A stretch of DNA of 64,000 nt from Candidatus Saccharibacteria bacterium oral taxon 488 (lineage in GTDB: Bacteria > Patescibacteriota > Saccharimonadia > Saccharimonadales > Saccharimonadaceae): NCBI GenBank assembly GCA_010202645.1, contig CP047920.1, positions 124,001-188,000 on the forward strand, read 5' to 3'. Each line of letters begins with the position of its first letter. The first letter of the stretch is position 1. The notes beneath the pieces were generated by a model that saw only the letters and a list, made by a program, of their open reading frames with translations, was not told the origin of the DNA and did no database searches. Made by a program: the position numbers and the translations under genes. Shown in pieces: positions 1 through 64,000 of the stretch.

Positions 1-207
1 GAGGCTATGACAGGTAATATCTATCCGTTGGTCCGAGAGTTTTTGAATAAAAATATTACCGAAAGTGAATTAAAGCGGCAATTTGTTGTAGCTGATTGGC
101 AGTTGGCGAAGAGACAGATGACATGGCTACGGCGTAACCCGTTTATCATGTGGGCGACGCTTGACTCTGCTGAACACTATTTGTCACAACTTTTGGCTCA
201 GGCGTAA
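1..207 (+). CDS. miaA: tRNA dimethylallyltransferase, C-terminal fragment (5' cut by window edge)
   Basis: The reading frame is open from base 1 and ends with TAA at 205-207. The motif LAKRQMTWLRRNP is the conserved C-terminal signature of MiaA, which transfers a dimethylallyl group to N6 of A37 in tRNAs that read UNN codons. Only the last 68 residues are in the window; the nucleotide-binding core lies upstream. The identification rests on this motif and its position at the end of the protein. Confidence 0.8.
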   Translation, partial: EAMTGNIYPLVREFLNKNITESELKRQFVVADWQLAKRQMTWLRRNPFIMWATLDSAEHYLSQLLAQA

Positions 208-231
208 AATTTATGGTACAATTTTAAATAC

Positions 232-822
232 ATGATTGATGCGCTGTTCGGCTCAAAAACGAGGGTGAAGTTACTACACCTGTTTTTAGCGAACCCTGAA
301 AAATCGTTTTATGTTAGAGAGATTACGCGATTGATCGGCGAGCAAATTAACTCGGTACGGCGTGAACTATCAAATATGCTCAGAGTCGGAGTCATTGTTT
401 CGAATAATTATGACAATAAATTGTATTACGCTGCGAATCAGCAGTACGCATACTTTACGCCACTAAAGATGATTTTTGCCGATGAACGACCGAGTGAGCA
501 GGCTGACCATAACAAAAAGAACAGTATACCATGGGTGAGCGATATTGCTCGGCTGTCCGGACTGAAGATCGCTATAGTTGCCGGTGCGTTAGTGCGTGGA
601 TCGACGAGTCGGGTTGATATACTGTTAGTTGGTCGACTATCGGAGTCGAGAGTTGGTGTCGCTATTAAGAAAATTGAAAAAGCCGAGAGGAGAGAGCTGA
701 ATTATGCTGTAATGAGCTATGATGATTTTTACTATCGTCTGAGTGTTAGAGATAAGTTTGTGATGGAAATAATGAATAGTAAGCACTCGGTTGTGGTAGA
801 TGCAGAGAGCATACTAGGATAA
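232..822 (+). CDS. winged-helix transcriptional regulator with nucleotidyltransferase-like C-terminal domain
   Basis: The N-terminal 85 residues look like an ArsR-type winged helix (FYVREITRLIGEQINSVRRE as recognition region). The C-terminal half resembles the degenerate MNT nucleotidyltransferase domain found fused to such regulators: GSTSRVDILLVG is a strand-turn-strand, followed by a REINY-like ELNYAVMSYDDF stretch. The catalytic GSxxxxxDxD pattern is incomplete, so the fold may be regulatory only. A TACAAT box at 217-222 ends 9 bases before the ATG, with no Shine-Dalgarno sequence, so the message is probably leaderless. The next gene follows 10 bases downstream with an AGGAG site and is probably co-transcribed. 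The DNA target is unknown. Confidence 0.6.
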   Translation: MIDALFGSKTRVKLLHLFLANPEKSFYVREITRLIGEQINSVRRELSNMLRVGVIVSNNYDNKLYYAANQQYAYFTPLKMIFADERPSEQADHNKKNSIPWVSDIARLSGLKIAIVAGALVRGSTSRVDILLVGRLSESRVGVAIKKIEKAERRELNYAVMSYDDFYYRLSVRDKFVMEIMNSKHSVVVDAESILG

Positions 823-832
823 GGAGACGTAT

Positions 833-1471
833 ATGTTTGAAGTGGAATACAAAGGTGCAAATAATGTTATTTTTACAACGAAAATGGTAAAAATTGCGTT
901 TGATCCAGCGTTATCGCTGGTTGGACTTAAGGATAGCCTTGGGGCACAGGATGTTGAGATATTGTCAGAGGATAGATTTGCCGTAAGTAATGTAACACCA
1001 CGGTTACTCTTCAGCGGTCCGGGTGAATATGAGGTCGGCGACGTATCTCTGAAAGGGGTGGCAGCCTGGCGACACATTGATACGGAAACTGATGTTAAAA
1101 AATCAACGATTTACCGTTTAGCAATTGGTGGTGTGCGTGTTGTGATTATAGGTAACGTTGCCCCAAAATTGTCAGAGTCTCAGCTAGAGGAGATTGGTGT
1201 CGTTGATGTTGTTGTGATACCGGTTGGCGGTGGTGGTTACACGCTTGACGCGACATCTGCGGCTCATATGGTACGCCAGCTGGAGCCGAAAGTAGTTATC
1301 CCAGTGCATTATGCTGATGGCGCGCTACACTATGAAGTGCCGCAAGACGACCTGTCAGTGTTTGTTAGCGAAATGGGCGTGGAGACTGTTGACGCTGGGC
1401 CAAAGTGGAAGGTGAAGGGAGTGACATCTTTACCCGAACAACTCTCAATCATTACTGTCGCGCGGAGCTAG
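833..1471 (+). CDS. MBL-fold (COG2220-like) protein without the metal motif
   Basis: The 212-residue protein has the beta-strand spacing of the UlaG/COG2220 branch of metallo-beta-lactamase-fold proteins: an early FSGPGEYEVGDVSLKGV stretch, a central RVVIIGNVAPKLSESQLEEIG segment, and DVVVIPVGGGGYTLDATSA followed by KVVIPVHY. No HxHxDH motif is visible, so hydrolase activity is doubtful. It follows the regulator at 232 closely with AAGGAG upstream of the ATG, which suggests one transcript. It ends before the terminator at 1496. Confidence 0.6.
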   Translation: MFEVEYKGANNVIFTTKMVKIAFDPALSLVGLKDSLGAQDVEILSEDRFAVSNVTPRLLFSGPGEYEVGDVSLKGVAAWRHIDTETDVKKSTIYRLAIGGVRVVIIGNVAPKLSESQLEEIGVVDVVVIPVGGGGYTLDATSAAHMVRQLEPKVVIPVHYADGALHYEVPQDDLSVFVSEMGVETVDAGPKWKVKGVTSLPEQLSIITVARS

Positions 1472-1495
1472 GCTGGTCGATACGTTGCACTAATA

Positions 1496-1521
1496 AACCC
1501 CCTCCTTATTTGGAGGGGGTT
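1496..1521. terminator. bidirectional intrinsic terminator between MBL-fold gene and rpmB
   Basis: AACCCCCTCC pairs perfectly with GGAGGGGGTT across a 6-base TTATTT loop. It sits between two convergent genes and can serve both strands. Confidence 0.8.
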
Positions 1522-1526
1522 CGAGC

Positions 1527-1742
1527 TTAGGCGGTTTTTGTCTGTATCGGGCGTAACAGCCCTTTCTTTTTAAGAGTACGAATTGCTTGAGTACTCAGAA
1601 CCAACGTGACTTTTTGACCATCTACTACAAGAGTTTTCTTCTGTAGGTTTGGCTTAAAAGTGCGCTTGGTACGGCGAAGGGAAAAGCTAACGTTGTGACC
1701 GTATTGCTTGCCCTTGCCGGTTAGTTCGCATCGTGATGCCAT
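1527..1742 (-). CDS. rpmB: 50S ribosomal protein L28
   Basis: Residues MASRCELTGKGKQYGHNVS match the start of bL28, including the CELTGK motif, and the C-terminal region (RTLKKKGLL) is typical. The protein is 71 residues long, a normal size. An upstream in-frame TTG at 1748 exists, but the ATG at 1742 lies 6 bases after GAGG and matches the family start. A TACAAT box on the minus strand (1781-1786) precedes a short leader. The gene stands alone and converges on the terminator at 1496. Confidence 0.92.
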   Translation of the reverse strand: MASRCELTGKGKQYGHNVSFSLRRTKRTFKPNLQKKTLVVDGQKVTLVLSTQAIRTLKKKGLLRPIQTKTA

Positions 1743-1827
1743 TTCCAACCTCGCTTTATATTAACTAAACAATCTATCGTATTGTAGCGGTATTTCTATA
1801 ATTAGTCAAGGTGTTATAATGGTAATC

Positions 1828-2475
1828 ATGGATTTGGCATATTTAGGTATGGTCTTGGTGGTTATTCTCGTCTCAATGACGCTACACGAGGCGATGCATG
1901 CGTTTATGGGCTATTTCCTTGGAGACGACACAGCCAAGGCAGAGGGGCGGCTGACATTAAACCCGCTGAAGCATATTGATCCGTTCATGACGCTTTTATT
2001 GCCACTATTGCTGGCTGTGTTGGGACTGCCAATTTTTGGTGGTGCTCGGCCGGTGCCATTTAATCCTCAGCGCGTGCGACACGGTGAATGGGGCGCAGCG
2101 TTTGTAGCGTTTGCTGGGCCACTGACTAATTTGTTTTTAGCGTTTTTAGCGTTTGGCGTGGGTGTCATCAGCGGGGTTATTACTAGCGGCGGGCTGATTC
2201 AAAATACATTAGTGGGGCAAATCATTAGCCTCGTCGTGTTGGTTAATTTAGGTTTTTTCGTGTTTAATATGTTGCCGCTGCCACCACTTGATGGGTCGCG
2301 GGTGCTGTACGCGCTTGCTCCAGAGGGTGTGCGCCGTGGCATGGAGTGGATTGAGCGCTACGGGGTAATGGTGGTGTTTATCATTGTTATGATTGGACAG
2401 GCGGCAATTGGGCGAATTATGACGTTCGCTACGAACGGTATTATCCAATTCTTTTGCGTGATTTTTGGTGTATAA
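1828..2475 (+). CDS. M50-family (site-2 protease type) membrane zinc metalloprotease
   Basis: The catalytic HEAMH (HExxH, residues 20-24) lies in the first membrane segment, and NMLPLPPLDG near residue 148 gives the third zinc ligand (NPxPxLDG class). There are about five hydrophobic segments and no PDZ domain, as in the short SpoIVFB/Rip-like rhomboid-sized members. These enzymes cut within membranes. The ATG at 1819 overlaps the TATAAT box (1815-1820); the ATG at 1828 lies 7 bases after it, so I take 1828 as a leaderless start. The stop codon overlaps the promoter of the ncRNA downstream. Confidence 0.85.
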   Translation: MDLAYLGMVLVVILVSMTLHEAMHAFMGYFLGDDTAKAEGRLTLNPLKHIDPFMTLLLPLLLAVLGLPIFGGARPVPFNPQRVRHGEWGAAFVAFAGPLTNLFLAFLAFGVGVISGVITSGGLIQNTLVGQIISLVVLVNLGFFVFNMLPLPPLDGSRVLYALAPEGVRRGMEWIERYGVMVVFIIVMIGQAAIGRIMTFATNGIIQFFCVIFGV

Positions 2476-2482
2476 TAGAGAT

Positions 2483-2626
2483 AGCCTCAGGTAAGCGGGC
2501 GCATATGATTTTCCTAACATCATATGATAGGGAGTCCTAATGGTCAGTCATCGTGGTGACTGGTTGCGGATACCCACCTTGCATTTATGCGGGGGAATAT
2601 CACGCGCTTGCACTGCTTGGGGCTTT
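2483..2626 (+). ncRNA. ssrS: candidate 6S-like structured RNA
   Basis: A TATAAT box at 2471-2476 predicts a start near 2483, exactly where a long closing helix begins. AGCCTCAGGTA (2483-2493) pairs with TGCTTGGGGCT (2614-2624), with several G-U pairs, and AAGCG with CGCTT continues it across a bulge. Inside are a perfect CATATGAT/ATCATATG hairpin, a GTCA/TGAC hairpin, and a CACCTTGCA/TGCGGGG hairpin like the 3' strand hairpin of 6S RNA. The 5' AAGCGGGC also occurs in proteobacterial 6S RNA. It ends just before a T-rich run and the rnpB promoter. Transcription and structure look solid; the 6S family name is inference. Confidence 0.5.
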
Positions 2627-2644
2627 TATGATGTATAATAATAG

Positions 2645-2986
2645 GGCAGCCTACTAAGCGATCGCTTGGCAGTGAAGCCAAGAGGAAAGTCCGGGCAGTA
2701 AAGGACACCGACAGTCGCTAACGGCGACCGGGGGTAACCCTAGGGAAAGTGCCACAGAAACAAAACTACCTTTGTGGCAATAGACACAAAGGAAAAGGTG
2801 AAACGAGTAAGGTAAGAGCTTACAGTCCTCGGTGGTGACATAGAGGAGAGGTAAACCCTGTCGACTGCAAGGAGGCCTACAAATGAGTTGTCCGCTCGTA
2901 GGCCGATAACCGCTTGATTTACCTGGCAACAGGTAAACTAGATAGATGATCGCTCGCGACAGAACCCGGCTTATCGGTAGGCTGTA
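2645..2986 (+). ncRNA. rnpB: RNase P RNA
   Basis: All conserved blocks are present in order: GAGGAAAGTCCGGGC near 2683, ACAGAAACA near 2755, GGTGAAACG near 2796 and AGAACCCGGCTTATC near 2961. The ends pair (CAGCCTAC at 2647-2654 with GTAGGCTG at 2977-2984, helix P1). A TATAAT box lies at 2634-2639. The RNA is the catalytic subunit that matures the 5' ends of tRNAs. It is about 340 bases and ends at the terminator at 2985. Confidence 0.95.
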
Positions 2987-3024
2987 AACTAAAACCTTCT
3001 CTCAGCGGAGAAGGTTTTAGTTTA
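2985..3024. terminator. bidirectional terminator between rnpB and rplT
   Basis: A perfect 17-base stem (TAAACTAAAACCTTCTC with its complement) around a TCAGCG loop, U-rich on both strands. It separates convergent rnpB and the infC-rpmI-rplT operon. Confidence 0.9.
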
Positions 3025-3038
3025 CTGAAAGCACTTTC

Positions 3039-3379
3039 TTATAGTGCTGCTTTAACAATTGCGGTAAAGGCCGTAGGTTCGTTAACGGCTAACTCTGCCA
3101 ACACTTTTCGATCAAGCTCAATATTCTTTGCCTTGAGAGCAGCCATGAGCCTGCCGTACGTTGTGCCCTCTTGGCGAGCGGCTGCGTTAATCCGGGTAAT
3201 CCACAGGCTGCGGAGGTCTCGTTTTCTGTTGCGTCGATCACGATAGGCATATTGCAGAGCTCTAATTACCCCTGCTTTGCTAAGCGAAAGCTACGAGTTC
3301 GATTGTGCTGCATGCCTTTAGCGGCTTTTAGAATTTTCTTGTGCTTTGCGTGTCCAGGGACGCCTCGTTTTACCCTCAT
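3039..3379 (-). pseudogene. rplT: 50S ribosomal protein L20, frameshifted by one missing base
   Basis: From ATG at 3379 the minus strand encodes [15 protein letters not shown]... to residue 37 (LAKQG) and then meets TAA. Restoring one G in the run read as CCCC on the plus strand (3269-3272) continues as [18 protein letters not shown], then the bL20 signatures [12 protein letters not shown] and [12 protein letters not shown], ending at TAA (3039-3041). With the base restored the product is 113 residues, normal for L20, a 23S-binding assembly protein. The gene is third in infC-rpmI-rplT. A homopolymer sequencing error is the likeliest cause, because L20 is nearly universal and both halves are fully conserved. 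Confidence 0.85.
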
Positions 3380-3382
3380 AGA

Positions 3383-3577
3383 TTAAACTCCCATCGCTCG
3401 TCGGGCATTTTTTGCCATTGAGCCTGTTACTTTTGCTGTTGTATTAATTGCCCGCTTACGGCTTTTTGATTTCTTGGCTAAGAAGTGACCGCCAAATGCA
3501 CGTTGACGAGTTAACTTGCCAGAGCTCGTTAACTTAATGCGCTTTGCGGTACCTTTGTGGGTCTTTAGTTTTGGCAT
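3383..3577 (-). CDS. rpmI: 50S ribosomal protein L35
   Basis: MPKLKTHKGTAKRIKLTSSG is the classic bL35 start, and the 64-residue length is normal. The ATG overlaps the stop of infC by one base (TAATG), indicating translational coupling in the conserved infC-rpmI-rplT order. An AAGGAG site lies within the end of infC. Confidence 0.97.
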   Translation of the reverse strand: MPKLKTHKGTAKRIKLTSSGKLTRQRAFGGHFLAKKSKSRKRAINTTAKVTGSMAKNARRAMGV

Positions 3578-4083
3578 TATTTACTCCTTATTACCACACT
3601 CAGATTGCGACCAGCCATCTGAGGTTTTTGTTCTAGAATTGCCTCTTCCTCAAGCTGATCAGTGATTTTTTGGATCAATTCGTAACCGATTTCTTTATGC
3701 GCCATCTCGCGACCTTTATAGACGACTTGGATACGGACCTTGTGCCCATTGGCGAGAAAGTCTCGTATTTTGCGCAGCTTGACTTCGAGGTCGCCAGCGC
3801 CAATCTTCAGGCCAAAGCGCATTTGCTTGAGATCGCCGACTTTTGCCGCGCGCTTGTTGCGCTGCTGGTCTTTGATCTTCTGATATTGGAACTTGCCCCA
3901 GTCAATAATTTTGGCGACTGGTGGATTGGCATTTGGTGATATTTCAACGAGATCAAGTCCCGCATCCTCCGCCGCTTGAAGGGCGTCGCGCAGGGGCATT
4001 ATCCCCAACTGTTCACCATCAGAACCAACAACGCGCAGTTCCCGAGCACGGATCGCTCCGTTGATACGAATTGATTTATTAAT
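3577..4083 (-). CDS. infC: translation initiation factor IF-3 with an ATT start codon
   Basis: The 168-residue product has a complete N-terminal domain (NGAIRARELRVVGSDGEQLG), the linker, and a C-terminal domain (IGAGDLEVKLRKIRDFL, VYKGREM). An in-frame TAG lies two codons upstream of ATT at 4083, and no ATG, GTG or TTG occurs before codon 26 (TTG at 4008), which would delete most of the N domain. The ATT follows AAGGAGAG by 7 bases. AUU is the known IF-3 start codon in Escherichia coli, where it lets IF-3 repress its own translation; the same control is inferred here. Confidence 0.93.
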   Translation of the reverse strand: MNKSIRINGAIRARELRVVGSDGEQLGIMPLRDALQAAEDAGLDLVEISPNANPPVAKIIDWGKFQYQKIKDQQRNKRAAKVGDLKQMRFGLKIGAGDLEVKLRKIRDFLANGHKVRIQVVYKGREMAHKEIGYELIQKITDQLEEEAILEQKPQMAGRNLSVVIRSK

Positions 4084-4161
4084 CTCCTAGCTCTCCTTTT
4101 GAAGCAATTTTAGATTAATTTCATCAGTCATTGTATCAGGTATAAGGGTGGATTTCAAGCG

Positions 4162-5679
4162 CTAGGTCGGGATAATCTGCCGGTATTGTAGGCTTTCGGC
4201 GACATGAGGAATGGTTATTTCTAGTGATGACTCAAGATCAGCGATAGTGCGAGCGACCTTGATAACTTTGAAATAGCCACGAGCGCTTAGGTCAAGCTTT
4301 TTGGCGGCTGCAAGGAGAAATTGCTTGGCCTCAGCCGTTAGTGCAGCTATTTTATCAACGCTACTACTATCTATATCAGCGTTGTATTTATTACTATTAC
4401 TGTATCTGTTAGTTTGTAGTGTACGGGCTACCTTAATCATATTTTCAAACTGTTTTTGTTGTGAATCCGACGATGACTTACGGGACAACAAATCTTCATG
4501 TGCGACGCGGGAAACATTGATTGTTAGATCAATACGATCAAGGAGCGGGCCAGATAATCGTTTCTGATAGTTCAAGATTTGTGTCGATGAGCAACGGCAA
4601 CTTTTTTCTGGATCGCCCAGATAACCACATGGACAAGAGTTCATCGTGGCAACTAACATAAAATTGGCGGGGTAGTAGTATTTACCTTGGGCGCGGGAAA
4701 TTATGATCTGCTTATCCTCAAGCGGCTGACGAAGCGACTCCAATGTAGTTCGTGGATATTCTAATAATTCGTCTAAGAAAAGTGTGCCGTGGTGCGCGAG
4801 ACTAATTTCGCCGGGCGTGGCCTTTGCACCACCACCAATCATTGATATGCGGCTTGCGGTGTGGTGTGGTGTGCGAAATGGTCGGTCGATAACGATATCA
4901 TGACTAACTTGATTGCCGTCAAGATTGTGGAGTTTTGTCACCTCGATAATCTCAGTGTCAGATAGCGGCGGTAGGAGCGAATTGAGTGCGCGTGCTAACA
5001 TGGTTTTGCCGGATCCCGGTGGTCCGGACAGCAAAATATTGTGCCTACCCGCGACGGCAATGGCGACGGCTCGCTTGGCCTGCTCTTGTCCGCGGATGTC
5101 ATCAATGATGATGCCGCGTTTCTTTTGGCGATATTGCTGCTTTGTTTTTACTGCGGGTTGGATGAGTTTTTCTTGTTTGAGGTGGAGGAATAATTCCGTT
5201 AGATTATTGATGGGGATAATAGTAATGTCGGGGATGAGCAGGGCTTGTTTGCTGTTGGAGGCTGGTAGGTATATGGTTGAGATACCGTGTTGTTTGGCGG
5301 TTTCGGCGATGGTGATGGCCGAGCGAATGGGGCGAAGACTACCATTGAGTGCCAATTCACCAGCAAATAGCGCTCCCTCTAGGGCGGTTTGAGGAAGTTG
5401 TTTGCCAAGGCAGAGAATTGCGAGGGCTATTGGTAGGTCGAATTGCGTACCGTCTTTTGGTAGTTCTGCTGGAGCGAGATTGATGGTAATTTTACCTTTT
5501 GGAAAATCAAGTAGCGAGTTCTTGATGGCGCTGCGAACGCGATCGCGTGATTCATCGATTGCTTTGTTGCCAAGTCCGACGATTTGTAGTCCAGGTAGTC
5601 CTCGTGATATGTCGCCTTCAATTTCAATAAGCTGACCGTGAAAGCCATATGGTGTCGCTGAAACTACCTTGCTAACCAT
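4162..5679 (-). CDS. comM: YifB/ComM-family Mg-chelatase-like AAA+ ATPase
   Basis: The order is an N-terminal Lon-protease-like S5 fold domain (INLAPAELPKDGTQFDLPIA), Walker A GPPGSGKTMLARAL near residue 215, Walker B TLFLDELLEYPR, and a C-terminal Mg-chelatase subunit with CPCGYLGD. It is about 505 residues, the usual size. ComM is a hexameric helicase that aids branch migration during natural transformation, and Saccharibacteria carry competence genes. An ATG two codons upstream (5685) is possible; MVSKVVSA matches the family start better. The gene is leftward and divergent from the tmRNA gene. Confidence 0.92.
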   Translation of the reverse strand: MVSKVVSATPYGFHGQLIEIEGDISRGLPGLQIVGLGNKAIDESRDRVRSAIKNSLLDFPKGKITINLAPAELPKDGTQFDLPIALAILCLGKQLPQTALEGALFAGELALNGSLRPIRSAITIAETAKQHGISTIYLPASNSKQALLIPDITIIPINNLTELFLHLKQEKLIQPAVKTKQQYRQKKRGIIIDDIRGQEQAKRAVAIAVAGRHNILLSGPPGSGKTMLARALNSLLPPLSDTEIIEVTKLHNLDGNQVSHDIVIDRPFRTPHHTASRISMIGGGAKATPGEISLAHHGTLFLDELLEYPRTTLESLRQPLEDKQIIISRAQGKYYYPANFMLVATMNSCPCGYLGDPEKSCRCSSTQILNYQKRLSGPLLDRIDLTINVSRVAHEDLLSRKSSSDSQQKQFENMIKVARTLQTNRYSNSNKYNADIDSSSVDKIAALTAEAKQFLLAAAKKLDLSARGYFKVIKVARTIADLESSLEITIPHVAESLQYRQIIPT

Positions 5680-5746
5680 ATACATAGTAAAGCATAGATG
5701 ACTAGACTTGAAAAGGGAAGGTTGCTATAATTCAAGGCAGATTGAT

Positions 5747-6144
5747 GGGGCTGATATAGCTTTCGACAATTGGACTTTATCAGGATGTTCTGCGAGCCGA
5801 CGATACGCGTAACGTATGTTTTAGTTGCAAAGTCTAAACTTGCAGGTGTATTTGCTAGCTTAAAGAGCGTTTTCACTCCGATGGCTGCTGCACCAGTCGC
5901 TGCTTAATTTAAGCGACCGCCCTTGCTTTGCGGCAACAGGCAAAGCCTAGGGTGTCATATGTATGTTGCTGGCTGCATGTTCGGAAGCGGCGGACATGCG
6001 GGACTTTCTCCGCGTAACGAAGCTTGGTTTTTTCGACTCATTTTTTAGCCAGGTGACGTTATAAAATTTTTAGATGAGCCTATGCTCGTAGACGAATATC
6101 ATGATACCAGTTGGACCCGGGGGCGGTACCCGGCAGCTCCACCA
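5747..6144 (+). ncRNA. ssrA: transfer-messenger RNA (tmRNA)
   Basis: The 5' end GGGGCTGATATAGCTTTCGACA is the tmRNA consensus start, and GGGGCTG (5747-5753) pairs with CAGCTCC (6134-6140), followed by A and an encoded CCA. A TATAAT box lies at 5726-5731. The resume region TAGTTGCAAAG resembles the E. coli TAGTCGCAAAC. tmRNA with SmpB frees stalled ribosomes and tags the product. The T-arm is CCGGG-GGCGGTA-CCCGG, so the stem is intact but the loop lacks the usual TTCRA. Length is 398 bases. Confidence 0.95.
5827..5907 (+). other. ssrA: tmRNA tag reading frame
   Basis: Starting at the predicted GCA resume codon, 26 codons run to TAA: AKSKLAGVFASLKSV then FTPMAAAPVAA. The VAA end fits recognition by ClpXP-type proteases. 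The tag is long compared with the usual 8-20 residues. The frame is open upstream, so the resume codon is inferred from the TAGTTGCAAA context. Confidence 0.7.
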
Positions 6145-6155
6145 TATAGTGATAT

Positions 6156-6183
6156 ATCGACCCAGGGTGGTCGATTATTTTTT
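6156..6183 (+). terminator. intrinsic terminator of tmRNA
   Basis: ATCGACC pairs with GGTCGAT around CAGGGT and is followed by TATTTTTTT, 12 bases after the CCA end. Confidence 0.85.
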
Positions 6184-6227
6184 ATCGTAATCAGTGAGAA
6201 TGCAGCTCGAGCGTGTTGCCAGGAGAC

Positions 6228-6260
6228 GAAAACAACCACCTGCGAGTAGTGGTTGTTTTC
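6228..6260. repeat. perfect inverted repeat, second terminator-like hairpin
   Basis: GAAAACAACCAC and GTGGTTGTTTTC form a 12-base perfect stem around CTGCGAGTA. It could back up tmRNA termination or act on the minus strand. Confidence 0.65.
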
Positions 6261-6795
6261 AAAAAGTGGAGTTTTACGTGTGCTGTTTATTTTTGGCCCC
6301 TGATAAGTTGTGTATAACTTTTTTATTCAGAAGCTACCCCTATAGTAAATGATAAAAATGGTTATGTCAATAATTTTTGAGAAAAAATCTAGGTAAAAAA
6401 TACCACATAATTTAGAGGGTTAGTGAAGCAGTTTGATGAAAAATATAGGTTGTTGCCGGACGAGACGGTTGAACCCAAATGGTTCCTAGTTGGTGCCCCA
6501 CACAGCCAGTGTCCTACCCGCGAGATGGCGAAACGGGATACGCTGAGGGCCTGGTTGTTTTGGTGTTTTATTTGTATAAACGTTCAGCGAGCTGTATCAA
6601 TTACTAGATTATTTGTTGGATTCATGATGTCGTATGGGGTGACTATACAAGAACTATGAATTAGCGGGCGGTACAGCAAGCATATGTTTATATTACAATG
6701 TTGTGTATAAAACATTTTATAGAATATAACAGATGAAAATATATAAAGATTATTACAAAAATGTTATAAATACAACATATTTTTTATGTGAAGTA
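6261..6795. other. AT-rich stretch without a convincing gene
   Basis: A GTG-initiated 78-codon frame (6423-6659) has no recognisable family, no good ribosome binding site and poor codon character, so I do not call it. Within it, GCCC...GGGC enclose CAGTGT/ACGCTG and CCCG/CGGG stems around 6494-6548, which hints at RNA structure. At 6696-6714 and 6764-6782 an imperfect inverted repeat (15 of 19 matching) ends in a run of T. Base composition here is much more AT-rich than in the flanking genes. Confidence 0.5.
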
Positions 6796-6824
6796 TTGAC
6801 CGATAAACATATACATGATAGTAT
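6796..6824 (+). promoter_or_regulatory. sigma-70-type promoter of candidate RNA
   Basis: TTGACC (6796-6801), 17-base spacer, TAGTAT (6819-6824). The spacing equals that of the rRNA promoters in this window. Predicted start near 6831. Confidence 0.6.
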
Positions 6825-6830
6825 TAGTAC

Positions 6831-7030
6831 AAGCTTTTAAGAAAATAAAAAGCAAAAATCAGTACAATAATAACAACATTAACAATTTACGTGACCGAAT
6901 TCACAGTAACGCATGTCGTTTGGTGTATAGTCGGCAGCAGTATGAAGCCGGAATAACAAAAGATTATTCCGCCATAGTGTTGCCGATGCTCCGCCGAACT
7001 TGTGATTATTAACGTGTATAGTTAATAGTT
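6831..7030 (+). ncRNA. candidate structured RNA, unknown family
   Basis: Downstream of the promoter at 6796, an A-rich unpaired leader is followed by a two-tier stem: CGGCAGCA pairs with TGTTGCCG (about 6931-6982), enclosing a perfect CGGAATAA/TTATTCCG hairpin. A TATTAAC/GTTAATA hairpin near 7006-7028 may mark the end. A 65-codon frame begins at 6815, but its ATG is upstream of the predicted transcription start and its N-rich product matches nothing I know, so an RNA is likelier than a protein. Confidence 0.4.
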
Positions 7031-7065
7031 GCGATGTAACGCGTTGAGCGCGCGTATAATTAGTA

Positions 7066-7275
7066 CCACTGCACTCCAGTTAATCCTTGGTAGGTGATTA
7101 GCAATGAGACTACTGGATGTGCAGGATGAGGAACGTTGCGCAAGGACATGCTCCGAAATTCGGAGCGGTCAGTTGCCCTGAGCGGCGGACTTTGAACAGG
7201 TGACCGCGCCCTAATAGTTATTGAATGCGGCGGATGGTTCACCTGATCATACAATGGTTCGTCGCCTGGGCTCCC
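7066..7275 (+). ncRNA. candidate structured RNA, unknown family
   Basis: TATAAT at 7055-7060 predicts a start near 7067. Then come three helices: CTGCAC-TCCAGT (7069-7080) with ACTGGA-T-GTGCAG (7112-7124), twelve pairs with one bulge and an inner TAATC/GATTA; CTCCGAA/TTCGGAG (7151-7165); and GCGGTCA...CCTG with CAGGTGACCGC (7165-7207), eleven pairs with one bulge. Weaker GCCC/GGGC and GGCG/CGCC pairs join 7208-7271. No reading frame of note runs through it. I tested it against SRP RNA motifs (no GGAAG...AGCAG) and 6S RNA and found no match. Confidence 0.5.
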
Positions 7276-7298
7276 TTGGTCTATGATATAGTGTGAGT

Positions 7299-7679
7299 AT
7301 GAAGTGTCGGTATGTTGCTATAGTCGCGGCGCTGGCTGTGACAGCGGATGTCGTATTGGTGCACACGGTGACGCCAATGAGCGTCGGTCCGTTGGGCATC
7401 CTAGTGTTTTTCGTATGTCTGTATGTAGCAACTGCGTCGTGCTGTTATTTAGTGATGGTCGCGGCGAGGCGTGTGGCAATGCGTGTTGTTCGACATAATA
7501 TGTATCGTGGCTTGGCCTCGGTAACGCCGTTGAAATTATATGATTATGCGAGTATTGTCGGTCTCATACCAATTATCTTACTTGGCATGCAGTCGCTTGG
7601 CGGTGTTACGGCGTGGGATATTTTGCTTTTGGCACTTTTTTTGAGCCTTGGTTGTTTTTATATACACAAACGATTTTAG
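7299..7679 (+). CDS. small membrane protein, four predicted helices
   Basis: The 126-residue protein is almost entirely hydrophobic, with four predicted helices (about residues 5-25, 32-60, 85-105, 107-124) and a basic loop (AARRVAMRVVRHN) between the second and third. I do not recognise the family. TATAGT (7287-7292) ends 6 bases before ATG 7299, so the message is probably leaderless; an in-frame GTG at 7293 is too close to the box to be the start. It precedes two genes that may act at the envelope. Confidence 0.6.
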   Translation: MKCRYVAIVAALAVTADVVLVHTVTPMSVGPLGILVFFVCLYVATASCCYLVMVAARRVAMRVVRHNMYRGLASVTPLKLYDYASIVGLIPIILLGMQSLGGVTAWDILLLALFLSLGCFYIHKRF

Positions 7680-7718
7680 AGCGTAGGCACTCCATTAGTA
7701 ACGTGGTACAATATAGAT

Positions 7719-8129
7719 ATGAATCCAGAGTTGCCTCAAGTGCGTCCACCAGTTGAGAATTTACCATCTACTTCAAGCGGTGAGGTTCGGCTTGATGGTG
7801 ATACAAATCAGGTAGAGACTGAGAGACGCTCCGCCGAACGCCCAGCGGTGAATGTGGCGAACTCACAGATGCCAGCAACAGTACTACCGACTGTTCCGGT
7901 GCCAGCGCCTCCAGTGGTACAGGCTCCTGCATCGACGACGTCAACTGACGATACGCCGCTGATAGCTAGTGACGATGATTTGATTGAGAAGGAGTGGGTT
8001 GACAAATTGAAGCGGATTATTACTTTGACAAGGGATGATCCGTACGAGCGAGCGCGGGTAATTGCGCAACTACAGGCCGACTACCTCAAAAAGAGGTACA
8101 ACAGGGAGATGGGCCAATCGAACGGGTAG
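7719..8129 (+). CDS. hypothetical Pro/Thr/Val-rich protein with C-terminal helical domain
   Basis: Residues 1-85 are low-complexity and rich in P, V, S and T, with no signal peptide. Residues 86-136 (EKEWVDKLKRIITLTRDDPYERARVIAQLQ is the core) form a charged helical domain seen in small hypothetical proteins next to the coupling ATPase in Saccharibacteria. TACAAT (7707-7712) lies 6 bases before the ATG. The ATPase at 8134 starts 4 bases after the stop, so the two probably function together, perhaps as a small partner of the ATPase. Confidence 0.6.
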   Translation: MNPELPQVRPPVENLPSTSSGEVRLDGDTNQVETERRSAERPAVNVANSQMPATVLPTVPVPAPPVVQAPASTTSTDDTPLIASDDDLIEKEWVDKLKRIITLTRDDPYERARVIAQLQADYLKKRYNREMGQSNG

Positions 8130-8133
8130 GAAT

Positions 8134-11100
8134 ATGGATAGCGGACCGTTAATTACTGGTTTTATTGTCGTCGTGGTGCTAGCGATCGGTGTGATGATTG
8201 TTACACTGCAGTATCGCAAGATGCTGCGAGAGGCAAAGAATTATGAGCGTGGGCTAAAAATGGTGCCACTGCTAATTCATTTGCCGCCATCAAGTGAAGA
8301 TATTGACGGGGCGAGCCGTGACCAGCGTGATCTAACGGAAGAGATTCTGAGCCAGGCGCAAGTGATGTATAACATTATATCAAGTACGGCAACGAAAGGA
8401 TTTAAGAGTCGACTCTATGGGCAGCGCCATTTGTCGTTTGAGATTATTGCGCGTGGCGGTTTGGTGCATTATTATGCTGTCGTACCGACGGTACTGGTTG
8501 ATGTAATTCGCCAAGCGATTGCGGCAGCTTATCCGGCGGCGCGGTTGGAAGAAGTGGCTGATACGAATGTGTTTAGTAAAATTGGCAAGATGAGCGGGAC
8601 AATTGGCGGCGAATTCTCGCTTCGTAAGTCGTTCGTCTATCCTATCGCAACATATCAGGAGTCAAAGCGAGATGCGTCGCGGGCGCTACTGAATGCCATG
8701 TCGGCGGCGACAAAAGACGATGGTATCGGCTTGCAGTTCTTGGTTCGGCCGGCGCGGGAGGGTTGGTCGCGTGCCTCAGAAGAGCATGTTGAGAAAATGA
8801 AGAAGAATAAGGGCAAGAAATCAACGAAGGTGGCGGGCGTTGATATCTCAATGGTCGGGGACATTTTTGAGGCGTTGTGGAAACCGCCACAGTCGGCAAA
8901 AGAAAAAGAAGGCGAGATCAAGCCCGAGGATAAACAGCTATCGTCACTAGAGCAGGCAGAGGTTGATGCCGTTAGCGAGAAGACGCGTTATCCGGCGTAT
9001 GAGGTATTGGTGCGGGTGGTAATTTCATCAAATACTGCCGCTCGTTCACAGGTGCTGCTTAAAAATATTATCGCTGCGTTTGCGATGTTTGACTCGCCAC
9101 GCAATAACGGTTTTCGTTTTTCGTTGACAAATAATATTGAGGAAATGACTACGGCGTATATTATGCGGTTTTTCCCGCAGCATATTCGCAGTAATATCCT
9201 TAATAGTGTCGAGATGGCGACTCTGTTTCACTTGCCGAGCGCAACTGCCATTCCAACTTCACAGGTTAAGCGGCAGATGTCCAAGCAGGTTGATGGGCCG
9301 ACTGATGTCTTGGACGAGGGACTATTGATTGGCTACAACGAATTTCGTGGTACGAAAAAGCCAATTCGTATCGGTACGAAGGACCGCCGCCGCCACGTTT
9401 ACATCATTGGTCAGACTGGTGTTGGTAAGTCGGTATTGCAGGAAAATATGGCGTATCAAGACATGATGGATGGCCGAGGATTTGCGCTGATTGATCCGCA
9501 CGGTGATTTGGTCGAGTCGCTCATGGGGAAGGTGCCGAAAGAGCGAGTGGAAGATATTATCTATTTCAACCCCGCCGATATGGAAAACCCGATTGGTCTC
9601 AATATGTTTGAATTCGACAGTCCGGATCAAAAGGACTTTCTGGTGCAGGAAGCGATTAACATGCTGTATGGGCTGTACGATCCGGGGCATACCGGTATTG
9701 TGGGGCCACGGCTTGAGCATATTTTTCGTAACTGTGCGCTGCTGTTAATGGCGGATCCGGCGGGTGGAACATTTATTGATGTGCCGAAGTGTCTCATTGA
9801 CCCAGAATTTGTGAAGAGCAAGCTGAAGTACGTCACTGATCCGCAGGTGATTGATTTCTGGACGAAGGAATTTCCGGCCTCACAGCGATCAAATGAGGCC
9901 GGTGAAGTGATATCGTGGGTGGTCTCGAAGTTTGGCCCATTTATCTCTAACGATTCAATGCGTAATATCATCGGTCAGACAAAATCAGGATTTAACATCC
10001 GCGAGATTATGGATAATAAGAAGATTCTGCTGGTTAATCTGTCGAAAGGTAAGCTTGGTGAGCTCAATGCCAAGCTACTAGGAATTATCTTTATCATGAA
10101 GTTCCAGGCGGCAGCTATGTCGCGGGCTGATATCCCGGAAGAGCAGCGTGAAGACTTTTCACTATATGTTGACGAGGTGCAGAACTTTGCAACTGATAGT
10201 TTTGAATCAATTTTGTCTGAGGCGCGAAAATATAAGCTGAGCCTGATAATGGGTAACCAGTTTATGACACAGCTAACGGAGAAGATTCGTGAGGCTATTA
10301 TTGGTAACATTGGTACGGTTATCTCGGGGCGTATTGGTATCACCGACGCGGAATTGATGGTCAAGAAGTTTCAGCCAGTGTTTGACATTGATGATTTATC
10401 AAAGCTACCAAATTTCCAGTCGATCGCTTCGGTGATGATCAATAATGTGCCGTCGGCGCCGTTTAGTATGAACTGGGTGCCACCGATGGGGCAGGTTAAC
10501 AATCAGCTTCGCGATGCGTTGGTACGACTATCGGCAGCGAAGTACGGCAAACCACGTGCGGTGGTTGAGAAGGAGATATTTGAGCGGCTTGGTCGTAATA
10601 AAAAGCCAGCAGCTCCATCGACTGGACCATCACTCAATCGGCCGACTGCAAAGGGAGGCTCATCTTTCCTTGATGAGTGGTTATCAAAACGTCAACAACT
10701 GGGTGGTGGTAAGCCAGGGGCTATGGGTACCGGTCCGAGTGCTGGTCAGCCTCGACTGGGTGCGCCATCGCCGCTAGCTCCCCAGCCGGGGCAGCCAGCT
10801 ACATCGCGATTAGCATCGCCGACCCCGGGCTTGGTGAGTGCGAAGCCGCAATTAGCTTCTACGCGGCCGCCACAGATTGGACAAGGCGCTGCGCCACAAG
10901 GTATTGCTATGCCAGCCCCGCCAGCTGGCCAGACGCCGCAGGGAGTTGGTACTTCGTTGAACGGGCTATCGGGGCGGCCAATAGACATGTCTCATCATGA
11001 TGATGATTCACGATCGCTAGATCGACATCCGGCATCCGCGCCAACAGTGGCTGGTTCGGATGGGGCTGCGCAGACCGCGCCGCTATCAATCGCTGATAGA

Positions 11101-11196
11101 ATGGCAGCGGAGCTGCAGCAGGCACAACCGCAAAATCGCCTCGACTTGCGTGGCGATAATAACGATAATGGTGAAGTATCAATCAAGCTACGCTAG
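8134..11196 (+). CDS. TraD/VirB4-like type IV secretion (coupling) ATPase
   Basis: Residues 4-26 form a membrane helix; a mixed N domain follows to about 400; then a P-loop ATPase with GQTGVGKSVL (about 426-435), FALIDPHGDL and Walker B YVDEVQNF (about 677), with the MGNQFMTQL segment near 705 typical of the FtsK/HerA-TraD branch. Residues after about 830 are Pro/Ala/Gly-rich and probably unstructured. The start at 8134 follows GTAGGA and excludes an upstream frame that overlaps the previous gene. No relaxase or mating-pair genes are nearby, so a role in protein or DNA movement at the envelope, perhaps tied to type IV pili, is inference. Confidence 0.8.
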   Translation: MDSGPLITGFIVVVVLAIGVMIVTLQYRKMLREAKNYERGLKMVPLLIHLPPSSEDIDGASRDQRDLTEEILSQAQVMYNIISSTATKGFKSRLYGQRHLSFEIIARGGLVHYYAVVPTVLVDVIRQAIAAAYPAARLEEVADTNVFSKIGKMSGTIGGEFSLRKSFVYPIATYQESKRDASRALLNAMSAATKDDGIGLQFLVRPAREGWSRASEEHVEKMKKNKGKKSTKVAGVDISMVGDIFEALWKPPQSAKEKEGEIKPEDKQLSSLEQAEVDAVSEKTRYPAYEVLVRVVISSNTAARSQVLLKNIIAAFAMFDSPRNNGFRFSLTNNIEEMTTAYIMRFFPQHIRSNILNSVEMATLFHLPSATAIPTSQVKRQMSKQVDGPTDVLDEGLLIGYNEFRGTKKPIRIGTKDRRRHVYIIGQTGVGKSVLQENMAYQDMMDGRGFALIDPHGDLVESLMGKVPKERVEDIIYFNPADMENPIGLNMFEFDSPDQKDFLVQEAINMLYGLYDPGHTGIVGPRLEHIFRNCALLLMADPAGGTFIDVPKCLIDPEFVKSKLKYVTDPQVIDFWTKEFPASQRSNEAGEVISWVVSKFGPFISNDSMRNIIGQTKSGFNIREIMDNKKILLVNLSKGKLGELNAKLLGIIFIMKFQAAAMSRADIPEEQREDFSLYVDEVQNFATDSFESILSEARKYKLSLIMGNQFMTQLTEKIREAIIGNIGTVISGRIGITDAELMVKKFQPVFDIDDLSKLPNFQSIASVMINNVPSAPFSMNWVPPMGQVNNQLRDALVRLSAAKYGKPRAVVEKEIFERLGRNKKPAAPSTGPSLNRPTAKGGSSFLDEWLSKRQQLGGGKPGAMGTGPSAGQPRLGAPSPLAPQPGQPATSRLASPTPGLVSAKPQLASTRPPQIGQGAAPQGIAMPAPPAGQTPQGVGTSLNGLSGRPIDMSHHDDDSRSLDRHPASAPTVAGSDGAAQTAPLSIADRMAAELQQAQPQNRLDLRGDNNDNGEVSIKLR

Positions 11197-11208
11197 GCGT
11201 GGGCCAAG

Positions 11209-11772
11209 CTATCTTTTGTTGAGGAAGCCAACGCGAGCGTACTCAATAATGGCGCCGATAATCCAACCACAACCAAAGAGAATGATGGTTTCTGATCCAG
11301 AGAGAACGTAGCCGTAGTGGCGGGCGACAAAGTAGATGACGACTGAGGAAATCGCACCGAGTGCGCCGGCAATAATGAGGTTCGGGCGTGCGACGGTGCT
11401 ACCGATAGCTTCGCTGGCTTTTTCAACGGCTGGGTTGTGGATGACCTTGCTAAAGGTGCGTGAAGCTGGCGGTAGTTCGCTTTGCATTTTTTTCATGGTT
11501 TTCCGGTAGCTATCGGTACGGTCGGCTTTGGTGATCTGGCGAGGTGTTTCTGGAGCTGCTGGCTTCTCCGTTTCAGCGGTTTGGCTTGCCTCAGCTTGCT
11601 CTAATGCTTCACGGTGAGCTTCGTCGATACCTTCGTGTTGCTGTTCGACGGCCCGCTCGGCCCGCTCCTCTAACTTTTCAGCTGCTGATCGTTCTACTTC
11701 GCCGGCTGACTGTTCAAGTTCGCCAGCGTTTTTTGCTAGCTCTGGATTAGCCCCATGAATTTTTTCTGACAT
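11209..11772 (-). CDS. coiled-coil protein with two C-terminal membrane helices
   Basis: Residues 1-75 are Glu/Ala-rich (ELEQSAGEVERSAAEKLEE) and predicted coiled coil. Residues 128-150 and 157-177 are hydrophobic helices ending in a basic tail (RVGFLNKR). The family is not recognised. The ATG at 11772 follows AGGGAGGG, 16 bases after the stop of the LPRTG protein gene, so both belong to one leftward operon. It converges on the ATPase gene. Confidence 0.6.
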   Translation of the reverse strand: MSEKIHGANPELAKNAGELEQSAGEVERSAAEKLEERAERAVEQQHEGIDEAHREALEQAEASQTAETEKPAAPETPRQITKADRTDSYRKTMKKMQSELPPASRTFSKVIHNPAVEKASEAIGSTVARPNLIIAGALGAISSVVIYFVARHYGYVLSGSETIILFGCGWIIGAIIEYARVGFLNKR

Positions 11773-11788
11773 ATTTACCCTCCCTATG

Positions 11789-13354
11789 TTATAACGTTCC
11801 CGCCGTAATATCGCGGCGAATGATGTGGACCTCTTTACTCAGTTGTCGCGAGCGGCAATAGAAGAATGTAATAACAGCCGCAATGATACCGGCAAATAAC
11901 ATGTTTTCTCCAGGGCCGGTTCGCGGCAGGGTAGCGACGGTCTGCTCGACGACCTTTGGCGTTGGGCAGTTGACAACAATTTCGACACTGGTACCAAAGA
12001 CGTTTGTCATACGGCAGTCATACGATGACGGGTCGCTGGTGCCGCGTGGTTTAGCCGAAAGCTGACCCTTGAGCTGGACGACGTAGGTCATAACCTTTTG
12101 CTCGCCTGGTTTGAGGGTGACTCGTGGCCAAGAAAGAGTGCGCTTTTCCTTATCAAAGGTGCCACCACCATTGTCATAGATATCGGCATATTCTAGCACG
12201 TCGGATAGTTCGTCTTTTAGATCAACTGTTGCTGGAGCTTTGCCTTCGTTTTTAGCGGTTAGCTTATACTCAATGCGGTCGCTGGCATTGGCTTTTTTCT
12301 TGGTGGCATCACCGCCGGAGGTTAGGTTATGCGCTGCCTTGGTGCGGGTAACCTGGGCTTTACAGGTTGTGTCTTTGACCCAAATTGTGGCGTCGCCTGG
12401 GCACGGCTGGCAGTCGGGATGGTCTATCGGCAGGCTTGGGTTAAGTGGACAGCGTGGTTTTGGACTGATCGTAACGGTTGAAGCACAGGCACTATTCGTC
12501 TGGTCACCGAGGCTGGTGTGGACGATAACGGACACGGTATACGTGCCGTCCTTGTCGAGTGTGTGCTGTAATGACGTGCTCGTAGCAGTGGTATTGACAC
12601 GTTTGCGGAGCACCTCGGTGCCGGCTGAGTTTTTAATGATAAAGGTATAGCCAGCGATAGTCGCACCGTTTTGGACATCGCCATACGCTGTCATCGAGAC
12701 TTTGGTACGGTCGGTGACGACGGGTCGCTCAAGTAATTTACAAGCGGCGGTTGGTTTCGGTTTTTGTTTTGGCAACTCTTTGAGCATGATGTTAGCGCAG
12801 GCCTTCATGATGGCAAACGGTTTACCTTCACTGGTCGTACCGACAAATGATTTATACCATGAACCTGAGCCGCTGCGGTTGCGCCCGGTGTCAAATTCAG
12901 CCATTGGTCGCGAATATAGCGTCAGGCTACCAACCTGAAACTGAACCTCTCCGCGCTGAAGGCCGAAGCGTGAGACACGGCTCCAGGACTGCCAGCCGTT
13001 ATCGCGGCCGCTGCTGCGAGTACTGATCTCAGAGTCGCGAGCACTCGCCAAGTTCTCGCGTGTGATGCCAGCGTGCTGCAGCATGTCACGATAATTTTGC
13101 GAGTTATTGTCCCACGCGGCGAGCAGCTGTGATTTCGTATGAATACCGCCATAAACAAGGTCTGAAGCATTGGCGGCATTGGCAGATTCAGGTGGTTGGA
13201 AAACGGCAAATGACTGCACGATGAGCGCTAGGGCGGTCAGAATGAGACCGGTTTTGCGAGTGATTTCCTCTTTGTGGAGGCGTTTCGCGTAAAAGCCGAG
13301 CTCTTGGATGAGGCTTGGGCTAAACGCGAGGTGGGAGACGATTTTCTTAAACAT
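11789..13354 (-). CDS. LPxTG-anchored surface protein with DUF11-like domain
   Basis: A long basic N-region precedes a signal helix (about residues 36-52) and an AxA-type end (ANAANA). The middle holds a PKD-like beta domain (about 215-300) and a Cys-rich segment (CPLNP...CQPCPGD). Residues 335-440 resemble a DUF11 isopeptide-type repeat (KLTAKNEGKAPATVDLKDEL). The C-terminus is LPRTGPGEN, a hydrophobic helix and a basic tail, a sortase anchoring signal. The protein is therefore probably covalently displayed, and a role in contact with the host bacterium is plausible. TATAGT lies on the minus strand at 13406-13411. Confidence 0.75.
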   Translation of the reverse strand: MFKKIVSHLAFSPSLIQELGFYAKRLHKEEITRKTGLILTALALIVQSFAVFQPPESANAANASDLVYGGIHTKSQLLAAWDNNSQNYRDMLQHAGITRENLASARDSEISTRSSGRDNGWQSWSRVSRFGLQRGEVQFQVGSLTLYSRPMAEFDTGRNRSGSGSWYKSFVGTTSEGKPFAIMKACANIMLKELPKQKPKPTAACKLLERPVVTDRTKVSMTAYGDVQNGATIAGYTFIIKNSAGTEVLRKRVNTTATSTSLQHTLDKDGTYTVSVIVHTSLGDQTNSACASTVTISPKPRCPLNPSLPIDHPDCQPCPGDATIWVKDTTCKAQVTRTKAAHNLTSGGDATKKKANASDRIEYKLTAKNEGKAPATVDLKDELSDVLEYADIYDNGGGTFDKEKRTLSWPRVTLKPGEQKVMTYVVQLKGQLSAKPRGTSDPSSYDCRMTNVFGTSVEIVVNCPTPKVVEQTVATLPRTGPGENMLFAGIIAAVITFFYCRSRQLSKEVHIIRRDITAGTL

Positions 13355-13439
13355 GTCGTTCCTTATTTTCCATTAGTTTTATGTTTTCGTAAAAATTCCG
13401 TCTCCACTATAGCACAGTGATCGCTTTTACGCAAATAGC

Positions 13440-13468
13440 TTGAGTGAACACTTTTTTTGCGGTATAAT
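13440..13468 (+). promoter_or_regulatory. gyrB promoter
   Basis: TTGAGT (13440-13445), 17-base spacer, TATAAT (13463-13468). The leader to the ATG at 13514 is about 40 bases with a GAGGGA ribosome binding site. Confidence 0.75.
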
Positions 13469-13489
13469 GGGGGAGTTGTAAATAGCTGA

Positions 13490-15490
<2,001 letters not shown>

Positions 15491-15492
15491 TC

Positions 15493-18012
15493 ATGAGTGA
15501 TCAGGACAAACAGATACAATCAACCAGTGACCACGAGTCAATTGAGGCAACACCAGACATGATAGCCGAGGCATCAGCAGGCTTAGAGCGACGTCGACTC
15601 GAACATGTGATGCAGGATAATTTCTTCCGCTATTCAATGAGCGTTATCGTTGATCGTGCACTGCCAGATGTGCGTGACGGTCTGAAGCCGGTGCATCGCC
15701 GTATTTTGTATTCAATGAACCAAAACGGTAACCGTAGTACTGCAAAATTCGTCAAGTCAGCGCGCATCATTGGTGATGTAATGGGTAAATATCACCCGCA
15801 CGGTGACTCAGCGATTTATGATTCGATGGTGCGTCTGGCGCAAGATTGGGCGATGCGCTATACCTTGGTGCAGGGCCAAGGAAATTTTGGCTCAATGGAC
15901 GGAGATCCACCAGCCGCTCACCGTTATACTGAGGCGCGACTCGACAAGCCAGCTGAAGAACTACTAACTGACATCGAGAAAGAAACGGTTGATTTCAAGG
16001 ATAACTTTGATGGTTCAGAGCGTGAGCCAATCGTGCTGCCGGCAAAATTACCAAACCTGCTACTGAACGGTCAGATTGGTATTGCTGTTGGTATGGCGAC
16101 GAGTATCCCGACGCATAACCTGGGCGAGTTGGTGGATGCGACGGTTGAGCTGATCAATAATCCTGAAGCGACGGTTGATGATTTACTGAAGCACGTTAAG
16201 GGTCCGGATTTTCCGACGGGGGCGATTGTCTATGGGGGCGCGCCGATGCGTCAGGCATATGCGACCGGTCGCGGTAGTGTAATGATGCGGGCAGTGGCGG
16301 AGATTCAGGAGACCAAGAAGGGGCGGCATCAGATCGTTGTCACGGAAATCCCATATGGTGTAAATAAAGCAACACTAATCGAAAAAATTGGTGAACTTCA
16401 CAAGGAAAAGAGAGTGCAGCTGGCTGACTTGCGCGATGAAAGTTCTCGAGGTAAGGTCCGCATTGTCATTGAGTTGAAAAAGGATGCGTATCCAAAGAAA
16501 GTATTGAACCAGCTATACAAGCTGACAGCGCTCCAGACGAGTTTTAATTACAACATGTTGGCATTGGTTAATACCATGCAGCCACGGATTTTAGGCTTGC
16601 ACGATATTTTGAGCGAATTTGTGAAACACCGCCAGACTGTGGTGCGCCGTCGTACTGAGTTTGAGCTGAAAAAAGCCAAGGCAAGAGCACATATTCTGGA
16701 GGGCTATAAGATTGCGCTGGATCATATTGACGAGGTGATCAAGACGATTCGTGCCTCAAAAACCCAGGATGAAGCGGAAAAGAATCTGCGCGCTAAGTTT
16801 GGACTCAGCGAGATCCAGGCCAAGGCTATTTTGGCAATGCAGTTGCGACGCCTGACTGGACTTGAGCGTGAAGCGGTCGAGAATGAACTTCGCGAACTTC
16901 TGAAGCTGATCGCAAGGTTAGAGGCTATCTTGGCCGACGAGCAAGAGATTTTGAACATCATCAAGACCGAGCTTCTAGAGATGAAGGAAAAGTATGGCGA
17001 CGAGCGGCGTAGTAAAATTATCAACCATGAGCTGGGTAAGTTCTCTGATGAGGAGCTAATTCCAGATGAGGAAGCGGTCATTTTGCTAACCGGCGAGAAT
17101 TACATCAAGCGGACCCTGCTCAGTGACTATCGCAAGCAAAACCGTGGCGGCAAGGGCAAGCGCGGCATGACCACCAAAGAGGAGGATATCATTGACCAGG
17201 TGGTGCCAGCAAATACCCATGACTATTTGTTGTTCTTTACGAATCGAGGTCGGATTTTCCGTCTGAAAGCGTATGAAGTACCAGCTGCCAGTCTCAGTGC
17301 TAAAGGTGTGGCGGCGGTGAACCTGCTCCAGCTACAGCCAGAAGAGAAGATCACCGCTATCATTAAACACGAGAAGAACGCTGGTGACCAGGGCTACCTA
17401 TTTATGGCAACTAAGCATGGTACGGTGAAGAAGACTCCGCTTGGCGACTATGCCAATATCCGGACGAACGGGCTCATTGCTATTAAGTTAGACGAGGGTG
17501 ACGAGCTACGTTGGATCAAGAAAACAGATGGCAAAAGTGATGTAATTATTTCAACATCAGCTGGTCAAGCGATTCGTTTCAACGAGCAGGATGCTCGGCC
17601 GATGGGTCGAGCGGCTCGTGGCGTACGCGGGGTGCGTCTACGTCCGAACGATTGCGTTGTTGGCATGGATATCGTTACCAGCGATGAGCAGACACTACTG
17701 GTCATTAGCGAAAAGGGCTTTGGTAAGCGCACGAAAGTGACTAACTTCCCAAGTCATAAGCGCGGTGGTGTCGGGATAAAGGCGGCAATCGTGACAGCAA
17801 AGACTGGCCCAATCATTTCAGTACAGACGATTGATCCGACGATGAACGAAGCACTGTTGGTATCGCAAAATGGTCAAACAATTCGTCTGGGCTTGAGTGA
17901 CATCAAGTTGCTCGGTCGAACAACCCAGGGCGTAACGATTATGCGGTTGAGTGATGGTGACGCGGTGTCGTCGATTGGCCTAATGGAGAAGCGTCCAGAC
18001 GAGGAGGATTAG
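15493..18012 (+). CDS. gyrA: DNA gyrase subunit A
   Basis: The breakage-reunion domain has [18 protein letters not shown] and [17 protein letters not shown], and the catalytic tyrosine in [10 protein letters not shown] (about residue 144). The C-terminal beta-pinwheel starts after about 510 and carries a GyrA-box-like [10 protein letters not shown]. The residues equivalent to Ser83 and Asp87 of E. coli are Ser and Asp, so no classical fluoroquinolone-resistance change is visible. The 839-residue length is normal. It shares the gyrB transcript. Confidence 0.96.
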
Positions 18013-18016
18013 CCAA

Positions 18017-18454
18017 GTGCCGATGCAATACATCCTGATACCGGGCATCGCGTGGTTTGTAGCGCAGTCATCAAAGCATCTGGCCCGGCTGTTTGGCCGT
18101 AATCGTCGAGTTACACAGTCGAACCCCCGTTCGCCGGTATTATTTTCGGGTGGTATGCCGAGCGCTCACAGTGCAACGGTGGTGTCGCTTGCGCTGACTA
18201 TCGGCTACTACCAGGGATGGGAGAGTCCGCTGTTTGGCCTGGCTGCGTGGTTCGCGGCGATCGTATTGTATGATGCGGTGATGGTGCGGTTCTCCTCTGG
18301 ACAGCAAGGTGACTTGCTCAATAGAGTGGTGCAAAAAGATTATCCAAAACTGTCAACGATTAGGGTGGCGCATGGTCATACACTGCCAGAAATGCTTGTC
18401 GGGGCGGCCGTGGGCACGGTTGTAACCTTTGTTGTAATTTTCGCTACAAGATAA
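18017..18454 (+). CDS. divergent PAP2-family (DUF212/YuiD-like) membrane protein
   Basis: The 145-residue protein carries the DUF212 signatures GGMPSAHSATVVSLA, DAVMVRFSSGQQG and GHTLPEMLVGAAVG, the last being the distant equivalent of a PAP2 phosphatase histidine motif. Such proteins are thought to act on lipid or isoprenoid phosphates, but activity is not established. GTG at 18017 follows GAGGAG by about 10 bases; the ATG at 18023 is too far from it. It is probably the last gene of the gyrBA transcript. Confidence 0.85.
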   Translation: MPMQYILIPGIAWFVAQSSKHLARLFGRNRRVTQSNPRSPVLFSGGMPSAHSATVVSLALTIGYYQGWESPLFGLAAWFAAIVLYDAVMVRFSSGQQGDLLNRVVQKDYPKLSTIRVAHGHTLPEMLVGAAVGTVVTFVVIFATR

Positions 18455-18467
18455 TTGCTAATAACCC

Positions 18468-18496
18468 TTGACCTGACCACTAATATCAGGTAAGAT
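18468..18496 (+). promoter_or_regulatory. 16S rRNA promoter
   Basis: TTGACC (18468-18473), 17-base spacer, TAAGAT (18491-18496), about 170 bases upstream of the mature 16S. The same TAAGAT hexamer with 17-base spacing appears at the KGG gene (29686-29714). Confidence 0.8.
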
Positions 18497-18584
18497 GAAT
18501 ATCAGTCTGGTTGCTGGAGTGCGAGCCAAGCGACAATCACGCTAATTTGTTAGGTGAAGCGAAAGCGGTACGCAAACCCGACTA

Positions 18585-18600
18585 TGGTCTTTAACAATTT
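18585..18600 (+). promoter_or_regulatory. boxA-like antitermination site in 16S leader
   Basis: TGGTCTTTAACAATTT closely matches the E. coli rrn boxA region (TGCTCTTTAACAATTT). Such sites bind NusB-S10 and keep RNA polymerase processive through rRNA. A related sequence precedes the 23S gene at 23858. Confidence 0.65.
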
Positions 18601-18611
18601 GATTGTGCAAT
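18599..18611 (+). repeat. 5' arm of 16S precursor processing stem
   Basis: TTGATTGTGCAAT is perfectly complementary to ATTGCACAATCAA at 20384-20396, so the two arms enclose the whole 16S gene. This fits an RNase III-type processing stalk. Confidence 0.75.
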
Positions 18612-18666
18612 ATCATCGTCAGTTTATATTTTTGTAGAGCCTTAATACTTTGATACAAAGTAGATT

Positions 18667-20240
<1,574 letters not shown>

Positions 20241-20408
20241 AGGGAGAATAGATGCCAGCTTGTCGAGCAATCACAAGTTGAGCTAGGTCGGTCTCGTAAA
20301 TATGCTGAGCTTACATATTTACAATAGTCCTCTCGAGGACGAGACAAAGTTCAAAACCTTCTCTACGATGAGCCGATTGATGAATTGCACAATCAAGTTG
20401 TTAATATA

Positions 20409-20437
20409 AAAACGCCCTCCTGTTTGGAGGGCGTTTT
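20409..20437 (+). terminator. intrinsic terminator after 16S rRNA
   Basis: AAAACGCCCTCC pairs with GGAGGGCGTTTT around a short TGTTT loop and ends in TTTTGT. It lies just after the 3' processing arm, so the 16S is probably transcribed alone. Nothing else is visible between 20240 and the gene at 20519 apart from this processing arm and hairpin. Confidence 0.8.
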
Positions 20438-20518
20438 GTCGTCTATGACTAATGACGGGGCCTTTCCTTTCAGTGTGGCTGAGCATAGGCAGAACGCGAT
20501 ATGGCGATGGCTGCGGAA

Positions 20519-20755
20519 CTATCGGCGACCGAATAGCGATTCTGCCAGCCAGCCCAGCGGAATAGTGTGGAGACAGAGCATAATTCCAAAGCCAACTCCA
20601 CAGACGACCAGACCCCAGAACTTAAAGCGCTCGTAGCTGCTGATACCGCTCGCGAGGTTATCTGCTAGCTTTTGGTGATATATGGTCATGACGGCTCCGA
20701 TAATCAGAACGATGAGGCCGACAAAAAAAGATCCAAAGGTAAATTTATAATACAT
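20519..20755 (-). CDS. small membrane protein, two predicted helices
   Basis: The 78-residue protein (MYYKFTFGSFFVG...) has two hydrophobic helices (about residues 8-27 and 47-70). The family is not recognised. On the minus strand TATAAT (20762-20767) ends 6 bases before this ATG; the longer upstream frame would start beyond the promoter, so I reject it. It lies antisense between the 16S terminator and tRNA-Ala. Confidence 0.55.
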   Translation of the reverse strand: MYYKFTFGSFFVGLIVLIIGAVMTIYHQKLADNLASGISSYERFKFWGLVVCGVGFGIMLCLHTIPLGWLAESLFGRR

Positions 20756-20819
20756 ATCTCCATTATACACTTGCCAGAATAAAAAAGATACGGTACAATG
20801 AATAAAGTCTTGGCGAGAT

Positions 20820-20896
20820 GGGGGCATAGCTCAGTTGGCTAGAGCACCTGCTTTGCAAGCAGGGGGTCCAGGGTTCGAGTCCCTGTGCCTCCACCA
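20820..20896 (+). tRNA. tRNA-Ala (TGC)
   Basis: Acceptor GGGGGCA pairs with TGCCTCC; the anticodon loop is CTTTGCAAG with TGC; the T-loop is TTCGAGT; CCA is encoded. TACAAT lies upstream near 20793. With tRNA-Ile it forms the pair that in many bacteria sits in the 16S-23S spacer. Confidence 0.96.
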
Positions 20897-20947
20897 TATG
20901 GGGTGAAGTAGGCTTACGTCTACGACACTCCACCAAGACTGCAATGA

Positions 20948-21024
20948 GGGCGATTAGCTCAGCTGGTTAGAGCGCGTCACTGATAATGACGAGGTCGGAG
21001 GTTCAAGTCCCTCATCGCCCACCA
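20948..21024 (+). tRNA. tRNA-Ile (GAT)
   Basis: GGGCGAT pairs with ATCGCCC; the anticodon loop CTGATAA reads GAT; the T-loop is TTCAAGT; CCA is encoded. It is a predicted ligand for the T-box leader upstream of ileS at 51097. Confidence 0.96.
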
Positions 21025-21100
21025 TAACGTCATTATATTGAGCAGCGTGAGATATAATGATCGTCTAGAAGGTAGTCCTTCCTATCGTACTTTTTGACAA

Positions 21101-21177
21101 GGGCGACTAGCTCAGTTGGCTAGAGCATCTCGTTTACACCGAGAGGGTCAGGGGTTCGAGTCCCTTGTCGCCCACCA
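21101..21177 (+). tRNA. tRNA-Val (TAC)
   Basis: GGGCGAC pairs with GTCGCCC; the anticodon loop TTTACAC reads TAC; CCA is encoded. It is followed by a terminator at 21188. Confidence 0.96.
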
Positions 21178-21187
21178 AATAAACAGT

Positions 21188-21210
21188 CATCCCGTTTGGG
21201 GTGTTTTTTA
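21188..21210 (+). terminator. terminator of the tRNA cluster
   Basis: CATCCC pairs with GGGGTG around GTTT, followed by six T. Confidence 0.75.
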
Positions 21211-21325
21211 TTTACAGCCCCATAGGAGTTTGAGATATTTTTTGGAGGTAGTGTAATGAGGTGGAGGGGGGTGACGTCATTATTTTGTATAAATACGAGA
21301 TATGGTAAGGTGCAAAGGCATTTTG

Positions 21326-21354
21326 TTGACAAAGTATATAAAACGTGCTAGTCT
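21326..21354 (+). promoter_or_regulatory. promoter of HopA1-like gene
   Basis: TTGACA (21326-21331), 17-base spacer, TAGTCT (21349-21354) with an upstream TG (extended -10). A short leader with AGGA follows. Confidence 0.6.
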
Positions 21355-21376
21355 AGATGGTAAAATAGGATGAAAA

Positions 21377-22429
21377 ATGAGCGAAGAATCGCGTGACCCA
21401 ATAAAAATAAATAAGTATCAAGCTCGACTTGACGCTATCAAGGGACTTCCCGGTTATGCTGGACTTAATGAGGCATCGCAGGCACTCATTGGCCATCTTG
21501 CTTATGATAAGAATTTAAGCTGGCTTGATTTCAACCAGGTGGCGGCCGATGAGCTTGCCGAAGCCTCTGGGCGAAAAAAGGAAATAGGCAATTTGGCGGT
21601 TAATCGTGCTGTTGGGGTCCCTGATGCTTCTATAGAGAAGGTTTCAGATATTCCAAGAACATTCGAATCTGCGCGCACCTTGAAGCACACGTATGATGAC
21701 GCGAAGCGTAGATCAGACTATTCGGAAGGTAATCTCGATGATATGGCATTCTATCAATCAGGCGCGGCGCTACGGGAGCATATGGAGCGATTGCATAATT
21801 TATCCAATAAGTACAGGCAATATGCTCGGGGAAATTCTGTGATGGAAAGGAGACTTGCAGCTAGAAACAACAGTGGGTTGTGGGTGGAGCATTGGTCACT
21901 TGCGTTAGCGCGGCAGAAAGTAATATCCGATGAAGCTTCGACAAGAATATATCTTAATCCTAAATTGCAGGATAGCTTTTCTATTTATCAAGAGATATTT
22001 TTAGAAGCAAATCGACGGGGCTTGAGGTTTCAGGCGAAGATTGTGGACCCAAGTTGGTATGGCTATAGAAATATTGGACAAACGGTCGAAGATGTTCAGC
22101 CGACAAAATCTGTCAGAAGGGACCCGATCGTATTTTATCCCTTTAAAGAGAGCGAAGATGAAATGTTGGCCATTGTTGAGGACGTCTATAGCAAACACAT
22201 CAATAGCTTTAAGGGGCGTGAAACTGGTTCAATACCTGTGCCGCTGGCTCCAGGTTTAGCTGTGGGTGATAATGTCACATCCTATGATGATATGGGCCTG
22301 AAAGAGTCTCTAACAACTCATCGGAAAAACGTTTTTGAGAAAATGCCAGTAGGCTTGTCTGATCAAGAGCTGAGGCGGTATTTGCGAGACAACCACATCA
22401 ATCCAGATAATATAGCCTTTAATGTCTAG
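21377..22429 (+). CDS. HopA1-family-like protein (putative effector or lyase-related)
   Basis: The 350-residue soluble protein has no signal peptide. Its second half fits the HopA1 family: TRIYLNPKLQDSF, then a beta-alpha segment ending FQAKIVDPSW, RRDPIVFYPF, MLAIVEDVYSKH and the family-like PLAPGLAVGD. HopA1 is a Pseudomonas type III effector family, and relatives (LxmX-type) occur in class V lanthipeptide clusters. No precursor peptide or lanthipeptide gene is adjacent. The gene has its own promoter between tRNA-Val and pyrD. The family call is from pattern recognition and needs profile confirmation; the function here is unknown. Confidence 0.45.
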   Translation: MSEESRDPIKINKYQARLDAIKGLPGYAGLNEASQALIGHLAYDKNLSWLDFNQVAADELAEASGRKKEIGNLAVNRAVGVPDASIEKVSDIPRTFESARTLKHTYDDAKRRSDYSEGNLDDMAFYQSGAALREHMERLHNLSNKYRQYARGNSVMERRLAARNNSGLWVEHWSLALARQKVISDEASTRIYLNPKLQDSFSIYQEIFLEANRRGLRFQAKIVDPSWYGYRNIGQTVEDVQPTKSVRRDPIVFYPFKESEDEMLAIVEDVYSKHINSFKGRETGSIPVPLAPGLAVGDNVTSYDDMGLKESLTTHRKNVFEKMPVGLSDQELRRYLRDNHINPDNIAFNV

Positions 22430-22537
22430 TCATAAGAGTCGGCGTGTGGCTAGTGGACTGTATATGATTAATAGTCGGATCCGTATGGTCTGTGGGCAGG
22501 TTTTTTATTTTTTAGTGCGGTTTAGTACAATAAAAGT

Positions 22538-23677
22538 ATGTATAAACGCTTTGTTAAACCGGTTTTATTTTTATTAACGCCAGACTTTACGCATAAGCTG
22601 ATTGTTTTTTGCGGTCGTGTGACACAGGTATTGCCGCCTGTTCGGTGGGCTATTCGTAAGTCATGGAGTTTTCAGGATAAGTCGCTCCGACAGGAGATTA
22701 ATAGTGTCACTTTTTCTAATCCAATTGGCTTATCGGCAGGGTTTGATAAAAATGTCCAGCTGTCACCGCTCATGGAGGACGTTGGTTTTGGGTTTGCTTC
22801 GGGTGGGTCGGTGACGCTAGAGCCGAGGAAAGGGAATCGGCGGCCATGGTTTCATCGTTTGCCGAAGACAAAGTCGGTGGTGGTGTATGCTGGTATGCCA
22901 AATTATGGTCTAAAAAAGATTAGCCGCTATGTCCGCCGTAATCGGTGGCGGCTAAATGACATGCCGACGGTTATGTCAGTAGCAGTTGTGGCAAATAAAA
23001 CAACGATTGAACGGGCTGGCGGTCGTCCAGCCAAGCAGGCAATTATTAATGATGTAAAAAAAGCAACAGAATATATTAATAATAACAAATTGGCGAGTGT
23101 TGTAGAAATTAATATCTCCTGTCCTAATGCTGGCAAAGAGCCGTTTATTGAGGCAGAGCCGCTTGATGCATTGTTGACAACACTTGATAGTGTACCGCGT
23201 GACGTGCCGTTTTGGGTGAAAATGCCGCATTTGTACGATGTAGAACAATTCGATTCGCTACTAAAAGTTATCGTTCAGCATAACGTCCAGGGTGTGACGG
23301 TGGCTAATTTGGTAAAAGACCGTAGTAAAATTGACATCAAAGATCCACTGACTGATGAAATTCGCGGTGGGCTGAGTGGTGCGCCAACGCGCGAGCATAG
23401 CCTAGATCTAATTCGCCATACATATAAGAAATACGGCGATAGATTGACGATTATTGGCGTCGGCGGAGTGTTTTCGGCTGAGGATGCGTATGCCAAAATT
23501 AAGGCTGGTGCTAGTCTGGTTGGTTTGATTACTGGGCTGTTTTTTGAAGGGCCGCAGCTAATTGGACAAATCAATCGCGGGTTAGTGGAGCTATTGAAAA
23601 AGGACGGTTTTTCTCATATCTCCGAGGCAGTTGGCGCGGATTTTCGCAGCGAGCCAAAAAAGGCGAAAAAACTTTGA
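22538..23677 (+). CDS. pyrD: dihydroorotate dehydrogenase, class 2 architecture
   Basis: The N-terminal amphipathic segment (YKRFVKPVLFLLTPDFTHKL) and GLSAGFDKN are class 2 (quinone-dependent, membrane-associated) features, as is the end IGVGGVFSAEDAYAKIKAGASLV with TGLFFEGP. The catalytic-base motif is NISCPNAG (Cys near residue 195), where class 2 enzymes normally have Ser and class 1 Cys. The protein is 379 residues long. It would oxidise dihydroorotate to orotate in pyrimidine synthesis, but no other pyr gene is in the window. TACAAT (22526-22531) ends 6 bases before the ATG. Confidence 0.88.
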   Translation: MYKRFVKPVLFLLTPDFTHKLIVFCGRVTQVLPPVRWAIRKSWSFQDKSLRQEINSVTFSNPIGLSAGFDKNVQLSPLMEDVGFGFASGGSVTLEPRKGNRRPWFHRLPKTKSVVVYAGMPNYGLKKISRYVRRNRWRLNDMPTVMSVAVVANKTTIERAGGRPAKQAIINDVKKATEYINNNKLASVVEINISCPNAGKEPFIEAEPLDALLTTLDSVPRDVPFWVKMPHLYDVEQFDSLLKVIVQHNVQGVTVANLVKDRSKIDIKDPLTDEIRGGLSGAPTREHSLDLIRHTYKKYGDRLTIIGVGGVFSAEDAYAKIKAGASLVGLITGLFFEGPQLIGQINRGLVELLKKDGFSHISEAVGADFRSEPKKAKKL

Positions 23678-23685
23678 AAAAACTC

Positions 23686-23714
23686 TTGCAAAACAACTAC
23701 AGCTGCTGTATAGT
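23686..23714 (+). promoter_or_regulatory. 23S-5S rRNA promoter
   Basis: TTGCAA (23686-23691), 17-base spacer, TATAGT (23709-23714), about 230 bases upstream of the mature 23S. It is independent of the 16S promoter. Confidence 0.7.
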
Positions 23715-23857
23715 TGATTACTAGTTACGCGAATGTTCAGGAGAACCTCTGGCAACACACTGCAAAAACGTGCGAGGGCAGTGAAGCATGATTAGTTGAA
23801 TGCAGACAGATGTGTTAAGTTTTTAACAAATCTATTGTGCACTCAAAATGCGAGGCA

Positions 23858-23875
23858 TGATCATTAACAATTTGA
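23858..23875 (+). promoter_or_regulatory. boxA-like site in 23S leader
   Basis: TGATCATTAACAATTTGA shares the TTAACAATTTGA core with the 16S leader site at 18585, consistent with an antitermination signal on this separate transcript. Confidence 0.5.
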
Positions 23876-23926
23876 GAGTAAAAGAAATTGAGTTTTTAAT
23901 TGACGGTAATAGTGATTGCAAAGTAG

Positions 23927-23943
23927 CAATTACTAGTTAAGTC
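23927..23943 (+). repeat. 5' arm of 23S precursor processing stem
   Basis: CAATTACTAGTTAAGTC pairs over 17 bases (one wobble) with GACTTGACTAGTAATTG at 27118-27134, enclosing the 23S gene in an RNase III-type stalk and leaving 5S outside. Confidence 0.75.
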
Positions 23944-23947
23944 AATG

Positions 23948-27069
<3,122 letters not shown>

Positions 27070-27257
27070 TCCTTGTCTGCTAGCGTTTATGCTTGCATAA
27101 CGCTCGCGGATAAGGTAGACTTGACTAGTAATTGGTGCTTTTCAACAAGTACCAGCCAATTAACAATTCAATTTCGTGCTGATTTGATTGGACATCGAAG
27201 AAAGGGGTTTGGCCCACCACGCGAGTATATGTGGAACCAAGCGCTTTAAACCCCCTC

Positions 27258-27367
27258 CTTCGGTGCCCATGGCGAGGAGGAAACACCTGTTCTCATCCCG
27301 AACACAGAAGTTAAGCTCCTCAGCGGCGATTATACTGCGAAAGTGGGAAACTAGCACGGTGCCGAAT
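27258..27367 (+). rRNA. rrf: 5S ribosomal RNA
   Basis: TTCGGTGCC at the 5' end pairs with GGTGCCGAA at the 3' end, and the conserved core CATCCCGAACACAGAAGTTAAG, GCGGCGATTATACTGCGAAAGTGGGA is intact. It follows the 23S by about 190 bases and ends at a terminator. Confidence 0.95.
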
Positions 27368-27370
27368 TAT

Positions 27371-27401
27371 AAAAAAGACTTCCGAATAGGGAGTCTTTTT
27401 T
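27371..27401 (+). terminator. terminator of the 23S-5S transcript
   Basis: AAAAAAGACT pairs with AGTCTTTTTT around TCCGAATAGGG. Confidence 0.9.
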
Positions 27402-27455
27402 CGTTTTTGCCAGAGGCGCTTGCGAGTAGCATAAGTATGATATAATGATGAGGAA

Positions 27456-29348
27456 ATGGATAAAAAACAAACAGAACAGCCAGAGTCCCTGAGGTCGGAG
27501 CGTGGGGGGTTTGTGGTGATGTGCGCGTCTTGGTTAAGGCGGCCAAAATCGTGGGTTATTATTGGTGGCGGTATTGTTGCATTGACGGTGGTAGTAGTTG
27601 GAGTGCTGTTTGTTATCACAACGCGTGGCAATGTCGGCGCTGAGCGCGTGTCCGACGAGGATTTGCAGGCGATTGACCGGCCGATTCGCCTGAAGTTTAA
27701 TCAACAGCTTGGCGAGGTGAGGCCAGAGATTAAGCCAGAAGTGCGTGGTACGTGGCGCGAAAAGCGACAGTTGTTCGGCGTTTTTGAGATGGAGTTTACG
27801 CCCGACCAGCCACTGGCAGCTGATACAAATTACACCGTGGCGTTCCCGGGGGCGAGACGTTCGCTGTTTGGTAATGCGACAATCCATGATGTATCGTTCA
27901 AGACGCAAAAAGCACCACGAGTGGATACGACATCGCTGGACGGCAAAGAGGTGATCGCGATGGACCAGGCGTTGACGGTGCGTTTGGGGTCGCGGGCGAG
28001 TAAATTGCGCGATCTAGAATTGACGACTGAGCCAGCGCTTGGGCTGAAGCGTGAGTCGTCTGATGATCAAACATTTTCATGGAAATATGCTGGCCTACTA
28101 GCACCTGACACGCAGTACACCTTCAAGTTATACGATAAAGCCCAGAAGGAAGAGTTAAAACGTTTTACGGTGAAGAGTGCGCCACTACCGGCGATTAGGT
28201 CACCGATTAAAGAGCATTCAGTAACGCCATCAGATGAATTGAAGTTGACGTTTCAGGAAGCAATTGATGCAAAGGATCGGCCAAATATAGCGGTTGACAC
28301 GGCTGGTAATGGTTCGTGGCGGAGCGATACCGAGTACGTATTCAAGGCAGATAAATTGGAGCCGGGCAAGACATACACATACACCATTCCTAAAGGCCTA
28401 CGGACAGCTCGTGGAGGTGTTCTCGTCGAGGAAGTAAAAAAGATATTTACCACTAATGGGCATGTGCGTGGTGTGGGGGCGTCCCCGTGGCGAACCACTG
28501 TTGATCAAGCGGCGCAGGATGTATGGATAACCTTTGATCAGGCAGTTGACCACAAGAGCGCCCAGGATCGCCTTAGGGTTTCATCTGGTACAGTTCAGAG
28601 TATTTCCTGGCGTGGTAATACGATGGTTGCTCGGGTGGTCAATATGGGCTTTCAGCGGCAAGTCCAGGTTTGGGTAGAGCCAGGCGTGCAGCCAGTATTT
28701 GGACTGCCGAGTATAGAGCGAATTGCGACATCGTTCACAACTAATTCACGGGTCGTCAAACTCAATAACGTACCATTCTATCGTCAGGCGTACGCCCAAA
28801 GCTGCGAAGCGGCCTCGCTGCGTATGGCCTTGGCATATCGTGGTGTACATGATAATGATTGGAACATTTTGCAGCGTTTTGGGTACCGTCCACGACCACG
28901 AGACAAGGCGACAAATGAGTGGGACGATCCGAATGCGCAGTTTGTGGGCGACGTAAACGGCAACCAAGGTACGGGAACGGGCTGGGGTGTATATGCTGGT
29001 CCGGTGGCACGGGCGGCTGGGCAGTATGGTCGCAGGACGTCAGTGGCATATGGTGCCAATGCGAATTTCGTAGCACAGCAAATTCATAACGGTAATCCAG
29101 TCATTGCGTGGGGCGTATGGCGGATTGGCGCAAAAATTGATAGTTGGAGGACGCCGTCAGGTCGGACGGTCAGCGGGCCAATACCGATGCATGTACGCCT
29201 CATTGTTGGGGTTCGCGGTGAGCCGCACGATCCGCTCGGGTTCTATGTTAATGACCCGATTGCAGGACGACTCTATTGGACGAGAGCGCAGTTTGTGGCG
29301 ATGACAGCTGGTGCTGGACCGGCGGCGCAGCTGTTGGCGGTGCATTAA
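27456..29348 (+). CDS. membrane-anchored Ig-like repeat protein with C39-type cysteine peptidase domain
   Basis: A basic N-terminus and one membrane helix (about residues 33-57) put the rest outside the cell. Three or four Ig-like domains (about 70-420) carry repeated 'LxPxTxYT' strands (LAADTNYTVAFP, LAPDTQYTFKLY, LEPGKTYTYTIP). The C-terminal domain is C39/papain-like: Cys near 450 (QSCEAASLRMAL), His near 579 (MHVRLIVGV) and YVNDPIAG near 598. It could trim cell-wall-associated peptides or host proteins. TATAAT (27441-27446) ends 9 bases before the ATG. A terminator lies at 29383. Confidence 0.78.
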   Translation: MDKKQTEQPESLRSERGGFVVMCASWLRRPKSWVIIGGGIVALTVVVVGVLFVITTRGNVGAERVSDEDLQAIDRPIRLKFNQQLGEVRPEIKPEVRGTWREKRQLFGVFEMEFTPDQPLAADTNYTVAFPGARRSLFGNATIHDVSFKTQKAPRVDTTSLDGKEVIAMDQALTVRLGSRASKLRDLELTTEPALGLKRESSDDQTFSWKYAGLLAPDTQYTFKLYDKAQKEELKRFTVKSAPLPAIRSPIKEHSVTPSDELKLTFQEAIDAKDRPNIAVDTAGNGSWRSDTEYVFKADKLEPGKTYTYTIPKGLRTARGGVLVEEVKKIFTTNGHVRGVGASPWRTTVDQAAQDVWITFDQAVDHKSAQDRLRVSSGTVQSISWRGNTMVARVVNMGFQRQVQVWVEPGVQPVFGLPSIERIATSFTTNSRVVKLNNVPFYRQAYAQSCEAASLRMALAYRGVHDNDWNILQRFGYRPRPRDKATNEWDDPNAQFVGDVNGNQGTGTGWGVYAGPVARAAGQYGRRTSVAYGANANFVAQQIHNGNPVIAWGVWRIGAKIDSWRTPSGRTVSGPIPMHVRLIVGVRGEPHDPLGFYVNDPIAGRLYWTRAQFVAMTAGAGPAAQLLAVH

Positions 29349-29382
29349 TCGGTACTGAAGTGAGGACGGTATAGTCAGGGGC

Positions 29383-29421
29383 CCCGCGTCTTTGTTATTG
29401 AGCTAGCTCTATGGACGCGGG
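29383..29421 (+). terminator. terminator-like hairpin after C39 gene
   Basis: CCCGCGTC pairs perfectly with GACGCGGG across a 23-base loop, followed by CTTTGT. The T-run is weak. Confidence 0.5.
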
Positions 29422-29524
29422 CTTTGTAGTCGGAAAGTTGAAGATGAGTATACGTATTTTTCTCGTCGTCGGGGTAATTTTCGATTTAGGCAATTTTAGC
29501 TATTAGTGAAATTCCTTTCACAAT

Positions 29525-29560
29525 CAAAAACCACCCATCTCGCAGAAAGGGTGGTTTTTG
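29525..29560. terminator. strong bidirectional hairpin in intergenic region
   Basis: CAAAAACCACCC pairs perfectly with GGGTGGTTTTTG. The interval 29349-29685 holds no gene; besides these two hairpins there is a short GTCACAC/GTGTGAC palindrome near 29599. Confidence 0.7.
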
Positions 29561-29685
29561 AGTGGTGGAACTCATCATTTCTAAGCTCCAACAGGTGCCG
29601 TCACACGGTGTGACAGGTCTCATTATAGCGAAGTAAACCGCTGATTGCAATATTTTATTCACAATAAAAGTAGCTTATGTAAATG

Positions 29686-29714
29686 TTGACAAAGTATGAG
29701 CAGTATGATAAGAT
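29686..29714 (+). promoter_or_regulatory. promoter of KGG-repeat gene
   Basis: TTGACA (29686-29691), 17-base spacer, TAAGAT (29709-29714). A palindromic ATATCA-TG-TGTGATAT patch at about 29728-29743, near the transcription start, is a possible operator. Confidence 0.7.
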
Positions 29715-29756
29715 GTATATATAACACATATCATGTGTGATATATAAAGGCGAGGG

Positions 29757-29787
29757 TTTCCATAGTAGATGATGTGGAAATCTTTTT
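29757..29787 (+). promoter_or_regulatory. attenuator-like hairpin in the leader of the KGG gene
   Basis: TTTCCA (29757-29762) pairs with TGGAAA (29775-29780) and is followed directly by TCTTTTT, between the promoter and the AGGGAGG ribosome binding site. It has the form of an intrinsic terminator inside a 5' leader. The stem is short, so activity is uncertain. Confidence 0.4.
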
Positions 29788-29807
29788 AATTAGGGAGGAA
29801 AACTCAC

Positions 29808-30083
29808 ATGGCAGGTACAAAAATTGGCGGTATGAAAGCGGCAGCGAAAAACTTAGCGCGTGACCCAGACTTTTATGCCAAGATCGGCGCGAAGGGCGGT
29901 CGGAACGGACGGACCGGTGGCTTTGCGGCAAACCCAGCTCTGGCACGGATCGCTGGTGCTAAAGGTGGTCGCATTTCTCGTCGGCGTAAGGTAACGACGA
30001 CGGCCACGACAACCGTTAATCCGACAACGACAGTATCAACAGTGCAGGCAACGGCTCAAGACGACGTGACACTGGCCGCGTAG
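29808..30083 (+). CDS. KGG-repeat (stress-induced, YciG-type) small basic protein
   Basis: Two KGG motifs occur (GAKGGRNGRTGGFAANP, GAKGGRISRR), the signature of stress-induced bacterial acidophilic repeat proteins. The tail (about residues 62-91) is Thr/Val-rich and low-complexity. The protein is 91 residues, has no signal peptide and is basic in the repeat half, which may bind nucleic acid. The gene has a strong promoter, a long structured leader and a strong ribosome binding site, which suggests abundant, regulated expression. Confidence 0.7.
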   Translation: MAGTKIGGMKAAAKNLARDPDFYAKIGAKGGRNGRTGGFAANPALARIAGAKGGRISRRRKVTTTATTTVNPTTTVSTVQATAQDDVTLAA

Positions 30084-30128
30084 CCACACTGCTTAAAATG
30101 ATGCGGTAAGCCCTCTTTCCATAGAGGG

Positions 30129-30605
30129 CTATTTGCGGTAGCGGCGGAGTTCGCAGGATCGAGCTTCGTTGACGCGCCAGTTGCTAGCGCAGTGGAGACA
30201 GCGATAGTGGTGCTTGGCGATTTCTATACCGACAGCGCTGCATGTCGGGCACGTGCTGCGGGCGTGTAGCCACTTGCGGTAGCTATCAAGCGCATCCTGA
30301 ACGACGTCGTCACTCATGGCCAGAGTAATGTGATATCGCGGGGCTAATTGACGGACGGCTAATTCCCAGGCTTGGCGTTCCATGGCGATGAGGTCGATGT
30401 CACGAGTATAGTGATGATGACCCAGGATGGCGTGGGCGGTTTCGTGGAGCAGCTGGGCGGTAGCAGCTGGTGACGCCTCGTTAATATAAGTGATAGTCCG
30501 TGAATGGTGTGACCACGAAAAAACATCGCCAGCCTGGAACTGATACTCTGGGTAATCGCTGGTCAGCTGCTTAACGATGGGCGATAGCGTTATCGTAGCA
30601 ACCAT
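30129..30605 (-). CDS. HExxH metallopeptidase-like protein with C-terminal zinc ribbon
   Basis: HETAH (in QLLHETAHAILGHHH, about residues 75-90) is a zincin motif as in ImmA/IrrE and SprT-like proteins. The C-terminus has CPTC...CLHC, a zinc ribbon as in SprT. From ATG 30605 (MVATITLSP) the protein has 158 residues. It overlaps the end of the ROK gene by 35 bases, so the pair is translationally linked. SprT-like proteases act on DNA-protein crosslinks, and ImmA/IrrE cleave repressors; the sequence alone does not decide between them. Confidence 0.6.
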   Translation of the reverse strand: MVATITLSPIVKQLTSDYPEYQFQAGDVFSWSHHSRTITYINEASPAATAQLLHETAHAILGHHHYTRDIDLIAMERQAWELAVRQLAPRYHITLAMSDDVVQDALDSYRKWLHARSTCPTCSAVGIEIAKHHYRCLHCASNWRVNEARSCELRRYRK

Positions 30606-31374
30606 AGAGTACAGACTCCTCGGGATGTGCTGCACCAACGATGTGCGGGTAGGTGATAAATGATGGCAGCTTCTCGGTGATAAGTCCAGCTAGTGATGCA
30701 GAGAATTTGTCGGTGTAGCGGCCGACACCGCCGCCGATAACGATAACGTTTGGCTGAATAGTAGCGATCAGTGCCTGCAGTCCTAAGCTGAGTCTCTTGG
30801 CAGCCTCAAACCAAGCTTCGGGCGGTGTTGCGTCCGATAATTCACCAAACTGTTGACTGAGCGCTCGTCCGGAAGCGAGGTTTTCCCACGAATCGATGGT
30901 TGACTGATACGCAACTTGCATATGACCGGCTTCACTGCTACGTAGGCTGGGGTGGAGGGTGCCGTTGAGGATAATACTGGTGCCGATGCCTGTGCCGATA
31001 GTGACGTAGAGGCCGCAGGCTGGTTGTGGTTCAAGGCGACGTATGCTGGCGAGGCCGGCGAGGTTGGCGTCATTTTCGAGGATGATTTGGGCGTCGGGAA
31101 AGTGCTCGGCTAGGAGGTCGCGGATGGGCACCTCGCACCAGCCGAGGTTAATGCAATATGTAGCGACACCGTCAGTGACGGTGCCGGGTAGACCGATCGA
31201 GATATCTGTAACAGGTGTGCCCTCGGCGATCACGGTGATAGTGTCAACGACCTGTTTGATATACGCCGTAATGTCTGTTGGGGTGGCAAACCGAGTTGTT
31301 GTCTCTAGTGTGCCGTTGTCGGTAAATCGTCCGACTAATGTTTTTGTGCCTCCAGTATCAATCGCAATAATCAT
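30571..31374 (-). CDS. ROK-family sugar kinase or regulator
   Basis: The N-terminal phosphate loop is IAIDTGGTKTLVGRF; the catalytic Asp is in ENDANLAGL; the ATP site is TIGTGIGTSIILNG; the C-terminal lobe has VIGGGVGRY. The CxCGxxGC zinc motif of typical ROK glucokinases is absent. There is no DNA-binding domain, so a kinase is likelier than a repressor. It is 267 residues, somewhat short. TATACT on the minus strand ends 6 bases before the ATG, predicting a leaderless message. Confidence 0.85.
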   Translation of the reverse strand: MIIAIDTGGTKTLVGRFTDNGTLETTTRFATPTDITAYIKQVVDTITVIAEGTPVTDISIGLPGTVTDGVATYCINLGWCEVPIRDLLAEHFPDAQIILENDANLAGLASIRRLEPQPACGLYVTIGTGIGTSIILNGTLHPSLRSSEAGHMQVAYQSTIDSWENLASGRALSQQFGELSDATPPEAWFEAAKRLSLGLQALIATIQPNVIVIGGGVGRYTDKFSASLAGLITEKLPSFITYPHIVGAAHPEESVLYGCYDNAIAHR

Positions 31375-31450
31375 GAAGCTAGTATACCCCTTTACGAGAG
31401 CGCCGACAATATGGTACAGTAAGTATTAGTAACATCAGGGAGATAATAGT

Positions 31451-31894
31451 ATGAAGCAGAACCGCCAGCGAGGATATGTTGTAATCTACGTGATTGTAGG
31501 GGTTATTTTGGCGGCGATCGCTTTGGCAACGTTATACGGGTTGCGACAATTATCAGCACAGAACCAGACCGCCTCATCGACGGAAAATGCTGCGACGAGT
31601 GAGCAGCAAAAAGAGACGAACAACACGAAGCCTGACGATAAATTGGCCGACAAAAAGAAGAACGAGAAGAGCGATGAGAAAAAAGACACTTCTTCGGCTG
31701 AGTCAAATAAGTCCGTGCAGCAGCAGCCTCAACAACCCTCGCAGAATCAACCAACGCCGCCAGCTCAAAGCAATAGCCGAGGGTCATCCCGCTTACCAGC
31801 AACTGGGCCGGCTGACTCGTTGGCAGTTGGCTTCGTGTTGGGGCTGATTGTAGCCGCGGGCTTTGCTTATCGCCGGTCAATGTTGGTAGTTTAG
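31451..31894 (+). CDS. small LPxTG-anchored surface protein
   Basis: Residues 9-30 are a signal or membrane helix. Residues 35-110 are a Lys/Asp/Ser/Gln-rich linker (KKNEKSDEKKDTSS, QQQPQQPSQNQPTPP). The end is LPATGPADS, a hydrophobic helix and RRS, a sortase signal. It has no folded domain and looks like a wall-anchored spacer or stalk. AGGGAG precedes the ATG. It is the second LPxTGP protein of the window, with 11789. Confidence 0.65.
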   Translation: MKQNRQRGYVVIYVIVGVILAAIALATLYGLRQLSAQNQTASSTENAATSEQQKETNNTKPDDKLADKKKNEKSDEKKDTSSAESNKSVQQQPQQPSQNQPTPPAQSNSRGSSRLPATGPADSLAVGFVLGLIVAAGFAYRRSMLVV

Positions 31895-32016
31895 CTTCCT
31901 TCTCTTTACTCGAGGCGTTATCTACGATATAATAAAACGAGACCTCCAAGAGGTGACTGTTTTGGCAGGCCGCTTGGATAAGAATATTAACGTAATATGG
32001 GAGTCTATTTGGACGT

Positions 32017-33087
32017 ATGGCAAATCCATTGACCATGGACGATCTGCTTGCTCAGGCGAGCGACTCCGTGAAACAGCTGACCGCGGGCGAGGTTGTGCAC
32101 GGAACTATTTTATCAATAAAGAAACACGAAGTTCTGATTGATCTGGGGCCTTTGGGCGTTGGCTTGGTGCCGCGCCGTGAGGTGAGTATGTCGAACAATT
32201 ACGCAGAAGGTGACGAGGTAACTGCGAGTGTTGTCGAGGTTGAGCTGGACAACGGTTATTCACTTTTGAGCATGCGTAAAGCGGCGCGCGATCGTGGCTG
32301 GGACGAGGTCGCCGCCAAATTGGAGAGCGGTGAAATTGTAACGGTGACACCGTACGACGCCAATCGTGGTGGTCTGTTGGCTGAATATGAAGGGGTGCGC
32401 GGTTTCTTGCCGGTATCGCAGCTATCGGCTGAGCATTATCCGCGAGTTGGTTCAAATGACAAGGACGAGATCTTGCAGCGGCTTAACGTACTGGTCAACA
32501 AAGAGATTCGCGTTCGGATTTTGGATGCTGATCGCAAGGCGAACAAGCTCATCTTTTCTGAAAAAGAAGCCATCAAAGAGGGCCTGGCGGAGCGGTTTGA
32601 GAAATTGTCAGTCGGCGATACCGTCAAGGGTATCGTGACTGGCGTGGTAGACTTTGGCGTATTTGTGAACGTTGAGGGAATTGAGGGACTGATTCACATC
32701 TCAGAAATTAGCTGGGAGCGGGTCAACAATCCGAGTGATTACGTCAAGGTTGGCCAGACTGTGGAGGCAAAGATTATCGCTATTGATAAGGAGCGCCTCA
32801 GCTTGAGCATGAAGCAACTGACGAAGGACCCATGGCTGGATGAAGTGGAGCAGTTCAAGTCAGGCGAGGACGTCGAAGGCACAGTCACACGGATTACACC
32901 GTTTGGTGCGTTTGTGCAGTTGAGTCCGGCCGTCGAGGCTCTCGTTCACGTTTCGGAGCTGGGTGGCGATGGGACTGACCCGGAGAAAGTCTTTACATTA
33001 AATGAGCGCAAGACCTTTACGGTGCTCGAAATTGATAAAGATAATCGCAAAATTTCGCTGTCGCTGGCTGGCGGCAAGAAAAAATAG
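32017..33087 (+). CDS. rpsA: 30S ribosomal protein S1 (four S1 domains)
   Basis: Four S1/OB domains start near residues 22, 106, 195 and 280; the third has the classic VDFGVFVNVEGIEGLIHISE and the fourth ITPFGAFVQLSPAVEALVHVSE. With 356 residues it is shorter than the six-domain E. coli protein and like those of Actinobacteria and Firmicutes. It binds mRNA at the ribosome. TATAAT (31928-31933) gives a leader of about 75 bases without an obvious Shine-Dalgarno sequence. Confidence 0.9.
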   Translation: MANPLTMDDLLAQASDSVKQLTAGEVVHGTILSIKKHEVLIDLGPLGVGLVPRREVSMSNNYAEGDEVTASVVEVELDNGYSLLSMRKAARDRGWDEVAAKLESGEIVTVTPYDANRGGLLAEYEGVRGFLPVSQLSAEHYPRVGSNDKDEILQRLNVLVNKEIRVRILDADRKANKLIFSEKEAIKEGLAERFEKLSVGDTVKGIVTGVVDFGVFVNVEGIEGLIHISEISWERVNNPSDYVKVGQTVEAKIIAIDKERLSLSMKQLTKDPWLDEVEQFKSGEDVEGTVTRITPFGAFVQLSPAVEALVHVSELGGDGTDPEKVFTLNERKTFTVLEIDKDNRKISLSLAGGKKK

Positions 33088-33157
33088 CCTATAGAAAAAG
33101 AGTAACGTAAACAGTTCGCCGGGAGTGTCACACGGGCGATGAAAGGAGCACGAGCAG

Positions 33158-34924
33158 ATGACAGAAAAGATTGTCGCAATCGCAGATTCAGTAACCGTCG
33201 GAGAGCTCGCTACCACCTTGAATCTACCGGTCACGACGCTCATTGGCGAGCTGTTTAAGAATGGTATCGCGGCGACGATTAATCAGCGACTGGACTTTGA
33301 GACGGCGTCGATCATCGTTGAAGAGCTGGGCCTTGAGGTAACGCTTAAGAAAAAGGAGGCGGCTGTTGGCCGCGCCCGCGTGGAACATACACTGTCGGAA
33401 AGGGCAGTACCGCGCCCACCGATTGTGGCGGTGATGGGGCATGTTGATCACGGCAAGACGAGCTTGCTGGATGCGATTTTGGGTAACAAGACTGCTGCAG
33501 GCGAGGCCGGTGGTATTACGCAACACATTAGTGCCTACCAAACGAGGCGTAATGGGCGGATGATTACACTGCTCGACACTCCAGGGCATGAGGCATTTGC
33601 AGCGCTGCGGCAACATGGTGCGGTGCTGACTGATGTGGTGATTATTGTGGTAGCGGCTGACGATGGCGTCAAGCCGCAGACGGTCGAGGCGATTCGATTT
33701 GCCCGTTCGGCTAACGCGAAAATCGTGGTGGCGATCAATAAAATTGACAAAGATACCGCCAACCCACAGCTGGTAAAAACGCAACTGGCATCTGAGCATG
33801 GCCTTAATCCTGAGGAGTGGGGTGGCGATACGGTGATGGTGGAAGTCAGCGCCAAGACTGGTCAGAATTTGGATAAGCTGCTGGACATGGTGCTACTCGT
33901 AGCAGATATGGAAGATTTGCGGGCGGATGAGGACGTGCCGGCGGAAGGCTTGGTGATTGAGGCACATATGGAAACTGGGCGCGGCGCGGTGGTTGGGCTA
34001 CTCGTCGAGCACGGTCAGCTAAAACCAGCGCATTATCTGGTGGCCGGCACGGCGTACGGTCGAGTACGAACAATGTCGGACTTTCGTGGTCAGACAATGA
34101 AAATGGCCGGCCCGAGTACACCTGTTAACGTAACTGGATTTAAGGAGCTGCCGCAGTTTGGTGATAGCTTTCGGTTGGCTAAAAATGAGAAAGAGGCGCG
34201 GCATTTGGCGCAGGCAGCGCGCCTAGAGCAGGAAAAAATGGCTGCCAGCACCAATGTCACCAGCTCGGATATTTTGAAAATGATGAGTCAGCAGCATGAC
34301 GCTGAGTCGTTCAATGTTCTCGTCAAGGCTGATGTTCAGGGGTCGCTCACGTCGGTGATTGATAGCCTGAAATTGATTGATACAGGTGGCTTGGTGGATC
34401 TACATGTCATCGGTAGTGGGGTTGGTAATATTTCAGAAAATGACATTCATCTGGCAGTTGGCGAGAACACGGTCATTTATGGTTTTAATGTTGATCTGCC
34501 GCCAGCAGTGAAGCGCCTGGCAGCACGTGAGCATGTTGAGGTGCGGCTGTATCGAGTGATTTATGAACTACTTGATAACGCCAAGCAATCCATGGAAGCG
34601 TTACTGGCCCCAGAGGTCGTCGAGACCGAGGTCGGCCAGCTGAGCGTTAAGGGCGTGTTCCGAACGGTGCGCGAAGAGGTGATCGCTGGCGGTGAGATGA
34701 TGAAGGGTAAGGTTTATAAGGGTTTGCTAGCGCGTCTGAAGCGTGGCGATGAGTACATCGCCGAGGTTGAAGTGTCGTCTGTTCAGCGTCAACATCAGGA
34801 AGCCAAAGAAGTGTTTGAGGGTGAAATGTGTGGTCTCAGCCTCAAAACTACGCGAAAAGTCGTTGTCGAGGAGGGCGACACACTGGAGTTCTTTACACGG
34901 GAGCTGGTGAAGAAGACGTTGTAA
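33158..34924 (+). CDS. infB: translation initiation factor IF-2
   Basis: The GTPase domain shows [14 protein letters not shown] (about residue 94), DTPGHEAF and NKIDK; the IF2-specific domains II-IV follow, ending with the fMet-tRNA-binding C2 domain (GEMCGLSLK near 555). The protein is 588 residues, a short form lacking the long repetitive N-terminus of enterobacterial IF-2. GGAG lies 10 bases before the ATG. It follows rpsA by 70 bases, a functional pairing of initiation genes. Confidence 0.96.
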
Positions 34925-34969
34925 CAACTTGTCACTGTGGGTAATTTTAGTATACCGGAGGGTTTTCTA

Positions 34970-34998
34970 TTGACTTTTTTCTATAAATCTGCTAAAGT
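34970..34998 (+). promoter_or_regulatory. promoter of the 35082 gene
   Basis: TTGACT (34970-34975), 17-base spacer, TAAAGT (34993-34998) with an upstream TGC (extended -10). The leader is about 75 bases with GAAAGGA before the ATG. Confidence 0.65.
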
Positions 34999-35081
34999 CT
35001 AAGCTATAAACATATATTTTATGAGATAGTCGAACTGTTTAAATTTAAATTAGTCACTTATCTCTGAAAGGAAACCACCAC

Positions 35082-37178
35082 ATGTCAGAAAGAAATATCC
35101 CTCACCGCGGCAACACTATGCCATCTACGGAACGGGTCGCCAACTCGCCAGAACAGATTCCAGCCCCTAATGCAGCAATGCAGGAGTTTGCTGGCAAGTT
35201 TTCTTCTATCTCTGAGCAAATGAATGAGGTCGTTGCCTCAAAGCGGGCAACCACGAAAGAATATAAAGCCAACAAGCAACTTTCTCCTCAGCTCGTCGAG
35301 AAATATGGCGGTCATGACGTCTACCGTGACAAGGTTGTCGGATACAATCAGCAAATTGCTGGTTTACAGAATGAGTATCGTGCGCTTACTGAGTTGTATG
35401 GCGAGCTTGGTGGTGATAAGATTGATAGCCTTAAACAAGAACTGCAAGACCGCACCGGTGGCAGGGCCCGTGGTACCTGGTCGGCAGAAGCCGTGATTAC
35501 CGAGCGGGCACTACGTCAGGCACAGGACGCTTTTGCTAAGAATTATGAGGATTATAAGGCTGATAAGCAAAAGGGAGATCAGAATAATAAGTCCCCTCTT
35601 GCTTTGCCGCCAGCCAAGAAAAGTCCGGAAGGGGGCTCAGCAGGCAACAAGGGGCCAGAAGGCCAAGGTAGTAGCGGTGAGGGTGGTAAAAAAGATCTCA
35701 TAAATGAAGCCGTTAAGCTAATGGGCGAGGCTTCGCGAGTTCTCAGTGATCCAGACGCCTCTGCTGAGGATAAGGCAAAGGCACGCAAAGCTATTCAGGC
35801 AATCATAGAGAAGATTGATGGTAGTGGTGAGGATGATCCACGCCCAGCCGAGGAGAGAATCAGCGATGCTATGACTCGCATGAGCGATTTCTTTGAGAAT
35901 ACGTATGAGGTAGACCCTGCTACTGGTGAGAAACGATACACATATCTTGAGCATATTAGGCGCTATGAAGCTGCACGTGAGCGTTTCCAAGAAGTTATGG
36001 CTCTTAAACAAAAGAGCTGTGGACTACGCATCAATCCAAACGGTAAGCTTATGGAACGCTTGCTAGGTTGTGGTCGATTGGGCGCTAAGCTCGCTGATCG
36101 TCTAACACGCCCGTCTAAAGAAGAGCAGGAGGCAGCGGCAGCCTACGAAGCAGCCTTGACGCAGGTTGACGTTGACCGGCACAACTTCCTCGGTCAGGAG
36201 ATTGATCATGGTAATCTAACAAAAGAGGAAGTACGCGGTTTGCGTAGCCAGTTCTTTACAGCAGAGCATTACGGTAATGTCCAAGAAATTGCGCGTCTGC
36301 AGATGGATCGCGGCAAAGATGAGGACGGCAACCGTCGTCGTCCAATGAGCAAGTGGTTGCGACGTCTGGGCTATCTGACTGCTGGTGCGATTGGTGGCGT
36401 AACGGCGATGTTTAATATACCGCTTGGTATTGCCGTTGCTGGGGCTGGTGCCGGTGTATTTCGCGGCTTGGCCAACAAGCGAAATGCCAACATGAAAGTT
36501 AGTCCAGAAGATAAAAATCCGTTGAATAAAGAATATAAAGCCGAAGCTGTGGCAGACGTATATCATCAACAGTTCTTGGAGTCTATGCAGGCTCGGACTG
36601 AGGAGGCGCAAAAAGAGGGTTCTGATTGGGAGCCGGGTGCTCGTGATATCGTCGGTACGCATCTATATGAGACATCAATTGAGGCTGGCAAGAGTACCGA
36701 GCGTCTTACCAGGCCAGTGTTGGGTGCGGTGGCGCTAGCTGCAGCCATTAAATTTTCTACGGATTTGATGGGATCAGGAAGTGCCGGCGGGAGTGGCAAC
36801 GTTGAAAATCCAAAGTCAGAAACTGGAGGCGGTGATAGTGCTGGAAATGTTCCACCAACAGTTTCATCAGAGACCCCGCCCGCTCAGCCTCACCTTACCG
36901 AGGTTAACACGAACGGTGCGCCAGAGAGCGTGGTTGGCGATCAGTTGCAGCATCTTGGCTATAAGCTTGAGGGCGACTCGACGGAGTTTCTGAAGAAGCT
37001 TGCAGACAACGTTGGTCAAGATAAGGTTTTTGCCGACGCTAACAATAACCCAGTAGATATGTTTACGGGAAAAGCTGGCGACCAGCAGTTTGGGGCTTGG
37101 AATGTTAACACGAGTGTGCGCTTTAGTGATGAAGCGGTGCGAGCCATTGAGGCTATGAAAGATGTTACTAAGGTTTAG
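35082..37178 (+). CDS. large hypothetical protein with coiled coil and two membrane segments
   Basis: The 698-residue protein is not recognised. Residues 30-165 are helical and charged; 165-215 are Gly/Lys/Pro-rich low complexity; 215-420 are helical with YEAARERFQEVMALKQKS. A Gly/Ala-rich membrane hairpin lies near 424-460 (GAIGGVTAMFNIPLGIAVAGAG) and another hydrophobic segment near 545-565. The C-terminal 70 residues form a small globular domain (LQHLGYKLEGDSTEFLKKL). No N-terminal signal exists, so topology is unclear. It leads an operon with 37207. Confidence 0.55.
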   Translation: MSERNIPHRGNTMPSTERVANSPEQIPAPNAAMQEFAGKFSSISEQMNEVVASKRATTKEYKANKQLSPQLVEKYGGHDVYRDKVVGYNQQIAGLQNEYRALTELYGELGGDKIDSLKQELQDRTGGRARGTWSAEAVITERALRQAQDAFAKNYEDYKADKQKGDQNNKSPLALPPAKKSPEGGSAGNKGPEGQGSSGEGGKKDLINEAVKLMGEASRVLSDPDASAEDKAKARKAIQAIIEKIDGSGEDDPRPAEERISDAMTRMSDFFENTYEVDPATGEKRYTYLEHIRRYEAARERFQEVMALKQKSCGLRINPNGKLMERLLGCGRLGAKLADRLTRPSKEEQEAAAAYEAALTQVDVDRHNFLGQEIDHGNLTKEEVRGLRSQFFTAEHYGNVQEIARLQMDRGKDEDGNRRRPMSKWLRRLGYLTAGAIGGVTAMFNIPLGIAVAGAGAGVFRGLANKRNANMKVSPEDKNPLNKEYKAEAVADVYHQQFLESMQARTEEAQKEGSDWEPGARDIVGTHLYETSIEAGKSTERLTRPVLGAVALAAAIKFSTDLMGSGSAGGSGNVENPKSETGGGDSAGNVPPTVSSETPPAQPHLTEVNTNGAPESVVGDQLQHLGYKLEGDSTEFLKKLADNVGQDKVFADANNNPVDMFTGKAGDQQFGAWNVNTSVRFSDEAVRAIEAMKDVTKV

Positions 37179-37206
37179 AAATTAAAACAATAGGAGAACA
37201 CAAACA

Positions 37207-37500
37207 ATGACACATGAACAAATATTTGAGCAGTTAGGCATTACTGGTGCGAGTGATGAGGTTAAGCAGAGCACTCTCCACAACCTCGTTGGTGCGGTTG
37301 AGGTCCAATTTGCTAGCGTTAGTGATGAGCTATTAACGGAAGAACAAGATGAGGAATTAAATAAGCTCGTTGACGCACATGATGGTGATCCTAGCGTTGT
37401 CGGTGAGTGGCTAAAAACTCATATACCAGAGGCTGGACAGCTATACCAGGCAATACTGGAGGATGAGATTGTTCGTCTAAAAAGTCGGTTGGACACATAG
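37207..37500 (+). CDS. DUF5663-like small protein
   Basis: The 97-residue acidic helical protein begins IFEQLGITGASDEVKQSTL and continues VEVQFASVSDELLTEEQDEEL, the same layout as the neighbour at 37597 (a short helix, a 'FLxELGL' type start, then an 'L.S..LSDEQL.EF' motif). It follows the 35082 gene by 28 bases with AGGAG and is probably co-transcribed. Function is unknown. Confidence 0.5.
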   Translation: MTHEQIFEQLGITGASDEVKQSTLHNLVGAVEVQFASVSDELLTEEQDEELNKLVDAHDGDPSVVGEWLKTHIPEAGQLYQAILEDEIVRLKSRLDT

Positions 37501-37524
37501 GTCGTCGAATAGCTCTCATGAAGG

Positions 37525-37556
37525 TATAGTAGCATTCTGATCAGGATGCTGCTATA
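37525..37556. repeat. 32-base near-perfect palindrome overlapping a -10 box
   Basis: TATAGTAGCATTCTGA and TCAGGATGCTGCTATA pair along their length with only G-U exceptions. No T-run follows, and the right arm overlaps TATACT (37553-37558) upstream of the 37597 gene. It may be an operator or a terminator of the preceding operon. Confidence 0.55.
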
Positions 37557-37596
37557 CTAGTATAGAGAGAACGGGAACCATAAACGAGGAGACGAT

Positions 37597-38046
37597 ATGT
37601 TCCAACTAGATGATAATTTTTTGAAAGAATTAGGACTAGACCAACTGCCAGATGAGCAGAAGAAGCCGTTTTTGCAGCATATTTATAGCGAGTTGGAGCT
37701 ACGGGTCGGCGAGCGGCTGAGTCAGGGGATGAGCGACGCGCAGCTGGATGAGTTTGCGAACATTATCGACAAGGCGCCGGGCGCGGTAGATGAGTTTCTC
37801 GCCAAACACGCACCAAATTACCAGCAGGAGCCAATGTTTCAGCGGCTGGTGCAGGCGACCAAGGCTGATCCGAATAATCCGGGTCTAAAAGATGAGTTTG
37901 CGGCGACGAAGTGGCTGGAGGTAAATCGGCCTGATTATCGCGACGTGGTGGCGGCAACAATGGACGAGCTGAAGAAGGAGATTATAACTAACCGCGAGGC
38001 TATTTTAGGCGGTATGGGTGCATCCTCGGCGCCGGGACAAGCTTAG
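37597..38046 (+). CDS. DUF5663 domain protein
   Basis: The start FQLDDNFLKELGLDQLPDEQ, then FLQHIYSELELRVGERLSQG and MSDAQLDEFANIID, match the DUF5663 pattern found widely in Saccharibacteria and other CPR genomes. A second helical half (residues 70-145) has no named family. AGGAG lies 5 bases before the ATG. It is the second such gene in 400 bases. Function is unknown. Confidence 0.65.
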   Translation: MFQLDDNFLKELGLDQLPDEQKKPFLQHIYSELELRVGERLSQGMSDAQLDEFANIIDKAPGAVDEFLAKHAPNYQQEPMFQRLVQATKADPNNPGLKDEFAATKWLEVNRPDYRDVVAATMDELKKEIITNREAILGGMGASSAPGQA

Positions 38047-38077
38047 AGCGAGCCTTTAGCTGCCTTAGCTCATGAAC

Positions 38078-38953
38078 TTAGCCTTGATGGCCGCGGAGAA
38101 ACGCCTCTGCGGTCATTTGTTTGCCGCTCGGGGCAATCAGCTCGAGGACGGCAAGATATCGTCCATCACAGCACTTAACGCTCAGCGGCGATTCTGGGGC
38201 GTTTGAGGCGCGAGTTTTGGTGATAATGAGTTCACGGTCATGAATGCGCAGACGACTACGTGGAAAGCCGAGATACGCCCGCACATGGGCATCGGCGGCG
38301 GCTGCGGTCATTGCCGTCGGGTCAATGAGTGACATATCCTTGGAAAGCAGCTGGCAATACGTGGCATCGGTGTCGTTTTGTGGGGTCGGCTGGAGCGTAC
38401 CGGCGAGGATACTTGGCAGCGTGCGCACGAGCAGGTCGCTGCCGGCAGCAAACAGTTCATCATATAGCTGCGGTTTGGTTTCAGTGCCAGTGAGCGGGTG
38501 ACGGTGTTGGGTGTAAATTGGGCCAGCGTCCATCTGGGCGTCAAGTTGCATAATGGAGATGCCGGTTTCTGAGTCTTGGTGTGCAATAGCGGCCTCGATT
38601 GGTGAAGGGCCGCGCCATGTTGGCAGTAGCGAGGGATGGAGATTAATAATACCAGGAGTGAAGAGGTCAATGATTGACTGGGGGATAATTTTGCCATAAG
38701 CGACGAGGACGCCGGCGACGGGCTGAAGGGCGGTGATATCGGGGATAATGTCGCGGAGCTTGTTGGGCTGCCAGACGAGGATGCCATGTTGGCGGGCAAA
38801 GGTCTTGACTGGTGGTTCGGTAAGCTTATGGCCGCGGCCGCTACGCATATCGGGTTTGGTGATGACGGCGCAAATGGGAAATCCTGCCTCGTAGAGTGCT
38901 TTAAGGGTAATCAGACTGTACGCTTCGGTGCCGAAAAAGATGATTGGCGGCAT
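38078..38953 (-). CDS. fmt: methionyl-tRNA formyltransferase
   Basis: From ATG 38953 the product is IIFFGTEAYSLITLKALYEAG..., with VLVAYGKIIPQ, the SLLPxxRGxxP catalytic motif as NLHPSLLPTWRGPSPIEAAI, and MDAGPIY. It has 291 residues, slightly short. An open frame extends upstream, but that part is antisense-frame shadow of def. The start lies one base after the stop of def (TAACATG), so def-fmt is a coupled pair controlling formylation and deformylation of initiator Met. Confidence 0.94.
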   Translation of the reverse strand: MPPIIFFGTEAYSLITLKALYEAGFPICAVITKPDMRSGRGHKLTEPPVKTFARQHGILVWQPNKLRDIIPDITALQPVAGVLVAYGKIIPQSIIDLFTPGIINLHPSLLPTWRGPSPIEAAIAHQDSETGISIMQLDAQMDAGPIYTQHRHPLTGTETKPQLYDELFAAGSDLLVRTLPSILAGTLQPTPQNDTDATYCQLLSKDMSLIDPTAMTAAAADAHVRAYLGFPRSRLRIHDRELIITKTRASNAPESPLSVKCCDGRYLAVLELIAPSGKQMTAEAFLRGHQG

Positions 38954-38954
38954 G

Positions 38955-39530
38955 TTAGTCCCACAGCTGAGCATTATCTTTGATGTCGGCTTCGTAATCA
39001 AGCGGCTGCAATTCACCAGAATCATCAAGCGTGTAAAAAGCATCGTGCTGGTCACGGATATGGTCGATAAAGACGACGCCGTTGGTGTGATCGATCTCGT
39101 GCTGGATGACACGGGCGAGGAAACCTTCGGCCTTAAGGCGAATCTCGTTGCCATCAAGGTCAAGAGCCTTGACACGGATTTTAGAATGGCGGGGGACTTT
39201 GCCGTAGACTTGCTTAACGCTGAGGCAGCCTTCGAAATCGGCGACAATTTCTCCCTCGTATTTGACAATTTCAGGATTGATCAAGGTGGTGAATTCGCGA
39301 GTTGCTTTGTCGTCAAAGTCGCTGCGGACGATGATGACGCGCTCGAGGCGATCAACCTGGATGGCAGCTAGGGCAGCGCTGATTTCATGAGGGCGAGAAT
39401 CTTCCCAGTCAAGAGCGGCCGCGATCATATCGGCTGATAACTGACGCACCTCGTCGGTGATGACGTGAATTTTAGCTGATTTTTGGCGGAGATGCGGATT
39501 TGGTAGAGCAATGATATCGTCTTTAGTCAT
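38955..39530 (-). CDS. def: peptide deformylase, variant motif I
   Basis: Motif II EGCLS and motif III QHEIDHTNG are intact and give the metal ligands (Cys, His, His) and the catalytic Glu. Motif I, usually GxGLAAxQ, reads ISAALAAIQ: the Gln is kept but the glycines are replaced. On the minus strand TATAAT ends 7 bases before ATG 39530; the ATG at 39539 overlaps that box, so I take 39530 (191 residues). It removes the formyl group from nascent proteins. Confidence 0.92.
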   Translation of the reverse strand: MTKDDIIALPNPHLRQKSAKIHVITDEVRQLSADMIAAALDWEDSRPHEISAALAAIQVDRLERVIIVRSDFDDKATREFTTLINPEIVKYEGEIVADFEGCLSVKQVYGKVPRHSKIRVKALDLDGNEIRLKAEGFLARVIQHEIDHTNGVVFIDHIRDQHDAFYTLDDSGELQPLDYEADIKDNAQLWD

Positions 39531-39553
39531 TGTGATCATTATAGCATATGTGG

Positions 39554-41497
39554 CTAGAGGAGGCTGGTCGGATCGAGCTCAGCCTGCCAATGAGTCGGTG
39601 GCACGAGGTCAAGGAGACTGACGAGGTCGCCGCGGCGGGGGCTTTTGAGAATGAGCTGCCAGCGGTACGTGTCGCGGACTCGCTCATAAAATGCTGGTGT
39701 TGGGCCGAGGATGCGTACGTCGGCCGGGGCAGCTGCCCGCAGTGTCTGGGCGAGCTTTTTGGCGTTGCGGATGGCGGCAGCTTCGGTTTTGTAGACGCAG
39801 GTTAATTTAAGTAGATAGACGAACGGTGGAAAGTCAGTGGCGCGTCGCTGGGCGATAGTGCGGGCGTAGAAATCAGTATAGTTTTGGGCAAGCCCATCTC
39901 GGATGGCGGGATGATCCGGCTGAAAGGTCTGGACGATGACGTCGGTGGCGTGATGGGAGCGGCCAACGCGGCCAACGACTTGGGCCAGCAGCTGAAAGGT
40001 GCGCTCGCTCGAGGAAAAGTCAGGCAGTGTCAACCCGGCGTCGGCTTGGACGACACCAACAGTGCGTAGGTGCGGTAGATCGAGGCCCTTGGCGATCACT
40101 TGGGTGCCGATGATGATGTCAATTGAGCCGTTTTTGAGCTCGTTGTAGCGCTTATCGGCCGCGTCGTGGGTACTTGTATCGGCATCGAAGCGGGCGATGG
40201 TGCTTGCGGGAAAGAGCTTGCGTAATTCTGCCTCGATGCGCTTGGTGCCGAGGCCTTTATGAATGATATCGGCATGACGACACTCGGGGCAGCTGGTGGG
40301 TACGGGTGCAGCAAACCCACAAATATGACAGAGGAGCTGGTGCTGGTCGGCGTGTAGTGTGAGCGGCACGAAGCAGCGCGGACAGCCAGCATTCCAGCCG
40401 CATTGTTCACATAGGGTGATAGCGGCAGTGCCGCGGCGATTATGAAAGATGAGGGCTTGACGACCGTCATTCAGCGAGCCGGTGATAGCCGAGAGTAGTT
40501 GATCAGAGAGAAAGAAATGCTGAGTAAAGTTCGTGCGCTTGGTCATATCAACCAGCGAGATGCGCGGCTTGACGGCGTCTGAACGGGCGGGCGTGGGCAT
40601 AGCGATGATAGGCCGGCCAGCGGTTTTCGCCAGAAAATAATCGCTGATCGTAGGGGTGGCACTGCCGAGAACGAGCTTGGCTTCATGCTGGCGAGCGAGA
40701 ATGGCCGCAGTGCGCGGCGCTGAGTAGCGGGGCGATTGTTCTTGTTTGAAGCTGGGTTCGTGACATTCATCAATGACGACGAGGCCCAGCTGCTGGACGG
40801 GCATGAATAGGGCCGATCGAGGGCCGATGACGATGAGCGGGTCGCGTGAATTGATAACATGTTGCCAAGTCACGTGCCGCTCGGCTTCGGTCTGACGCGA
40901 GTGGGTGAGGATAATATTGTCGAAATACCTCGCAAATTCGCTAACGAGTTGTGAGGTGAGGGCAATTTCTGGCACCAGAATAATTGACGATAAGCCCTCG
41001 TCCATCAACCGCCGGGCGAGCTCGATATAGACACGCGTCTTGCCAGATCCGGTCACGCCATGTAGCAGGGCGCTACCAGGGAGCATGTCGTCAATGGCGG
41101 TGATGGCGGCTCTTTGGTCGGGCGTGAGCGCTGTCGTCGGTGGCTGTGAGGCCTGCGGACTGGTGGCGCGTGAGGACGTGTGGCGGCGCTTTTTCGTCAA
41201 ACCGCGTGGCAGAATGGTTTGCCAGACGGTCGCGAGATGCGTATGATAATAACTGCTCATCCACAGAGCCGTTTGGATGAGCGGTAGCGGCACGGGAGCG
41301 TCATCTAAAATCTGGACAATTTCTTTAACCGTAAACTCAGGCTTAACGACTGCTGACATGATGATACCAACGCAATGAGCCGAGCCAACTTCTATAACGA
41401 CCAGCGCTCCGACTGGCAGCCGCTCGGGGTGTGAATAGGTAAACGAATGCGCATCGGCACGAATTATCTTGATCGGTGATACCAAATAGTAGTACAT
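39554..41497 (-). CDS. priA: primosomal protein N' (replication restart helicase)
   Basis: The 3'-DNA-binding domain (VGALVVIEVG) precedes a DEAD-type helicase: Walker A HGVTGSGKTRVY, VVIDECHEPSFKQE, GSATPT and QVVGRVGRS. Between the lobes, eight cysteines (CEQCGWNAGCPRC, CHICG, CPEC) bind two zincs. TATAAT on the minus strand ends 9 bases before ATG 41497, which starts MYYYLVSP and gives 647 residues; the longer frame begins upstream of the promoter. PriA reloads the replisome at stalled forks. Confidence 0.95.
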   Translation of the reverse strand: MYYYLVSPIKIIRADAHSFTYSHPERLPVGALVVIEVGSAHCVGIIMSAVVKPEFTVKEIVQILDDAPVPLPLIQTALWMSSYYHTHLATVWQTILPRGLTKKRRHTSSRATSPQASQPPTTALTPDQRAAITAIDDMLPGSALLHGVTGSGKTRVYIELARRLMDEGLSSIILVPEIALTSQLVSEFARYFDNIILTHSRQTEAERHVTWQHVINSRDPLIVIGPRSALFMPVQQLGLVVIDECHEPSFKQEQSPRYSAPRTAAILARQHEAKLVLGSATPTISDYFLAKTAGRPIIAMPTPARSDAVKPRISLVDMTKRTNFTQHFFLSDQLLSAITGSLNDGRQALIFHNRRGTAAITLCEQCGWNAGCPRCFVPLTLHADQHQLLCHICGFAAPVPTSCPECRHADIIHKGLGTKRIEAELRKLFPASTIARFDADTSTHDAADKRYNELKNGSIDIIIGTQVIAKGLDLPHLRTVGVVQADAGLTLPDFSSSERTFQLLAQVVGRVGRSHHATDVIVQTFQPDHPAIRDGLAQNYTDFYARTIAQRRATDFPPFVYLLKLTCVYKTEAAAIRNAKKLAQTLRAAAPADVRILGPTPAFYERVRDTYRWQLILKSPRRGDLVSLLDLVPPTHWQAELDPTSLL

Positions 41498-41661
41498 TCT
41501 TGCTTTATTATACCGCGCTGGCTGGTTGAATATAATCATGAGCGTTTTAGGGTGTAAGCACGTATGCTGAAGGGTAGGGCGTATAATTGTCGAAAAAAGC
41601 TTGTCGGGTGTTGTAAAATTGTGATACACTGAGTGATAGCGAAAGGGAATATGGGGAGAGA

Positions 41662-41964
41662 ATGCTTGACATTTTTATTACATCACGAGTGAGACGCAAA
41701 ATCGTAGTTGTGTATGCCAAGTATCCTGATTTTCATACGCATGTTCGGGGGCTAGCCAAGCTGATCAAGGAAGATCCGGGTAATATTCAGCGCGAGCTCA
41801 AGCGGCTAGAGAAAGTTGGTTTTCTGAGGAGTGAGAAGCAAGGCAATTCGCGGGCATACTTTACGAACAAGCAGTTCCCGATTTTCAAGGAATTACAGAG
41901 TATGGTGATTAAGTCGCAGCAACATGCGGCCCGGCCGAAGCGCGGCTCGGTTGATAGAGATTGA
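41662..41964 (+). CDS. winged-helix DNA-binding protein
   Basis: The 100-residue protein has an ArsR-like winged helix: TSRVRRKIVVVYAKYP, recognition helix KEDPGNIQRELKRLEKVG and wing FLRSEKQGNSRAYF. It resembles the N-domain of the regulator at 232. A TTGTCG-18-TACACT promoter lies upstream. Its stop overlaps the recJ start (TGATG), so the two are co-transcribed and coupled. Its target is not known. Confidence 0.7.
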   Translation: MLDIFITSRVRRKIVVVYAKYPDFHTHVRGLAKLIKEDPGNIQRELKRLEKVGFLRSEKQGNSRAYFTNKQFPIFKELQSMVIKSQQHAARPKRGSVDRD

Positions 41965-43601
41965 TGACCTTATTCGAGCAGATTTTGACGGCGCGCGGTC
42001 TGACGACGCGGGCAGTGCGCCAGGCTTTTTTGCAGCCAGATTATATGGCGGTGAAATATGATCCGTTTTTGCTGCCGGACATGAAGAAGGCAGTGGCGCG
42101 GTTGAAACAGGCGCGGGAGCAGGGCGAAAAAATTGTTATTTACGGCGATTATGACATTGACGGACTGAGCGCTACGGCGCTGCTGCTGGATGCCTTTGGT
42201 AAGTTTGGTTTTGAGGGTGTCGACGCTTTCATTCCAAACCGGTTTGTTGAGGGTTATGGCATGACTATGGGCGCGGTAGACAAGGTGCGCGATATGGGAG
42301 CGGATTTGATCGTGACAGTGGATACCGGCAGTTTGTGCCATGCAGAGATTGCGTATGCCGCTAGCCTGGGGATTGATACGGTGGTGACAGATCATCATAA
42401 CGTGGCCGAGACGCCGCCGCCGAGTGTGGCAGCGGTGAATCCGAAATTTCCAGGGCATACTTATCCGTTTCGTGATTTGTGTGGTGCGGGCGTGGCGTTC
42501 AAGTTGGTGCAGGCGCTGCAAACTGAACTGGACGGACTGCCTGATGGCTATGAAAAATGGCTGCTGGATTTGGTGGCATTGGGGACGGTGTGCGACATCG
42601 TGACGCTGGCAGATGAAAATCGGGCAAATGTGTATTGGGGTTTGGAGGTGTTGAAAAAACAACAACGCCCAGGATTGAAAGCCTTGATGGCGGTGGCGGG
42701 TATTGAACCAGAGCGGGTTAATGCTAGGCATCTGGGGTTCGGTCTGGGGCCGCGCATGAACGCAGCAGGTCGGCTGGAAACAGCGCAGCACGCGTTGGAT
42801 ATGCTGGTGGCGCGTGATGGGCTGGCGGCGCTAGAGGCGAGCGAAAAGCTGGAGGAATTGAATGGTAGGCGGCGCGGTATTCAGGACGCGATTTTTGAGG
42901 AAGCGTGCGTGCAAGCTGAGGAGTTGGCTGATGACCGGGTGTTGGTGGTCAGTAGTGGCGGTTGGAATCACGGTGTCATCGGTATCGTGGCGTCGAAACT
43001 GGTGGAGAAATATAAAAGGCCGGTGTTTATCATTGGCGAGCGCGGCGAGGAAGCAACGGGTTCGGCACGCAGTTTTGGTGATTTTTCAGCGGCCGATGCA
43101 GTGCGGGCGGCGGATGACATTATCATCAAAGGCGGCGGGCATGGAGCGGCGGCTGGCGTGACGCTGGAGACTGAAAAAATTGGTGATTTTCGTCGTCGCG
43201 TGAATGAGTTTTATGATTCGCTGCAACTCACAAACCAAGAGCGATATTTGCTGCCGCGAGCTGATGTGGAAATCGATGATTTTTCGGAAATTGATGAGGA
43301 ATTGGTGGCAAATCTGGCGAAAATGGAGCCATTTGGCAATGGTAATCCAGAGCCAGTATTAAAAATTACCACAGCGAGCGTACTGAGCGTGCGGCGGATG
43401 GGCGCGGACGGGCAGCACGTTAAATTAGCGCTGCGTGATAAAAACAGTAAAGTGTTGCAGATGCTGGCGTTCAACGCGCCAGAGGAATTTTTCCGCGAGC
43501 CAGGCGACGAGGTGGTAGCGTGGTTTCAGCCGACCATCAACGAATGGCAGGGGGCGCGGACGGTTGAAGGGCGGCTCGTTCACGTGGCTTTGTTAGATTG
43601 A
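41964..43601 (+). CDS. recJ: single-stranded-DNA exonuclease RecJ
   Basis: DHH-phosphoesterase motifs appear in order: YGDYDIDGLSA (about residue 68), VTVDTGS, VVTDHHN (about 147), LCGAGVAFKLVQ, then DHHA1 with GGGHGAAAG near 395. The C-terminal OB fold follows to residue 545. The invariant VDCGI is VDTGS here, a mild variation. The ATG at 41964 is chosen over a TTG one codon earlier because it forms the TGATG overlap. RecJ degrades single-stranded DNA 5'-3' in recombination and repair. Confidence 0.94.
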   Translation: MTLFEQILTARGLTTRAVRQAFLQPDYMAVKYDPFLLPDMKKAVARLKQAREQGEKIVIYGDYDIDGLSATALLLDAFGKFGFEGVDAFIPNRFVEGYGMTMGAVDKVRDMGADLIVTVDTGSLCHAEIAYAASLGIDTVVTDHHNVAETPPPSVAAVNPKFPGHTYPFRDLCGAGVAFKLVQALQTELDGLPDGYEKWLLDLVALGTVCDIVTLADENRANVYWGLEVLKKQQRPGLKALMAVAGIEPERVNARHLGFGLGPRMNAAGRLETAQHALDMLVARDGLAALEASEKLEELNGRRRGIQDAIFEEACVQAEELADDRVLVVSSGGWNHGVIGIVASKLVEKYKRPVFIIGERGEEATGSARSFGDFSAADAVRAADDIIIKGGGHGAAAGVTLETEKIGDFRRRVNEFYDSLQLTNQERYLLPRADVEIDDFSEIDEELVANLAKMEPFGNGNPEPVLKITTASVLSVRRMGADGQHVKLALRDKNSKVLQMLAFNAPEEFFREPGDEVVAWFQPTINEWQGARTVEGRLVHVALLD

Positions 43602-43727
43602 TGTGGTAATTACAACTTTTGTTTGAAGGTGATCACTAGTTATTTGGGTGTAGTGGTTTTTTCGTTGTGAAATTCGCAACGATGTTATGTTGTGCGGGCT
43701 TGTGGTTTTTGAGGGAATGTTGGTGAC

Positions 43728-43756
43728 TTGACAAATCGCGAGAGAGAGAGTAATAT
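43728..43756 (+). promoter_or_regulatory. promoter of the 43801 gene
   Basis: TTGACA (43728-43733), 17-base spacer, TAATAT (43751-43756). This is among the best consensus promoters in the window. Confidence 0.7.
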
Positions 43757-43800
43757 GAGCCCATAATATAAAGCTTGCTAAACACAAGAAGGAAACAAAC

Positions 43801-44400
43801 ATGACACAAAATTATGAAAAAATTGAAAAAGAACAAGGGCTAGACCCACGTGTTGAGTCGCTAGCGATACCATTGGCGCGGGATTATGCTGAAAAAAATT
43901 ATCCAAAACGTGAAGATGGTACGTTTGAACCAGCATGGCGCGGGGCAAATGGCGAAAAAGATTTGCGAGGAAAGTCTCCCGAAGATGTGGCGGCGCAGTT
44001 AGAAAGTGAAGGATATTCTCCAGAGGCGGCGCTTGCTTTAGCGCAGTCAATGGTGGTTGACATTGCCAATACGCCGTATGATCAGTTCCCAGATCACTGG
44101 AAAAAGCAGAACCGTGGCGGCGCAGAATTCCTCATTAGCTTGGTGGATGAGGTGGGCGCCGATAATATCCGTGCTTTGGATCTGTCTGACTCAGAGGTGC
44201 AAGAAAAATATGGTACGTTAATTCATGCTAACTGGTTGGAGCGCAACCAGTGGGTTCTTGATCCAGAATACGGTAATTCTGTGCTAGCACAGTCATATGC
44301 GGATCTTCCTGCCGATGAACAGCAGAAGGATATTGACCAGATGCGGGTGCTGCAGGGTTGGCTTGAAGCTCAGCAGAATCCTGAAGAGATCGGTGTCTAG
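43801..44400 (+). CDS. hypothetical acidic helical protein
   Basis: The 199-residue soluble protein is rich in Glu, Asp and Ala, without signal or membrane segments. Segments such as GKSPEDVAAQLESEGYSPEAALALAQS and ADLPADEQQKDIDQMRVLQGWL suggest helical bundles. I do not recognise a family. A strong promoter, AAGGA site and a good terminator make it a well-defined single-gene transcription unit. Confidence 0.6.
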   Translation: MTQNYEKIEKEQGLDPRVESLAIPLARDYAEKNYPKREDGTFEPAWRGANGEKDLRGKSPEDVAAQLESEGYSPEAALALAQSMVVDIANTPYDQFPDHWKKQNRGGAEFLISLVDEVGADNIRALDLSDSEVQEKYGTLIHANWLERNQWVLDPEYGNSVLAQSYADLPADEQQKDIDQMRVLQGWLEAQQNPEEIGV

Positions 44401-44440
44401 ATACTCGGGCTATGTCCCTCCGAGATAATGACATCATACA

Positions 44441-44481
44441 AAACTCTCGCTCTGAGGCTAATCAGAGCGAAAGTTTTATTT
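44441..44481 (+). terminator. terminator of the 43801 gene
   Basis: TCGCTCTGA pairs with TCAGAGCGA, extended by AACT/AGTT, followed by TTATTTT. Confidence 0.85.
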
Positions 44482-44518
44482 TGCAAAAATATTTCTCATC
44501 TGTTATAATGCAAAAAGT

Positions 44519-44737
44519 ATGGTTCAAGTTACACGTAAAGATCAGAAGGAAGCGAACGAGAATGTGATTCGTCGCTTTAATCGCAGGGTGCTGCAGAGCG
44601 GTGTCCTTGCGCGGGCAAAGTCGGTGATGCGATTTGCCAAGCCGATTTCCAAGGTTGAGCGCCGTAAGAAAGCGATTATTCGCCGCGAGCGCCGAGCCGA
44701 GAAAACAGCCAGAATGCGTATGGGGGCAACGCGTTAA
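44519..44737 (+). CDS. rpsU: 30S ribosomal protein S21
   Basis: The 72-residue basic protein fits bS21: VIRRFNRRVLQSGVLARAKSVMRFAKP followed by an Arg/Lys-rich helix. Similarity is clear but divergent. TATAAT (44504-44509) ends 9 bases before the ATG. Its stop overlaps the start of yqeY (TAATG), the order rpsU-yqeY being conserved in many bacteria, which supports the call. Confidence 0.8.
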   Translation: MVQVTRKDQKEANENVIRRFNRRVLQSGVLARAKSVMRFAKPISKVERRKKAIIRRERRAEKTARMRMGATR

Positions 44738-45195
44738 TGTCGGCGCTAAAAGCGCGTATTGCTGATGAAATGAAAGCCGCTCTTCTAGGGCGGCATCGTT
44801 TTCGGGGTGATGTCCTGCGTAGTTTGAAGGCGGCAATTCTTAATGAGGAGGTGTCGCTCGGTAGGCGCGACGAGGGCCTAAACGATGCAGAAGTGGAGAA
44901 GGTTATTGCCCGTGAAGTTAAAAAACGCAAAGAAAGTGCCGCGTTATACTGGGCGAATGGCCGAGCGGAACTAGCTGAACCAGAGGAGAAGGAGGCGGCA
45001 ATTTTACAGGAATTTTTGCCTAAACAGCTGAGCGAAGACGAGATTCGGGCAATGGTCGAGGCAGCGGTTGCTGATTTGGATGCGACGATGCAACAAATGG
45101 GTCAGGTGATTGGCGCGGTGAAGACTAAAGCCGGCAATGCGGCTGATGGCGCCTTGATTGCGAAAATTACCAAAGAAACGTTAGCAAAACAATAA
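44737..45195 (+). CDS. yqeY: GatB/YqeY domain-containing protein
   Basis: The start SALKARIADEMKAALLGRHR, the REVKKRKESAALY segment and the end DEIRAMVEAAVADL, MGQVIGAVKTKAGNAADG match the YqeY family (152 residues, usual length). The tail is like the tRNA-binding domain of GatB. It is coupled to rpsU by TAATG. Confidence 0.93.
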   Translation: MSALKARIADEMKAALLGRHRFRGDVLRSLKAAILNEEVSLGRRDEGLNDAEVEKVIAREVKKRKESAALYWANGRAELAEPEEKEAAILQEFLPKQLSEDEIRAMVEAAVADLDATMQQMGQVIGAVKTKAGNAADGALIAKITKETLAKQ

Positions 45196-45218
45196 CAACA
45201 CAGAAAAAGGAGTAAAGA

Positions 45219-45770
45219 ATGATCTTATTATTTGGGCCGCCAGGGGCCGGTAAAAGTATGCAGGGGCAGATGTTGGCGGCGCGTCAGGGTTGGAAATGGC
45301 TATCGACCGGCGAGATGTTGCGCCGAAGTAATGATCCGGCGGTGATCGATATTTTACGCTCGGGGGAGTTGGTAAGCGATGAATTGATTTACCAAGTGTT
45401 TGAGCAGGCGGTGCAGGATGCGCGCGATAGAAACTATCCAAATATTATTGTCGACGGCTTTCCGCGGACGAAGGAGCAGGCGGCGTGGCTGGATGAGTAT
45501 ATGGCGCAGATGAATGAGAAGATTGATACGGTGATTTCGTTGGAAGTGCCGGAGGCGGAGATTATGCGGCGACTAGAAAAGCGTGGCCGGTTGGAGGATA
45601 CGCCAGAGGCAATTGCCCGGCGGATGACGATTTATCGGCAAAAAATGTATCCGGTGTTAGGTATTTTTGCCGAGGCAGGGGTTAGGATTGTCCATTTGGA
45701 TGGCGTCGGTACGGCTGGCGAAGTGCATGACCGGATTTATGAAGAGGCGGCGTACGCATGCCAACTTTAA
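45219..45770 (+). CDS. adk: adenylate kinase (short form)
   Basis: The P-loop is GPPGAGKSMQG, the NMP region STGEMLRR, Walker B-like DGFPRT, and the LID arginines lie in KRGRLEDTPEAIARRM. The LID is minimal and lacks zinc cysteines. The protein is 183 residues. It interconverts ATP, AMP and ADP. AAAAGGAG precedes the ATG. The last codons overlap map by 13 bases, as in the common adk-map order. Confidence 0.9.
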   Translation: MILLFGPPGAGKSMQGQMLAARQGWKWLSTGEMLRRSNDPAVIDILRSGELVSDELIYQVFEQAVQDARDRNYPNIIVDGFPRTKEQAAWLDEYMAQMNEKIDTVISLEVPEAEIMRRLEKRGRLEDTPEAIARRMTIYRQKMYPVLGIFAEAGVRIVHLDGVGTAGEVHDRIYEEAAYACQL

Positions 45771-46525
45771 TTACTGGCGAAAAAACGCCGCAGCAGATGA
45801 AGGATATGCGCGAATGCGGGCGGATGTTGGCGACAATTTATGATGAATTGCGCCAGCAGGTGACGGCTGGAATGAGCGAGCTGGATGTTAATGAGTTTGT
45901 GGCTGGGCGAATTAAGGATTTCGGCGCGGAAGCGACGTATTTGACGGATGAGGTGAAATTTCCAGGGGTGATTTGCGTGTCGACCAATGAGCAATTGGTG
46001 CACTCATTTCCGACAGAATATGTGTTCGAGAAGGGCGACGTGGTGAGCTTTGATCTGGTGATCGGCTACCGTGGTATGAAAACCGATAGCGCCTTTACGA
46101 TGGTGATTGACGAAGAGCCGCGCGGCGCTAAGAAGCATTTACTGCACGCGACGGAACAGAGTTTGTATGCGGGAATTGATGCGATTTCCGGTGGCGGGAC
46201 GCGCGTTGGCGATATCTCGGCAGCCGTGGAAGCGGTGCTGAAAAAAGCCAAACTAGGTATCATTCGCGAACTGGTTGGTCACGGCGTGGGGCTACAGATG
46301 CACATGAGTCCAGAGATTCCAAACTATGGCCGTCGTGGTACCGGTCCAGTATTGCACGCGGGCGACACGATTGCTATTGAGCCGATGGCTAGCCTCGGCA
46401 GTGAGAAAATTGTGACCGAGGACGACGGCTGGACGATTAGCCTGAAAGACGGCAGCTTGGGCGCGCATTTTGAACATACTGTGTTGATTACTGAGACGGG
46501 CGCGGAGATTTTGACGACGCTCTAG
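45758..46525 (+). CDS. map: type I methionine aminopeptidase
   Basis: Metal ligands are visible: Asp in SFDLVIGYRGMKTDSAFT (two), His in ELVGHGVGLQMH, Glu in IAIEPMAS and Glu in AHFEHTVLI. The substrate His is in NEQLVHSFP. The 255-residue length is typical. It removes the initiator Met after Def acts. The start overlaps adk. Confidence 0.95.
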   Translation: MPTLITGEKTPQQMKDMRECGRMLATIYDELRQQVTAGMSELDVNEFVAGRIKDFGAEATYLTDEVKFPGVICVSTNEQLVHSFPTEYVFEKGDVVSFDLVIGYRGMKTDSAFTMVIDEEPRGAKKHLLHATEQSLYAGIDAISGGGTRVGDISAAVEAVLKKAKLGIIRELVGHGVGLQMHMSPEIPNYGRRGTGPVLHAGDTIAIEPMASLGSEKIVTEDDGWTISLKDGSLGAHFEHTVLITETGAEILTTL

Positions 46526-46546
46526 GCTATCTGGTATACTAAGCAT

Positions 46547-47770
46547 ATGCAAGAACAATCTCGATATGTGGTAGGAATTGATGTTGGTACGAAGACCGTG
46601 CGCTGCGTGGTTGGACATATCGGGGAGTCGGGGCTGCCAAACATTGTTGGTGTCGGCGTTAGTGAGAATAGCGGCATGCGTAAAGGTGCGGTATCGAACT
46701 TGACGGGGCCGGCGGCAGCAATTGACAAGGCGCTCGAGGCGGCTGAACGCATGAGCGGCCATCATATCAATGCAGCAGCATTGAGTGTGAATGGGTCGCA
46801 TATCTTGAGCACCAAGGCTGATGGTATGATCGCGGTGGGGATGAGTGGCGGTGAAGTGACGGACGAGGATGTGCTGCGGATTGAGGAAGTGGCGACGACC
46901 GGGAAGGTGCCGGCGAATCGAGAGATTTTGGAGATTGTGCCGCATGCCTATCGGTTGGATGGACAGGACAACATCAAGGATCCGGTGGGGATGAGTGGCA
47001 CGCGTCTGGAGCTGCGAGCAAATGTGGTCTCGGGCTTGACGCCGTATGTGGCGAATTTACGCCGGTCGGCCGAGATGGCGAATGTCACTGCCTCGAGCCT
47101 GACACCGAGCGTGTTGGCAGCGGCGCGAGCGGTGCTCAGTGAGTCGCAGATTGAGAACGGCGTGGCAGTTATCGACATTGGCGGTAGCACGACCGGTGTG
47201 GCCGTGTTTGAAGAGGGTGATTTACAGCACGTAGCGGTGATCCCGATGGGAGCGCAGAATGTGACAAATGATGTGGCGATTGGACTAAAGACCGACCCGG
47301 AGATCGCTGAGGCGGTCAAATTGGCGCACGCCCGGCTGGGCGGCGGTAAGGCTGGTCGCGTTGATACCAAGCACGACAAACAGGTGTATACGTTTGAACA
47401 AAGCGAGATTGACGAGATTGTCGAGGCGCGCTACGAGGAGATTTTCGAGCTAGTCGCCAAAGAATTGAAGCGGGCCGGCGGTATCGGACGGCTGCCAAGT
47501 GGTGTGGTGCTGGTTGGTGGTGGCGCCAAGGTTAAGGATCTGGTCGAATTTGCGAAAAATAGCCTCGGCGTGGCGGCTAAACTAGGCGTGCCGGCAGGAT
47601 ATGCGGGCGTGAGCGACGAGGCTAATGGGCCGGAGTTTGCAGCGGCAATTGGTCTGATGCTCATTGACGGGGCAGGGGCCGAGCGGGCCGAGCACGCGCA
47701 GAGCAAAGTGGGTTCGGTGACAAAGAAAGCCGGCGGAATGATTAGTCGATTGCTAGCGAGGTTTAAGTAG
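46547..47770 (+). CDS. ftsA: cell division protein FtsA
   Basis: The actin-like ATPase has VGIDVGTKTVRCVVG at the N-terminus, the SHS2 domain (NREILEIVPHAYRLDG), AVIDIGGSTTGVAVF and VVLVGGGAKVKDL. The C-terminal GGMISRLLARFK is an amphipathic helix for membrane attachment. It is 407 residues and anchors FtsZ filaments. TATACT (46535-46540) ends 6 bases before the ATG. Confidence 0.95.
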   Translation: MQEQSRYVVGIDVGTKTVRCVVGHIGESGLPNIVGVGVSENSGMRKGAVSNLTGPAAAIDKALEAAERMSGHHINAAALSVNGSHILSTKADGMIAVGMSGGEVTDEDVLRIEEVATTGKVPANREILEIVPHAYRLDGQDNIKDPVGMSGTRLELRANVVSGLTPYVANLRRSAEMANVTASSLTPSVLAAARAVLSESQIENGVAVIDIGGSTTGVAVFEEGDLQHVAVIPMGAQNVTNDVAIGLKTDPEIAEAVKLAHARLGGGKAGRVDTKHDKQVYTFEQSEIDEIVEARYEEIFELVAKELKRAGGIGRLPSGVVLVGGGAKVKDLVEFAKNSLGVAAKLGVPAGYAGVSDEANGPEFAAAIGLMLIDGAGAERAEHAQSKVGSVTKKAGGMISRLLARFK

Positions 47771-47823
47771 GAGCTAGTAGACAAAGATGGTATACTTGAT
47801 AAGAGAAAGATAGGGAGAGGAAA

Positions 47824-49014
47824 ATGCCGCAGATTACACCAAGTGAAGTTCAAACGTTTGCCAGTATCAAAGTTGTCGGTGTCGGTGGAGCTGGTGGTTC
47901 GGCCATCAATCGGATGAAAGATGCGGGGCTCGCTGGCGTGCAGTTTATCGCCATGAACACTGATGCTCAGGCGCTGCACAATTCCAAGGCAGATGTCAAG
48001 ATTCATCTCGGGCACACTACGACCAATGGGCTGGGCGCCGGTGCTGATCCGATGGTGGGTGAGGCGGCGGCTAATGAGTCGCGCGAGGAGATTCGCCAGG
48101 CACTTGAGGGTGCGGACATGGTGTTTGTGACGATTGGTGCTGGTGGCGGCACTGGATCGGGCGCTGGGCATATCGTGGCGGAGATTGCTCGCGAGATGGA
48201 CATCCTGGTGGTTGGCGTGGCGACGCGGCCGTTTAGTTTTGAAGGCGAGAAGCGTCGGGTGAATGCAGACTGGGCAATTACTCATCTGGGTCGCCAGGTT
48301 GATACCTTGATCACCATCCCGAACGATCGACTACTGCAGACGATTGATCGGCGGACGCCGCTGCTCGAGACGTTCAAGATTGCTGACGATGTGCTGCGCC
48401 AAGGCGTGCAGGGTATCTCGGAGTTAATTACCGAGCATGGTTTGATTAATCTCGACTTTGCTGACGTCAAGGCGGTGATGAGTCGGGCTGGTTCGGCGCT
48501 GATGGGGATCGGTCGGGCCGATGGCGAGAACCGTGCGGTGCAGGCCGCTCAGCAAGCGATTGAGAGTCCGCTGATCGAGGTGTCGATTGACGGCGCGAAG
48601 GGTGTGCTGTTTAACGTGACTGGTGGCTATGACATGAGCATGGCAGAGATCCAGGAGGCAGCTGAGGTAATTACCAGCGCGGTCAGCCCTGATGCCAATA
48701 TTATCTTTGGAGCGACGCTCAAGCCAGAGCTCGAAGACGAGGTGATCATCACGGTTATCGCTACTGGGTTTGATAGCGAGACGTATCATGATCACGAGGT
48801 GAGTTTGACGAGTGAAGTGTCGCATGAATCAGAGACTGAGGTTGATGACGAGGTGGTTGAAGGGATTGATCTGGAGCTCAGTGAGCAGAGCGGAGCGACG
48901 GACTTTACGTCTGAGCAGGAAAATAACATCTGGGATCAGCCAGCTGAGGATGAGGCGGACGAAGATGATACGCCAGCCTTCCTTCGTCGCCGCAAAAAGA
49001 ACAAGGAGGAATAA
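47824..49014 (+). CDS. ftsZ: cell division protein FtsZ
   Basis: The tubulin signature GGGTGSGAGH is present, with VGVGGAGGSAINRM before it and the T7 loop region NLDFADVKAVM. A long acidic linker ends with DTPAFLRRRKK, the C-terminal peptide that binds FtsA. TATACT near 47791 gives a short leader with AGGGAGAGG, so unlike ftsA this gene has a Shine-Dalgarno leader. FtsZ forms the division ring. Confidence 0.97.
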   Translation: MPQITPSEVQTFASIKVVGVGGAGGSAINRMKDAGLAGVQFIAMNTDAQALHNSKADVKIHLGHTTTNGLGAGADPMVGEAAANESREEIRQALEGADMVFVTIGAGGGTGSGAGHIVAEIAREMDILVVGVATRPFSFEGEKRRVNADWAITHLGRQVDTLITIPNDRLLQTIDRRTPLLETFKIADDVLRQGVQGISELITEHGLINLDFADVKAVMSRAGSALMGIGRADGENRAVQAAQQAIESPLIEVSIDGAKGVLFNVTGGYDMSMAEIQEAAEVITSAVSPDANIIFGATLKPELEDEVIITVIATGFDSETYHDHEVSLTSEVSHESETEVDDEVVEGIDLELSEQSGATDFTSEQENNIWDQPAEDEADEDDTPAFLRRRKKNKEE

Positions 49015-49467
49015 ATGAGCGGATTTAACATTGGGGATAGCCGCGTGATCGAGTCGCGAGAGGTTTCTGATGGTGTAGCGATTCGCCGCCGCCGCGAGAC
49101 GCCGGATGGACGGCGTTTCACTACGTATGAACGCGTGGAAAAGCCAAACCTCATTGTGATCAAGAAAAACGGCAGCCGCGAATTATTTGATAGAGTCAAG
49201 TTAGCGCATGCGGTGCGCCAGTCGGTTGGCAAATTCCTTAAATCTGATGAGGAAGTCGAGTCGATTATCACGGCGGTTGAAGATAAGTTGTATGCCCTGG
49301 GCGCCTCAGAAGTGCCGTCGCGGCAGATCGGCGAGTTTGTACTGGATGAGTTAGCGAAGCGTAACGAGGTGGCGTATGTACGTTTTGCCAGTGTGTTTCA
49401 GAAGTTTGAGACGCTGGATGATTTCGTCAAGATATTGGAACAACGCCGCCAGAAAGGACAAGAATAA
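49015..49467 (+). CDS. nrdR: NrdR-family protein lacking the zinc-ribbon cysteines
   Basis: The ATP-cone (VIKKNGSRELFDRVKLAHAVRQ... to FASVFQKFETLDDFVKIL) and the RVIESREVSDGVAIRRRRE and RRFTTYERVE blocks are diagnostic of NrdR, repressor of ribonucleotide reductase genes. The usual CPxC near residue 3 is replaced by the SGFNIG start and the second CxxC by TPDG, so no zinc ribbon can form. The gene is not truncated. It is coupled to ftsZ (ATG directly after TAA) and to the next gene (TAATG). DNA binding may be altered or lost. Confidence 0.88.
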   Translation: MSGFNIGDSRVIESREVSDGVAIRRRRETPDGRRFTTYERVEKPNLIVIKKNGSRELFDRVKLAHAVRQSVGKFLKSDEEVESIITAVEDKLYALGASEVPSRQIGEFVLDELAKRNEVAYVRFASVFQKFETLDDFVKILEQRRQKGQE

Positions 49468-49724
49468 TGCGAGTCATTGTCGTATACCGGGCGGAAAGTG
49501 ATTACGCGCGCCAAGTCACTAGTTTTCTGCATGACTTTAGTCGGCAGACGGGACATACGATTGAGGAGCTTGACCCAGATTCGGCTGAGGGCAGCGATTT
49601 TTGCCGGACATACGACATCGTTGAATACCCAACCGTTATCGCGCTGAGCGCTGATAGTCAGATGCAGAATATGTGGCGCGGATTACCGCTACCGACGATT
49701 AGTGAGGTGAGTTTTTATGTTTGA
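49467..49724 (+). CDS. thioredoxin/glutaredoxin-fold protein without CxxC
   Basis: The 85-residue protein has strand-helix order RVIVVYRAESDYARQVTSFL, then IEELDPDSAEG and the cis-Pro-like YDIVEYPTVIAL, as in small thioredoxin-fold proteins. The CxxC is absent; the only Cys is in DFCRTYD. It starts in the stop of nrdR and overlaps the VKOR start, so it is translated with VKOR and may assist it. Confidence 0.6.
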   Translation: MRVIVVYRAESDYARQVTSFLHDFSRQTGHTIEELDPDSAEGSDFCRTYDIVEYPTVIALSADSQMQNMWRGLPLPTISEVSFYV

Positions 49725-50328
49725 TATGCTGCATAAGTGGCTCTCAAACAAAGATTCAAAACGCCAGCAGTTCGCAGCATTAGCGCTGCTGCTCGGCAGC
49801 GGCTTGGGCTTGTTAGCTTCGTTTGTGCTGTCGATCGAGGCGCTGACGCTTGCTAAAAATTCGCATGCCGTGCTGAACTGCGACTTGAACGCGGCGATAA
49901 GCTGTTCGGCGGTGGCAAACCACTGGTCGGCGACACCACTCGGCTTTCCTAATAGTTTCATCGGTATGATGACGCTACCAGTGATGGTGACAATTGCGGT
50001 GGCGCTGCTAGCGGGTGTGAAGTTGCCGAAATGGTTTATGTGGGGCGCGCAGCTTGGCGCGGTGGCGGGCTTGCTGTTTGCTGGTTGGATGTTTTATATG
50101 AGTTATGTTGAGATTGGCGCGTTGTGTCCGTGGTGCTTGACACTGGACGCGGGTATGCTGCTGGTCTGTTACGGACTGACTAGATATAATGTGGTGACTA
50201 GGATGGTTGGCGGTAGGCGTATGAGAAAATTTGTCGACCGGGGATTTGACACGTTCCTGTTGGCGCTAGTGACCGTTGTGATCGTTGTTGTTATTTTAGC
50301 AACATTTGGGCGTGAGCTATTTGCATAA
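49717..50328 (+). CDS. vitamin K epoxide reductase family protein (disulfide-forming)
   Basis: Five hydrophobic helices carry VKOR features: the loop cysteines in LNCDLNAAISCSAV (about residues 53-66), the Ser in FPNSFIG and the redox CPWC (about 136-139). Bacterial VKOR oxidises DsbA-like partners and passes electrons to quinone, giving disulfides in exported proteins. That fits a genome with Cys-bearing surface proteins (11789). No DsbA fusion is present. Confidence 0.88.
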   Translation: MFDMLHKWLSNKDSKRQQFAALALLLGSGLGLLASFVLSIEALTLAKNSHAVLNCDLNAAISCSAVANHWSATPLGFPNSFIGMMTLPVMVTIAVALLAGVKLPKWFMWGAQLGAVAGLLFAGWMFYMSYVEIGALCPWCLTLDAGMLLVCYGLTRYNVVTRMVGGRRMRKFVDRGFDTFLLALVTVVIVVVILATFGRELFA

Positions 50329-50379
50329 ATTAAGAGTAGGCGTATTGAATAATGGTGCTGGTATCCGTATACTGGGCAT

Positions 50380-51057
50380 ATGAAGAAAAATTTTCTCATC
50401 AGAGCGTTTTTGGGCATTACCATTGTGGCGCTCGGCGGGATTTTGCTGCTGCGGAATCTCGGAGTTATTACCTTTAATAGCTGGCCCCTGTTTTGGGGCG
50501 CTTTTTGGGCCTTTGCTGGCTTATTGATACTATTATTCAGTTATCGCAGACCGATAGACTGGGTGTGGGGGCTGTTATTGATAGCTGTTGGCGTGTTGAT
50601 TGGGCTGAGTGCTTATGGTGTAATTAATATTGGTACGTGGAAATCATTCTGGCCGGTAATACTGATTGCTATTGGTTTGTCGGTCGTGTTCGGTATTGGT
50701 TCAGGCCGTCGGCAATCTAAAAAGCGGGCGGTTGATGATGGTGATAGTGAAAAAGTTGCAATTTTTTATGGTGAAGAATCACGGGTGAAAGGTGACTATA
50801 CTGGTGGCTCCGTGGCAGTAATATTTGGTGGTATGGAGTTGGACCTGCGCCAGGCGAAGATCAAGGATGGTGCAGTTATCGACGTCTTTACCTTTTGTGG
50901 CGGTGCCAGCATTAGTTTGCCTGACGACGTGATTGTCAAAAATGAGGTGCGTGGTGTTTTGGGTGGCAGTGAGAATAAAACTGCGCCGAAGTCTTCTGCT
51001 AAAAAGACGATCTATCTGAAGGGCGAATGCGTCCTGGGTGGTCTGGAAATCAAATAA
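50380..51057 (+). CDS. LiaF-like membrane protein (envelope stress)
   Basis: Three or four hydrophobic helices (residues 7-110) with the DUF5668-like WPLFWGAFWAFAGLLIL and SFWPVILIAIGL repeats are followed by a beta-helix C-terminal domain (VAVIFGGMELDLRQAKI, DVFTFCGGASISLPDDV) typical of the LiaF C-terminal family. In Firmicutes LiaF represses the LiaRS antibiotic-stress system; no LiaRS genes are nearby. TATACT (50368-50373) ends 6 bases before the ATG. Confidence 0.8.
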   Translation: MKKNFLIRAFLGITIVALGGILLLRNLGVITFNSWPLFWGAFWAFAGLLILLFSYRRPIDWVWGLLLIAVGVLIGLSAYGVINIGTWKSFWPVILIAIGLSVVFGIGSGRRQSKKRAVDDGDSEKVAIFYGEESRVKGDYTGGSVAVIFGGMELDLRQAKIKDGAVIDVFTFCGGASISLPDDVIVKNEVRGVLGGSENKTAPKSSAKKTIYLKGECVLGGLEIK

Positions 51058-51061
51058 TCTC

Positions 51062-51090
51062 TTGGGATTTTGGTAAAAACGCGCTACAAT
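51062..51090 (+). promoter_or_regulatory. promoter of the T-box operon
   Basis: TTGGGA (51062-51067), 17-base spacer, TACAAT (51085-51090). The -10 lies in the loop of an AAAAACGC/GCGTTTTT hairpin (about 51075-51107) that looks like the terminator of the LiaF-like gene, so terminator and promoter are interleaved. Confidence 0.6.
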
Positions 51091-51096
51091 GAAAGT

Positions 51097-51390
51097 AGGG
51101 CGTTTTTGCGTGTGCCTGATGGAGTATATCTCTGATGGCGCCAATGCAAAATGAGCGGCTATCAACCGCGAAGCCTGCGGGAAGAAATTGGTTTTATCAA
51201 CTGAGACTAGACCCCGCCGTGACTCGCTGCGACAAAGTGACAATTGAGTGCTAAAAGAGTGCGTGGATGCCGGTCAACTCGGCAAAGCCCGCGAAGAATC
51301 ACTTCTTTTGGAATCGAGATGGTACCGTCCGCTTGAAACACCTCCAGCGGATTCTCGAAGTCAGAAGAGGTGATTTTATTTTATATAAGG
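51097..51390 (+). promoter_or_regulatory. T-box leader (tRNA-sensing riboswitch), predicted to bind tRNA-Ile
   Basis: At 51314-51358 the T-box antiterminator is present: TCGAGA, the bulge TGGTACCG (51320-51327), TCCGCT, a loop, then AGCGGA and TCTCGA complementary to the two flanks. A T-rich run (ATTTTATTTTAT) after GAGGTG (51367-51372) can follow a competing stem with CACCTC (51339-51344). A GGAGTA near 51122 suits the 5' side of a specifier loop. The bulge pairs with the uncharged tRNA NCCA end. I could not place the specifier codon; tRNA-Ile is inferred from ileS in the operon below. Confidence 0.75.
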
Positions 51391-51396
51391 AGTAGT

Positions 51397-51927
51397 ATGC
51401 CGATACCAGCCTACAAGTCAGCCTTGCAGCACGCCATTCGCCACGAGTGTGCGGCGCTGTGGCCACTGCTCGAGGCAGCCGCTCCCTGGGCGGATGAGCT
51501 GGTGCTTCCGGGGCAGATAAAAGGCACGATGATGAATCCTCACCAGCTAGCCAGCTACCTACTAGGGTGGGCTACCACGGTGCTAGAGTGGGGCAGTGCA
51601 TATCATCAGACTCATATGGTGCCGACGATTATTACCACTGGCTATGGTGCGGTAGCGCAAAAGTTCTATATGCAATATGCTGATATAGCGTATAGTGCCG
51701 TACTGACAAAGCTTGATGAAGCAGTGGCAGCGATTGACCAACTGATCGAGCAGACATCAGAAGACGACCTCTACCGCGTCGTATGGTATCGGACGAAGAC
51801 GAGTGGACGAGAGTATACCATGGCACGGATAATTGAGCTCAACACAGTCGCGCCATTGCGAAATGCACACGGTAGGTTGCGCAAGGCTATGGAGGAGAGA
51901 GAGGATGAGCATTATACCGCAGGATAA
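51397..51927 (+). CDS. ClbS/DfsB-family four-helix protein
   Basis: The 176-residue protein matches the DUF1706/ClbS layout: PAYKSALQHAIRHE, HQLASYLLGWATTVLEW, KFYMQYADIAYSAVLTKLDEA and the end IIELNTVAPLRNAHGRLRKAM, where the family has a 'NT.SPY.NAR.RIRK' motif. ClbS protects colibactin producers by hydrolysing the cyclopropane warhead; most relatives have unknown roles. ATG 51397 follows AAGGAG. It is the first gene after the T-box leader and overlaps the next gene. Confidence 0.7.
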   Translation: MPIPAYKSALQHAIRHECAALWPLLEAAAPWADELVLPGQIKGTMMNPHQLASYLLGWATTVLEWGSAYHQTHMVPTIITTGYGAVAQKFYMQYADIAYSAVLTKLDEAVAAIDQLIEQTSEDDLYRVVWYRTKTSGREYTMARIIELNTVAPLRNAHGRLRKAMEEREDEHYTAG

Positions 51928-52429
51928 TCGCATTACGAGTTTTGTCATTGATCGGACGCATGATTATATCATGTATGATACGACTGATTTGGTGCGTGCG
52001 ATAGACTTTCCGCGTCAAGTGGCGGGGTTGTTGCTCAAAGATGATGAATTCCATTTGTCGTTATTTGCGGTGCGTGAGGAGTACGGGCTCGATGAGGCTG
52101 GTCATGGGTGGCTGGAACAGGTGTCGTGTCAAGCTGGTGCAGCAATGACTACAGAGCCAGAATTGACCGGTGATTTTCTTAAGCTAAAGGATGACGTGAC
52201 TGGCCGTGAAACGATTATCGCGCTTGTTCGATGGGATGAACTAGAAACTTGGCGTGATGCAATTCGTGAGCTGATCCCGCGGGCAGAGTTTATCATTCCG
52301 CACATAACGCTCTATACAAATCAGAAGGGTGCGCTTGGGTATAGTGATCGGCATAGGGATCGAGTGCGGGTGCTGGATGATGCAGTGATGATGACACTAA
52401 GGAATATATTGTTAAGGAGTAAATCGTGA
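51905..52429 (+). CDS. putative 2H phosphoesterase-like protein
   Basis: The 174-residue protein has two HxS/T motifs about 80 residues apart, FHLSLFAV and PHITLYTN, as in the 2H (LigT/ThpR) phosphoesterase superfamily that acts on cyclic phosphates in RNA. The rest of the fold is not clearly recognised. ATG 51905 follows GAGAGAGG and lies inside the end of the ClbS-like gene; the longer upstream frame is a shadow of it. It is coupled to the next gene by a GTGA overlap. Confidence 0.45.
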   Translation: MSIIPQDNRITSFVIDRTHDYIMYDTTDLVRAIDFPRQVAGLLLKDDEFHLSLFAVREEYGLDEAGHGWLEQVSCQAGAAMTTEPELTGDFLKLKDDVTGRETIIALVRWDELETWRDAIRELIPRAEFIIPHITLYTNQKGALGYSDRHRDRVRVLDDAVMMTLRNILLRSKS

Positions 52430-53220
52430 CCAACCAACAACAAGAATGGCTTGATTTTGCAAAAAGTGTAGCGCACGAAGCGGGCGACATTATGCAAAAA
52501 TATTTTGGTAAAAAACCGGACGCTCATCTCAAGGCGGACAACACAATTGTGACTATTGCTGATGAGGAAATCAACCAGCTTGTGATCAAGCGAGTAGCTG
52601 AGCGATACCCATCCCATGATATTGACGGTGAAGAAGCGAGTGCTCGCCGCGGTTCGGACTATGTGTGGGTATGTGACCCGATTGACGGTACGGCACCTTT
52701 TGCGATGGAGTTACCAGTATCGGTATTCTCGTTAGCGTTGGTGATTAATGGCCAGCCGGAAGTCGGTGTGATTTATGCGCCGTTTAGCGACCATCTGTAC
52801 TGGGCGTCACGTGGTCGTGGCGCGTACATGAATAGCCAGCCGATTCACGTTAGTCAGCATAGTCTGGATGACCGCGTGGAGATGAATGTTGATTGGTGGC
52901 CGAGTGCTCAATGGGATGTGATGCAGGTCGTTCATGATCTTGCTTATGAAAAAGATGTGTATGTAACGACGGTTGGTAGTACAACGCACGCTGCGGCACT
53001 GGTGGCGCGCGGCGAGTTTGTTGCGTCAGTCTTCACTGGTACGAAGGGTAAAAACGTTGACATTGCGGCGGCGAAAGTCATCGTCGAGGAAGCTGGCGGC
53101 AAAGTGACTGACCTTTTTGGCCGGGAGCAGCGGTACGATCAGGATATCTGCGGGGCGGTACTAAGCAATGGAATAATTCATGAGGAGATAGTAAAAGCGA
53201 TGAGGAAACTAATAGAATGA
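52426..53220 (+). CDS. inositol monophosphatase family phosphatase
   Basis: The metal-binding motifs are present: GEEAS (about residue 66), DPIDGTAPF (about 84) and the C-terminal KNVDIAAAKVIVEEAGG, where the common WD is VD. The family hydrolyses inositol phosphates, PAP or histidinol phosphate; the substrate cannot be told from sequence. It starts with GTG in the GTGA overlap. With 264 residues it is full length, and it is 74 bases upstream of ileS. Confidence 0.88.
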   Translation: MTNQQQEWLDFAKSVAHEAGDIMQKYFGKKPDAHLKADNTIVTIADEEINQLVIKRVAERYPSHDIDGEEASARRGSDYVWVCDPIDGTAPFAMELPVSVFSLALVINGQPEVGVIYAPFSDHLYWASRGRGAYMNSQPIHVSQHSLDDRVEMNVDWWPSAQWDVMQVVHDLAYEKDVYVTTVGSTTHAAALVARGEFVASVFTGTKGKNVDIAAAKVIVEEAGGKVTDLFGREQRYDQDICGAVLSNGIIHEEIVKAMRKLIE

Positions 53221-53294
53221 TGAACAGCGAACAGGAAAGTTTGATTAATAATTTAAACAGAGCAGTGAACATAAGGTAGATAAGGAGGAAAAGT

Positions 53295-56246
53295 ATGAAA
53301 TTCAAACACGGAACACGTCGCCGAGCAGCAGAATATGAAAAGGACTGGGTGCAGCGCTGGAAGATTGACGATACGTTTAATAAATCGGTGGAGAATCGGC
53401 CGGTTAATAATTCTTGGGTATTTTATGACGGGCCGCCATTTTTGACTGGCACGCCGCACCACGGGCATTTGTTAGTCAGCACCGTTAAAGATACGATGGG
53501 TCGTTATCATACCATGAAAGGCCAGCGAGTTGAGCGCCGTTGGGGTTGGGATTGTCATGGTTTGCCGGCCGAGGTGTATGTTGAAAAAACGCTTGGCATT
53601 TCTAATAAAAAAGAGATTGGCACGAAGATTAGCGTGTCGGATTATGTCAAGGAATGCCGTGCGGCGATGGTGCGAACCGGTACCGAATGGGAAGATACAA
53701 TTGAGCGAATTGGCCGCTGGGTTGAGTTTAAGGGCGCTTATAAAACCATGGATAACAATTACATGGAATCAGTTTGGTGGGCGTTTAAGAAACTTTACGA
53801 GGAGGGCAAGATTTATGAAGGTGAGAAGATTCTAATTTATTGCACGAAGGATGCTACGCCAATTTCCAAGAGCGAAGTGGCGATGGAAAACAGCTACCAG
53901 ATAGACACCGATCCAAGCTTGTTTGTCTATTTCAAATTAGAAGACGAAGATGAATATTTGCTTGCCTGGACGACGACGCCGTGGACTTTGCCAGCGAATA
54001 TGGTGGTGGCAATCAACCGAGATGTTGACTATTCATTGGTGGCGTATGGCGATAAGAAATTTTATATTGCAAGCGATGCTGTCGAAAGAGTTATGACCGA
54101 TGAAAAACATCAGCCGCTTGAATATTCAATTGTCAAAACGATAAAAGGCTCGGAGCTGGTAGGCAAGCGATTTGAGCCGCTATTTGAGAACCGCGGTCCG
54201 AATGCTCATAAAATTTTGCATGCTGATTTCGTGACGACCGATGACGGTACAGGTCTGGTGCATATTGCGCCAGCTTATGGTGAGGATGACTATGAACTTT
54301 GCCGTAAATATGATGTGCCGATGTTGTCACTAGTGGATGGTGATGGTAACTATACTGAGGGTAGATGGCTCGGTCGTAATATCTGGGAGGTTAATAAAGA
54401 GATTGCTAAGACGCTGCTGGAGGAAGGCCGAGCGCTAAAAATTGACTATATTCGCCACGAATATCCGCATTGTCATCGCTGTGGTACCAAATTGATGTAT
54501 CGGGCACATCCGAGCTGGTTTATGGATATTCAAAGCCAGAAAAAAGAAATGCTAGAGGCAAATGAACAGACTCATTGGACGCCAGATAATCTGCGGACGG
54601 GGCGATTTCATAATATCATAGAGCAGGCGCCGGATTGGAATTTGAGCCGTGATCGCTATTGGGCAACGCCGATTCCAGTGTGGAAAGGTGTCAAGAATGA
54701 CGGCACGGAAGTTGTCAAGGTGATTGGTAGTTTTGCGGAGTTTGAAGAGCTGACGGGGCGTAGGCTGGATGATTATCATTTGCCGCAAGTGATGGACGTG
54801 ACGTTTGAGTGCGATGGTGTGGAAATGCGGCATATCGGTAAGGTGCTCGACTGCTGGTTTGAATCTGGCTCAATGCCGTTCGCCCAGTTCCATTATCCGT
54901 TTGAGAACAAGGAAAAATTTGAAGCAAGTTTTCCGGCTGATTTCATCATTGAAGCGATTGATCAAACACGCGGTTGGTTCTATAGTTTGACAGCGGTCAA
55001 TGTGGCGCTATTCGGTAAGTCGCCGTGGAAAAATTTGATTTGTACCGGGTTCATCAACGCGGCGGACGGCAAAAAGATGAGTAAAAAGCTAAAAAACTAC
55101 ACCGATCCGATGGAGTTGATGGATAAAACGTCGGCTGATAGTTTTCGTTTTCTCATGCTATCTAGTCCGCTGACAAATGGCGAGAACTTTGCACTAGCGG
55201 ATAAGGATGTCATGGATGTGGCGCGCAAGCTCAGTATGATCTGGAATATGTATGATTTCTTCACGATGTACGCGGAAGTTGATGGTTGGGAATTTAATGG
55301 CGATTTGAAAGATCCACTTGGTACGTTGACTAATCCGTTGGATATTTGGATTGTTAGCCGCTTACATCAATTGGTGGCGGATGTTGAAAAGGGTCTTGAT
55401 GGTTACAATTTGCAAGACGCCACTAAGCCGATTTTACCGTTCCTGGACGACGCGTCCAACTGGTACGTGCGCCGTAGCCGCCGCCGCTTCTGGAGATCGT
55501 CGAAAGGGGCCGCGGGCGCTGAGGATGATGGTGACAAGAATGATGCGTACCGCACGCTACACTACGTGCTGGTGCGTCTGAGCTACATTTTGGCGCCATT
55601 TACACCGTTTTTGGCTGAGGAGTTGTATCACAATTTGACGGGTGATAACGAGTCGATTCATCTGAAGGATTGGCTGCCAGCGGGCGAGGTGAATGAGCAG
55701 GCACTGGCCGACATGGCTCGGACGCGTGAATTGATCAACAATGGCCTTAGTTTGCGAATGAAACAGGATGAGCACCAAGCATCAATTAAGGTTCGCCAAC
55801 CGCTGCAATTTGCGGCATATGCGGGTGCGAAATTGGCTGAGTATTACGAGCAGATTATGGCTGAGGAGCTAAATGTTAAGGAGATTCGCTGGATTGAGAA
55901 TCTAGACGAGTATCTGGCTGGTTATGACGTGACCGAGGGCACGATCAAGCCAGAGAATTGGATCGAAATTAGCAAGCACTTAACGCCCGAACTCAAACGC
56001 GAAGGTTTGATGCGTGAAGTTATTCGCCACGTCCAAAGCGCGCGCAAGAAGGCGGGATTGCAAGTGGACGATCGAATTATGCTGCAGCTGACGACGAATG
56101 ACGAGCAACTTCATCAAGCGATTGATGAGCATACTGAGGTGATTGCTGCTGAGACGCTGGCGGTGTTTGGCGAGGTGCATGACAACCAGTCGACAGTGAC
56201 GGTTGAAGGGGCTGAGCTCGAGATTGCTCTTGCTGTTGTAGAATAG
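53295..56246 (+). CDS. ileS: isoleucyl-tRNA synthetase, type 2 (eukaryote-like)
   Basis: The HIGH motif is PHHGH (residues 54-58) in the type 2 context YDGPPFLTGTPHHGH; KMSKS is KMSKK (about 593-597); the editing domain has AWTTTPWTLPAN and GTGLVHIAPAYGEDD; the anticodon-binding domain follows. The 983 residues fit type 2 IleS, the group that includes mupirocin-insensitive enzymes. A zinc-type CHRCG occurs near 397. GGAGG precedes the ATG. It is the last gene of the T-box operon. Confidence 0.95.
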   Translation: MKFKHGTRRRAAEYEKDWVQRWKIDDTFNKSVENRPVNNSWVFYDGPPFLTGTPHHGHLLVSTVKDTMGRYHTMKGQRVERRWGWDCHGLPAEVYVEKTLGISNKKEIGTKISVSDYVKECRAAMVRTGTEWEDTIERIGRWVEFKGAYKTMDNNYMESVWWAFKKLYEEGKIYEGEKILIYCTKDATPISKSEVAMENSYQIDTDPSLFVYFKLEDEDEYLLAWTTTPWTLPANMVVAINRDVDYSLVAYGDKKFYIASDAVERVMTDEKHQPLEYSIVKTIKGSELVGKRFEPLFENRGPNAHKILHADFVTTDDGTGLVHIAPAYGEDDYELCRKYDVPMLSLVDGDGNYTEGRWLGRNIWEVNKEIAKTLLEEGRALKIDYIRHEYPHCHRCGTKLMYRAHPSWFMDIQSQKKEMLEANEQTHWTPDNLRTGRFHNIIEQAPDWNLSRDRYWATPIPVWKGVKNDGTEVVKVIGSFAEFEELTGRRLDDYHLPQVMDVTFECDGVEMRHIGKVLDCWFESGSMPFAQFHYPFENKEKFEASFPADFIIEAIDQTRGWFYSLTAVNVALFGKSPWKNLICTGFINAADGKKMSKKLKNYTDPMELMDKTSADSFRFLMLSSPLTNGENFALADKDVMDVARKLSMIWNMYDFFTMYAEVDGWEFNGDLKDPLGTLTNPLDIWIVSRLHQLVADVEKGLDGYNLQDATKPILPFLDDASNWYVRRSRRRFWRSSKGAAGAEDDGDKNDAYRTLHYVLVRLSYILAPFTPFLAEELYHNLTGDNESIHLKDWLPAGEVNEQALADMARTRELINNGLSLRMKQDEHQASIKVRQPLQFAAYAGAKLAEYYEQIMAEELNVKEIRWIENLDEYLAGYDVTEGTIKPENWIEISKHLTPELKREGLMREVIRHVQSARKKAGLQVDDRIMLQLTTNDEQLHQAIDEHTEVIAAETLAVFGEVHDNQSTVTVEGAELEIALAVVE

Positions 56247-56363
56247 TCATCACGATAAAAGTTACGACCTCAAAATTGATGCGCGGCGAGCGTTTACTTG
56301 GTCTCGCGCCGATCGGACGCTCATGACCTTGGCGATCGCCATGCAACGCGGTACAATGGGTCT

Positions 56364-57707
56364 ATGTATGGTTTAGCAGTTCTCAGTCAGTTACTCTTTT
56401 TCGCGCGAGCCGGTGGCGGTGGGTCAAGTTCTGGCGGTGGTGGTGGCGTTGTCCTTTTCGGGATACCGATGGTAATTGCAATTTCGGTAAGTGGTTTTGT
56501 GAAAAGAGCCACTCAGTCAAAGATGGCCGCCATAGCGGTCGGGTTTTTGGCCGGCCTACTCGCCAGCTTGTTCTACCTACTCGGCGGTGTTGTTATTTTT
56601 ATCCTGGTGGCCATCTCGGCATTGGTCGGTGCGATTATCGGGGCATTTACGGATAAGATCAGCCGTTTTCGTAAGGGCAGTGAGGCCGCACAGCAAGCCG
56701 TCCGGCAAGCGGCGGCTCAGGACAGCGCCTGGAATGAGCAGGGTATTGTCAATTACGCAACAACGGTGTTTAATCGGTTTCAATATGATTGGGAGCGGAT
56801 GGATTTGCCATCAATTCAGCAATACGTCACGCCGAATTATGCGCGGCACATTGGACTAATGTTGTATGCCTTACAACAGATGGGGCGAGTCAATCGCATG
56901 AAGAATGTGGCGATCAGTGAAGCGATTATCACCCGGGCGTATGATGATGCGAATGATCAGAATGACCGAGTAAGTGTGAGTTTTGTTGCCTCGGCAAATG
57001 ATGAGCTGATTGACGTGGCGAGTGATGCGGTGCTACATCGTGATACGGGCGAGTTTGGTGAGCAGTGGAACTTTGTGCGCTCGGGTGATGGCTGGTTACT
57101 GGATAGTATTGATCAGGCAACAGAAGATTCTGCCCAGCTTGTCGCCTCTATGCAGCAGTTTGCAGCGCAATACGACATGTACTTCAGTCCGGACTGGGGG
57201 CGGCTACTGCTACCGGCCCGCGGTGAATTATTTAAGAGCGGCTTTAAGGGTACTGACATCAACAACCATATCATCGGGTTCTGGACGGGCAATCTATTAG
57301 TGCAGCTATACACCTATGTGGCTGACGCTTCAAATACTGATTCGGCGACTACATACATTATTGGACAGGTTAATTTACCAAAGTCGTATGGCGGGATTTT
57401 AGTGGAGCGTCGGGATTCACGTTTCCTGAAACGGTTTAGGGCGCCGTCGGGTTATAAAAAGGTAGAACTGGAGTGGGGTGACTTTAACAAGCGCTACCAA
57501 GTCTACGCCACCGATGAGAACCAAGTGACGAGCTTTGAGCTGCTCAATCCAAGTTTCATGGCCTGGTTGTACGATCAGGACATTAAGGTTAATATTGAGG
57601 TGGTAGATAATATCGTTTATCTCTATGCCAAAATTTCTGCGGGCGAGATGCGCTACGCGGAGATGATGGATATTTTGCAGAAATCACATAAAGAACTCAA
57701 GATGTAA
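56364..57707 (+). CDS. membrane protein with Tim44-like domain
   Basis: A Gly/Ser run (GGGGSSSGGGGG) follows a short N-terminal helix; three hydrophobic helices lie at about residues 30-100. Residues 130-270 look like a Tim44/MRPL45-type domain (NEQGIVNYATTVFNRFQYDWERMD, then RVSVSFVASAND). The C-terminal 170 residues resemble DUF3137-type regions. The frame extends upstream, but TACAAT (56352-56357) ends 6 bases before ATG 56364, so I use that start (447 residues). Role unknown; perhaps membrane protein handling. Confidence 0.7.
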   Translation: MYGLAVLSQLLFFARAGGGGSSSGGGGGVVLFGIPMVIAISVSGFVKRATQSKMAAIAVGFLAGLLASLFYLLGGVVIFILVAISALVGAIIGAFTDKISRFRKGSEAAQQAVRQAAAQDSAWNEQGIVNYATTVFNRFQYDWERMDLPSIQQYVTPNYARHIGLMLYALQQMGRVNRMKNVAISEAIITRAYDDANDQNDRVSVSFVASANDELIDVASDAVLHRDTGEFGEQWNFVRSGDGWLLDSIDQATEDSAQLVASMQQFAAQYDMYFSPDWGRLLLPARGELFKSGFKGTDINNHIIGFWTGNLLVQLYTYVADASNTDSATTYIIGQVNLPKSYGGILVERRDSRFLKRFRAPSGYKKVELEWGDFNKRYQVYATDENQVTSFELLNPSFMAWLYDQDIKVNIEVVDNIVYLYAKISAGEMRYAEMMDILQKSHKELKM

Positions 57708-57716
57708 GGAGGAAAT

Positions 57717-58544
57717 ATGATTACCAAAGCTATTATTCCGGTCGCTGGTTGGGGCACACGAATGCTACCAATTACTAAATCAATTGAAAAATGCATGCTG
57801 CCAATTGGCAATCGACCGCTGATTGATTATGTGGTGCAGGACTGCTTGGCGGCTGGTGTGCGCGAGCTGATTTTTGTGGTTGGCGAGCAGAGTTCACAAT
57901 TAGAGAGCTACTATCGGAGCAATATTTTGCTCAACGATTATTTGCGGAGCAAGGGTAAGGATGACAAGCTGGCTCTAGTGGCGCCAATTGATGCGAAGCT
58001 TCACTTTGTGACGCAGCCAAGCTATGGCAAGTATGGCTCAGCAGTACCGGTAGCCCTGGCGGCTGATTATCTCGAGGATGGTGAGTCGGCAGTAGTGCTG
58101 ATGGGTGATGACTTTATGTATAATGCCGATGGCTCAAGCGAAGTGGCGCGGCTATTGGCGGCGACGCCAGACGGTCAATGTAGCCTGCTGGCTCAGGAAG
58201 TACCGGGCGATGACATTAGTCGGTACGGGGCGATTGTGATAGACGAGGCTGGTAATTTTGTAGAGATCGTGGAAAAGCCAAAGCCAGAAGAGGCGCCGAG
58301 TCACTTTGCCAACATCGGTAAATATGTCCTCACCAAGAAAGTTATTCAGTCTTGTGCTGATGTTGAAATATCGCCGCGTGGTGAGTATGAGTTAACTGAT
58401 GCAGTCAGTAATTATGCTCGGGCCGGCGGTGTCGTCAAGGTTGTGCCGGCGGTAGGTATGCATTTGGACGGCGGTAATGTCGAGGGCTGGTTGCACGCAA
58501 ATAATGTGGTGTGCGGTCGGTCGGGGTCGTGTTCGTGCAATTGA
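57717..58544 (+). CDS. galU: UTP-glucose-1-phosphate uridylyltransferase
   Basis: The nucleotide-binding N-terminus is AIIPVAGWGTRMLPITKSIEK; VLMGDDFMYN holds the metal Asp; VEKPKPEEAP and ANIGKYVLT follow; GEYELTDAVSNYA is typical of GalU. The usual LPxTKAxPKEM reads LPITKSIEKCM. The 275-residue product is slightly short, ending in a Cys/Ser-rich tail. It makes UDP-glucose for surface glycans. AAGGAGG precedes the ATG. Confidence 0.88.
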   Translation: MITKAIIPVAGWGTRMLPITKSIEKCMLPIGNRPLIDYVVQDCLAAGVRELIFVVGEQSSQLESYYRSNILLNDYLRSKGKDDKLALVAPIDAKLHFVTQPSYGKYGSAVPVALAADYLEDGESAVVLMGDDFMYNADGSSEVARLLAATPDGQCSLLAQEVPGDDISRYGAIVIDEAGNFVEIVEKPKPEEAPSHFANIGKYVLTKKVIQSCADVEISPRGEYELTDAVSNYARAGGVVKVVPAVGMHLDGGNVEGWLHANNVVCGRSGSCSCN

Positions 58545-58656
58545 TTTTAGGATGATAGCACAGCGCCGGCGAGGTAAAGAAACTGGGGCAGTATTGATTT
58601 GTTAGTGCGCCTCTGGTACAATGGAACGGATTGAAAACTAATTTTTAAGGAACGAA

Positions 58657-58962
58657 ATGAAAGCAGTCGTAAAAATCTCTGGCAAGCAATATATTGTCAG
58701 CGAAAAAGAGTCCCTCTTGGTGGATCTCCTCCCTGAAGGCACAAAAGAACTCACTCTCGACGCACTTTTAGTGATTGATGGTGATAAAACAACAGTTGGC
58801 ACACCAACCGTAAAAGGTGTGGTAGTGAAGGCAAAGGTTGTTGAAGCAGAAGTTAAGGGTGACAAGGTCCGCGTTATCCGCTACAAGAGCAAGAAACGTG
58901 TCCACAAAGAAACGGGTCATCGCCAGAAGTACACCAAGATTGAGATTACCTCGATCAAATAA
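58657..58962 (+). CDS. rplU: 50S ribosomal protein L21
   Basis: KAVVKISGKQYIVSEKESL at the N-terminus and RYKSKKRVHKETGHRQKYT at the C-terminus are bL21 signatures; 101 residues is normal. L27 (rpmA), its usual partner, does not follow here. A terminator lies 15 bases downstream. Confidence 0.95.
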   Translation: MKAVVKISGKQYIVSEKESLLVDLLPEGTKELTLDALLVIDGDKTTVGTPTVKGVVVKAKVVEAEVKGDKVRVIRYKSKKRVHKETGHRQKYTKIEITSIK

Positions 58963-58976
58963 CCGATGAATTAGCA

Positions 58977-59006
58977 TACCGCCCCGTGATGAGGGCGGTA
59001 TTTTTA
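58977..59006 (+). terminator. terminator of rplU
   Basis: TACCGCCC pairs with GGGCGGTA, followed by five T. Confidence 0.85.
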
Positions 59007-59049
59007 TGGCCGAAACTATGGTACAATGAGGTAAGCAGAAGGGGTATCG

Positions 59050-59814
59050 ATGACGAAGATTATTGCGGTGACAAATCAAAAAGGTGGCGTCGGCAAGACG
59101 ACGACTTCAATCAACGTGGCATATTTTTTGGCAAAAGCCGGTAAGCGGACGCTGATCATTGACTTTGATCCGCAGGGAAATGCCACCAGCGGTCTCGGTA
59201 TTGATAAGCAAGAACTGGGCGCAACGATGACCGAGGTGGTAACTGGTCAGACGGCCTTGAATAATATAATTATTCAGACCGACATCAAGAACCTATCAAT
59301 CGCACCGGCCACGTCGCACCTAGCAAATACCGAGGTTGAACTGGCCCAAGCCGAGGGGCGGTTTGTGCGGCTGCGCCAGGCGCTGGCGAGCCTCGCTGGG
59401 TATGATTATGTGATCATTGATAGTCCGCCGAGTCTGAGTCTGCTGACCGTGAATGGGCTGATCGCAGCGCAGTACGTTCTATTGCCAGTGCAGGCAGAGT
59501 TTTATGCGTTAGAGGGGCTGGGGCAACTCATGGAGACAATGAAGTTGGTTCGCAAGGGGCTCAATCCGCATCTGCGCTTGCTCGGCGTGGTGACCACCAT
59601 GGTTGATTCGCGAACGACTCTATCAAGCCAGGTGTACGATGAAATTAAAAAGCATTTTGCCGATACGATTTTCAAGACGACGATTCCGCGCAATATTCGC
59701 CTCGCTGAGGCGCCAAGCCACGGCGTGCCGGTTGGTGTGTACGATCGTTTCTCAAAGGGCTCGCGGGCTTACCACGCGCTGACCAAAGAAATTATCGAGA
59801 GGATTGAAGGATGA
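59050..59814 (+). CDS. parA: chromosome partitioning ATPase ParA (Soj)
   Basis: The deviant Walker A is QKGGVGKTTTSINVAYFLA, switch II DFDPQGNATSGLG, and YVIIDSPPSLSLLTVN is Walker B. No N-terminal HTH is present, so it is the Soj type. A TACAAT box lies near 59021. The end overlaps parB by 4 bases. It segregates origins together with ParB-parS. Confidence 0.95.
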   Translation: MTKIIAVTNQKGGVGKTTTSINVAYFLAKAGKRTLIIDFDPQGNATSGLGIDKQELGATMTEVVTGQTALNNIIIQTDIKNLSIAPATSHLANTEVELAQAEGRFVRLRQALASLAGYDYVIIDSPPSLSLLTVNGLIAAQYVLLPVQAEFYALEGLGQLMETMKLVRKGLNPHLRLLGVVTTMVDSRTTLSSQVYDEIKKHFADTIFKTTIPRNIRLAEAPSHGVPVGVYDRFSKGSRAYHALTKEIIERIEG

Positions 59815-60689
59815 AAAAGGGACTTGGGCGGGGATTTGATTCGCTGATACCGACAAATTTGTTTGACGAGGCTTTTGACCCGACGGCTGGTCAAGATGCG
59901 ACAATGTCGCAATTACGCCAGATACCAATTACCGATATTATTCCAGATCCAGATCAGCCGCGGCGGTTCTTTGATGAGGAAGCGCTGCGTGAGCTGGCTG
60001 ATTCAATCCGTCGGCACGGCGTGGTACAGCCGATCGTCGTGACGCCACGCGGGGCACAATTCATGATCGTGGCTGGCGAGCGGCGCTGGCGAGCGGCGCA
60101 GCTGGCTGGATTAGTAGAGATGCCGAGTATCATTCGTAGTTTGAGTGATCAGCACCGGTTGGAGGTGTCGCTGATCGAGAACTTGCAGCGACGCGACCTC
60201 AATCCGCTGGAGACGGCGACGGCCTACATGAAGCTACGCGACCAGTTCAATATGACGCTGGAACAAATCGGCCAGCACGTCGGCGGCAAATCGGTCAGCG
60301 CCATTAGTAATACGCTGCGCCTCTTGAAATTACCGAGCGTGGTGCGGACGGCGCTGTTTGAAAATAAGATTTCTGAAGGGCAAGCGCGAACATTGGTGGG
60401 GCTGCCGGATGACGTGGCGGAGGATTTGCTGCGGCAGACGATTCATCAGGGCTGGAGTGTGCGCAAGCTCGAGCAGATGATCGCCGCCTGGAAGCGGTCG
60501 CAGCAGCCGTCGGGCCCCGCGCCAACTCCAAAGTCGGCCCGCTCGCCGCACGCCTCGTCGGTGGCGCGCCTGTCGAAAAAACTCCGTGCTGACATCACGG
60601 TTCGCACCAGTAAGCGCGGTGCTGGTCAGATTATCATCCCGTTCAAAGATCAAGCGGATTTTGAGCGGATTCGCGACTTGATTGGCTGA
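59811..60689 (+). CDS. parB: chromosome partitioning protein ParB
   Basis: The N-terminus KKGLGRGFDSLIP is typical; PDPDQPRRFFDEEALRELA and GERRWRAAQLAG form the CTPase/N domain; an HTH (TLEQIGQHVGGKSVSAISN) binds parS; the C-terminal dimer domain ends at 292 residues. I did not find a clear parS palindrome in this window. Confidence 0.95.
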   Translation: MKKGLGRGFDSLIPTNLFDEAFDPTAGQDATMSQLRQIPITDIIPDPDQPRRFFDEEALRELADSIRRHGVVQPIVVTPRGAQFMIVAGERRWRAAQLAGLVEMPSIIRSLSDQHRLEVSLIENLQRRDLNPLETATAYMKLRDQFNMTLEQIGQHVGGKSVSAISNTLRLLKLPSVVRTALFENKISEGQARTLVGLPDDVAEDLLRQTIHQGWSVRKLEQMIAAWKRSQQPSGPAPTPKSARSPHASSVARLSKKLRADITVRTSKRGAGQIIIPFKDQADFERIRDLIG

Positions 60690-60692
60690 CTA

Positions 60693-61298
60693 TTAAAACC
60701 CTCTGATCTGTGTGAAGGGGAAAATGCGGGCGATGACCGGCCCGACGATGTCGTACAGCGGAATGTTGCCCATGCAGTTACGCGAGTCACACGAAAAATT
60801 ACCCTCACGATTATCACCCATCACGAAAACCGTCCCCTCGGACACCTTGGTATCAACATCGCCAGAGGTGGGCGACTTTGGTTCGTTTTTGTTGACGGTT
60901 GTATCAGGGTTAAAGCCGTTCGGATGTTCACTGTTATAAACGGTGACAATGCCGTTTTTGACGGTGACGCGCTCACCCGCGAAAGCAATTACCCGTTTGA
61001 CGATATATTCGTCGTGACCTAGGGTTGGATTGTAATTGGGATTTTTAAAGACGATAATTTGGCCGCGCTTGGGGATATACTGCTGATTTTGAAGCTGTTT
61101 AATGGTGACTGATAGTCGGTCGACGATCAGGCGGTCGTTGGTGTGCATGGTGTTTTCCATACTTGGACCTTGCACGCCAAAGCTACGAAAAACAAAGGTA
61201 TTGATCAAAATTGTTCCGATGATTACCCCGATTACAAAAATAATCAGTCCCAGACTGTCCCTCAGGCGCGGGTGTCGATCGAGAAAGTGAGCATCCAT
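60693..61298 (-). CDS. lepB: signal peptidase I
   Basis: One membrane helix (about residues 15-35) is followed by the nucleophile Ser46 in GPSMENTM, the general-base Lys near 100 in IVKRVIAFAGE and the GDNREGN box E. On the minus strand TATAAT ends 7 bases before ATG 61298; upstream in-frame codons would lie before the promoter. It cleaves signal peptides of exported proteins. Its promoter is back to back with that of the LCP gene. Confidence 0.93.
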   Translation of the reverse strand: MDAHFLDRHPRLRDSLGLIIFVIGVIIGTILINTFVFRSFGVQGPSMENTMHTNDRLIVDRLSVTIKQLQNQQYIPKRGQIIVFKNPNYNPTLGHDEYIVKRVIAFAGERVTVKNGIVTVYNSEHPNGFNPDTTVNKNEPKSPTSGDVDTKVSEGTVFVMGDNREGNFSCDSRNCMGNIPLYDIVGPVIARIFPFTQIRGF

Positions 61299-61373
61299 CC
61301 GCCTTATTATACATGGTTTGGCGGCGAAAACCAAAAGCTTGATCAATAGAGAAGTGTGCTATAATAAGGAGCA

Positions 61374-63047
61374 GTGAAAATTTCAAATAGGAATTCGGTC
61401 GATGGATTTGTACCGCGGAGGGTTCAGCGGTCTCGTTTGGGTGGTGTATCGCCAGAGCAGGTAGCCGCTCATCCTCATCAGGCGGAGCAGCCTACCCCAC
61501 AGATACTTGGGCAGCAGCCGGTCCAATTACCGCGCCAGTCACTGTCGCAAGCTGATCGGGTGCGTCTCGCGACTTCGTCAACTGCTGATATTGACGAAGA
61601 TATTAGCAATTCGCTCAAAGATCTCGAGCTTCAAAAGTCCGAAACACCTCGCGAAAAGCGCAAGAAACCGCATAAGAAACGTCGCAAGCTAAAGATTATT
61701 ATCCTGGTGATCGTGGCGCTGATAATTCTGGTGGGCGGATTTTTGCTGTACAAGGCGTGGGTCAATGCGGGGCGAGTGTTTGGTAGCGGTAATCTGATTG
61801 ACTTGTTTCAGAATCAACCGCTGAAAATGGATGCACACGGGCGGAGCAATATGCTGATCCTCGGTACGACGGATGATGATCCAGACCATCCGGGCGCAAC
61901 GTTGACCGACTCAATGATGGTGCTGAGTGTTGATCAAAAGAAGCACGATGCCTATATGTTTAGTATTCCGCGCGACTTATACGTGCAGTTTGGGCGAGTT
62001 TGTAATTCTGGTCGTGCCGGCAAGATTAACGAATATTTTGACTGTGTTGCCAAGGGTAATGATGAACAGGCTGAAAAGAAGCGGATAGATGCCAGCCGCG
62101 AGTTTGTTGGCAAGATTTTTGATATGGATATACAGTACGTAGCACACGTTAATGCTCAGGTAATCAAGGACGCGGTTAATGCGGTTGGTGGTGTGACGGT
62201 GAATGTTCAGAGCGACGATCCACGAGGTGTGTTTGACCCGAGCGTCGACTGGATGTGTCGGGAGAAGGGACTGTCAGCGGAGCAGCGGAAACGGCGCTGT
62301 CCGACGGGGCATTACATTCATTTCAAGAATGGGCCAAATGAGATGGACGGTGACAAGGCGCTGTATTTCTCGCGAGCGCGTGGAGCGCTGGGCGGTTCGT
62401 ATGGGCTGGACAAGTCGAACTTTGACCGCGAGAAAAACCAACAGTTGGTGCTGATGGCGCTCAAGAACAAGGCAGCCTCGACAGGCACGCTGACTGATCT
62501 TGGCAAGGTGACGGCGCTGATGGACGCCATGGGCAAGAATCTGCGCACTAACGTTGATGCCAAGGAAGTCCGTACGGTGATGGATGTTGCTTCCAAGATC
62601 AAGGATACGGACATTCACCGCCTCAGCTTTATTGAAAAAGATAATGTCCTGCTTGGCACGAGTAGTGTTGGTGGCGCCAGTGTGGTCGTGCCGACAGCTG
62701 GCCAGTTTGATTATTCGCAAATTCGATCATTTATCAAGGTGGAAATGTACGGTGATGCACTTGCCAAGGAAAAGGCGCGTGTTCTGGTGCTCAATGGCAG
62801 CGGCGTGGTTGGGGCTGCCAAATCCGAAGCTGATCGCCTAAAGGCAGCATCGCTCAACGTGGTGAGCGTTGGCAATTCACCACAGAAAATTACCGAAAAG
62901 TACAGGGTTTATCAGCTGGAGTCGGGCAAGTCCAAGCAGGCTTCTGCCAACAAGATTAAAGAACTGTATGGTGTAACATTAACCGAAGGTAAACCGCCAT
63001 TTAACCTGCCAGCCGAAGCTGACTTCGTAGTGATAATCGGGCCGTAA
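61374..63047 (+). CDS. LytR-CpsA-Psr family glycopolymer transferase
   Basis: A cytoplasmic basic tail of about 105 residues precedes one membrane helix (107-127). The LCP domain has TLTDSMMVLSV, FSIPRDLYV, NAVGGVTVNV and LYFSRAR with the Arg residues that bind the lipid phosphate. A LytR_C domain (ARVLVLNGSGVVGAAKSEAD) ends the 557-residue protein. LCP proteins attach glycopolymers to peptidoglycan. The GTG start lies 8 bases after TATAAT (61360-61365) with AAGGAG between. Confidence 0.92.
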   Translation: MKISNRNSVDGFVPRRVQRSRLGGVSPEQVAAHPHQAEQPTPQILGQQPVQLPRQSLSQADRVRLATSSTADIDEDISNSLKDLELQKSETPREKRKKPHKKRRKLKIIILVIVALIILVGGFLLYKAWVNAGRVFGSGNLIDLFQNQPLKMDAHGRSNMLILGTTDDDPDHPGATLTDSMMVLSVDQKKHDAYMFSIPRDLYVQFGRVCNSGRAGKINEYFDCVAKGNDEQAEKKRIDASREFVGKIFDMDIQYVAHVNAQVIKDAVNAVGGVTVNVQSDDPRGVFDPSVDWMCREKGLSAEQRKRRCPTGHYIHFKNGPNEMDGDKALYFSRARGALGGSYGLDKSNFDREKNQQLVLMALKNKAASTGTLTDLGKVTALMDAMGKNLRTNVDAKEVRTVMDVASKIKDTDIHRLSFIEKDNVLLGTSSVGGASVVVPTAGQFDYSQIRSFIKVEMYGDALAKEKARVLVLNGSGVVGAAKSEADRLKAASLNVVSVGNSPQKITEKYRVYQLESGKSKQASANKIKELYGVTLTEGKPPFNLPAEADFVVIIGP

Positions 63048-63067
63048 TTTGGTATAATAGGGTGGCA

Positions 63068-63841
63068 ATGGAGTTTCTGAAAAAAACAGCCAGGCGACGG
63101 TCGCTTCTCAGTAATATCGCTTATTATGCACTCAATTTAGGGATGGTGGCAGTCTTGTTCTGGATGTCGCAGGAGATTCATTATCCGTTGGCGGCGATTG
63201 TGCTGGTACTCTTAAGCAAGTGGCGGACATTGTCGGTGCGCCCTAAGTTTTGGCTAACGAATATTCAAGGAAGCCTGGTTGACGTGGTGGTTGGTCTCGG
63301 TGTGGTGGCGCTGATGTATGCGCCGCAGGCGACGCTGGTGCTACGAATTGCGCTAGCGGTATTTTATGCGATATGGCTTGTCGCTATCAAGCCGCTATCA
63401 AAGCGCTGGCAGATGACATTGCAGGCGGGTCTCGCGGTATTTATCGGCACAGCAGCACTGTTTGCAGTGTCACACGAATGGTCAGCTGCGGTGGTTGTGC
63501 TGTGTGCGCTAGTCATCGGGTATGGTACGGCTCGGCATTTTCTATCGACGTTTCGTGAGGAGCAGATTACGGTACTCAGTCTAGCCTGGGGGCTGGTGTT
63601 TGCGGAGATTGGCTGGCTGGCGCATTACTGGACGTTTGGCTATGCGCTGCTTGGGGTAAACGCGCTGCAACTACCACAGGCGACGATTATCTTTATACTG
63701 CTGTCATTCGTAGCTGAGCGTGTCTATACCTCTTGGCATAAGCATAAAACGATCGTTATTGCTGAAGTTGCTGGCCCAGCTATCTTGGCGTCGGCACTCA
63801 TCCTGACTATCTTATTATTCTTTAACTCGGTGACACTATAA
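63068..63841 (+). CDS. polytopic membrane protein, about eight helices
   Basis: The 257-residue protein is hydrophobic throughout, with about eight predicted helices, few charged residues and a basic N-terminus (KKTARRR). I do not recognise a family. TATAAT (63053-63058) ends 9 bases before ATG 63068; a GTG two codons earlier is too close to the box. The next gene begins 22 bases downstream and may be co-transcribed. Confidence 0.6.
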   Translation: MEFLKKTARRRSLLSNIAYYALNLGMVAVLFWMSQEIHYPLAAIVLVLLSKWRTLSVRPKFWLTNIQGSLVDVVVGLGVVALMYAPQATLVLRIALAVFYAIWLVAIKPLSKRWQMTLQAGLAVFIGTAALFAVSHEWSAAVVVLCALVIGYGTARHFLSTFREEQITVLSLAWGLVFAEIGWLAHYWTFGYALLGVNALQLPQATIIFILLSFVAERVYTSWHKHKTIVIAEVAGPAILASALILTILLFFNSVTL

Positions 63842-63863
63842 ATTATAAAATTGGAGTAAACCT

Positions 63864-64000
63864 ATGGAGCAAGAAGCGAATCTAACCAACCAGCCAAAAC
63901 CGAACCGCCGCAAGAAGATTGCGCTGATAAGTATATGTATCATTGCGGGCATATGGCTGGCGTTTGGTTCAGCGGCATTTGGGTCGTGGTTAACACTTCA
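63864..64000 (+). CDS. membrane protein, N-terminal fragment (3' cut by window edge)
   Basis: From ATG 63864, after TTGGAG, a basic hydrophilic stretch (NQPKPNRRKKIA) leads into a hydrophobic helix (LISICIIAGIWLAFGSAAFG). The frame is open to base 64000. Too little is present to name it; an exported or membrane-anchored protein is likely. Confidence 0.55.
   Translation, partial: MEQEANLTNQPKPNRRKKIALISICIIAGIWLAFGSAAFGSWLTL

Follow-up and report, generated by a model that had tools for sequence, protein, structure and literature searches.

An ileS T-box leader of Saccharibacteria with a predicted terminator helix that encloses the antiterminator

The leader before the isoleucyl-tRNA synthetase operon studied here looks like a real tRNA-sensing switch. 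Sequence, folding and alignment identify positions 51097-51400 of the window (the whole 64,000-nucleotide stretch of Candidatus Saccharibacteria bacterium oral taxon 488 that was analysed; the features given below lie on its forward strand) as a full ileS T-box leader. We consider it likely, from conserved and covarying helices, that this riboswitch acts by transcription attenuation in which the terminator competes with Stem III. What appears to be new is the expression platform, in which the terminator helix would enclose the antiterminator and reuse the 3′ strand of Stem III, an arrangement predicted in 68 of 76 Saccharibacterial leaders.

The leader and its parts

A consensus scan placed a promoter-like pair, TTGGGA and TACAAT spaced by 17 bases, at 51062-51090 (the 601-base region that was scanned held two sites, one per strand, vs. 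a mean of 0.4 in shuffles). The leader of a near relative, L013, is preceded by the identical two hexamers at identical spacing, and transcription would start at about 51097. The −10 hexamer sits within a terminator-like hairpin of the upstream LiaF-like gene, read directly in the sequence at 51075-51107; by script, an overlap of this kind occurs in 9 of 69 leaders including L013 but was not found in the window itself, a count that has no chance control.

The aptamer starts at 51152. Its ultrashort Stem I is the hairpin GCGG-CTATCAA-CCGC (51155-51169), which presents the specifier AUC (51161-51163) in a 7-base loop, and its flanks UGA and GAAG (51152-51173) are as expected for a kink-turn, which may form there. 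Stem II (51177-51181 with 51213-51217) has covarying pairs and carries the S-turn motif AAGAA/UAGA (51182-51186 and 51208-51211), present in 67 of 69 leaders. Sequence and alignment then place the Stem IIA/B region at 51218-51250 with the RRRxG string (GAGUG, 51246-51250) at its end, and the pseudoknot pairs of IIB are formed in 41-98% of 44 leaders (L005, L022 and L076 dropped) with little covariation. Stem III (51251-51258 with 51304-51311), which has a hairpin inserted in its loop, was placed by alignment and is followed by AA at 51312-51313, found in 47 of 47 aligned leaders. The purine string of the RRRxG-Stem III-AA motif, as defined in the part of PMC7583486 that was available, is conserved in 46-47 of these 47.

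The antiterminator occupies 51314-51358 and consists of A1 (51314-51319 with 51353-51358), the bulge UGGUACC (TGGTACC in DNA, 51320-51326) and A2 (51327-51333 with 51346-51352), with a G-U pair at the foot of A2 as in 28 of the 47 aligned leaders. Folding, covariation and strand energies all support a 17-bp terminator helix around it (51295-51311 with 51361-51377), adjoined by the T-rich run UUUUAUUUU (51374-51382), and the Shine-Dalgarno AAGGAG of the first gene (51387-51392) lies outside this terminator. The minimum-energy fold of 51240-51380 (−54 kcal/mol, z = −5.2 vs. 200 shuffles) is one long hairpin in which the two strands of the enclosing helix are paired, A1, bulge and A2 stay intact at the tip and the T-rich run follows directly. 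A simple terminator scan did not report the enclosing helix because it allows loops of 3-8 only.

A preliminary description of this DNA had named the 17-base-spaced promoter and the T-box antiterminator, and both were borne out. It had also named a T-rich run downstream, which is present, but reading it as a plain downstream terminator does not hold, since the terminator helix encloses the antiterminator. The aptamer from 51152 onwards (Stem I, Stem II, IIA/B and RRRxG-Stem III-AA) and the 17-bp enclosing helix were absent from that description.

Occurrence in relatives and agreement with the synthetase

A scan with the IleS of the window, from which the best 80 of 585 loci were retained, yielded a T-box motif upstream of ileS in all 78 assessable loci (75 Saccharibacterial and 3 other); two loci, L031 and L073, begin inside ileS and are not among the 78. 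The 75 loci that we call Saccharibacterial are mostly labelled Saccharibacteria or Saccharimonadia, others just 'bacterium' or Patescibacteria, and they are separated, in a rapidly built, midpoint-rooted ileS tree of 78 rows with SH-aLRT support only, from L078-L080, which are labelled Micavibrio, Patescibacteria and Moraniibacteriota. Within the best 80 of 585 loci, the motif GATGGNACC precedes ileS in 69, and the same leader with UGGUAAC or UGGUAUC does so in L015, L042, L044, L048, L055 and L071; the ACC of the bulge is changed in 6 of the 75 Saccharibacterial loci. The leaders of L078-L080 carry GGUGGUACC before ileS. Alignment A1 comprises 47 of the 70 motif-bearing leaders (69 loci plus the window), with 23 omitted, including less regular ones; L021 is without upstream sequence. 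A leader at about 5790-5960 of L056 is without a recognisable Stem II and keeps Stem I, Stem III, the T-box and the nested terminator; it is either an assembly error or a degenerate switch.

On this evidence an ileS T-box is not exceptional in Saccharibacteria, and the suggestion in the preliminary description that it is untypical of the group is not borne out, given the 75 of 75 assessable Saccharibacterial loci (among the best 80 of 585) that have one. That tally is also the outcome of the comparison of leaders before ileS which the description had proposed. Its isoleucine specificity is supported by the AUC specifier and by the motif before ileS in relatives.

Another check that it had proposed, a covariance search with the Rfam T-box model (RF00230), gave no match in the window at the gathering score and none at E ≤ 10 in 701 bases. 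None of 10 relatives' loci passed the gathering score. When whole genomes of relatives were searched, all eight gave matches at E ≤ 1 and none scored over 93 bits. By position, the matches in G001, G004 and G005 are the ileS leader and those in G006-G008 are the known leaders of L078-L080, while those in G002 and G003 are a different leader, before thrS, with the ileS leader there not among the matches. Thus, of the five Saccharibacterial genomes, RF00230 picks up the ileS leader weakly in three and fails to find it in two; the gathering score is itself a cut-off and no feature of structure. The reading of the T-box as a false lead, from the missing Rfam match in the window, was rejected on the strength of the leaders in relatives. 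In each of the other Patescibacteria G006, G007 and G008, RF00230 gave three to five matches at E ≤ 1 that all fell short of the cut-off, and T-boxes for further amino acids may therefore exist in these genomes.

We built a model, R1, from alignment A1 with the window leader included. It scored that leader at 140 bits (E = 5e-33), with the next match within the window at E = 7.5, and it found matches in 200 of 294 genomes from the class to which G001 belongs and in 100 of 286 genomes from the phylum of G006, 77 of these 100 being outside the class sample. Both genome searches used stricter filters at which weak matches are lost, and their non-matching genomes are not evidence of absence.

The specifier agrees with the gene downstream. 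AUC lies in the Stem I loop of all 69 full Saccharibacterial leaders (the window and 68 loci), read by script in 68 and by eye in L006, with the hairpins of L006, L007 and L056 placed by hand. Among 40 further Patescibacterial leaders from the phylum sample, 18 have GUC before valS, 16 have AUC before ileS, none is discordant and 6 were left unread, giving agreement between the specifier and the downstream synthetase, identified by signature motifs, in 34 of 34 readable leaders. Because the script looked only for ATC or GTC with a following A, the test bears on the first base; where the loop holds GTCATCA (L139, L161 and L164), ATC was taken. In L148, a GUC T-box stands before a frame that is presumably NAD(P)HX-dehydratase-like, with a valS signature further on.

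The presumed ligand in the window is tRNA-Ile(GAT) at 20948-21024, with discriminator A and an encoded CCA, and the UGGU of the leader is complementary to its ACCA end. In the genomes of L025 (UGGA) and L039 (UGGC), a tRNA-Ile matches that of the window at all 77 bases; the fourth T-box pair is therefore not maintained in either, which argues against strict pairing. A search for a clear tRNA-Ile found none for L005, L066, L069 and L072, the other exceptions at the fourth base. Covariation of this base with the tRNA discriminator was considered and rejected, being absent in the two of six exceptions that have a clear tRNA-Ile.

Terminator, Stem III and mode of control

RNAalifold predicted the enclosing helix unprompted from the 47 aligned leaders, and 31 of 36 pairs in the predicted structure show change on both sides. 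In the terminator helix, 92.2% of cells are paired, 9 of 10 pairs are changed on both sides and the covariation is 0.58, vs. 0.27 in shuffled and at most 0.24 in slid versions. For Stem III in the same leaders, the values are 91.9% of cells, 9 of 9 pairs and a covariation of 0.318, vs. 0.196 shuffled and at most 0.17 slid. Alignment columns 194-201 are common to both helices, so no base can be in both at once. An overlap of at least four bases was recorded in 60 of 67 script-parsed leaders (of 69), though the script set the start of Stem III wrongly in a few (seen in L018, L026, L033, L036 and L045). What the sequences show directly is that the helices exist, are conserved and covary, that Stem III overlaps the terminator and that specifier and gene agree. 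These findings suggest that the terminator and Stem III are mutually exclusive and that A1/A2 can persist in both states.

Strand energies point in the same direction, with cognate terminator strands in 69 leaders giving −15.2 kcal/mol vs. −8.6 for swapped and −5.5 for shuffled strands. A fixed rule applied to the 76 Saccharibacterial leaders (75 loci and the window) called 68 nested, the window among them, 3 local, 4 ambiguous and 1 without a T-run. The same rule applied to 42 distinct other leaders (43 rows, of which L176 repeats L079) called 20 local, 13 nested, 5 ambiguous, 3 weak and 1 without a T-run. An energy threshold of −8 kcal/mol is passed by 70 of 76 real Saccharibacterial leaders and by 195 of 1500 shuffled A/T-rich flanks; in the comparison set, it is passed by 20 of 43 real rows and 244 of 840 shuffled flanks. 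Since shuffled A/T-rich flanks pass so often, energy alone proves little, and the case for nesting in Saccharibacteria comes from covariation and constant position. Given the 244 of 840 shuffles vs. 20 of 43 real rows, we do not claim nested terminators as a group trait of other Patescibacteria.

According to the available part of PMC7583486, transcriptional T-boxes build the 5′ strand of the terminator from the 3′ strands of A1 and A2. That canonical feature was not found in 68 of the 76 Saccharibacterial leaders. The true terminator could nonetheless be a local hairpin made with the 3′ strand of A1/A2, with the enclosing helix secondary, as appears to be the case for most other Patescibacteria (20 of 42 local, 13 of 42 nested) and for a few Saccharibacterial leaders (L064 and L076 local by rule, L022 and L077 by eye). 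The window itself offers such an alternative, CACCTC (51339-51344) with GAGGTG (51367-51372) at −9.9 kcal/mol. However, CACCT/AGGTG is seen only in the window, L001 and L013, and the nested helix is stronger than the local one by >2 kcal/mol in 68 of 76 Saccharibacterial leaders and has strong covariation, which makes the canonical arrangement improbable here. On the ileS tree, nested leaders occur throughout Saccharibacteria, L022, L064 and L076, canonical-looking by eye, group in a single clade to which L077 does not belong, and a canonical appearance is also seen in L078-L080. Two Saccharibacterial genomes also have a T-box-like leader with UGGAACC and an RF00230 match before frames that match thrS over the cut-off (L085:1500-1720 and L087:1470-1660). 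Their terminators look local by eye, one such leader being in the genome of L025 beside a nested ileS leader, and we counted this against the Saccharibacterial wrap-around model.

With Stem III as the element that competes with the terminator, tRNA binding, the sensing of aminoacylation, termination and the order of events may be inferred as follows. RNA polymerase would start near 51097 and make Stem I, Stem II and IIA/B first, and the AUC loop together with these elements would bind the anticodon of tRNA-Ile(GAU). If the tRNA is uncharged, its ACCA end would pair with the UGGU in the bulge, and Stem III, AA, A1 and A2 would close on it as a unit; with Stem III held, the terminator could not form and the operon would be read. 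If the tRNA is charged or there is none, the emerging 51361-51377 would invade Stem III at the foot that adjoins A1 and pair with 51295-51311, giving a 17-bp helix that encloses A1/A2 and ends at the T-rich run, where transcription would stop. Under this proposal, then, the terminator switches with Stem III and not with A1/A2. The available text of PMC7583486 reports that an antiterminator without Stem III shows no appreciable tRNA binding. Over 62 leaders, blocking the terminator strand gives a fold that is on average 13.2 kcal/mol less stable than the nested state, and such a large preference for the nested state means that the tRNA would have to win kinetically. This is harder to reconcile with Saccharibacterial leaders that are without the long Stem I, which in transcriptional T-boxes is said to speed binding (PMC7583486, available part).

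The ultrashort aptamer also raises the question of whether the switch acts on translation, with the 3′ part hiding the ribosome-binding site as in Actinobacteria with an ultrashort Stem I. The part of PMC7583486 that was available links a long Stem I to transcription and a short one to most translational T-boxes, and the aptamer described here is of the ultrashort kind tied to translational control. In the energy model, however, the mean unpaired probability of the Shine-Dalgarno over 54 leaders is 0.71 in the free ensemble (0.61 when the 3′ flank is longer) and falls to 0.54 once the terminator strand is blocked. Blocking that strand opens the Shine-Dalgarno by >0.2 in 0 of 54 leaders and closes it by >0.2 in 21. 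The Shine-Dalgarno, which lies beyond the helix and the T-run, is thus not hidden in the OFF fold, making transcription attenuation the likelier mode. A run of at least four T at 25-95 bases after the bulge is present in 75 of 76 leaders, a count for which there is no chance control. By the definition in the rule, each of the 68 nested leaders has a helix that ends at most two bases from the T-run. We therefore regard translational control as unlikely. Very unlikely, in our judgement, is that both exclusive helices are real and the enclosing one is a constitutive attenuator or processing site, with tRNA acting elsewhere or not at all: the much greater stability of the nested state and a tRNA response that is inferred here would allow it, but the conserved UGGU, RRRxG-Stem III-AA, S-turn and specifier-gene agreement would then be hard to explain.

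Attenuation through Stem III sets the leader between known systems. By the anatomy described in the available part of PMC7583486, it resembles the ultrashort-Stem I ileS T-boxes of Actinobacteria (Nocardia farcinica and Mycobacterium tuberculosis; 6UFM, 6UFG) in having a short Stem I with AUC in its terminal loop, an S-turn Stem II, IIA/B, Stem III and UGGN; these are translational, whereas the Saccharibacterial helix is followed by a T-run and the Shine-Dalgarno is not hidden. With canonical transcriptional T-boxes (RF00230; Bacillus subtilis), it shares the specifier, the UGGN antiterminator and a terminator with a U-run. Unlike them, it has a Stem I without the long arm that meets the tRNA elbow and a terminator that is built with the 3′ strand of Stem III and surrounds A1/A2. 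The class II T-boxes of TBDB also have a short Stem I, and in the available text of PMC7778990 the class II model was searched in Actinobacteria and in class I hits with a truncated Stem I; no word beginning 'Candidat' occurs in its main text. A literature search over titles and abstracts, with subscription literature mostly outside it, found no T-box named in Saccharibacteria or the Candidate Phyla Radiation, which is not proof of absence.

Set against these partly available sources, we lean towards regarding the Saccharibacterial platform as new in that A1/A2 would be kept in both states, survival of Stem III against a wrap-around terminator would read out the tRNA, an ultrashort aptamer would drive transcription and a Patescibacterial reservoir would lie below the Rfam cut-off. 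If this is true, an essential enzyme in the Candidate Phyla Radiation would be under an amino-acid sensor that is widespread and open to testing, ultrashort T-boxes would be able to control transcription, and tRNA sensing would be uncoupled from the choice of terminator in a novel fashion, Stem III being the element that switches. As Saccharibacteria rely on their hosts for amino acids, a switch on ileS that gauges isoleucine may reflect what the host supplies.

The operon and the site between T-box and ileS

Four genes follow the leader. The first encodes a DUF1706 protein (51397-51927; PF08020, E = 2.9e-23), which we take to be ClbS/DfsB-like. The second (51905-52429) encodes a protein with the motifs HLSL and HITL that is presumably 2H-phosphoesterase-like, an assignment resting on our recognition of two H-x-T/S motifs and without a Pfam or NCBIfam match. 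An inositol monophosphatase family protein (IMPase, 52426-53220; PF00459, E = 9.7e-53) and isoleucyl-tRNA synthetase (ileS, 53295-56246; TIGR00392 over the cut-off) complete the operon. The family matches agree with the order given earlier (ClbS-like, 2H-like, IMPase, ileS), the 2H-like member by its motifs. The three enzymes would respond to isoleucine starvation only if no internal promoter or terminator interferes. An internal forward promoter-like site at 51804-51833 is at chance level. Terminator-like sites within the operon number 3 vs. 1.0 expected, and the two on the forward strand (52008-52027 and 52755-52767) have poor T tails.

In the nearest relatives, L013 and L001, the T-box motif lies 106 and 94 bases before ileS, and the genes for DUF1706, the 2H-like protein and IMPase therefore seem to have been inserted locally. 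A search for DUF1706 in 121 genomes of the family gave one weak match of 22% identity. Unrelated small enzymes turn up repeatedly in the gap between T-box and ileS (L012, L075, L025, L055, L071 and others), where at least one frame of ≥50 codons occurs in 27 of 75 Saccharibacterial loci (from the best 80 of 585). From 25 of these 27 loci (L027 and L038 left out), 27 gap proteins were scanned, of which 17 have a Pfam match at E ≤ 0.001 and 10 have none, several of the latter being short. GNAT proteins occur in four loci (L012, L015, L069 and L072), 3-methyladenine glycosylase and cupin in three each (two of the cupins below the curated cut-off), GDSL and NUDIX in two each, and SDR, RibD_C and ArsC in one each. 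In the window, the last bases of the IMPase gene are shared with a possible 20-codon frame at 53216-53278, directly upstream of ileS.
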